NCBI GenBank assembly: GCA_024641085.1
Contig: JAHEDT010000036.1
Location: 1 to 32,101, forward strand
Reading direction: 5' to 3'
Length of the DNA: 32,101 nt
From: Geobacteraceae bacterium
Lineage (GTDB): Bacteria > Desulfobacterota > Desulfuromonadia > Desulfuromonadales > BM103
Below the pieces are notes generated by a model. That model was not told where the DNA came from and ran no database searches. It saw only the letters and a program-made list of their open reading frames with translations. Positions within the stretch are counted from its first letter, which is position 1, and the number at the start of each line of letters is the position of its first letter. Positions 1-32,101 of the stretch are shown here, one piece after another. Both the position numbers and the translations under genes were made by a program.

Positions 1-1107
1 ATCGGCGGCAGCTTCTCCCATGAATTCATGGTGCTTGCCGATACCGGGGAGGATGCCATCGTCTCCTGCAACAGCTGTGATTACGCCGCCAACGTGGAGA
101 AAGCCGAACTGCGGGCCCCCGGTGGCGAGACCCCGGCGCCCGCCATGCCGCTGGGCAAGGTTGCGACGCCCAACCTGAAAAGCATTGACGACGTGGCCGC
201 GTTTCTCAAGGAAACACCGCAGAAGATGGTCAAAACCCTCGTTCTCCAGAACGAACGCGAGGAGACGGTTGCCGTGCTGCTGAGGGGTGATCGCAAACTC
301 AACGAAATCAAGCTTTGCAATTACCTCGACTGCAAGCATATTCAGCTCGCCGACGAAGCCCTGGTGAGAAAGATCACCGGTGCCCCGACCGGTTTCTCTG
401 GACCGATCGGTCTGTCCTGCCGGGTGATCGCCGACCAGGACCTGGCCGTGATGAGCGATTTCGGCCTGGGCGCCAACGAGGAGAATTTCCATCTGACCGG
501 CGCCAATCATGGCCGTGACTTTCAGGTCGAGGCCTTTGTCGACCTGCGCGAGGCCGAGGCCGGTGATGCTTGCCCGCGCTGTTCGGGTAAGCTGGAAGTC
601 TGGCGCGGTATCGAGGTCGGGCATGTGTTCAAGCTGGGAACCAAGTATTCGGAAAAGATGCATGCCACCGTGCTCGACGAACAGGGCCAGGAGCGGACCC
701 TGGTCATGGGCTGCTACGGAATTGGCGTCGGCCGTACGGCCGCAGCCGCCATCGAGCAGAATCACGATGCCAACGGTATCATCTGGCCGATGCCGCTGGC
801 GCCTTTCCAGGTGATCGTCACCCTGCTGAACCCGAATGACGAAGCGGTGCTCACTGCCGGGGAAGATCTTTACGCACAACTGCTCGAAGCAGGGGTCGAA
901 GTGCTGCTGGACGATCGCGATGAACGGCCCGGCAGCAAATTCAAGGACGCCGACCTGCTCGGTATCCCGTTGCGCGTCAACGTTGGTGCGCGGGGCCTGA
1001 AAGAGCAGTCCTTTGAACTCCAGGAACGCCGCAGCGGCGAGCGCACCATGCTGCCAATCGCCGGGGCCGCCGTGCGGATTGCCGAACAGGTCCGCGCGGC
1101 TCTTTAG
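1..1107 (+). CDS. proS: Prolyl-tRNA synthetase, C-terminal part (5'-truncated by window edge)
   Basis: Attaches proline to tRNA-Pro in the cytoplasm. The frame is open from base 1, and the codons before the first ATG encode IGGSFSHEF, part of the class II synthetase core, so the gene starts upstream of the window. About 368 residues are visible. In order they are: the end of motif 2, a bacterial-type editing (INS, YbaK-like) domain over roughly residues 60-200, class II motif 3 (GCYGIGVGRTAAAAIEQNHD), and the C-terminal anticodon-binding domain (VLLDDRDERPGSKFKDADLLG). The INS insertion marks the bacterial ProRS type, which edits mischarged Ala-tRNA-Pro. The next gene follows after 23 bp on the same strand, so the two are probably cotranscribed. 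Nothing looks broken; only the 5' end is missing. Confidence 0.97.
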   Translation: MGGSFSHEFMVLADTGEDAIVSCNSCDYAANVEKAELRAPGGETPAPAMPLGKVATPNLKSIDDVAAFLKETPQKMVKTLVLQNEREETVAVLLRGDRKLNEIKLCNYLDCKHIQLADEALVRKITGAPTGFSGPIGLSCRVIADQDLAVMSDFGLGANEENFHLTGANHGRDFQVEAFVDLREAEAGDACPRCSGKLEVWRGIEVGHVFKLGTKYSEKMHATVLDEQGQERTLVMGCYGIGVGRTAAAAIEQNHDANGIIWPMPLAPFQVIVTLLNPNDEAVLTAGEDLYAQLLEAGVEVLLDDRDERPGSKFKDADLLGIPLRVNVGARGLKEQSFELQERRSGERTMLPIAGAAVRIAEQVRAAL

Positions 1108-1130
1108 CCGGGGCGCGAGCACAGACGCCT

Positions 1131-2366
1131 ATGAGTGACATACGCATCGACAAGGATGGCCGGTTGACTCTCCCCTCTGGCGCGCTCAGGATGATCGGGG
1201 AGCAGCCCGTGCGCTTGTCGTCATACTCCGATCACCACCTCCTGCTGGAAGTGCAGGCCAATGACAGCAAGGTGCAGATGGCCGGCCAGCTCGGTGACGT
1301 CGGGGTTGTTGACCTGCTCTCTTTTTTCAACATGTTCCGCAAGTCGGGCCTGCTGCATTTCAGCCTGTCCGGCGGCAGCAAGACGCTCTATTTCAAAAAC
1401 GGCGAAATCGCCTACGCAGCGAGCACTTTCCCGGAGGAAGAGATCGTCGAGATTCTCTACAGCCTGGGCAAGTTCGACCGGGGAGTTCTACAGGGTGTTC
1501 GCCAGTTCGCCAACGGCGAAGTGGCGCTCGGCAAAATCCTCGTCGATCAGAACATCATCACCGCCAAGGATCTTTGGGCGGCGACCCGCAACCAGGTCGA
1601 AACCATCATTTACAACCTGTTTGCTTTTCATGAAGGCAGCTTCGTCTTTGTCGATGCCGCACCGGCCGAAGACACGCTGGTCAGCCTCTCCATGAACACC
1701 CAGAACCTGATCATGGAGGGGCTGCGCCGGGTCGATGAGCGGGCAGTCTACATGCAGAAGGTCAAATCCCTCGATGCCATCCCGGTGGCCTCCGGCCAGG
1801 TCCCCAACGATCTCGACAGCGTCTCCCAGAAGATGTTCGCCCTGGTCCAGGCCGGGGTCAGCGATGTCAAGGAACTGCTGCGCCGCTCCGGTTCCGGGGA
1901 CTTCGATGCCCTGAGGCTGCTCAGCCAGATGGTGGAGCGGGGTATCGTCGTCATGGAGGAAGCGCCGTCCGTGGCGGTTGAAGGCGTGCTGGGCGAAGCG
2001 GTGACGATCTTCAACGGCGTGCTGGTCGCGCTGCATCGGGTCGTCTCCACCAAGAACCCCCAGTTTCGCGAAGAAGTGTCCTGCTTCCTGCGGGACTTGC
2101 CGCAACCCTTTTCCTATGTCTTCAGGCAGACCACCCTCAGAGAAGACGGTTCGGTGGACGGTGGGCGGATCCTCGCCAATCTGGCCGGCCTCGAGGAAGG
2201 CGACAAGCTGCGTCTGCTTGCCGATGCCCTCAGTGAACTTATTTACATGGAGTGTATCGCTGCCCGCCGCGAGCTGGGGGCGGCTGACTCTGCGGAGCTG
2301 ATCAAACGGGTTCAGGCGGTCTCGACCCGCGTGCAGGCCCTGATAGGACGACGTGACGATGAATGA
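1131..2366 (+). CDS. DUF4388 (PatA N-terminal-like) domain protein
   Basis: This is a 411-residue soluble protein. An N-terminal stretch of about 45 residues (DKDGRLTLPSGALRMIG) resembles an AbrB-like strand pattern. A DUF4388 domain follows at about residues 50-200, recognised from QLGDVGVVDLLSFFNMFRKSGLLHF, KTLYFKNGEIAYAAS and the later LGKILVDQNIITAKDLWAATRNQVETIIYNLF. The C-terminal half is mainly helical and I recognise no family in it. DUF4388 proteins are frequent in myxobacteria and Desulfuromonadia, often near signalling or motility genes, but their biochemical role is not established. No membrane segment or signal peptide is visible. The stop overlaps the start of pyrF by 8 bp if pyrF begins at its ATG, which implies translational coupling. 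The neighbours (proS, pyrF) are housekeeping genes and do not indicate its function. Confidence 0.85.
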   Translation: MSDIRIDKDGRLTLPSGALRMIGEQPVRLSSYSDHHLLLEVQANDSKVQMAGQLGDVGVVDLLSFFNMFRKSGLLHFSLSGGSKTLYFKNGEIAYAASTFPEEEIVEILYSLGKFDRGVLQGVRQFANGEVALGKILVDQNIITAKDLWAATRNQVETIIYNLFAFHEGSFVFVDAAPAEDTLVSLSMNTQNLIMEGLRRVDERAVYMQKVKSLDAIPVASGQVPNDLDSVSQKMFALVQAGVSDVKELLRRSGSGDFDALRLLSQMVERGIVVMEEAPSVAVEGVLGEAVTIFNGVLVALHRVVSTKNPQFREEVSCFLRDLPQPFSYVFRQTTLREDGSVDGGRILANLAGLEEGDKLRLLADALSELIYMECIAARRELGAADSAELIKRVQAVSTRVQALIGRRDDE

Positions 2367-3087
2367 TGCCAAGCAGAGATTGATTTTCGCCCTGGATGTC
2401 GAAACCCTGGAGGCCGCCCGCAGCTGGGTTGACCGGCTGCAGGGGCAGGTCGGTGTGTTCAAAATCGGTAAGCAGCTCTTTACTCGGTGCGGCCCGGACG
2501 TCGTCAAGCTGGTCCAGGCCGGCGGTGCCGACGTGTTCCTCGACCTCAAGTACCACGATATCCCGAATACCGTGGCCATGGCCGGCCTCGAGGCGCTGCG
2601 CCTCGGGGTCAGAATGTTCAACGTTCACGCCCTGGGCGGCTTCGAGATGATGGCCAGGCTGGTTGCCGAGGTCGACAAGGTCTGCCCGCGCGACAACCCC
2701 CAGCGTCCCATTCTCCTTGCGGTGACAATCCTGACCTCGTCCAATCAGGAGACCCTGCGCGGCGTCGGTATCGATCGCCCCGTCGAGGTCATGGTGCCGA
2801 AGCTGGCCAAGCTGGCCAAGGATGCCGGCATGGACGGCGTCGTGGCGTCGCCGAAAGAGGTCTCCCTGATTCGGGCTGCCTGTGGCGATGATTTCCTGAT
2901 CGTCACCCCGGGCGTGCGCCCTGCGTTTGCTTCCCAGGATGACCAGAAGCGGGTCATGACCCCCGGCGACGCCCTGCGGGCCGGCGCCGATTATCTGGTG
3001 ATCGGCCGGCCGATCTCCGCTGCCGCGGACCCTGCCGCTGCGGCCGCTTTGATCATTCAAGAAATGCAGGCGGCCCTGAGCGGTTGA
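2359..3087 (+). CDS. pyrF: Orotidine 5'-phosphate decarboxylase
   Basis: Catalyses the last step of UMP synthesis, decarboxylation of OMP, in the cytoplasm. The protein is 242 residues from ATG 2359, normal for bacterial PyrF. It opens with the first beta strand LIFALDVET and carries the catalytic D-x-K-x-x-D block in FLDLKYHDIPNTVA. Later come VTILTSS, the phosphate-binding region FLIVTPGVRP, and DYLVIGRPIS near the C-terminus. A GTG six bases upstream (2353) is an alternative start; ATG 2359 fits the family N-terminus better. The start lies inside the end of the DUF4388 gene, so translation is probably coupled. It ends the proS-DUF4388-pyrF group. No convincing terminator is seen after the stop. 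Confidence 0.96.
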   Translation: MNDAKQRLIFALDVETLEAARSWVDRLQGQVGVFKIGKQLFTRCGPDVVKLVQAGGADVFLDLKYHDIPNTVAMAGLEALRLGVRMFNVHALGGFEMMARLVAEVDKVCPRDNPQRPILLAVTILTSSNQETLRGVGIDRPVEVMVPKLAKLAKDAGMDGVVASPKEVSLIRAACGDDFLIVTPGVRPAFASQDDQKRVMTPGDALRAGADYLVIGRPISAAADPAAAAALIIQEMQAALSG

Positions 3088-3282
3088 ACTCCTCCTGCCC
3101 CTGCAGTTCTCAGTTCCAGCGACTCCTTTTTCAGAAGTTATTGCCCATCCCAAGATATGCGGACCGAAACATCTACCGTTGGTGAAGAATATGGCTGCGG
3201 ATTTGACGCAAGGCTGCTCCGGCTGTGGCCAGACATTGATTCTTTGGCAAGGAGAGCCTTTGCCCTCGCGTCGAGAAAATTG

Positions 3283-3361
3283 GAATTCATATGTATTTTT
3301 AGTGGTTTAAAGGCCTCTCCTGGAGGTCTTTGGTTTGACATGGTTCCAGGCCTGCGGTAGA
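3283..3361 (+). repeat. Duplicated promoter element, copy A
   Basis: This aligns without gaps to 5162-5240 at an offset of 1879 bases. Counting by eye, about 57 of 79 positions are identical. The matches include GAATTC at the left end, TTTTTAG-GGTTT in the middle, TGGTTTGACATGG at the -35 and a GTAG block at the -10. The conserved spacing and the position upstream of two unrelated genes suggest a shared promoter and regulator site. Common descent by duplication is an inference. Confidence 0.6.
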
Positions 3362-3363
3362 GG
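3335..3363 (+). promoter_or_regulatory. Sigma-70-type promoter for the glycosyltransferase gene
   Basis: A perfect -35 box TTGACA (3335-3340) is followed by a 17 bp spacer and a weak -10 TAGAGG (3358-3363). The predicted transcript starts near 3370, giving a 5' leader of roughly 155 bases before the ATG at 3526. The weak -10 beside a perfect -35 suggests a possibly regulated promoter. Confidence 0.5.
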
Positions 3364-3525
3364 TTAAGCTGAGGACGATCTGTGGTGGCCTAGAGAAGAC
3401 AGGAGGTAAGTTAGCTTATAACGGCTCAATCCAAGAAACGCAGATTGCTACCACTGATCAGTTGATTCCTATCACTGACAAAAAAACGCCTGCCGAACCA
3501 CTAGCAAGCACTGTGGAGTATCCCC

Positions 3526-4995
3526 ATGAGTGAGTCTCAGCGATATTTTTATGCCGCTATTGGTTTTGTGGTTGTCTACGCCATAGTGTGGACCCTGGTC
3601 TCCTCCCAGCTTGACCCCGCGGTTCCCTTTGACGCAGTGGAGGCCTTGAACTGGGCACGCAATGCCGAGTTCGGTTCGCCCAAGAACCCCTACATGGTGG
3701 GTGGCGTTATGACCTTAGGTTGGTTGCTCGATCCCGCCCTGCCCATCAGCCTGTACTGGTACCTGTCCCACTTTGTCGGAGTTGGTTTGGGAATGCTGGG
3801 CGTCTGGCTGCTCAGTAAGCGGCTGTTTGGCAGAGGTGACATTGCCCTGCTTTCACTCATGAGCCTGAACCTTAGCGGAATTATCAACTTCGATGTGATC
3901 CCGTATAATGACAACTACCTGCTCGTCATGTTCTGGCCCTATCTGTTTCTGTTCTTCATCAAGGCCGTCTACGACAACCAATATCATTGGTTCTCGTTGG
4001 CAATTGTCACCGGCCTGGCTTCAATGTCGAAGTACTCGACATGCGCCTTCCTGCCGTTCATGTTTCTCTACATACTCCTGGTTCCTGAGGCACGGAAGGC
4101 ATTCAGATCCCCTGTGTTTTACCTGGCCATTCTGCTGTTCCTACTTCTTATGGCCCCCAATGCTGTCTGGCTTTACCGGCACGACTACGCAGCATTCAAC
4201 TGGGTCCACTCGCAGATAACGCGTGGATTCAACCTGAAGGCAGCGATTGCTTTCGTGGCGGTGTTCTACCCTGCGGTCCTGCTCGCTCTCGTGTTGCAGC
4301 CGCTTGGCGGGACATGGGGTGTGCCCTCAGCCCCGGAGAAGAGGGCGGTTCTCTTTGTGTTCGCTCCGCCGATCCTGATGATCCTTGTCTATTTCCTGTT
4401 CCATCGCGGAGGGAGAATGACCGAATGGCTTCAGCCCTTTGCCATACTCACGCCGGTCGTTTTGTTCTCCCTGCTCAACTTGGACAGGGTCAGGTCGCTG
4501 CGAAAGGTCAGTTCCTCATTGCTGGCGATTGCAGTTGTCGTGTGCCTCGGGTATGCCCTGGTCCACCAATTGAATATCCGGGGCGCAGGCAGTAAGTTCA
4601 GCTACATCCAGAATGTCAGCGCCGAGATAAATGTGACCTGGCGGGACAGATATGACCGGCCGCTCAAGTACGTTGGGGGAAGTCGTTTCTCTCGGTGGCT
4701 GACTTTCTATGCGCCGGACCGTCCCGCGATCACCACGCCTTGGTCAAATGACAAGAAACCCAGTATCTACAACGCCCGGATAGTGGCCAGCGACATTATG
4801 GAAGACGGGGCATTGTTTGTCAGTAACCCGGGCGACAACTGCGAACAGACCAATTTTGAGGAGAACGTGTTCGATTTCCCCGGAATAGACATTCCGGAAA
4901 AGCAGGAGTATTGGTTCAGGGACGAAAAGGGCCGGCAGGTTAGACTCTGCCTCGGTTTCTCACCGCCTCACAGGCGATCCCGTCAAGACATGTAG
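3526..4995 (+). CDS. GT39/ArnT-like integral membrane glycosyltransferase
   Basis: A predicted GT-C fold enzyme that would transfer a sugar from a polyprenyl-phosphate donor to a lipid or protein on the periplasmic face of the inner membrane. The donor and acceptor cannot be told from sequence. It has 489 residues with about ten hydrophobic segments between residues 8 and 345 and a soluble C-terminal part of about 130 residues. The first periplasmic loop has the acidic block PFDAVEALNWA, in the position of the catalytic Asp/Glu of ArnT/PMT enzymes. The block PLKYVGGSRFSRWLTFYAPDRP in the tail is typical of a GT39 subgroup of proteobacteria. The ATG is preceded only by a weak ribosome site (GTGGAG). 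The gene stands alone between two long intergenic regions and shares a promoter element with the rpfF-like gene downstream. Family assignment is good; substrate unknown. Confidence 0.8.
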   Translation: MSESQRYFYAAIGFVVVYAIVWTLVSSQLDPAVPFDAVEALNWARNAEFGSPKNPYMVGGVMTLGWLLDPALPISLYWYLSHFVGVGLGMLGVWLLSKRLFGRGDIALLSLMSLNLSGIINFDVIPYNDNYLLVMFWPYLFLFFIKAVYDNQYHWFSLAIVTGLASMSKYSTCAFLPFMFLYILLVPEARKAFRSPVFYLAILLFLLLMAPNAVWLYRHDYAAFNWVHSQITRGFNLKAAIAFVAVFYPAVLLALVLQPLGGTWGVPSAPEKRAVLFVFAPPILMILVYFLFHRGGRMTEWLQPFAILTPVVLFSLLNLDRVRSLRKVSSSLLAIAVVVCLGYALVHQLNIRGAGSKFSYIQNVSAEINVTWRDRYDRPLKYVGGSRFSRWLTFYAPDRPAITTPWSNDKKPSIYNARIVASDIMEDGALFVSNPGDNCEQTNFEENVFDFPGIDIPEKQEYWFRDEKGRQVRLCLGFSPPHRRSRQDM

Positions 4996-5161
4996 CGCTC
5001 ACTCCAGTTCTACGCAAACCTGTCAGATCTTCTCGCCATTCCGGAATCATCATGCGTGTGGCTCTGCCGATTGCCGTTCCCGGTTGGCTCAAAGCGGTCC
5101 AGCCGTCGCCAGGTTTAATTTTTAGGCGGGGAGGGCTGTTGTCCACTCATGATAGGAATCC

Positions 5162-5240
5162 GAATTCAATCGTTTTTTTAGGGGTTTAGAGTCTTCTTAT
5201 GTCAGGTTTTGGTTTGACATGGCTTTGCGCATGCTGTAGA
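5162..5240 (+). repeat. Duplicated promoter element, copy B
   Basis: Second copy of the element at 3283-3361, aligned without gaps. The -35 lies 198 bases upstream of its gene's start codon, compared with 191 bases for copy A. The similarity stops close to the predicted transcription start, so the leaders themselves differ. Confidence 0.6.
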
Positions 5241-5242
5241 AC
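5214..5242 (+). promoter_or_regulatory. Sigma-70-type promoter for the rpfF-like gene
   Basis: TTGACA at 5214-5219, a 17 bp spacer, then TAGAAC at 5237-5242. Same architecture as the promoter at 3335-3363, with a perfect -35 and a weak -10. It would drive the rpfF-like gene, and the GGDEF-EAL gene if the two are cotranscribed. Confidence 0.5.
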
Positions 5243-5411
5243 GAGGTTGCGGAATATTGCGGGCCGCTGTTTCGGTGGAGGGGGAGTTCCATGGCGCCGT
5301 TGGCGTCGCTCATCTGACCGGTATCCCTGTCAGGTGTGATTGTTACTCATGTGATGCAGAGAAAAGACCGGCTGTTAGCTTGGCCCCCTTTCTCTATGAA
5401 AAGGATGACGT

Positions 5412-6431
5412 ATGTCAGCACAATTCCGCAAGATATTTCGTGAATACAATGAGATATCCGTCCGGTATGACAGAGACCAGGAGGCCATCTGGTGTTATTT
5501 CAAACCCCAGAGCCGCCCCTGCTTTTCTCCACGCTTGCTGCAGGAATCTAAAGAAATCCAGCAATCCATCATCAAGTATCTGACGACCAGTGATAACCCT
5601 GAGAAGTACCCGATCCGCTACTTAATCCTCGCATCCCAAATCCCTGGAGTTTTTAATTTTGGCGGCGATCTGGATCTGTTCGTCACGCTCATTGAAGCTC
5701 AAGAGCGCGAACAACTGCTCGAATACGCTAAAAACTGTATCGACATCTGCTATATGAATGCTGTCTCCCTGCATCTTCCAATCACGACCATTTCCCTTGT
5801 TCAAGGCTCAGCCCTGGGTGGCGGATTCGAGTCCGCCCTGTCAGGCAATGTCTTGATTGCCGAAGAGCACGCCGAGATGGGAGTCCCGGAGATTCGCTTC
5901 AATCTCTTCCCCGGGATGGGAGCCTATAGTTTCCTGGCGCGCAAATGTGGTACATTTGCGGCGGAACAGCTGCTGCGCTCCGGGAAAATTTACCGCGCCA
6001 GCGAACTGCATGAAATGAATGTGGTCGATGTCCTGGTCGAGTCGGGAGGTGGGCATCAAGCTGTGGACCGGTATATTAAAAATCACCGGCGCGCCGTGAA
6101 CGGCATGCAGGCCATTCAGTCGGTCAAGCAATTTTATGACCCCGTAACCTATGAAGAGCTTATCGGGATCAGCAAGATCTGGGTCGATGCGGCCTTAAGG
6201 CTGACTCAGACCGATTTGCGTGTCATGCAGCGGATTGTTGCCGCGCAGAATCGCGGGTTCCTGAACTCCAATCCGGCGAGCAGGACGCAACTGGTCCGTA
6301 CGAGACAGGATCGTCGAATGGATTATCAAAATGTGACCTTCCCACTTGTTGACCGTTCCGGAAATCAAATCCACAACGACCGGCGCCGGTGCGATCGGCG
6401 TGAACCGGGTTATATGCAAATGTCCAGTTAA
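5412..6431 (+). CDS. rpfF: RpfF-type crotonase, predicted DSF (cis-2-unsaturated fatty acid) signal synthase
   Basis: Predicted to make a diffusible signal factor from fatty acyl-ACP by dehydration and thioester cleavage, the reaction known for Xanthomonas/Burkholderia RpfF. The 339 residues hold one crotonase fold. The match is to RpfF more than to general enoyl-CoA hydratases: VFNFGGDLDLF, then SLVQGSALGGGFESALSGN, then MGVPEIRFNLFPGMGAYSFLARK. By count, Glu140 (GGGFE) and Glu160 (GVPE) sit where Xanthomonas RpfF has catalytic Glu141 and Glu161. A tail of about 50 residues beyond the usual RpfF length ends in FPLVDRSGNQIHNDRRRCDRRE, a basic DRR-type motif. No signal peptide. A strong ribosome site precedes the ATG. 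The PAS-GGDEF-EAL gene follows after 81 bp with no terminator seen, as in rpfF-rpfR pairs. Fold certain, RpfF subtype likely; the signal molecule is an inference. Confidence 0.85.
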   Translation: MSAQFRKIFREYNEISVRYDRDQEAIWCYFKPQSRPCFSPRLLQESKEIQQSIIKYLTTSDNPEKYPIRYLILASQIPGVFNFGGDLDLFVTLIEAQEREQLLEYAKNCIDICYMNAVSLHLPITTISLVQGSALGGGFESALSGNVLIAEEHAEMGVPEIRFNLFPGMGAYSFLARKCGTFAAEQLLRSGKIYRASELHEMNVVDVLVESGGGHQAVDRYIKNHRRAVNGMQAIQSVKQFYDPVTYEELIGISKIWVDAALRLTQTDLRVMQRIVAAQNRGFLNSNPASRTQLVRTRQDRRMDYQNVTFPLVDRSGNQIHNDRRRCDRREPGYMQMSS

Positions 6432-6512
6432 CGAGCCGTTGCTTGTAATGAGGCCTGCTCAAGACTCTGTGGCCCGATTGTAACTTTTACCCAGAAAAAT
6501 TTGTTTCTTTCT

Positions 6513-8813
6513 ATGGATTTATCAGAAAATTACGATCAGCAAATCTATAGTGACAAACTGACAACGCTTTACACGAGCAACTGGATCAGTACTGCCGCCA
6601 CCCTGTCTGTTGCCGCGATGTATCTCGGCATACAACTGCCGACCCATGACACAAAAGCCCTCTTTGTATGGTATGGCGTCCTCGCAGTTATCTACACCTG
6701 TCGTTATTTCCTGACGAAAAGTTATTTAAAACAAACCCATACCCCTGCCAGGCAACGCACATGGATGCGGCGCTTTCGTTTTGCCGTTTTGGTGACCGGT
6801 CTGACGTTGGGATCGACGGTGGTCTTTTTTTACCCACATGATGATGTTCCGCACCAGGTCTTTACTATCCTGATCCTGGCCGGCATGGCCGCCGGAGGGC
6901 TTACAGTACTCGTGGCCGACCTGGTCTGCTTCAGGGGCTATGTCTGCTCCCTGCTCATCCCGGTCATCGTTTCATGTCTCATTGTCGGGGATACCTTCTA
7001 CGTTACGATTGCAATCCTGGTCGGCATCTTCCTGATGATCATCCTCCGGGCAAGCCGGCGGTTGAACGACATTGTCACCTCCTCCCTGCAACTGCGCTAT
7101 GAAAACCTGGCGTTGGTCAACATCCTGGAAGGGGAAAAGAATCAATTGAGCAACCGGCTCGGCCGGATTCTCAACGACAGCTCAAATGAGCTTTACATTG
7201 CCGATGCTGTCTCGCTCAATTATGTGCAGGTCAACAAAGGGGCCCTCCTGAACCTCGGCCTCACGGAAGAGGAAATGTCGCACATGACATTGCTCGATAC
7301 CATTGTCGACCTTGACAGGGAAGCATTTAACAGCCTCATCGAGCCGCTGAGGTTCGGCATGAGAGAATCAGTCTCCCATAAAACCTTCCACAGGCGTAAA
7401 GACGGCAGTACCTACCCGGTAGAGCTGCGCTTTCAGTTGTCAACCCAGGAAGACCCCCCGGTTCTGGTCGTTACAGCGCTCGATATCACCGAGCGGGACG
7501 AGGCCGAACGCAAGCTGCTTCACCAGGCCAATTTCGACCAGTTGACCAACCTGCCTAACCGCTACTACATGCAGTCTTACATCGGCAGCGCCTTCGCGCG
7601 CGCCAAAAGGGGCCATTCCAAGGTCTCTCTGCTCTTTCTGGACCTGAACAACTTCAAGGATATCAACGACACCCTCGGGCACGGCATAGGTGACGAGCTT
7701 TTAAAGCAAGTGGCCAACCGGATCCGGTCGCTTCTCAGGGCGGTCGATACTGCAGCACGTCTTGGGGGGGACGAATTTCTTGTTCTGCTTGAAGGCCTGC
7801 AGCAGCAGGACCAGGCGGAAGTGGTGATCCAGAAAATCATCGACTCGTTCAAGGTCCCGTTTCATGTCCAATCCAATGAGATATTTACCTCGGCCAGTAT
7901 CGGGATCAGCACCTTTCCAGACGACGGCAGTTCCGTTGAATTGCTCATGCAATATGCTGATACAGCGATGTATAATGCCAAGAAGGACAGTAACCGCAAC
8001 TATTGTTTCTTCTCTCACGAACTGCGCGAATACATCGATAAGCAGCTCGCCGTGAAGAACCACCTGAGACATGCCGTCAATAAAGGTGAGCTCTCAGTCT
8101 TTTATCAGCCCAAAATCAACACCCATAATGAAGAAATTGTCGGTGCGGAAGCCTTGCTCAGATGGCACAATGCTGAACTCGGTAACATCCCGCCGGACAT
8201 TTTTATTCCGATCGCTGAGAAATACGGCCTCATTGAAGAGATCGGCAACTGGGTCTTGAAGACGGCCTGCATGGAAGCCAGCAGTTGGCAGGGGCTGACG
8301 CAGCGCCCGTTGCATGTGGCTGTGAATATTTCACCGAGGCAGTTTCGGACCACCGATTTTCTGAACACCGTGGACCAGGTGCTGGCCGACAGCGCCCTGC
8401 CCGAACATCTTCTGGAAATTGAAATCACAGAGAACCTTCTGATCCAGGATACTTCGGAGCCGCTGGAAATATTGAAGGCCCTCCATAAAAAGAACATAAC
8501 CCTGGCCCTGGACGATTTTGGGACCGGGTATTCTTCCTTGAGTTATCTGAAGCAATTCCCCATTCAGGTTCTGAAGATCGATCGGAGTTTCATCAACGAC
8601 ATGATGGTAAACCAGTTCAATATGTCGCTGGTGGATGCAATTGTCGCCCTGGCGCAGAACCTGGGCCTGCGTCTTGTCGCAGAAGGCGTTGAAACTCAGG
8701 AACAACTCGATTATCTGCGCAGGAAAAACGTGCATGCCATTCAGGGTTACTTGTTCAGTCCTCCCGTCCCGGCGGTAGAATTCCGGGCGATGATCCAGAA
8801 AAAAGCATCTTGA
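6513..8813 (+). CDS. Membrane-anchored PAS-GGDEF-EAL cyclic-di-GMP turnover protein, candidate DSF receptor
   Basis: A dual-domain c-di-GMP protein at the inner membrane. From ATG 6513 it has 766 residues. About six hydrophobic helices lie in the first ~180 residues, followed by a PAS domain (about 210-330, ending VVTALDITERDEAERK), a GGDEF domain and an EAL domain. The GGDEF motif is intact at about residues 418-422 (RLGGDEF) and is preceded by an RxxD inhibitory site (RAVD) five residues upstream. The EAL domain keeps EALLRW (546-551), VNISPRQF, EITEN, DDFGTGYSS, LKIDRSF, AEGVE and QGYLFSPP, so both synthesis and hydrolysis look possible. A TTG at 6501 in the same frame is an alternative start; neither has a clear ribosome site. 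It follows the rpfF-like gene by 81 bp. In Burkholderia the rpfF neighbour RpfR is also PAS-GGDEF-EAL but soluble. The role as DSF sensor is inferred from context. Confidence 0.9.
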   Translation: MDLSENYDQQIYSDKLTTLYTSNWISTAATLSVAAMYLGIQLPTHDTKALFVWYGVLAVIYTCRYFLTKSYLKQTHTPARQRTWMRRFRFAVLVTGLTLGSTVVFFYPHDDVPHQVFTILILAGMAAGGLTVLVADLVCFRGYVCSLLIPVIVSCLIVGDTFYVTIAILVGIFLMIILRASRRLNDIVTSSLQLRYENLALVNILEGEKNQLSNRLGRILNDSSNELYIADAVSLNYVQVNKGALLNLGLTEEEMSHMTLLDTIVDLDREAFNSLIEPLRFGMRESVSHKTFHRRKDGSTYPVELRFQLSTQEDPPVLVVTALDITERDEAERKLLHQANFDQLTNLPNRYYMQSYIGSAFARAKRGHSKVSLLFLDLNNFKDINDTLGHGIGDELLKQVANRIRSLLRAVDTAARLGGDEFLVLLEGLQQQDQAEVVIQKIIDSFKVPFHVQSNEIFTSASIGISTFPDDGSSVELLMQYADTAMYNAKKDSNRNYCFFSHELREYIDKQLAVKNHLRHAVNKGELSVFYQPKINTHNEEIVGAEALLRWHNAELGNIPPDIFIPIAEKYGLIEEIGNWVLKTACMEASSWQGLTQRPLHVAVNISPRQFRTTDFLNTVDQVLADSALPEHLLEIEITENLLIQDTSEPLEILKALHKKNITLALDDFGTGYSSLSYLKQFPIQVLKIDRSFINDMMVNQFNMSLVDAIVALAQNLGLRLVAEGVETQEQLDYLRRKNVHAIQGYLFSPPVPAVEFRAMIQKKAS

Positions 8814-9120
8814 TCATATCCTCCTGCATCAGCAGTAAAGTCTCCTGCTCAGGCCCTTCTTTTGGCCGCAGGGCCGTTCGCGTTTGACAGCCTGTCGGGC
8901 ATAAGGTAAAGAGATAAGGGGTGATTCGCTGCGCGGTGGTGTATGTGAAGACATTATCTGGGGATGCAAGTGTCAACCTGCCGAAAGCACGTTGTCATGA
9001 CATGGTCCCCCGGTGGTGAGTTCGAGTAAAAGGTGCCCCGGCAGCTTTTCTGCTAAGCCACATGCCGTGGGTATCGGTATGCTCCATACGCAAGATATTA
9101 ACCGGAAGGTTTTTTGAAAC
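8814..9120. other. 307 bp intergenic region between the GGDEF-EAL gene and rlmB
   Basis: No gene is called. Just after the EAL stop there is a weak hairpin (GGCCCT and AGGGCC around 8859-8882) with no following T run. A promoter-like element lies at 8884-8912. A perfect 10 bp palindrome TGTCATGACA is at 8993-9002. The remainder shows no structure I can name. Confidence 0.5.
8884..8912 (+). promoter_or_regulatory. Candidate sigma-70 promoter upstream of rlmB
   Basis: TTGACA (8884-8889), 17 bp spacer, TAAAGA (8907-8912). It would give a leader of about 200 bases before the GTG start at 9121. The palindrome at 8993-9002 lies within that leader. Supported by boxes and spacing only. Confidence 0.4.
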
Positions 9121-9870
9121 GTGAAAGTCGATTATCTCTACGGGATTCATCCGGTACGTGAGGGGTTGCGCGGTCGTCGCCAGCCCCTCGAACTCTTTGT
9201 GGACGAAAAGGGCGGCGCTCAACGCATCGATGAGCTGCTGGTTCTGGCGCGGGAGCGTGGCGTCCCGGTGCGGCAGAGGCGTCGCCAGGACCTCGACCGC
9301 ATGGCGGGGCAGACCCATCACCAGGGGGCGGTTCTGAGCATGGAGCCCTTCCCCTATACGGAGATCGAGGACCTGCTCTTCGCCTGGCAGGCTTCCGGGG
9401 AAACTGGTTTCTTCCTGCTGCTCGACGGCATTACCGACCCGCACAACCTGGGGGCCGTGCTGCGCAATGCCGACGCGGCGGGCTGCCAGGGGGTGATCCT
9501 CACCAGGGATCGCAGCTGCGGCATCACCAACGTGGTCGACCGGGCCTCGGCCGGAGCTGTTGAGCACCTGGCCGTCTGCCAGGTGACCAACCTCGCCCGC
9601 ACCATGGAGCTGCTCAAGAAGAGCGGTTTCTGGATCTACGGGCTGGCGGCCGGCGAGGGCGCGCAACAGCTGTTTGCCGCCGACCTCGCCGGAAATCTTG
9701 CCCTGGTGGTCGGCAGCGAAGGGGAGGGGCTGCGCCAGCGGACCCGCGAGCTTTGCGATGGGCTGCTGGAGATCCCGATGAGCGGCGGGGTGGCGTCGCT
9801 GAATGCGGCTTCGGCCAGTGCGGTCGCCCTGTTCGAGGTGGTCCGGCAGAGGCTGTCCGTACAATCCTGA
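9121..9870 (+). CDS. rlmB: 23S rRNA (guanosine-2'-O-)-methyltransferase, SpoU/TrmH family (RlmB type)
   Basis: Predicted to methylate the ribose 2'-OH of a conserved guanosine in 23S rRNA (G2251 in E. coli) using S-adenosylmethionine. The 249 residues contain an N-terminal substrate-binding domain (YLYGIHPVREGLRG) and the SPOUT knot domain. The three SpoU motifs are all present: DGITDPHNLGAVLRNADAAG, LVVGSEGEGLRQ and IPMSGGVASLNAASASAVALFE. The start is a GTG with a GGAAGG ribosome site about 12 bases upstream. Length and motifs are normal for RlmB, but TrmH-family paralogues share the motifs, so the exact rRNA site is an inference. It stands alone and converges with the SDR gene 31 bp downstream. 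Confidence 0.92.
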   Translation: MKVDYLYGIHPVREGLRGRRQPLELFVDEKGGAQRIDELLVLARERGVPVRQRRRQDLDRMAGQTHHQGAVLSMEPFPYTEIEDLLFAWQASGETGFFLLLDGITDPHNLGAVLRNADAAGCQGVILTRDRSCGITNVVDRASAGAVEHLAVCQVTNLARTMELLKKSGFWIYGLAAGEGAQQLFAADLAGNLALVVGSEGEGLRQRTRELCDGLLEIPMSGGVASLNAASASAVALFEVVRQRLSVQS

Positions 9871-9901
9871 CGCGCCGCACCCTCAAGGGCCTCGCCGTTG
9901 T

Positions 9902-10693
9902 TCAAGCCATCAACTGCCCGCCGTTGACCTCAATCACCTGCCCGGTCACATAGCCGCTTAAACCATCGCACGCCAGATAAATGGCTGTCCCGGCGCAGTC
10001 TTCAGCCTCCCCAAGTCTCTGTAGAGGAATACCAGCCTGAGTCTTCGCCAATTTCTCCGGGCTGGAAAACCGTGCATGGAATGCGGTATCAATAGTGCCG
10101 GGAGAGATCGCGTTGACTCTGACATGGCGCCCGGCCAATTCTCTGGCGAGTGAGCGGGTCAGGGTGCTGACAAAAGCCTTGGACGCGCTGTAAATCGAAG
10201 AGCCCGGACTGCCGCCGGTTCGGGCAGAAATGGAGCTGACATTGATGATGCAGCCCCCACCTACACGGGCGAAAGCAGGCAAGACTGCGCGGCACGCTGT
10301 GACAACCGAGCGGGCGTTGAGATTGAAGACACGATCAATAAAATCATCATCCACTTCTTCCAGCTGGCGCCTGGCCACCATGCTGCCGGCATTGTTGATA
10401 AGAATATCCAGCCGGCCGAAGTGCGCCACCACCTGTGCGATGGTCTCTGCAACGGCCTGGCTTGAATTGAAGTCAGCCTGTATTGACAAAGCATCACCAC
10501 CGGCCAGGCGAATTCTGCCGACAAGCCCTGAAACAGCTTTGCCATCACTGCTAAAGTGTTGAATACCGACCCTGGCCCCATAACGACCGAAGGCTTCCGC
10601 GATCGCGGCGCCGATTCCGCTGCCGCCGCCGGTCACCAACACAACCTTGCCGGACAGATCCGTTCTCAATAAATCGGTCTGTTGTTCAGACAT
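9902..10693 (-). CDS. Short-chain dehydrogenase/reductase (SDR) in the glycerol operon
   Basis: A classical SDR of 263 residues that would oxidise or reduce a hydroxyl/carbonyl substrate with NAD(P). The cofactor motif TGGGSGIG is at residues 21-28 and NNAG at 100-103. The catalytic Ser lies in NVSSIS (about 153), with Tyr168 and Lys172 in YSASK. It ends with the usual SGYVTGQVIEVNGGQ. The ATG at 10693 has a GGGGAG ribosome site, so it is preferred over the GTG at 10705. It begins 14 bp after the glpK stop on the same strand, so it is almost certainly in the glpK operon. That points to a polyol, dihydroxyacetone or similar three-carbon substrate, but substrate specificity cannot be read from an SDR sequence. 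Confidence 0.88.
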   Translation of the reverse strand: MSEQQTDLLRTDLSGKVVLVTGGGSGIGAAIAEAFGRYGARVGIQHFSSDGKAVSGLVGRIRLAGGDALSIQADFNSSQAVAETIAQVVAHFGRLDILINNAGSMVARRQLEEVDDDFIDRVFNLNARSVVTACRAVLPAFARVGGGCIINVSSISARTGGSPGSSIYSASKAFVSTLTRSLARELAGRHVRVNAISPGTIDTAFHARFSSPEKLAKTQAGIPLQRLGEAEDCAGTAIYLACDGLSGYVTGQVIEVNGGQLMA

Positions 10694-10707
10694 GGTCTCC
10701 CCCACTG

Positions 10708-12201
10708 CTATCTTTGATTTTCAAGGACTCTGGATACCGCTTTTTTCCAGCCGCGCAGCAACGCGTTTCGTTCTGCCTGGTCAAGTTCAGGGGTAAAGAG
10801 TGCATCTCGCTGCCAATTCTTTTGAATATCCTCAAGTGACGCAAAGACGCCGAATTGCACCCCGGCGAGATAGGCCGCACCCAAAGCCGTGGTTTCCGTC
10901 ACCTGAGGGCGTTCCACCGGAAGGTTCAGCAGATCGGCCAGAAACTGCAGAAACCAGTCATTGGCGACCATGCCCCCATCGACGCGCAAGGCCTTCAAGG
11001 CAGCGTCGCTGTCCCCTCTCATCGCCTCCATCAGGTCGTAGGTCTGATAGCCTACCGATTCCAAGGTGGCGCGGACAATCTCTGCAATTCCGGTATCACG
11101 GGTCAGTCCAAAAATAGCACCGCGCGCGTGTGGATCCCAGTACGGGGCTCCCAGCCCGGTAAATGCTGGAACCATATAGACCCCGCGATTGGAATCAAGC
11201 CCCTGCGCGAGTCCTTCGGCCTCACCGGCGGAATTGATCAGTTTCAGCCCATCGCGAATCCACTGAATCGCCGCACCTGCGACAAAAATAGATCCCTCAA
11301 TCGCATAGCTGGTCTTTCCGGCAACACGATATGCGACAGTCGTTAACAGACGGTTCCGGGAACGGAAGGCCTTTTCGCCGGTATTCATCAACACAAAGCA
11401 ACCGGTGCCGTAGGTACTCTTGATCATCCCCGGCTCAAGGCAGGCCTGCCCGATAGCAGCGGCCTGTTGATCGCCCGCGATTCCGCCGATCGGAATGGAG
11501 CGACCGAACAGCTCTACATCCGTCGCTCCAAAATCGGCAATGCAATCCTTGACCTCGGGTAACAGGGCAGATGGAATGTTAAACAGATCCAGCAGAGACT
11601 TGTCCCACTCCTGGGTATGGATATTAAACAGCATGGTCCGCGATGCGTTGGTCGCATCGGTTGCGTGCACTGCACCACCGGTCAGGCGCCAGAGCAGGAA
11701 GCTGTCGACTGTTCCAAACGCCAACTCCCCTTTTTCGGCCCTCGCCCTTGCCCCCGCTACATGATCGAGAATCCAGCCCAGTTTGGTTGCTGAAAAGTAG
11801 GGGTCAATCAGCAACCCGGTCCGTTCGGCGACCAGTTCTTCATTCCCCGCAGATATAAGCTCGGCACAATGGCCGGCGGTGCGACGATCCTGCCAGACAA
11901 TCGCATTGTAAATAGGTTTACCGGTCTGCCGATCCCAGACCAGCGTTGTTTCGCGCTGGTTGGTGATACCGATGCCGGCAACCTCATTCCCGGTCATCTC
12001 TGCCTGCTGCAGCGACCGGCGGCACACCTCGAGCACCGATTGCCAGATCCCTTCCGGATCATGTTCGACCCATGCATCCTGCGGATAGAGCTGACGGAAT
12101 TCTTGCTGGGACTGCGCTACGCAGTGTCCATTTGCATCGAAAATCATGGCACGCGAACTGGTCGTTCCCTGATCGATAGCAAGGATAAGTCGTCTCTTCA
12201 T
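10708..12201 (-). CDS. glpK: Glycerol kinase
   Basis: Phosphorylates glycerol with ATP to sn-glycerol-3-phosphate, trapping it in the cytoplasm. The 497 residues are close to the family norm (~500). It is an FGGY-family kinase with the N-terminal phosphate loop [16 protein letters not shown], then [49 protein letters not shown] and the C-terminal [21 protein letters not shown]. The ATG at 12201 follows an AGGAGG ribosome site by eight bases. It is transcribed leftward from the divergent region shared with glpR and continues into the SDR gene. It would supply glycerol-3-phosphate to GlpD, encoded at the other end of the locus. Confidence 0.97.
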
Positions 12202-12227
12202 AAATGACCTCCTCTAAACCCTGACTT

Positions 12228-12248
12228 GATTATCGAAAGTTCATAATC
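12228..12248. promoter_or_regulatory. Candidate GlpR operator in the glpK-glpR divergent region
   Basis: A 21 bp imperfect palindrome with arms GATTAT and ATAATC around TCGAAAGTT. It overlaps the predicted glpK -10 box. Further TGTTC/GAACA-like half-sites appear near 12280, 12321, 12351 and 12372. E. coli GlpR, a DeoR-family repressor, binds sites built on TTCG/CGAA half-sites, so repression of both directions is plausible. The exact operator is inferred. Confidence 0.45.
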
Positions 12249-12270
12249 ACTCAATATCGAAAATAGTCAA
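12243..12270 (-). promoter_or_regulatory. Candidate glpK-SDR promoter
   Basis: Read on the minus strand: -35 TTGACT (complement of 12265-12270), 16 bp spacer, -10 GATTAT (complement of 12243-12248). The -10 falls inside the palindrome at 12228-12248, as expected for repression by blocking polymerase. Confidence 0.45.
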
Positions 12271-12312
12271 GCTGTCGATTGTTCAAAAGTGAAAACATTT
12301 TACAATCACTCC

Positions 12313-12340
12313 TTGCCAAACGAACAAAATCTAGTATAAA
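12313..12340 (+). promoter_or_regulatory. Candidate promoter for glpR and the glycerol transporter operon
   Basis: -35 TTGCCA (12313-12318), 16 bp spacer, -10 TATAAA (12335-12340). A CGAACA half-site lies in the spacer. The predicted start would be about 60 bases before the glpR ATG. Confidence 0.5.
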
Positions 12341-12407
12341 AAATAAATTAGAACAAATTCACTCCCTAAACAGAACATAGTGATCCCCTAACCGATCTGG
12401 ACTCTGG

Positions 12408-13205
12408 ATGAATCAGCGTCAGAAGGAAATTCTACTGCTCGTTCAGCAACAGGGATTCGTGGCAATCGAAACCCTGGCGCAAAACTTCCAGGTAACTCCC
12501 CAAACAATCCGCCGCGACATCAACACCCTCTGTGAAAAAAAGTTGCTTACCCGCTTCCACGGCGGCGCCGGGCCTTCATCCAGTGTTGAAAACCTTGCAT
12601 ACTCAACACGCCAAGTCATGCATCTGGCGGAAAAGCGCGGCATTGCTCAATTGACCGCGCAGCATATCCCTGACCGGGCATCGATCTTCATCAATATCGG
12701 CACAACGACAGAAGAAGTTGCCAAGGCACTTATGAACCACAGCCGCTTGCGGGTTATCACCAATAACCTGAATGTCGCCTCAATTCTGCGCTGCAATCCC
12801 AGCTTCGAGATCATTATAGCAGGCGGATCGGTACGACCAAGGGATGGCGGAATTACCGGTGAGGCCACCCTTGATTTTATCCGTCAATTCAAGGTCGATT
12901 TCGGTATTGTCGGTATCTCCTGCATTGACGTCGACGGGGCCTTGCTCGATTACGACTATCATGAGGTTCGAGTTGCACAGGCCATTATCGAAAATTCCAG
13001 AAAAGTCTTTCTGGTCGCAGATCATAGCAAATTCGATCGCTACGCCATGGTCAGACTTGGCAGCATAACGCAGGTTGACGCGCTCTTTACTGATCAACCC
13101 CCACCCCTGCACCTTGTTTCTATTCTTAAAGAAGCTGGCGTAGCCCTGCATGTGACCGATTCGTCCACTGTGACGAAAAACCATGTAACTGAAGTATCTA
13201 ACTAA
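12408..13205 (+). CDS. glpR: DeoR-family transcriptional repressor, GlpR type
   Basis: Predicted repressor of the glycerol genes, released by glycerol-3-phosphate. The 265 residues have an N-terminal DeoR winged helix-turn-helix (RQKEILLLVQQQGFVAIETLAQNFQVTPQTIRRDINTLCEKKLLTRFHGGA, given here as positions 3-53). A DeoR C-terminal sugar-phosphate sensor domain follows (INIGTTTEEVAKAL, IIAGGSVRPRDGGITGEAT, FGIVGISCIDVDGALLDYD, VADHSKFDR). Length and motifs match GlpR. The ribosome site is poor, which fits low expression of a repressor. It is divergent from glpK and 13 bp upstream of the first transporter gene, so it probably controls both directions. The effector is inferred from context. Confidence 0.92.
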   Translation: MNQRQKEILLLVQQQGFVAIETLAQNFQVTPQTIRRDINTLCEKKLLTRFHGGAGPSSSVENLAYSTRQVMHLAEKRGIAQLTAQHIPDRASIFINIGTTTEEVAKALMNHSRLRVITNNLNVASILRCNPSFEIIIAGGSVRPRDGGITGEATLDFIRQFKVDFGIVGISCIDVDGALLDYDYHEVRVAQAIIENSRKVFLVADHSKFDRYAMVRLGSITQVDALFTDQPPPLHLVSILKEAGVALHVTDSSTVTKNHVTEVSN

Positions 13206-13218
13206 GGGAAGCTGCTAC

Positions 13219-14313
13219 ATGGCAATGGTTATTGAGAACGTCACAAAAATGGTTGGTAATGCGTGTCATATCAATGATATTTCGCTGCAGCTTGAACCGG
13301 GAACTTTCAACATCCTGCTTGGACGGACCCTCTCGGGTAAAACCACCCTGATGCGACTGATGGCCGGACTCGACAAGCCGACGAAAGGGCGCATTCTGAT
13401 GAATGGTCAGGATTTGACCGGTATGTCGGTGCGCAAACGCGACGTGGCCATGGTTTATCAGCAGTTCATCAATTACCCATCGATGACCGTTTATAAGAAC
13501 ATTGCCTCCCCCTTGCGCCTTGCCAGGGCCTCCGAACCGGACATTGACCGGAGAGTCCGTGAAGTTGCCGAGATGTTACATATTGAAAAGCTGCTCGATC
13601 GATTGCCGGCAGAACTCTCGGGCGGTCAACAGCAACGCACCGCTATTGCCCGAGCACTGGTCAAGGATGCCGAGCTGTTACTGTTAGATGAACCGCTGGT
13701 CAATCTCGACTATAAATTGCGTGAAGAGCTGCGCACGGAGATGCGCGAAATATTCAAGCGCCGCCAATCTATTGTGGTTTACGCCACGACCGAACCCACT
13801 GAAGCCTTGGCATTAGGAGGCAATACCGCAGTGCTGTTCGAGGGGCGACTCGAGCAGTTCGGTCAGACTGTCGATGTCTACCAACATCCACAATCAACTC
13901 GAATTGCTCAGGCCTTTAGTGATCCGGCGATGAATATCGTCGCCGGCAGCGTTGATGCTGACAGTCTTCAACTGGGTGACGCCCGCCAGGTCCCGTTACA
14001 GAGCCATCTGAGTGGATTGAACCCCGGCAACTACCTTTTCGGGATGCGCGCCAATCATCTGCAGCTTGAGCGCAAAATCGCCACAGACATCGGATTTAAC
14101 ACGAGAATAAATCTTGCAGAGATCAGCGGTTCGGAGACCTTTGTTCACGTCACTCACAATGAAGATCACTGGACAGTCCAGAAACAGGGAATTCATAACT
14201 ATAAGATGGAAGAGCAGGTGCAGGTATATGTCGACCCGGCGCGGCTATACGTCTTCGACCTCGACGGTCACCTGGTTGCTTCTCCTGAAGTTATCCCGAC
14301 ACATCTGACTTAA
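13219..14313 (+). CDS. glpS: Glycerol ABC importer ATPase subunit 1 (GlpS-like)
   Basis: One of two unlike ATPases powering glycerol import at the inner membrane. The 364 residues hold a MalK-type ABC domain and a C-terminal TOBE-like regulatory region. Walker A is GRTLSGKT (35-42), Q-loop VYQQF, signature LSGGQ (133-137) and Walker B LLLLDE (153-158). The H-loop is unusual: where MalK has YVTHDQVEA, this protein has YATTEPTEA, so the catalytic His is Thr191. The partner ATPase next door has the His but a degenerate signature, so the pair should form one complete ATP site. A GGGAAG ribosome site precedes the ATG. The set glpR-S-T-P-Q-U-V is the order known for the Rhizobium leguminosarum glycerol importer. 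Confidence 0.9.
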   Translation: MAMVIENVTKMVGNACHINDISLQLEPGTFNILLGRTLSGKTTLMRLMAGLDKPTKGRILMNGQDLTGMSVRKRDVAMVYQQFINYPSMTVYKNIASPLRLARASEPDIDRRVREVAEMLHIEKLLDRLPAELSGGQQQRTAIARALVKDAELLLLDEPLVNLDYKLREELRTEMREIFKRRQSIVVYATTEPTEALALGGNTAVLFEGRLEQFGQTVDVYQHPQSTRIAQAFSDPAMNIVAGSVDADSLQLGDARQVPLQSHLSGLNPGNYLFGMRANHLQLERKIATDIGFNTRINLAEISGSETFVHVTHNEDHWTVQKQGIHNYKMEEQVQVYVDPARLYVFDLDGHLVASPEVIPTHLT

Positions 14314-14324
14314 AGGCAGCATTC

Positions 14325-15437
14325 ATGGCACGCATTGACCTCAAACAATTGGCTCACTCCTATCGCCGCAACCCGACCAGCGCAGGCGATTACGCACTGC
14401 ACAAAATGGATCTCATCTGGGAAGACGGCCGCGCCTATGCACTGCTGGGTCCATCCGGGTGCGGCAAAACCACGCTGTTGAACATTATCTCCGGCCTGCT
14501 GCGCCCGTCGAAAGGGCAAGTCCTGTTTGATGGAAAAGATGTCTCTGCCACGCCGCCTCAGGAGCGTAACATCGCCCAAGTTTTTCAGTTTCCAGTCATT
14601 TATGACACCATGAGTGTTTTCGACAATCTGGCCTTCCCCTTGCGCAACCGTAAACAACCCGAGGCCGAAATCCGCAAACGGGTCGAGGAAGTGGCCGGGA
14701 TGCTCGAATTGCAGGAGGACCTGAACAAGCGTGCGGCCAACCTGAGCGCCGACACCAAGCAGAAGATCTCTCTTGGCCGCGGCCTGGTGCGGAGCGACGT
14801 CGCCGCTATCCTGTTTGACGAACCCCTCACCGTCATCGATCCCCATTTAAAACTCCTGCTGCGGCGAAAACTGAAACAGATCCACGCACGTTTCAAACTG
14901 ACGATGGTGTACGTCACCCACGACCAATTGGAGGCGCTGACCTTTGCCGATCAGGTGGTGGTGATGAATGAGGGCCAGATTTTGCAAATAGGGACGCCTC
15001 AAGATCTTTTTGAAAATCCGCAACACACCTTTGTCGGCTACTTTATCGGCAGCCCTGGCATGAATTTCCTGCCCTGCCGGATGCAGAATGGCAGCGCCTG
15101 TATAGGCGAGCTACGCATCCCCGTTGGTAGCGGAACAGAACAACTTCAGGGCGACTATGAACTGGGCATCCGCCCCGACTTCCTAGAACTCCATGACAAT
15201 CAGGTCGCGGGTAGCCACAGGGTGACTATCAAGGAGGTCGAAGATCTGGGGAACTGTAAAATTGTTCGTGTTCAACTGGCCGAGTACAGCCTCAAGGTAA
15301 AGCTCCCGGAAGGGCGGGATACTCCAATTGAAACCGGCTATCTCGGCTTCCCGCCCGAGTGGATCAGGCTCTATGCCGATGGGCGCTTACTTGAGCGCAG
15401 CGCGCAATATCAAACGCAGCGGGGGGCCTCAATATGA
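14325..15437 (+). CDS. glpT: Glycerol ABC importer ATPase subunit 2 (GlpT-like)
   Basis: Second ATPase of the importer, 370 residues. (In this nomenclature GlpT is an ATPase, not the glycerol-3-phosphate antiporter of E. coli.) Walker A is GPSGCGKT (42-49), Q-loop VFQFP, Walker B ILFDE (162-166) and H-loop YVTHDQLEA with His199, all normal. The signature is degenerate: NLSADTKQKISLGRGL around 139-154, with LSADT where LSGGQ is expected. The C-terminal third is a TOBE/MOP-type domain. It starts 11 bp after glpS, and its TGA overlaps the permease ATG (ATGA), so translation is coupled. Expected to pair with GlpS in a heterodimer beneath the two permeases. Confidence 0.9.
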   Translation: MARIDLKQLAHSYRRNPTSAGDYALHKMDLIWEDGRAYALLGPSGCGKTTLLNIISGLLRPSKGQVLFDGKDVSATPPQERNIAQVFQFPVIYDTMSVFDNLAFPLRNRKQPEAEIRKRVEEVAGMLELQEDLNKRAANLSADTKQKISLGRGLVRSDVAAILFDEPLTVIDPHLKLLLRRKLKQIHARFKLTMVYVTHDQLEALTFADQVVVMNEGQILQIGTPQDLFENPQHTFVGYFIGSPGMNFLPCRMQNGSACIGELRIPVGSGTEQLQGDYELGIRPDFLELHDNQVAGSHRVTIKEVEDLGNCKIVRVQLAEYSLKVKLPEGRDTPIETGYLGFPPEWIRLYADGRLLERSAQYQTQRGASI

Positions 15438-16302
15438 ACAAATGGCAGGACAACAAAGCATGGTTCATGGTCATTCCGGTCTTTTTGGTTGTCGCTGTTT
15501 CCGCGATTATCCCCTTGATGACCGTGGTGAATTATTCACTTCAGGATATCTTCGGCCCCGACCAACGCGTCTTCGTCGGCCTTGAGTGGTACAAGGATGC
15601 GCTCACCGACTCGCGCCTGCATGACGCACTCAGCCGTCAGTTGCTCTTTTCCAGCCTGGTCTTGCTGATCGAAATTCCGCTCGGTATTCTGATCGCGATG
15701 ATGATGCCCAAAAAAGGCTGGAGTGCCTCACTCAGCCTGGTGCTGGTTGCACTGCCGTTGCTGATCCCCTGGAATGTTATCGGCACGATCTGGATTATCT
15801 TCATGCGCCCTGATATTGGCCTTTTGGGGGCGGCCATTAACGGCATGGGAATCCCCTTCGATCACACGGCTGCGCCCGTTTCTGCCTGGGTGACAGTCAT
15901 GATGATGGAGGTCTGGCACTGGACGCCTTTGGTGGTTCTGCTGGCTTATGCAGGACTGCAGGCTATCCCTGAGGCTTATTTTCAGGCGGCGCGGATTGAC
16001 GGTGCTTCGGCCTGGGCCACATTCCGCTACATTCAACTCCCCAAGATGCGCGGGGTCCTCACGATAGCGATCCTGCTGCGTTTCATGGACAGCTTCCTGA
16101 TCTACGCCGAACCCTTTGTTTTGACCGGTGGCGGACCCGGTAACTCAACGACTTTCTTGTCAATCTATCTGGTCAAGCAGGCGGTCGGGCAGTTTGACCT
16201 GGGGCCGGCCGCGGCATTCTCCATTATCTACTTCCTGATCGTGCTGCTCTTCTGCTGGCTATTCTATCAGGCGCTCTTGAAGGTCGGAACCGGAGACAAG
16301 TC

Positions 16303-16306
<4 letters not shown>
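15434..16306 (+). CDS. glpP: Glycerol ABC importer permease 1 (GlpP-like, MalF type)
   Basis: Integral membrane permease of 290 residues with six predicted helices, forming half of the glycerol channel. The cytoplasmic EAA loop that docks onto the ATPase is visible as AYFQAARIDGASAWATFRYIQLP (residues about 177-199). The ABC transporter type I permease pattern is complete, with AMMMPKKGW after the second helix and FVLTGGGPGNSTTFLSIYLVKQA near the end. The ATG overlaps the glpT stop by four bases, and the stop overlaps the glpQ start by four bases. This strict coupling implies fixed stoichiometry. Confidence 0.93.
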
Positions 16307-17106
<800 letters not shown>

Positions 17107-17118
17107 AGAGGTATGAAT

Positions 17119-17397
17119 ATGTCTCTGGAGTGGATGGCATGGACAATGCCGACAGCAATTTTCTTCATCACCATCGCCTGCATCCTGGTGGCCATGACAA
17201 TTTGGCAAGCCAAGGCCCCAAGTGCTGAGCGCAAAGGGTTTTTACCGATTGCGACAACGCCTGGGGATCGTCTTTTTATCGGCCTGCTCGGCAGTGCCTA
17301 TATTCACCTCGCCTGGATCGGGCTGACTACTCTGACTCTCTGGATCGCCTTTATTATCGCGCTGATCTGGATGGTTATATTGATGCGTTGGGGATAA
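17119..17397 (+). CDS. glpU: DUF2160 small membrane protein of the glycerol importer (GlpU-like)
   Basis: A 92-residue membrane protein with two or three hydrophobic helices (MPTAIFFITIACILVAMTIW, then LGSAYIHLAWIGLTTLTLW and IAFIIALIWMVILM). It matches DUF2160, which in alphaproteobacterial glycerol operons sits between the permease and binding-protein genes and is called GlpU. Its function is not established; an accessory subunit of the transporter is the usual guess. ATG 17119 is preferred because the AGAGG ribosome site (17107-17111) is seven bases away. The upstream in-frame ATG at 17113 is too close to it. Two hairpins follow the gene before glpV. Confidence 0.85.
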   Translation: MSLEWMAWTMPTAIFFITIACILVAMTIWQAKAPSAERKGFLPIATTPGDRLFIGLLGSAYIHLAWIGLTTLTLWIAFIIALIWMVILMRWG

Positions 17398-17405
17398 CAG
17401 ATCTC

Positions 17406-17450
17406 ATCAAGAGGTCCTCTTTGATCGGTGCTCAGGGCCTTTGCACCGAT
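17406..17450 (+). promoter_or_regulatory. Two adjacent RNA hairpins between glpU and glpV
   Basis: Hairpin 1 at 17406-17425 pairs ATCAAGAG with CTCTTTGAT with one bulge. Hairpin 2 at 17424-17450 pairs ATCGGTGC with GCACCGAT perfectly around a 10-11 base loop. Neither has a following T run. Hairpins before a binding-protein gene often stabilise or process the transcript so that the binding protein is made in excess; that role is inferred. Confidence 0.5.
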
Positions 17451-17504
17451 GAAGAGACCGGGATAACCGGGCATTTCAACGAGAGGCCTATAGAAGGAGA
17501 AGAG

Positions 17505-19259
17505 ATGATGAAAGACGCAATCCGCAGGAAAAATTCGCGTGTGGGGCTCTTGATCAGTCTCACTGCGGCCCTGGCGATGTTGTTCGCAACTTCTGCCAGT
17601 GCAGACACGGCCGCGGCCAAGAAATGGGTCGACAGTGAATTCCAGCCTTCGACTCTGTCCAAAGCCGACCAGCTGAAGGAAATGGAATGGTTCATCAATG
17701 CAGCCAAACCTTTCAAAGGCATGAAGATCAAGGTCGTCTCCGAGACCATCCCGACCCACGAGTACGAATCAAAAGTGCTCACCAAGGCCTTCCAGGAGAT
17801 CACCGGCATTGAAGTCACCCACGACCTGATTCAGGAAGGCGACGTTATTGAAAAGCTTCAGACCCAGATGCAGTCAGGCGAGAACATCTTTGATGCCTAC
17901 ATCAACGACTCCGACCTGATCGGCACCCACTGGCGTTATGGCTACGTTGTCAACCTGACCGACTGGATGGCCGGTGAGGGCAAAGATGTGACCCTGCCGA
18001 CTCTTGATGTCGACGACTTCATGGGCAAGTCGTTCACCACCGCCCCGGACGGCAAGCTCTACCAGCTGCCCGACCAGCAGTTTGCCAACCTCTACTGGTT
18101 TCGCTATGACTGGTTCAACCGCCCGGAACTGAAAAAACAGTTCAAGGAGCTTTACGGTTATGAGCTGGGCGTCCCGGTGAACTGGTCGGCTTATGAGGAC
18201 ATTGCCGAGTTCTTCACCGAGCATGTCAAGGAAATTGATGGCAAAGCAGTTTACGGACATATGGACTACGGCAAAAAGGCCCCCGATCTCGGGTGGCGTT
18301 TTACCGACGCCTGGCTGTCGATGGCCGGTGCCGGCGACAAAGGTCTGCCGAACGGAAAACCGGTTGATGAATGGGGCATCCGGGTTGACAAAAACGACCG
18401 TCCGGTTGGATCGAGCGTCAGCCGTGGTGGTGCCACCAACGGCCCTGCTGCAAAATACGCCCTGCGCAAATACATGGATTGGCTGCGCAAATACGCACCT
18501 CCCGGCGCTCTCGGCATGGACTTTTACCAATCGCTGCCGAGCCTGGCCAAAGGCAATGTCGCCCAGCAGATTTTCTGGTACACCGCATTTACCTCGGCAA
18601 TGGTCGAGGAGGGGACCCCGGTTGTGAATGCTGATGGCACCCCGAAATGGCGCATGGCACCGTCACCGCACGGCCCTTATTGGGAAGAGGGGATGAAGCT
18701 TGGTTATCAGGACTGCGGTTCCTGGACCCTGATGAAGAGCACGCCGGTTGACCGGCGCAAGGCCGCCTGGCTGTTCGCCCAGTTTGTCGTTTCCAAAACG
18801 GTTTCGCTGAAGAAGGCCCACGTTGGCCTGACGCCGATTCGCGACAGCGACATCCGCGACAAATCGTTCACAGAACGTGCGCCCAAGCTGGGTGGTCTGG
18901 TTGAGTTCTATCGCAGCCCGGCCCGGGTAGCCTGGACCCCGACCGGCACCAACGTCCCGGACTATCCAAAACTGGCACAACTCTGGTGGCAGAACATCGG
19001 TGAAGCGGTTGCCGGTGAAGTGACCGTCGATACGGCGATGGATAACCTTGCCAAGGAGCAAGACAAGGTCCTCATTCGTCTCGCGCGGAGCAAGTCTCAG
19101 GGAGACAAAGGCCCAGTCATGAACGAGGAGCGTCCCGAGTCCGAGTGGTTGGGTAAATCGGGCGCACCAAAAGCCAAACTGGCCAACGAGAAACCCAAGG
19201 GCGAGACCGTCAATTATGATGATCTCATCAAAGCCTGGCGTGAAGGACGGGTGAAATAG
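17505..19259 (+). CDS. glpV: Glycerol ABC importer periplasmic binding protein (GlpV-like)
   Basis: Periplasmic protein that captures glycerol and delivers it to GlpP/GlpQ. The 584 residues match the large size of GlpV, well above the ~400 of most sugar-binding proteins. A clear Sec signal peptide is present: a basic start MMKDAIRRKNSRVG, a hydrophobic core LLISLTAALAMLFATSASA, and cleavage probable before DTAAAKK. No lipobox is seen, so the protein should be soluble. The remainder is an extracellular solute-binding protein family 1 type fold (KIKVVSETIPTHEYESKVLTKAFQEITGIEV). GAAGGAGA just upstream decides ATG 17505 (or 17508) over earlier codons in the same frame. It is the last transporter gene and is followed by two hairpins. 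Confidence 0.92.
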   Translation: MMKDAIRRKNSRVGLLISLTAALAMLFATSASADTAAAKKWVDSEFQPSTLSKADQLKEMEWFINAAKPFKGMKIKVVSETIPTHEYESKVLTKAFQEITGIEVTHDLIQEGDVIEKLQTQMQSGENIFDAYINDSDLIGTHWRYGYVVNLTDWMAGEGKDVTLPTLDVDDFMGKSFTTAPDGKLYQLPDQQFANLYWFRYDWFNRPELKKQFKELYGYELGVPVNWSAYEDIAEFFTEHVKEIDGKAVYGHMDYGKKAPDLGWRFTDAWLSMAGAGDKGLPNGKPVDEWGIRVDKNDRPVGSSVSRGGATNGPAAKYALRKYMDWLRKYAPPGALGMDFYQSLPSLAKGNVAQQIFWYTAFTSAMVEEGTPVVNADGTPKWRMAPSPHGPYWEEGMKLGYQDCGSWTLMKSTPVDRRKAAWLFAQFVVSKTVSLKKAHVGLTPIRDSDIRDKSFTERAPKLGGLVEFYRSPARVAWTPTGTNVPDYPKLAQLWWQNIGEAVAGEVTVDTAMDNLAKEQDKVLIRLARSKSQGDKGPVMNEERPESEWLGKSGAPKAKLANEKPKGETVNYDDLIKAWREGRVK

Positions 19260-19274
19260 CCCCATAGGCCACAA

Positions 19275-19313
19275 TTGAACATCGAGACCTCCCCAGCAGA
19301 GGTCAATGTTCAA
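19275..19313 (+). terminator. Hairpin after glpV, first of two
   Basis: TTGAACAT...GACCTC pairs with GAGGTC...ATGTTCAA around CCCAGCA, with one internal mismatch. No T run follows; it lies 16 bases after the glpV stop. It may slow polymerase or protect the 3' end of the transporter mRNA. Confidence 0.5.
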
Positions 19314-19320
19314 ACAACCT

Positions 19321-19353
19321 TCAGGGGCCAGGGGAACAAGCCCTGGCCCCTGA
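19321..19353 (+). terminator. Strong perfect hairpin between glpV and glpD
   Basis: TCAGGGGCCAGGG and CCCTGGCCCCTGA form a perfect 13 bp GC-rich stem with a seven-base loop. The following bases are ATTACGA, not a T run, so it is better read as an attenuating or mRNA-stabilising hairpin than a full terminator. It would set glpD expression below that of the transporter genes. Confidence 0.6.
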
Positions 19354-19396
19354 ATTACGACCATTCCGGTTGACGACTGTGGTGGGGAGGATGAGC

Positions 19397-21013
19397 ATGG
19401 GCAGAGAGCAGCACGTGCAGTATCTGAAAGAAGACAGGATCTTTGACCTGCTCGTCGTCGGCGGCGGGGCCACCGGCTGCGGGGTGGCCCTCGATGCGGC
19501 CAGCCGTGGTTTGCAGGTGGCACTCATCGAAAAAAATGATTTTTCCGAAGGGACCAGCAGCCGCAGCACCAAGCTGGTGCACGGGGGAGTGCGCTACCTG
19601 GAGATGGCGGTCAAGAAGCTCGACCGGGTGCAGTACAACCTGGTGAAAGATGGCCTTAGGGAACGCTACACCCTGCTGCAGAACGCTCCTCACCTGTCAA
19701 ATCGCCTGCCCCTGGTCACGCCGCTCTATCGCTGGATCGACATCCCATACATTTTTTCCGGGCTCAAGCTCTACGATATCCTGTCCGGCAAGCGGAATAT
19801 CGGCCACAGCCGGCTGCTCAGTCGCAGGGAAGCCCTGCGCCGGTTCCCGACCCTGAAAGCGGAGGGGCTTAAAGCCGGGGTCCTCTACTACGACGGCCAG
19901 TTTCACGATGCGCGCATGGCCCTGTCCCTGGCCTTGACGGCTGAGCAGCAAGGCGCGGTGGTTGTCAACCATGTGGGGGCCTCCGGGCTCATCAAGGAGG
20001 ACGAAAAAATTGTCGGTGCACAGTTGACCGACTCCCTGACCGGGGAAAGCTGGAAAGTCAGGAGCCGGGGGGTGATCAATGCAACCGGGCCTTTTGCCGA
20101 TCATCTCAGGCTGATGGACAACCCCTCAGCCCCCAGGATGCTCTCCTCGAGTTCGGGCATTCACATCGTGCTGGACAAACGTTTCGCTCCCCCCGATACC
20201 GGCCTGATGATCCCGGAAACCGAAGATGGTCGGGTTCTGTTCGTCCTGCCATGGGAAGATCATGCCCTGGTCGGCACGACTGACGAACCGGCAGACATCA
20301 GCGAACACCCCCGCCCCCTGGAAAAGGAGATCGCCTACCTGCTGCGGCATGTCACACGCTACTTCAATCTTCAGGTCGAAAGAGCCGACATCAAGGCGGT
20401 CTGGTCCGGGCTGAGACCGCTGGTCTCCGATCCCAAGGCGGCTGACACGGCCCACCTGGCCCGTGACCACGTGATCGAGGTGAGCCCGGCCGGCTTGTTG
20501 ACCATCGCCGGTGGCAAGTGGACGACCTACCGGCTGATGGCCGAGCATACTGTCGATCATGCCATCAAGCAGTTCACACTCTCGGCCACGCAACCGGACT
20601 GCCAGACCGAGCACATGTCGATCCTCGGCGGCGCCGCCTATGCGGCACAGGGCGACCGCGACCTGATGCAAAAATATCATTTGCCGGCAGACGTCGCCGC
20701 ATACCTCAACCGGAATTATGGTGATCAGGCCGAACAGGTCGCGGCTTTGGCAGATGCCGGCTACGGTGCTCGCCTGGCCGAAAACCACCCGTTTCTGGAA
20801 GCGGAAGTTCTCCACGCGGTTCGCTTCGAGCTGGCCGAACGGGTCATCGACGTTCTGGCGCGGCGCATGCCGCTGGCGCTGCTGGATACCGGGGCGGCCA
20901 GGCTCGCGGCGCCCAGGGTTCTGGCCATCATGGCGGAGGAGTTGGGCTGGGACGGGGAACGCTGCGAGGCTGAGGCCCGGTTGACGGAGCAGCGGCTGTC
21001 CGAAGCGTTGTAA
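19397..21013 (+). CDS. glpD: FAD-dependent glycerol-3-phosphate dehydrogenase
   Basis: Oxidises sn-glycerol-3-phosphate to dihydroxyacetone phosphate and passes electrons through FAD to the quinone pool at the inner membrane. About 538 residues, the usual size. The FAD-binding beta-alpha-beta is LLVVGGGATGCGVALDAASRG. Further family blocks are FSEGTSSRSTKLVHGGVRYL, GVLYYDGQFHDARMALSLALTA, VINATGPFAD, LPWEDHALVGTTDEPAD, and GGKWTTYRLMAEHTVD. ATG 19397 is chosen because GGGGAGG ends six bases before it; GTG and ATG codons upstream in frame lack this. It is the last gene of the rightward glp operon, separated from glpV by two hairpins. Confidence 0.95.
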   Translation: MGREQHVQYLKEDRIFDLLVVGGGATGCGVALDAASRGLQVALIEKNDFSEGTSSRSTKLVHGGVRYLEMAVKKLDRVQYNLVKDGLRERYTLLQNAPHLSNRLPLVTPLYRWIDIPYIFSGLKLYDILSGKRNIGHSRLLSRREALRRFPTLKAEGLKAGVLYYDGQFHDARMALSLALTAEQQGAVVVNHVGASGLIKEDEKIVGAQLTDSLTGESWKVRSRGVINATGPFADHLRLMDNPSAPRMLSSSSGIHIVLDKRFAPPDTGLMIPETEDGRVLFVLPWEDHALVGTTDEPADISEHPRPLEKEIAYLLRHVTRYFNLQVERADIKAVWSGLRPLVSDPKAADTAHLARDHVIEVSPAGLLTIAGGKWTTYRLMAEHTVDHAIKQFTLSATQPDCQTEHMSILGGAAYAAQGDRDLMQKYHLPADVAAYLNRNYGDQAEQVAALADAGYGARLAENHPFLEAEVLHAVRFELAERVIDVLARRMPLALLDTGAARLAAPRVLAIMAEELGWDGERCEAEARLTEQRLSEAL

Positions 21014-21014
21014 A

Positions 21015-21059
21015 CGGCAGGCCTGAGACCTGCAGGTTTGCGAGTCAAAGAGCCTGCCG
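21015..21059. terminator. Weak inverted repeat between convergent glpD and formate dehydrogenase genes
   Basis: CGGCAGGC (21015-21022) is complementary to GCCTGCCG (21052-21059), with a 29-base loop that can fold further. Symmetric position between convergent operons suggests a shared terminator, but the loop is long and T runs are absent. Confidence 0.3.
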
Positions 21060-21102
21060 CAGAACGCCGTCGACCGGTCTCCCAGGCTCGCCCAGAAGAT
21101 CG

Positions 21103-22089
21103 TCAGGGACCGAACCGGGCCAGGATTTCCGCCGCAACCGCCTGGATGCCGATTCCGGTCGGGCAAACCCGGTCGCAACGTCCGCAGAGCAGGCAGCCGA
21201 ACTCTCCCCAGCGGGTGACGTCGGCGGCCAGCTTGTGGTGAATGCGCCGCCGGGTGCGTAGGGCTTCGGTTCCGAGCGGGTTGTGGCCGCTCGCCTCGCG
21301 CATGAACGCATCGAACTGGCAGGAGTCCCAGACCCGGCTGCGGAGCGTCACCGCCTGCTCCTGGCGGTCCTCGACGCAGAAGCAGGTACAGGTCGGGCAG
21401 GCCAGGTTGCAGCCGCTGCAGAGGATGCAGCGATCACCGACCTCTCGCCAGAAATCATCCGGCACCACTTCTGATGCGACCAGGCCGGCCGCTTTCTCCA
21501 GAAGGTCCTGCGCCGGGTTTCCCCGGGTCCGTGCCGACTCCAGCAGTTCCTCCACCTCCGCTTGTTCGCCGTCGGGAAAGCCTTCCAGCAGAGCTTCGCC
21601 CCGGGGCGTCCAGGGAACCCCGAGCCAGTTCTGTCCAAACGCCAGCAGTTCCAGGTCGCACATACCGTTTGCCGGAGGGAGAACGTCGCCACCGGGGCCG
21701 GAAAAGCCGGTCAGTCCGACCAGCAGGGCGTCTTTACGCCTTGCCAGGTAGTGGTCATCGGCCGGCGGGTCGGCGAAGAAGCGGTCGATGAAGGCGATGC
21801 AGCCGAGGTCGGCGGCGTTGAGCCCGAACAGGGCGACGGGGCGGACTGGCGGGTCACAGGTTGTGACCTCTCCCTGTTCGCCGATCCGCAGCAGCGGGTC
21901 GTGCTGCGGGAAAAACGCCTCGGTCGGCTTGCGCTGCACCGGCTCCCCCTGCAAGGCGAGGGCCCCTTCGCCGTGGGGGCGCAGCAGACGGGTGCCGTCG
22001 GCCAGGCGCTGGGGTGTCAGGAGGCGATAGCCGGTTGCCAGCGCGGAGAGCAGCTTCTCAAGGTCGGAGCGGTCGAGTCGTTTCAGCAT
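21103..22089 (-). CDS. 4Fe-4S dicluster electron-transfer subunit (HydB/AsrA-like) of formate dehydrogenase
   Basis: A soluble 328-residue Fe-S protein that would move electrons between the formate dehydrogenase catalytic subunit and the flavin subunit. The C-terminal third carries two cysteine clusters. The first is C221, C224, C227, C231 in CILCSGCNLACPTCTCFC; the second is C299, C302, C305, C309 in CLLCGRCDRVCPTG. Both predict [4Fe-4S] centres. The long N-terminal domain (ALFGLNAADLGCIAFIDRFF) and the first cluster style match the beta subunit of archaeal sulfhydrogenase and AsrA of anaerobic sulfite reductase. It overlaps the end of the catalytic gene by seven bases and is last in the operon. 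The partner enzyme is inferred from the neighbouring molybdopterin gene. Confidence 0.88.
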   Translation of the reverse strand: MLKRLDRSDLEKLLSALATGYRLLTPQRLADGTRLLRPHGEGALALQGEPVQRKPTEAFFPQHDPLLRIGEQGEVTTCDPPVRPVALFGLNAADLGCIAFIDRFFADPPADDHYLARRKDALLVGLTGFSGPGGDVLPPANGMCDLELLAFGQNWLGVPWTPRGEALLEGFPDGEQAEVEELLESARTRGNPAQDLLEKAAGLVASEVVPDDFWREVGDRCILCSGCNLACPTCTCFCVEDRQEQAVTLRSRVWDSCQFDAFMREASGHNPLGTEALRTRRRIHHKLAADVTRWGEFGCLLCGRCDRVCPTGIGIQAVAAEILARFGP

Positions 22090-24113
22090 GGCGTGATCCG
22101 CACGCCACAGACCTTGAATTCGGGGATACCCGATTCGGGGTCAAGGGCGTTGTTGGTCAGGGCGTTGGCAGCCCCTTCGACAAAGTGGAACGGCATGAAA
22201 ACCTGGCCGGGTGGAACCCGGTCGGTTAGCGTTGCCATGACCCTGACTCCGCCACGGCGGCTCTCGACGCTGACCTGCTGACGATCGCGGATGGAGAGTC
22301 GGGCGGCATCCTCCGGGTGAATCTCGATGAAAGCGCTGTGTTCCTCACGATCGAGCAGGTGGCTGCGTCGGGTCATGGTGCCGGTGTGCCAGTGCATGCC
22401 GGTCCGCCCCGTGTTGAGCAGCAGCGGGTAAGCGGCGTCCGGAAGTTCCCGCGAGGGCCGGAAGTCGACCGGGCTGAATCTGCCCTTGCCTCGCGTGCAG
22501 TTCTGTTGGTGCAGAATCGGCGTGCCGGGGTGGTCGTGGTCCGGACAGGGCCATTGCAGACCGCTCTCCTCGAGGCGCGGGTAGCTGATCCCGCGGTAGC
22601 TCGGGGTGACGGCCGCGATCTCCTCCATGATCTGTGACGGGCCGGTATAATCGGCCGATATCCCGCAGCGTTCCAGCAGGGCGGAGAGGATCTCCCAGTC
22701 GGCACGTGCCTCTCCCGGCGGCGCCAGCGCGCGGCGGAACCGCTGCACCCGGCGCTCGGTGCTGGTGAAGGTGCCGTCCTTCTCCGCATAGCAGGCGGCC
22801 GGCAGTACCACGTCGGCGACCGCCGTGGTCTCAGTCGGGAAAATATCCACCACCACCAGGAATTCGAGTCTGGCGAGAGCTTTGGCCACGTGCGCCTGGT
22901 TGGCCTCGGAGAGGAGCGGGTTTTCGCCGAGGACCAGGAAAGCCCGGACCCGGTCGGCCAGGGCGGCATCGTAGGCATGGGTCGCCATCAGTCCCGGGCG
23001 CTCCGGCAGCGGCCGCCCCCAGGCGGACGCAAAGCGCTCACGCATGGCCGGGTCGGCGACCTTCTGGTAGCCGGTCAAAACATCTGGCAGCGCACCCATG
23101 TCGCAGGCTCCCTGGACGTTGTTCTGGCCGCGTAGCGGATTGACCCCGGTCCCCGGTCTGCCGAGGTTGCCGGTCAGCAGCGCCAGGTTGGAGACGGCAC
23201 GCACATTGTCGACCCCGTGGCTGTGCTGGGTGATGCCCATGGCATAGAACAGCATGGCTCGTTGCGCGCTGCCGAGCATGCGGGCGGCGGCGATGATCTC
23301 GTCCGCCTGCAAGCCGGTGATGGCGGCAACCCGATCCGGCGTGAAGGCTGCGAGAGACTGCTGCAGGGCACTGAAATTTTCGGTGCGCGCGTTGATAAAG
23401 TCGCGATCCTCCAGCCCGAGTTCGAGAATCTGCTGCATGATGCCGTTGAGCAGCGCGACATCGGTGCCGTTGCGGTGGCGCAGATGGAGATCGGCGTGAC
23501 GACTCAGCTTGATCCTGCGACCGTCGGCGACGATCAGTCTGCAGCCACGTTGCACCGCCTGCAGGATGCGGCTGCCGATCAGGGGATGCTGCTCCGTGGT
23601 GTTGGAGCCGATCACCAGCACCAGGTCGGTTTCATCGAGGCAGGCAACGGTGTTGGTCATCGCCCCTGAACCGAGGGTTTCGACCAGGCCGGTGACCGTG
23701 GAAGAGTGGCAGAGCCGGGCGCAGTGATCGACATTGTTGGTGCCGTAGCCGGCCCGGGCCAGCTTCATCAACAGGTAGTTCTCCTCGTTGCCGACCTTGG
23801 CGGAGGAAAAGAACACCAGGCTGTCGGGGCCGTGTGCGGAGGCGATCTGCCGGAAGCGCTGATGAACCAGATTGAGGGCCTCGTCCCAGCCGGCTGGCAC
23901 CAGGGCGCCTTGGCGACGGATCAACGGGGTCTTCAGCCGGTCGGGGTGGTGCACGAAGGCATGAGCGTTCCAACCCTTGACGCAGAGCTGGCCGCGGCTG
24001 ACCGGATGCCCGGCACTCGGTTCGACCCCGACCAGCCGGCCTTGTTCGTCGCTGAGCAGGTACAGCATGCAGCCGGTGCCGCAATAGGGGCAGGTGGTCA
24101 GGGTGGCACTCAC
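22083..24113 (-). CDS. Molybdopterin formate dehydrogenase catalytic subunit (FdhF-like, Cys type)
   Basis: Predicted to oxidise formate to CO2 (or the reverse) at a Mo/W-bis-molybdopterin centre in the cytoplasm; no Tat signal is visible. The 676 residues start with a [4Fe-4S] motif, C8, C11, C15 and C44 (CPYCGTGC...GQLCVKG). The active-site block DHCARLCHSST places Cys135 where E. coli FdhH has selenocysteine, followed by the conserved His136. The codon is TGC, so this is a Cys enzyme. NPLRGQNNVQGACDMGALP holds the conserved Arg, and the C-terminal molybdopterin-binding domain follows (LLNTGRTGMHWHTGTMTRRS). The start is a GTG whose TG is shared with the upstream TGA (GTGA), so translation is coupled. 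Related nitrate reductases lack the NNVQGACDMG block, so formate dehydrogenase is the best call. Confidence 0.92.
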   Translation of the reverse strand: MSATLTTCPYCGTGCMLYLLSDEQGRLVGVEPSAGHPVSRGQLCVKGWNAHAFVHHPDRLKTPLIRRQGALVPAGWDEALNLVHQRFRQIASAHGPDSLVFFSSAKVGNEENYLLMKLARAGYGTNNVDHCARLCHSSTVTGLVETLGSGAMTNTVACLDETDLVLVIGSNTTEQHPLIGSRILQAVQRGCRLIVADGRRIKLSRHADLHLRHRNGTDVALLNGIMQQILELGLEDRDFINARTENFSALQQSLAAFTPDRVAAITGLQADEIIAAARMLGSAQRAMLFYAMGITQHSHGVDNVRAVSNLALLTGNLGRPGTGVNPLRGQNNVQGACDMGALPDVLTGYQKVADPAMRERFASAWGRPLPERPGLMATHAYDAALADRVRAFLVLGENPLLSEANQAHVAKALARLEFLVVVDIFPTETTAVADVVLPAACYAEKDGTFTSTERRVQRFRRALAPPGEARADWEILSALLERCGISADYTGPSQIMEEIAAVTPSYRGISYPRLEESGLQWPCPDHDHPGTPILHQQNCTRGKGRFSPVDFRPSRELPDAAYPLLLNTGRTGMHWHTGTMTRRSHLLDREEHSAFIEIHPEDAARLSIRDRQQVSVESRRGGVRVMATLTDRVPPGQVFMPFHFVEGAANALTNNALDPESGIPEFKVCGVRITPC

Positions 24114-24961
24114 AGCGCCCCCCGTAGATGCTCGATCTCCGGCAGCCAGAAGACCGGGCCGTCCTGACAGCAGAGCAGATGCTCGATGCTGCAGTGGCCG
24201 CATTTGCCGATGCCGCAGCGCATCATCCGTTCCAGCGAAAGCATGATGCTCTCCTTGGCTATTCCCTTGTGTTCCAGGGCGTCGAGCAGCGGCCGGTACA
24301 TCGGCGGCGGGCCGACCAGGACCGCCACGGTCCTGCCCGGCACCAGGTCGAGATCATCGAGCAGCCCGGTTACCAGCCCGGTGGCGCCGTCGTAGCAGCC
24401 GTCCGCCGGGCTATGGTCGACTGTTACCCGGCAGTTGAAGCACGCTCCCTTCTGCCAGTCGTGCAGGTCCTCCTTGAACATCAGGTCGGCCGGCGATCGC
24501 GCACCGTAGAGCAGATGCAGGACGCCGAACCGGTTGCGGTGGTCCTCGCAATACTGGAGCAGTGAGCGGAGCGGTGCCAGCCCGCATCCTCCGGCGATCA
24601 GCAGCAGGTCCTTGCCAGTCAGGGTCTCGAGTTGGAAGGGCCGACCGAAGGGGCCGCGGACGCCGAGCTGGGCTCCGGGCTGGAGTGCATGCAGCGCCGT
24701 GGTGAGCCGACCGGCCCGGCGGATTCCCAGGTCGAAAAAACCGTGCCGGTCCGGGGAGCTCGCAACGGAGATCGGAGCCTCGGTCAGTCCCGGCACCGAG
24801 ACCTGCACGAATTGTCCTGGCCGATGGCCGAGATCGCTGCCGTCGTTCAATTGCAGGCGGAAGAGTTTTTCCTGGGGGGTCAGATCGGTCACGGAGAGCA
24901 GCCGGCAGGGACGCGGGGCATAGATGGACTGCGTCTTGGTCGGGCTTGATCTGGGCGGCAT
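24110..24961 (-). CDS. FAD/NAD(P)-binding 2Fe-2S electron-transfer subunit (HydG/AsrB-like)
   Basis: A 283-residue ferredoxin reductase-family flavoprotein, first gene of the operon. It would exchange electrons with NAD(P)H. The N-terminal FAD domain shows GHRPGQFVQVSVPG and APISVASSP. The nucleotide domain has LLIAGGCGLAPLRSLLQYC and VLVGPPPMYRPLL. The C-terminal cysteine cluster C249, C254, C257 and C264/C265 (CGIGKCGHC...CCQDGPVF) is the DHODB-type 2Fe-2S motif also seen in sulfhydrogenase gamma subunits. The ATG has a GGAG ribosome site. With the catalytic and HydB-like subunits it forms a three-part soluble complex, probably an NAD(P)-linked formate dehydrogenase. Whether NAD or NADP is used cannot be read with confidence. 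Confidence 0.9.
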   Translation of the reverse strand: MPPRSSPTKTQSIYAPRPCRLLSVTDLTPQEKLFRLQLNDGSDLGHRPGQFVQVSVPGLTEAPISVASSPDRHGFFDLGIRRAGRLTTALHALQPGAQLGVRGPFGRPFQLETLTGKDLLLIAGGCGLAPLRSLLQYCEDHRNRFGVLHLLYGARSPADLMFKEDLHDWQKGACFNCRVTVDHSPADGCYDGATGLVTGLLDDLDLVPGRTVAVLVGPPPMYRPLLDALEHKGIAKESIMLSLERMMRCGIGKCGHCSIEHLLCCQDGPVFWLPEIEHLRGAL

Positions 24962-25263
24962 GGAGCTCTCCGGTTAATGGGCATTGCCCCGGGGCAAGAC
25001 GGACCAGCGGACCCGGGTTGGCCTGCCGGTGAAACACGGCATGCTTTTTTCAATTGTAAAGCGCCAAGCGTCTTTTGCAACAGATTGAATCGACGAGAGG
25101 GGTCATTCCCCGCAGCTTGCCGCGGGGCTGTTCCATGAGGGGCTAGTGGATTGTACCATCACTCCTTACGGCTCACAGCTGGCACCTTTCCGGGTGTCAG
25201 GTACTGCATTTCGGGCTCGTACGGTAAGCCGCATTTTCAAGTTATACCGCCATTTGGAGGTGC
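24962..25263. other. Divergent intergenic region between the formate dehydrogenase and B12 operons
   Basis: About 300 bp without a gene. It holds the leftward promoter at 25053-25080. A small hairpin (CCCCGC, 8-base loop, GCGGGG) lies at 25108-25127. No frame has coding character, and I see no recognisable element in 25130-25263. Confidence 0.55.
25053..25080 (-). promoter_or_regulatory. Promoter for the formate dehydrogenase operon
   Basis: Read leftward: -35 TTGCAA (25075-25080), 16 bp spacer, -10 TACAAT (complement of 25053-25058). The leader to the ATG at 24961 would be about 85 bases. Boxes are good and spacing acceptable. Confidence 0.55.
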
Positions 25264-25293
25264 TTGACTTTGCGCAGGGGTTCTGGGTAAGGT
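25264..25293 (+). promoter_or_regulatory. Promoter for the riboswitch-controlled B12 operon
   Basis: -35 TTGACT (25264-25269), 18 bp spacer, -10 TAAGGT (25288-25293). It lies directly upstream of the riboswitch aptamer, so the transcript would begin just before it. Confidence 0.5.
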
Positions 25294-25309
25294 AACCCAT
25301 AATTTTCAG

Positions 25310-25478
25310 ATGCCGCAAGGCTTGAACCTGATGCAGGTTCAAAGGAAACCCGGTGTGAATCCGGGACGGGCCCGCCGCTGTAACCGGGGACGAACGTCGC
25401 AGAGACGCCACTGATTCTCCAGTGAATTGGGAAGGCGCGACCAGTAGAGCGAACCGGGAGTCAGAAGACCTGTCTGAA
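25310..25478 (+). promoter_or_regulatory. Cobalamin (B12) riboswitch aptamer
   Basis: Senses adenosylcobalamin or a related corrinoid in the nascent mRNA. The conserved core reads in order: GGTGTGAATCCGGGACGGGC, CCGCCGCTGTAACCGGGGACG, GCCACTG (the B12 box), GGGAAGGCG, AGTAGAGCGAACC, then GGGAGTCAGAAGACCTGTCT. All elements are in the right order and spacing for the Rfam Cobalamin family. The 5' boundary is approximate. A terminator follows at 25542 and a TonB receptor gene after that, so ligand binding is expected to switch the operon off. Confidence 0.95.
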
Positions 25479-25541
25479 AGATATCGTGTTGCTGTCCTCG
25501 CGGTCATGGGGCAGTCGCCGGACATTCGTGGATAGACAGGG

Positions 25542-25579
25542 AATCCCCGGATCAATTCTTAATTGACCGGGGATTTTTT
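25542..25579 (+). terminator. Riboswitch-controlled intrinsic terminator
   Basis: AATCCCCGG plus TCAATT pair with AATTGA plus CCGGGGATT around a tiny loop, followed by a run of T. It is a textbook rho-independent terminator placed between the aptamer and the first gene. Just upstream, AGACAGG (25534-25540) is complementary to CCTGTCT at the 3' edge of the aptamer (25469-25475), a possible alternative pairing for the switch. Confidence 0.9.
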
Positions 25580-25620
25580 ATTGGTAACGTCCCCGGTTCC
25601 TGTGGGTGTTGGAGGAGCGG

Positions 25621-27606
25621 ATGTTGAGAGATGGATTGGTACTGCTGCTGGGATTCTGGTTGTGCGGCCCGGGGCTCGCGGCGGCCACGGAGCTGACGCC
25701 GGCGGTTATGGATGAGGTCGTGGTCACCGCAACCAGGCAGGAGGAAGGGCTTGCCACGGTGCCGGCCAACGTCACGGTTGTGACTGCCGAGGAGATTGCT
25801 CAATCTCCGGCAGAGACGGTGCCCGAACTGCTCAGGAGCGTCGCCGGAGTGCTGGTCAATGATATCGCCGGAAATGGCAGGAATTACACCGTTGACCTGC
25901 GTGGTTTCGGCGAAACGGCGTCTTTGAACACCCTGGTGCTGGTTGACGGCCGGCGTATCAATCAGGCCGATTTGAGCGGTGTGGACTGGTCGCTGATCCC
26001 CAAGGACCGGGTCGAGAGGATTGAAATCGTGCGTGGTGGCCGGGGGAGTGTCCTCTACGGCGACAATGCCACCGGAGGCGTCATCAATATCATTACCAAA
26101 TCAGGCTCCCGAGCAGCGGTCTTTTCCGGAAACCTGGCCGCGGGCAGCTATTCGACTTACCTGGGGAATCTCTCTGCCGGTGGTGCCGTAAGCGACCTCT
26201 CGATTGCTGTGAACGGTAACTATCGCTCAGCGGATGGTTACCGGGACAACAGTGACACCCTGGCCAAAGACGCGGGTCTGAACCTGGCCTATGATCTTAC
26301 GGACCGGCTGTCCCTCGATGTGAGCACGGGCTACCACAAGGATGACACCAGCCTGCCAGGGGCTTTGACCAAAAGTGAGCTTAACAGCGGCATATCGAGA
26401 AAAGACTCTCTGCACCCGGATGACTACGCGGATGTCAAGGACTGGTACCTGCAGGGGGGGCTGAAATACTTCCTGACCGGGAACAGTTACCTGGAGGTCG
26501 GCGCTTCGAAGAGGAAGCGCGAATCGGATTTCTTTTCATTCTTCGATGCCGGCGAGTACACCGGCAAGACCAAGATCGACACCAAGGCCTTCTCTCCCCA
26601 GCTGGTATTGAATGAACAGCTGCTCGGATACGACACCAAGGTCCTGTTGGGCTTCGATTACGAGAAGAGCGACGAAGACATTATTAACGAATCGATCTTT
26701 TTCGGTTCCCCTTCCAAGGCCTCCTATGACCTGAGCAAAGAAAGCCATGGGTACTTTGCCCATGCCGACCTGGCCCTGACGGACCGGCTCTCGGTTTCAG
26801 GGGGCGGCAGAAAAGACCGGGCCAGGTTCAAGTTCAAGTCGCTCGATGCGGGTAGCTCTGAGTCGAATACGCTCAATGAGAGCCTCTACACCTTTGGCGC
26901 CAGCTATCGTTTTACGAAAAACTCTTCGGTTTATCTCAGCTATGCAAAGAGTTTCCGCTACCCGGTCCTCGATGAAATGTACAATTTCTTTGACAACTCG
27001 CTGAACAGCAGGCTCGGGGCGCAAACTTCCGACGATGTCGAGCTGGGACTGCGTCATCAGTTCGAGTCCGGGTTGGCCTTTGGCATCAACTTGTTTCGTG
27101 TCGTCACGCAAGATGAAATATTTTACAACCCGGCAACCTTCGCCAATGAAAACCTCGATGGCGACAGTCTCCGGCAGGGGGTCGAGTTGACCGTGGCGCA
27201 GACCCTTTTCGATATCCTGTTCAGCGGCAGCTACACTTTCAGGGACACCGATATCGATGGCGGCCAGTACGACGGCAAGGAACTGCCGAACGTGCCGCAG
27301 CACCAATGGACGCTCGGAGCGCAGAAGATGTTCGGCGAACACCTGCAGCTCGGCCTGAATGGCACCTATATCGGCGAACGGCGGTATATTTCGGATTTCG
27401 ATAACAGCCACGACGATCAGGACGATTATTTTTACCTGACCGGCAAACTCGCCTACCTTTTGGAGAGTGGTTCCATGTATCTGACCGTCAACAATATCCT
27501 CGATGAAGAGTATGCTGAATATGGCGCCCTGAATTTTATGGGAGAGGAAGGTCTTTATCCCTCGCCGGGCATCAATGTCCTGGCCGGACTCACTGTGTCC
27601 TTCTGA
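25621..27606 (+). CDS. btuB: TonB-dependent outer membrane receptor, BtuB-like
   Basis: Outer membrane beta-barrel that would import cobalamin or a corrinoid with energy from TonB/ExbB/ExbD. The 661 residues begin with a signal peptide (LVLLLGFWLCGPGLAAA) and then a TonB box-like DEVVVTATR. The plug domain follows (VTVVTAEEIAQ...LRGFGETASLNTLVLVDGRRIN...VERIEIVRGGRGSVLYGDNATGGVINIITKSG). The rest is a 22-strand barrel with alternating aromatic strands, ending in the typical terminal Phe (LAGLTVSF). ATG 25621 is chosen over GTG 25606 because GGAGGAG stands just before it. It lies directly after the riboswitch terminator, which supports a corrinoid substrate. Other TonB receptors look alike, so the substrate rests on the riboswitch. 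Confidence 0.9.
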   Translation: MLRDGLVLLLGFWLCGPGLAAATELTPAVMDEVVVTATRQEEGLATVPANVTVVTAEEIAQSPAETVPELLRSVAGVLVNDIAGNGRNYTVDLRGFGETASLNTLVLVDGRRINQADLSGVDWSLIPKDRVERIEIVRGGRGSVLYGDNATGGVINIITKSGSRAAVFSGNLAAGSYSTYLGNLSAGGAVSDLSIAVNGNYRSADGYRDNSDTLAKDAGLNLAYDLTDRLSLDVSTGYHKDDTSLPGALTKSELNSGISRKDSLHPDDYADVKDWYLQGGLKYFLTGNSYLEVGASKRKRESDFFSFFDAGEYTGKTKIDTKAFSPQLVLNEQLLGYDTKVLLGFDYEKSDEDIINESIFFGSPSKASYDLSKESHGYFAHADLALTDRLSVSGGGRKDRARFKFKSLDAGSSESNTLNESLYTFGASYRFTKNSSVYLSYAKSFRYPVLDEMYNFFDNSLNSRLGAQTSDDVELGLRHQFESGLAFGINLFRVVTQDEIFYNPATFANENLDGDSLRQGVELTVAQTLFDILFSGSYTFRDTDIDGGQYDGKELPNVPQHQWTLGAQKMFGEHLQLGLNGTYIGERRYISDFDNSHDDQDDYFYLTGKLAYLLESGSMYLTVNNILDEEYAEYGALNFMGEEGLYPSPGINVLAGLTVSF

Positions 27607-27637
27607 CTTGTGGTCATGGCCTGGTGGCGGAGCAAGG

Positions 27638-28531
27638 ATGTTTCATTTGAAGAGAACCGCGCTACTACTGCTCCTGTCTCTGATGCTGACCTGCCCCGTG
27701 CAAGGCCGGGAGCTGGTTGATCAGCTCGACCGCAGGGTCGAAGTGGCAGAGCCCTTGACGCGGGTGGTGTCACTGATCCCCAGCCTGACCGAGACCAGCT
27801 TCGAGGTGGGGGGAGGGCCCGCCCTGGTCGGTGCGACCCGTTTCGCGACGTTTCCCGAAGCTGCGGCGCAGCTGCCGCGGGTCGGTTCTTATGTGGCCCC
27901 CGATATCGAGAAGATCGTCAAGTTGCGGCCGCAGCTCTGCCTGGCCATCAGGGACGGCAACCCGAAGGCGTCGGTGGAACGGCTGGAGAGCCTCGGCATC
28001 CCGGTCTATGTTTTCGATCCGAAGAGTCTCGAGGATGTGGTCGATACAGTGGTGCGGCTGGGAGAGATCTTCCGGACCGAAGCGCAGGCAGACATCCTGG
28101 TAGCCGGCTATCGGCAGCGGCTTGAGAGGGTGGCCAGGCAAATCGAGGGGCTCAGGGAGCACCCCCGGGTCTTCTTCCAGATCGACGCCCAGCCGATTTT
28201 CTCGGCCGGCTACGACACCTTTCTGCACCAGCTGCTGGTCAGGGCCGGAGCGGTCAACCTGGCGGCTGATCGTACAGGTTACCCGCGTTACTCATGGGAG
28301 GAGCTGCTGGTGCTCAACCCCGATGTGGTGATCCTGGCCTCCATGGGCGGGGGCTACTCCGACCTGGAACTCCGCGCACGCTGGGCGGCCTGGCCGCAGA
28401 TTGCGGCGGTTAAAAACCAGCGCCTGTACGTGGTCGACGCCGATCTGTTCGACCGCCCGTCACCACGGCTGATTGACGCGCTTGAGCATCTGGTCGCCCT
28501 GCTTCACCCCGCACTTGCAGACATCCGGTAG
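27638..28531 (+). CDS. btuF: Periplasmic corrinoid-binding protein, BtuF-like
   Basis: Periplasmic binding protein that hands cobalamin to the BtuCD-type importer. The 297 residues begin with a Sec signal peptide (MFHLKRTALLLLLSLMLTCPVQG). The LTC site does not fit a lipobox well, so the protein is probably soluble. The class III (helical backbone) fold is visible in RVVSLIPSLTETSFEVGGG, LVGATRFATFP, VGSYVAPDIEKIVKLRPQL and ELLVLNPDVVILASMGGGY. GGAG five bases before ATG 27638 decides this start over upstream codons in the same frame. It follows the receptor by 31 bp and precedes the permease by 24 bp. Iron-siderophore binding proteins share this fold; the riboswitch favours B12. Confidence 0.88.
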   Translation: MFHLKRTALLLLLSLMLTCPVQGRELVDQLDRRVEVAEPLTRVVSLIPSLTETSFEVGGGPALVGATRFATFPEAAAQLPRVGSYVAPDIEKIVKLRPQLCLAIRDGNPKASVERLESLGIPVYVFDPKSLEDVVDTVVRLGEIFRTEAQADILVAGYRQRLERVARQIEGLREHPRVFFQIDAQPIFSAGYDTFLHQLLVRAGAVNLAADRTGYPRYSWEELLVLNPDVVILASMGGGYSDLELRARWAAWPQIAAVKNQRLYVVDADLFDRPSPRLIDALEHLVALLHPALADIR

Positions 28532-28555
28532 CACCGGAGGATAAGGCTCCTGTCA

Positions 28556-29560
28556 ATGCTCGGCTACATCCCGGTTTACCGAAAACTGATCATAGTGACG
28601 CTGACCCTCAGTCTGTTGTTGAGCGTTGCCGTCCTGCTCGGTCTGACCTGCGGGTCGTCCGGCGACACCGCCGCGGCGTGGCAGCTGCTGTTGGGGCGGG
28701 GCGCGCCGGATGCAACGCTGGAAACGATTATCTGGCAGCTGCGCTGGCCGCGGGTGGTCCTGGCGGCCGGCGTTGGCGCCGCTCTCTCGCTGGGCGGCCT
28801 GGTGTTCCAGGCCCTGTTGCGCAATCCTCTGGCCGAGCCGTACATCCTGGGGGTTTCCGGCGGCTCTGCCGTTGGTGCGATTCTCGGTATTCTGGCAGGC
28901 TTCAGTCTCTTCCCCGGTATGGCCATCTGCTCTTTCGCAGGCTCGCTGGCAGTCTTGCTGCTGGTCTTGCTGCTCAGCAAACGGAAAGAGGGCAGCAGCG
29001 ATGCGCTCCTGCTCGGTGGAGTGATGGTCAATGCCTTTTGCGGCGCGATCATCATGTTCCTGATTTCCATCAGTAAGACGGTGCAGGTTCAGAAGATGAT
29101 TTTCTGGTTGATGGGCGACCTTTCCGCCGCTGGCACGGCCAGCCTGCCCCTGCTGCTCGGCGTCATCCCCTGTTTCCTGCTGATCTTTATGCTTGCCCAG
29201 CCCTTGAACCTGCTGTTGACCGGGCGTGAAACCGCCTCCGCCATGGGGGTCAATGTGGCGGTAGTGACCCTGGTTCTGCTGATAACCACCTCGTTGATGG
29301 TCAGTCTCACCGTGTGTCATTCGGGTTTGATCGGCTTCGTTGGCCTGACCATACCGCATATCCTGCGACTGATCCTTGGTTCCGATCATCGCGTGCTGGT
29401 GCCGGCCTGCCTCTTGACCGGGGCTTCCTATCTGATCTTCTGTGACCTGCTGGCTCGCAGCCTGCCCAGCCAGGGTGAGATGGCGGTCGGAATCGTGACC
29501 GCCATGGTCGGTGCGCCGCTCTTCATCGTGCTGCTCTGGAGGGAGAGACGATGTCCCTGA
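28556..29560 (+). CDS. btuC: Corrinoid ABC importer permease, BtuC-like (FecCD family)
   Basis: Inner-membrane permease of 334 residues with 9-10 predicted helices, forming a homodimeric channel. FecCD-family blocks are complete: RWPRVVLAAGVGAALSLGGLVFQALLRNPLAEPYILGVSGGSAVGA near residue 60, GRETASAMGVN (the loop that contacts the ATPase) near 220, and HSGLIGFVGLTIPHILRLILGSDHR with LPSQGEMAVGIVTAMVGAPLFIVLLWR at the end. The ribosome site before ATG 28556 is weak; a GGAGG lies 15 bases away. Its end overlaps the ATPase gene by 10 bp. Family certain; substrate from context. Confidence 0.92.
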   Translation: MLGYIPVYRKLIIVTLTLSLLLSVAVLLGLTCGSSGDTAAAWQLLLGRGAPDATLETIIWQLRWPRVVLAAGVGAALSLGGLVFQALLRNPLAEPYILGVSGGSAVGAILGILAGFSLFPGMAICSFAGSLAVLLLVLLLSKRKEGSSDALLLGGVMVNAFCGAIIMFLISISKTVQVQKMIFWLMGDLSAAGTASLPLLLGVIPCFLLIFMLAQPLNLLLTGRETASAMGVNVAVVTLVLLITTSLMVSLTVCHSGLIGFVGLTIPHILRLILGSDHRVLVPACLLTGASYLIFCDLLARSLPSQGEMAVGIVTAMVGAPLFIVLLWRERRCP

Positions 29561-30369
29561 TCGATATCCGCGCGGTCAGCCTTCAGTACGGTCCTCGCCA
29601 GGTGATCAGGCAGGTCTCCGTGAACATTGGACAGGGCGAATTCTTTGTCATCATCGGTCCGAACGGGGCAGGCAAAACCACCCTCCTTAAGGCCTTGTCA
29701 GGATTGCATCCGTTGCACTCCGGGGAGGTTCTGATTCGGCAACGACCGGTCGGTGCCTATGCCAGGAAGGAGCTGGCCCGCACCCTGGCCCTGGTGCCCC
29801 AGCAGATCAATGCGGATTTTCCCTTTACCGTCGCCGAGACGGTTTTGATGGGGCGTTACCCGCACCTCGGGCTGCTGGCTGTCGAGGGCAAAAGGGATCT
29901 GCAGCTGGCGGAACAGGCGATGGAGTTTACCGAGGTGATTGATCTTGCCGGGCGGCGTCTTGGGCAGCTCAGCGGTGGTGAGCGGCAAAGGGTCATTATC
30001 GCCAGGGCGATCTGCCAGCAGTCGAAAATCCTCCTTCTGGACGAGCCGACGGCATCCCTTGACCCGGCCCATCAGCTGCGCATCATGGACCTGATGGAGC
30101 GCTTGCGGCTGAAAGAGCAGATTACGGTCGTCATGGTGTCTCACGATCTCAACCTGGCGTCGGCCTATGCCGACCGGTTACTCCTGCTGAAAGAAGGCAT
30201 GGTTGAAAAAGTCGGCACCCCCCGCGAGGTTTTGACCAGCGCGCAGTTGTCACAGAGTTATGGCTGCACCCTTCTGGTGGACGAGCATCCGCTGCTGGGT
30301 ACGCCAAGGGTCAACCTGGTGCCGGAGAAGGCAACGGCAAGGGTCACGGGCCATCGGGAGGGCGTGTGA
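29551..30369 (+). CDS. btuD: Corrinoid ABC importer ATPase, BtuD-like
   Basis: ATPase of the importer, 272 residues. Walker A is GPNGAGKTT (about 34-42), signature LSGGERQRVIIARAI, Walker B ILLLDEPTASLD, and the H-loop VSHDLNLA; all catalytic motifs are intact. It is of the FepC/BtuD type, with the Q-loop LVPQQ and a C-terminal tail of about 30 residues. It starts inside the permease gene and its TGA overlaps the next GTG start (GTGA), so the last three genes are translationally coupled. Confidence 0.94.
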   Translation: MSLIDIRAVSLQYGPRQVIRQVSVNIGQGEFFVIIGPNGAGKTTLLKALSGLHPLHSGEVLIRQRPVGAYARKELARTLALVPQQINADFPFTVAETVLMGRYPHLGLLAVEGKRDLQLAEQAMEFTEVIDLAGRRLGQLSGGERQRVIIARAICQQSKILLLDEPTASLDPAHQLRIMDLMERLRLKEQITVVMVSHDLNLASAYADRLLLLKEGMVEKVGTPREVLTSAQLSQSYGCTLLVDEHPLLGTPRVNLVPEKATARVTGHREGV

Positions 30370-31049
30370 GCAAAGTCACCCTGCCCAAGGCCGTGATCTC
30401 CTGGAGCAGCGGCAAGGATTGTGCCTTTGCCCTGCACCAGGTTTTGAGCCAGGGGCGGCTCGAGGTTGTCGGCCTCCTGACCACCCTCAACCAGGAGAAT
30501 GATCGGATCGCCATGCATGGCGTACGCAAAGAGCTGCTGCTGATGCAGATGGCCGCCCTCGGGTTGTCGGCAGAGATGGTGATGCTGCCTTCCCCCTGCG
30601 ATAATCAAACCTACCTTGAGCGCATGGGCTGCTGCATCGAACGGCTGCGAGAGCGTGGTGTGCAGCAGGTGGTCTTCGGTGACCTGTTTCTCGAAGATAT
30701 CCGCCAGTATCGCGAAGGCCAGATGCAGGGCAGCGGCATTGACGCGGTCTTTCCCCTCTGGCAACGCGAGACCGGCCAGCTTGCCCGTGACATGCTTGCG
30801 AGCGGCCTGCGGGCTGTGGTCACCTGCATCGATCGGCGCGTGCTGTCTGCCGGGTTTGCCGGCCGCTGGTATGACGAGGCTTTTCTCGCAGACCTGCCCC
30901 CGGGTGTAGACCCCTGTGGTGAAAATGGCGAATTTCACACCCTGGTGACGGCGGGGCCGATGTTCTCCCGGCCGATTGCCGTGCAGCTCGGTGAAACGGT
31001 GACCAGGGGGGATTTTGTTTACGTCGACGTGCTTCCGGTCCCGGCATAA
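30366..31049 (+). CDS. DUF71/COG2102 PP-loop ATPase (Dph6-like), B12-salvage type
   Basis: A 227-residue PP-loop ATP pyrophosphatase related to diphthine-ammonia ligase (Dph6) of eukaryotes and archaea. The nucleotide loop is SWSSGKDCAFAL (residues 10-21), a variant of SGGKDS. Family blocks include VFGDLFLEDIRQYRE and the C-terminal GVDPCGENGEFHTLV. Bacteria do not make diphthamide, so this cannot be the role here. Comparative genomics has placed a DUF71 subgroup in B12 salvage because it clusters with B12 genes; this copy fits, being the last gene of a riboswitch-controlled uptake operon. By analogy it may ligate an amine or amide onto a corrinoid side chain; that reaction is speculative. 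The start is a GTG overlapping the BtuD stop by four bases. Confidence 0.88.
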   Translation: MSKVTLPKAVISWSSGKDCAFALHQVLSQGRLEVVGLLTTLNQENDRIAMHGVRKELLLMQMAALGLSAEMVMLPSPCDNQTYLERMGCCIERLRERGVQQVVFGDLFLEDIRQYREGQMQGSGIDAVFPLWQRETGQLARDMLASGLRAVVTCIDRRVLSAGFAGRWYDEAFLADLPPGVDPCGENGEFHTLVTAGPMFSRPIAVQLGETVTRGDFVYVDVLPVPA

Positions 31050-31179
31050 CCTGTAGAGCAGAAGGACTCCCCGAAAAAAAGGCTCTCCGTGCCGCCCCTG
31101 CGTGCAGCTGATTGAGTCATGTCTGTAAAGTAGTAGTGCCGAGCAGAGGAAATATTATCGGGGAAATTAGTTTTGCTGT

Positions 31180-31208
31180 TTGACATGAGGCCCTCTTTTC
31201 GATATAAG
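31180..31208 (+). promoter_or_regulatory. Strong sigma-70 promoter for the tRNA-tuf operon
   Basis: TTGACA (31180-31185), 17 bp spacer, TATAAG (31203-31208), followed by a GC-rich start region (TGCGC). The GC-rich discriminator is typical of stringently controlled stable-RNA promoters. It would drive the four tRNAs and tuf. Confidence 0.75.
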
Positions 31209-31217
31209 TGCGCACTT
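31206..31217. repeat. 12 bp perfect palindrome at the tRNA promoter start site
   Basis: AAGTGCGCACTT is self-complementary over 12 bases. It overlaps the last three bases of the -10 box and covers the expected transcription start. It may be a protein site or chance. Confidence 0.5.
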
Positions 31218-31291
31218 GTGGTGGCGTTGTCAGGTTACGGCGAATTTTTCCTTGCAATTTGTCTGATGCTGTTGTATATAACGCCCCCTGT

Positions 31292-31367
31292 GCTGGCGTA
31301 GCTCAATAGGTAGAGCAGCTGACTTGTAATCAGCAGGTTGCGGGTTCAATTCCTGTCGCCAGCTCCA
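31292..31367 (+). tRNA. tRNA-Thr (anticodon UGU), CCA encoded
   Basis: Acceptor arms GCTGGCG and CGCCAGC pair fully. The D arm (GCTCAATAGGTAGAGC), anticodon loop CTTGTAA (anticodon TGT) and T arm (GGGTTCAATTCC) are all present. Discriminator T is followed by encoded CCA. Reads ACA/ACG threonine codons. Confidence 0.97.
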
Positions 31368-31377
31368 TTGAGCTGCC

Positions 31378-31394
31378 GGGGAGCCGGGCTCCCC
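31378..31394 (+). other. Hairpin between the first two tRNAs
   Basis: GGGGAGC and GCTCCCC form a 7 bp stem with a three-base loop (CGG) in the spacer. No T run follows. Probably a processing or transcript-structure element. Confidence 0.4.
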
Positions 31395-31419
31395 AGAAAA
31401 ATAAATAACGATGTCCCCT

Positions 31420-31504
31420 GGAGGGGTTCCCGAGCGGCCAAAGGGATCAGACTGTAAATCTGACGTCGAAGACTTCGGAGGTTCGAATCCTCCCCCCTCC
31501 ACCA
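31420..31504 (+). tRNA. tRNA-Tyr (anticodon GUA), CCA encoded
   Basis: 85-base class II tRNA with a long variable arm. Acceptor GGAGGGG pairs with CCCCTCC; anticodon loop CTGTAAA (anticodon GTA); T arm GAGGTTCGAATCCTC. Discriminator A and encoded CCA. Confidence 0.97.
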
Positions 31505-31639
31505 TCTATAACTTGCCGGAGAAATGCAGAACCTTTTGTCGCAGGAGGTTGATCACCGTAGCAACTGCGAGACTGGCCCTGCAGGACTCCACAAAGAAGA
31601 CTTCATAGGTTTTAGGCATAAGCCATCGAAACGATTTAT

Positions 31640-31716
31640 GCGGGAGTAGCTCAGTTGGCTAGAGCATCAGCCTTCCAAGCTGAGGGTCGCGGGTTCGAAT
31701 CCCGTTTCCCGCTCCA
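31640..31716 (+). tRNA. tRNA-Gly (anticodon UCC), CCA encoded
   Basis: Acceptor GCGGGAG pairs with TTCCCGC with one G-T pair. D arm GCTCAGTTGGCTAGAGC, anticodon loop CTTCCAA (anticodon TCC) and T arm GGGTTCGAATCCC are present. Encoded CCA follows discriminator T. Confidence 0.97.
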
Positions 31717-31753
31717 ATTTGTTGACTGTTTCAAAGTAAGGACGATGTGACAG

Positions 31754-31829
31754 GCCCACATAGCTCAGCAGGTAGAGCACATCCTTGGTAAGGATGAGGT
31801 CATCGGTTCAAGTCCGATTGTGGGCTCCA
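31754..31829 (+). tRNA. tRNA-Thr (anticodon GGU), CCA encoded
   Basis: Acceptor GCCCACA pairs with TGTGGGC. D arm GCTCAGCAGGTAGAGC, anticodon loop TTGGTAA (anticodon GGT) and T arm CGGTTCAAGTCCG are present. Encoded CCA. It lies 145 bp upstream of tuf, as thrT does in the E. coli thrU-tyrU-glyT-thrT-tufB operon. Confidence 0.97.
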
Positions 31830-31974
31830 TGTCACAGCCGACCAGGCAGCAGACAGTCGAGGGAATTGATTTCGTTTCATGGTGAGTCGGCGGGCGGTAT
31901 CGAATGCCGCCGTGCTGGCAAGCAAACATAGACAGTATTTTACGAGAGAAGACACCACAAGGGAGGATAACGCA

Positions 31975-32101
31975 ATGGCTAAAGCCAAGTTTGAACGGAC
32001 TAAGCCCCATGTCAACATCGGGACGATCGGTCACGTTGACCACGGCAAGACGACTCTGACGGCAGCGATCACGAAGGTGCTGTCCACGAAGGGCGGCGCA
32101 G
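31975..32101 (+). CDS. tuf: Elongation factor Tu, N-terminal part (3'-truncated by window edge)
   Basis: GTPase that brings aminoacyl-tRNA to the ribosome. Only the first ~42 codons are present: [20 protein letters not shown] followed by [30 protein letters not shown] is the P-loop of EF-Tu. The ATG at 31975 follows a GGGAGG ribosome site. It is preceded by four tRNAs in the order known from other bacteria, and would be cotranscribed with them from the promoter at 31180. Confidence 0.97.

Follow-up and report, generated by a model that had tools for sequence, protein, structure and literature searches.

A gene of the diffusible signal factor (DSF) synthase family, rpfF, lies next to a gene for a membrane PAS-GGDEF-EAL protein in a Geobacteraceae bacterium, and the two likely constitute a module for DSF-type signalling that is neither RpfF-RpfC-RpfG nor RpfF-RpfR. 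We read the pair as a third DSF architecture, with a partner differing from those of the two well-studied ones. The window analyzed here is a stretch of 32,101 nucleotides (contig JAHEDT010000036.1, assembly GCA_024641085.1), and all coordinates are window positions.

The rpfF-like gene spans positions 5412..6431 on the forward strand (ATG at 5412, stop at 6431). It encodes a crotonase of 339 amino acids of the DSF-synthase (RpfF/DfsA) family. An RpfF homologue at this position had been proposed by a sequence-only reading, and profile, PDB ranking and tree bear this out. The protein scored 364.3 bits against the family profile NF006452 (cut-off 177). Partial RpfF and DfsA control sequences reached 393.5 and 396.7 bits, and none of the 14 control genomes had a match. 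The best PDB matches were RpfF/DfsA entries. When a model of the protein was used for a fold search, the top 12 chains were all RpfF/DfsA (E 7e-26 to 4e-22, TMt 0.91-0.95), and other crotonases, among the best 50 matches, started from E 4e-15 with TMt <=0.84. In the tree, 94 RpfF-family rows, including four crystal sequences, were set apart from five ordinary enoyl-CoA hydratases of the same genome with a support of 100/99, a grouping in which the program flags the hydratase branches as long. The tree was calculated without the fragments L060 and L061 and without L004, a long own-genome protein; L158 was found after the tree.

The sequence blocks GGGFES, GVPE and NLFPGMGAYSF, previously noted as RpfF-specific, are all present. 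Two putative catalytic glutamates, Glu140 (codon 5829..5831, forward strand) and Glu160 (codon 5889..5891, forward strand), were invariant in 31/31 aligned rows of the RpfF family. They aligned with the two glutamates in the crystal sequence of Xanthomonas RpfF (3m6m for Glu140; native numbers 141/161), and the match to the catalytic pair claimed earlier thus held. Ordinary hydratases also carry such a pair, so the glutamates alone are not discriminating; profile, PDB ranking and tree are. The gene is under purifying selection (dN/dS 0.078). It very probably makes a DSF fatty-acid quorum-sensing signal, and the production of a cis-2-enoic acid by this bacterium is a well-supported prediction. 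It is unlikely that the protein is instead a relative acting on acyl-ACP or acyl-CoA whose product is no diffusible signal, for example one that tunes membrane fatty acids. Such an enzyme would fit the identity of only 33-43% to the crystallised synthases, as well as the 232.9 bits against the NCBI equivalog NF053515 (diffusible signal factor synthase RpfF), which lie below its cut-off of 550 and count against the assignment. However, characterised DfsA is about as distant from Xanthomonas RpfF (39.5% identity) and is likewise far under this cut-off; the partial B. cenocepacia DfsA scored 184.8 bits, less than the protein here, and the partial Xanthomonas RpfF 519.7 bits. The kept catalytic pair and modelled fold, and the RpfC-like kinases found beside many other RpfFs (see below), also argue against a different product.

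The partner gene (6513..8813, forward strand) follows after an intergenic gap of 81 bp (6432..6512), in which no terminator-like site was found. The open reading frame listing started it at TTG 6501. We preferred ATG 6513, because the sister species keeps this ATG, which results in a protein of 766 amino acids and in a gap of exactly 81 bp, the distance given by the sequence-only reading. Six membrane helices (residues 23-181, 6579..7055) were predicted by an AlphaFold2 model with a mean pLDDT of 83, and a simple hydropathy scan of the N-terminus gave four to five stretches. They are followed by a PAS domain at about residues 222-331 (7176..7505), with a model resembling solved PAS domains, e.g. 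3bwl (Z 15.6). The GGDEF domain (7527..7994, 172.7 bits) and the EAL domain (8058..8765, 238.8 bits) were above the Pfam cut-off, and two PAS matches were under it. The GGDEF motif, an RxxD motif five residues upstream, and the EAL, DDFGTG, EITEN, KID, EGVET and QGY signatures are all present. Pfam, motifs and model agree with the initial description of a membrane PAS-GGDEF-EAL protein with intact signatures, the PAS under the Pfam cut-off. GGDEF was intact in 12/12 pairs, and the EAL motif was found in all 11 pairs reaching that far, three of which read EVL. The partner gene is also under purifying selection (dN/dS 0.10). Across the genome, GGDEF gave 11 matches and the membrane-PAS module a single one.

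A partner of this kind was found directly downstream of rpfF, in the same direction, in 12 of the 18 loci whose RpfF carries the C-terminal tail described below (13/19 when counting the contig-edge fragment L158). L062, on the same contig as L037, was left out of the counts. None of the 74 other RpfF loci had this membrane partner, and 50 of them had an RpfC-like kinase instead. All 13 pairs were co-directional, and the sister species has the same partner beside rpfF. The distances of RpfF and partner correlated (r 0.863), and a value as high was reached in 0 of 5000 permutations; a common history of neighbouring genes may by itself account for this. As a rule, rpfF and the partner gene are passed on together. 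The partner can differ, because an RpfC-like kinase is the neighbour of L063, the nearest RpfF outside the genus (66-68%), and of L070, both in the same RpfF clade, and because the tailed loci L057, L067 and L068 have neither membrane partner nor RpfC-like kinase. As the sequence-only reading required, relatives keep the pairing, in most tailed loci but not in all.

Conserved pairing and correlated divergence suggest that the neighbour may read the signal into c-di-GMP. It is rather improbable that RpfF makes DSF while the PAS or membrane domain of the neighbour senses another cue, such as oxygen, redox or membrane state, with DSF read elsewhere and the operon only co-expressing a signal maker and a c-di-GMP switch. 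The fold search with the membrane-PAS model gave a list full of PAS domains, including FixL, NifL and LOV, which would suit such a cue, although this is a generic result. The genome also has many other sensor kinases, and the three tailed loci with neither neighbour have RpfF without this partner. Against another cue stand the co-directional adjacency kept in 13/19 loci, the correlated divergence, and a single-query search in which no kinase matched the whole RpfC-type input domain. With the L063 kinase (652 amino acids) as the single query, the own genome gave 70 kinase/receiver matches, the best spanning residues 187-573. None of the 70 covered query residues 1-121, and the earliest started at 122, 154 and 175, in or near the membrane part. 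An RpfC-type receptor may nevertheless be encoded elsewhere in the genome, and this counts against the signalling module.

In the signalling module that we favour, RpfF, having the family membership, modelled fold and catalytic pair of a DSF synthase, would take 3-hydroxyacyl-ACP from fatty-acid synthesis, make the cis-2 double bond and release a cis-2-unsaturated fatty acid. This putative signal would enter the membrane and bind the partner in the six-helix membrane domain and/or the PAS. Binding would shift the balance between GGDEF (synthesis) and EAL (breakdown), and cell density could thus set c-di-GMP without a phosphorelay.

The likeness to RpfF-RpfR of Burkholderia and Cronobacter consists of an RpfF-family synthase beside a PAS-GGDEF-EAL protein, tying DSF to c-di-GMP in one protein. 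This parallel had been drawn from the sequence, and it fails in detail. Passages of PMC6361424 and PMC4504480 describe RpfR as soluble, with an N-terminal RpfF-binding FI domain, and its gene as convergent with rpfF. In contrast, the partner here has six modelled membrane helices and no detectable FI domain (RpfR residues 1-95), and the genes are co-directional. Only the GGDEF-EAL half matched the E. coli RpfR homologue PdeR (39% over 442 columns, E 6e-99), and BLAST of partner residues 1-335 against the first 225 of PdeR gave nothing better than E 6.5. The RpfR PAS was absent among the matches listed for the membrane-PAS model, an absence that carries no weight, and the PAS part aligned to PdeR with an hhalign probability of only 5.6%. 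The fatty-acid-binding residues of the RpfR PAS are S169, N172, Y183, R187 and N202; in that weak alignment, Y183 paired with a Tyr, whereas S169 and N172 did not pair with Ser/Asn. The partner is not RpfR, because it has no detectable FI domain, is co-directional and matches only in its GGDEF-EAL half. The same C-terminal half resembles GGDEF-EAL phosphodiesterases of the DibA and PdeR/Gmr type (DibA 460 bits, curated cut-off 980; PRK10060 418 bits, cut-off 782), but the N-terminus is different.

Nor is the partner RpfC. The RpfF-RpfC-RpfG system of Xanthomonas and others is alike in having an RpfF-family synthase, a membrane-bound putative receptor and a c-di-GMP output. However, RpfC is a hybrid kinase acting via RpfG, whereas the membrane domain here runs straight into PAS-GGDEF-EAL, and no RpfC-like kinase was found beside this rpfF. 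A relationship between the partner membrane domain and the RpfC-type input domain had no support from sequence (hhalign of 12 against 51 sequences, probability 0.2%). By sequence, the membrane part had no match among solved structures. The arrangement of six short membrane helices that run into a signalling helix recalls CqsS/LqsS and class III adenylyl cyclases. For CqsS and LqsS, lipophilic ligands are known, according to a passage of PMC4821796. Adenylyl cyclase 9 (7pd4) was a single fold match (Z 12.5, 183 residues, 3.4 A, 9% identity), in a range that unrelated helical bundles reach.

The synthase carries a C-terminal tail of the form RTxQDRR..FPLxDxxG....DRRxxxDRR (6291..6404, forward strand). 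A tail profile found one strong copy in the genome (E 6e-18); the next places, at E 0.15 and 0.8, both overlap longer unrelated genes. The 18 tailed RpfFs formed one clade with a support of 100/94 in the finished tree (SH-aLRT 91 in a preliminary quick tree). Across 395 genomes of the phylum, with up to 18 candidates scored for each, there were at least five strong matches, of which four fell on RpfF and the fifth on an RpfF fragment at a contig edge. At least three weak matches (E 5e-4 to 0.01) were on short frames overlapping other genes. The tail was rejected as a common domain (Pfam matches for 0/17 tails, none in the PDB up to E 10). RxxD-type peptides bind c-di-GMP; strict RxxD spacing was not conserved in the tail, and nothing relevant on c-di-GMP binding by such a tail was found among the open-licence papers listed.

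The DRR tail probably serves in regulating or docking the synthase. Docking of the membrane partner is not its sole role, because clade members with other neighbours keep it. Its strong conservation, with 9 invariant columns among 17 tails, would also agree with RpfF working mainly by contacting other proteins: its tail or body would bind regulators such as the GGDEF-EAL protein, with catalysis secondary, as proposed for Xylella RpfF. Part of PMC4504480 reports that signalling in Xylella persists with a catalytically dead RpfF. Here, such a role is very unlikely, as the catalytic glutamates were invariant in all 31 rows, and RpfFs lacking this neighbour, or having a different one, retain the tail.

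Going beyond the module itself, we tentatively propose a third DSF receptor class, a combination that, taken as a whole, we regard as possible but doubtful. A six-helix domain of the CqsS/adenylyl-cyclase type, followed by the PAS, would bind the cis-2-unsaturated fatty acid in the membrane and directly drive the bifunctional GGDEF-EAL, with neither a phosphorelay nor an FI-type brake. Signal synthesis would instead be braked by the arginine-rich DRR tail of RpfF, which possibly senses acyl carrier protein or c-di-GMP and in this way couples the output back to the synthase. Such a cassette would be spreading among anaerobic Desulfobacterota-type bacteria and related phyla.

Geobacteraceae, Desulfobulbaceae and their relatives influence the cycling of sulfur and metals. 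Among the open-licence papers listed, none was found to describe a DSF system in these groups, and DSF signalling would extend to them if the module is real. It would include a one-protein, membrane-embedded DSF-to-c-di-GMP switch, directly testable in E. coli, and a conserved tail on the synthase. According to passages of PMC4504480, descriptions of DSF signalling come mainly from xanthomonads, Burkholderia and enterobacteria. It has also been described from some acidophiles.

The pair lies between the pyrF stop and the rlmB start (3087..9121), an apparent insertion site; most relatives lack this stretch. The pair was probably acquired in this genus and inserted here, because pyrF abuts rlmB in 21/28 loci of relatives, with the matches to the two genes 8-30 bp apart. 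Viral contigs, searched with low-degeneracy peptides, yielded no relative. The neighbours of rpfF are the GGDEF-EAL gene and a PMT_2 gene (3526-4995), which lies inside the same stretch and for which no counterpart was seen at the equivalent position in the sister species. Upstream of rpfF, a TTGACA box (5214..5219, forward strand) in a block conserved in the sister-species alignment is a weak candidate promoter element. A sigma-70 promoter scan was discarded, with 3 sites against 3.0 expected from shuffles and the TTGACA at 5214 not among them. A structured RNA upstream of rpfF was likewise rejected, as a lax scan of positions 4900-6600 yielded a single match, at chance level (E 0.53). At gathering score, the structured RNAs of the window were a distant cobalamin riboswitch and four tRNAs.

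The host draft genome (3.5 Mb, 151 contigs, 99.5% complete; the window is its contig 31) carries an rpfF-like gene at 5412-6431 (+ strand, 339 aa). A gene for a membrane PAS-GGDEF-EAL protein, here called the partner, lies 81 bp downstream in the same direction (6513-8813, + strand, 766 aa), and a search of the intervening bases showed nothing resembling a terminator. The ATG at 6513 was preferred as partner start over the listed TTG at 6501, because the sister species keeps the ATG, but not the TTG.

The sequence-only reading had proposed an RpfF homologue, and profiles, structures and phylogeny agreed. The protein scored 364.3 bits against NCBIfam NF006452 (cut-off 177), a family absent from the best 25 listed for two hydratases of the same genome. 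It stayed below the cut-off of the RpfF equivalog NF053515 (232.9 vs 550 bits). Partial control sequences of Xanthomonas RpfF and B. cenocepacia DfsA gave 393.5 and 396.7 bits with NF006452, and 519.7 and 184.8 bits with NF053515. Because DfsA is a synthase with in vitro activity (PMC4504480), missing the equivalog cut-off does not exclude synthase function. Among solved-structure sequences, the top four were RpfF/DfsA entries (163-189 bits), and the next fell to 55 bits. A fold search with the AlphaFold2 model (pLDDT 85.6, pTM 0.81) placed 12 RpfF/DfsA chains on top (TMt 0.91-0.95), followed by other crotonases, none better than E 4e-15 or TMt 0.84 among the matches listed. The protein is 41.7% identical to Xanthomonas RpfF and 33.5% to DfsA; identity between those two is 39.5%. 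In a maximum-likelihood tree (99 rows, 288 columns; the program warned of long hydratase branches), 94 RpfF-family rows split from five hydratases of the host genome with 100/99 support. By family, modelled fold and catalytic residues, the protein is very probably a DSF synthase, and signal production is predicted.

The partner, too, was as first described. It matched the Pfam GGDEF (172.7 bits) and EAL (238.8 bits) families, with PAS matches under the cut-off. The motifs GGDEF, RxxD (five residues before GGDEF), EAL, DDFGTG, EITEN, KID, EGVET and QGY were all present. A model of residues 1-331 (pLDDT 83.1, pTM 0.57) showed six membrane-length helices, the sixth extending into a long linking helix, plus a PAS domain, the fold of which was supported by solved PAS domains (3bwl, Z 15.6). 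The host genome contained one match to this membrane-PAS module and 11 GGDEF matches in total.

Among 118 relatives, a close RpfF relative was found only in the window genome and its genus-mate G001, the sister species; the remaining matches listed reached at most 50.3 bits. The family profile scored above cut-off in at least 2 of the 277 class genomes and at least 12 of the 395 phylum genomes, both lower bounds, as scoring covered the top 8 or 5 candidates of each genome. Among the matches listed, the nearest named relative was 'Geobacteraceae bacterium isolate Ww292' (RpfF 87% identical). Matches to rlmB were obtained in 35 genomes, and 28 loci outside the genus were examined. In 21 of these, a gap of 8-30 bp separated the end of pyrF from the rlmB match; in the other seven, pyrF was not found within the examined stretch. 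The order in G001 is pyrF end, rpfF, partner, rlmB, with the rpfF pair lying at that place in the genus, which probably acquired it. The pyrF-rpfF interval of the window also holds a PMT_2-type glycosyltransferase gene (3526-4995), not located at the same place in the sister species. Between the two species, dN/dS was 0.078 for rpfF and 0.10 for the partner, indicating purifying selection. Their dS values (0.88 and 0.82; 5412-8813) were more than twice that of rlmB (0.33; 9121-9870).

A species-wide scan (one genome each, 84,980 species) confirmed at least 573 RpfF relatives. The best 80 of them plus the phylum matches were surveyed, a non-random sample. Eighteen RpfFs, including that of the window, share a similar C-terminal tail (window 6291-6404; dN/dS 0.098) and matched its profile at E <1e-16. 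An alignment of 17 tails had nine invariant columns (RT.QDRR ... FPL.D..G ... DRR ... DRR). Three distant proteobacterial RpfFs outside the building set (L133, L111, L104) also matched (E 8e-9 to 2e-6), and all others of the set gave E 0.39 or worse. No convincing copy on another protein was seen among the matches listed for 395 genomes. The tailed RpfFs formed a single clade (100/94) without any tail-less member. The tail did not drive this clade, since columns filled in <30% of rows were removed and the tail occurs in 18 of 99.

Conservation of the pairing in related genomes held for most, but not all, of this clade. The partner lay directly downstream in the same direction at 12 of 18 tailed loci, or 13 of 19 counting the contig-edge fragment L158 (G654). 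Gaps in the 12 pairs were -56 to 241 bp (simple ORF finder). At L063 and L070 the opposite strand instead carried an RpfC-like kinase, L057, L067 and L068 had neither gene, and the contig ended at L051. L063, the closest RpfF outside the genus among the matches listed, faces a convergent 652-aa RpfC-like kinase (L063:7077-9035) in place of the GGDEF-EAL partner; receptors thus seem to have been swapped inside one synthase clade. As the tail also persists beside a kinase or with no such neighbour, it is not solely a docking site for the partner. L067 (2219-3199) and L068 (3526-4515) are on contigs labelled Campylobacterota. The members are mostly metagenome bins, so contigs, above all these two, may be misassigned.

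None of the 74 other RpfF loci had a membrane PAS-GGDEF-EAL neighbour within 400 bp. Fifty had a downstream opposite-strand RpfC-like kinase (by BLAST similarity to the L054 kinase), two had another GGDEF/EAL protein, and 22, some of them contig ends, had nothing recognised. GGDEF was intact in all 12 pairs and EAL present in all 11 partners reaching that far, as EVL in L071, L072 and L075; the L066 and L072 partners are truncated by contig ends. The operon-like pair also diverged in a correlated manner (pairwise distances over the 12 pairs, r 0.863; 0 of 5000 permutations as high, maximum 0.72), part of which can come from the shared history of adjacent genes.

The DSF-type module is real and conserved, and its partner is unlike RpfR or RpfC. 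RpfR is soluble and encoded convergently with rpfF; its FI domain (residues 1-95) binds and inhibits RpfF, and its PAS domain (118-224) binds the signal (PMC6361424 and PMC4504480). Only the GGDEF-EAL half of the partner aligned with PdeR, the RpfR homologue of E. coli (39% over 442 columns); between the N-terminal parts no match was better than E 6.5. By hhalign the membrane domain was not detectably related to that of RpfC-like kinases (probability 0.2%). With the L063 kinase as query, no host kinase covered the whole RpfC-type input domain, but three matches started at residues 122, 154 and 175, so a kinase with such a domain may still be present. The six helices matched the membrane domain of adenylyl cyclase 9 in one structural hit, within the chance range for helical bundles (Z 12.5 over 183 residues). 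This likeness is suggestive because CqsS, a six-helix receptor with a lipophilic quorum signal as ligand, can drive an adenylyl cyclase (PMC4821796), and because fatty acids reportedly affect mammalian cyclases, at binding sites still to be mapped (PMC12414865). An open-licence literature search found no description of a DSF module with such a partner.

In the proposed mechanism, RpfF would produce a cis-2-enoic acid, the membrane or PAS domain of the partner would sense it, and the c-di-GMP level would be altered through the partner. RpfF may be regulated by its own tail, modelled as a short hairpin with middling confidence. From production to tail regulation, we consider the whole reading moderately likely.

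Other arrangements were seen near rpfF. In two betaproteobacterial MAGs (L103:3770-5347, L137:7192-9204), the co-directional gene after rpfF encodes a PAS-GGDEF-EAL protein with partly degenerate motifs and, by eye, a MerR-like DNA-binding N-terminus; it may be a transcription factor that responds to DSF or c-di-GMP. In L104 (990-6972) and L133 (418-6315), the surroundings of a proteobacterial rpfF with a divergent tail include a further membrane GGDEF-EAL gene and what looks by eye like a beta-ketoacyl-synthase gene; the short L111 contig has rpfF and the synthase-like gene and does not extend to a GGDEF-EAL gene. In the window, 9902-15437 is probably a glycerol uptake region: it encodes an SDR, a GlpR-type regulator (333.4 bits against a cut-off of 331), two UgpC-like ABC ATPases and, by eye, a protein resembling glycerol kinase. 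Upstream of the ORF at 25606 lies a strong cobalamin riboswitch (25291-25491; 107 bits).
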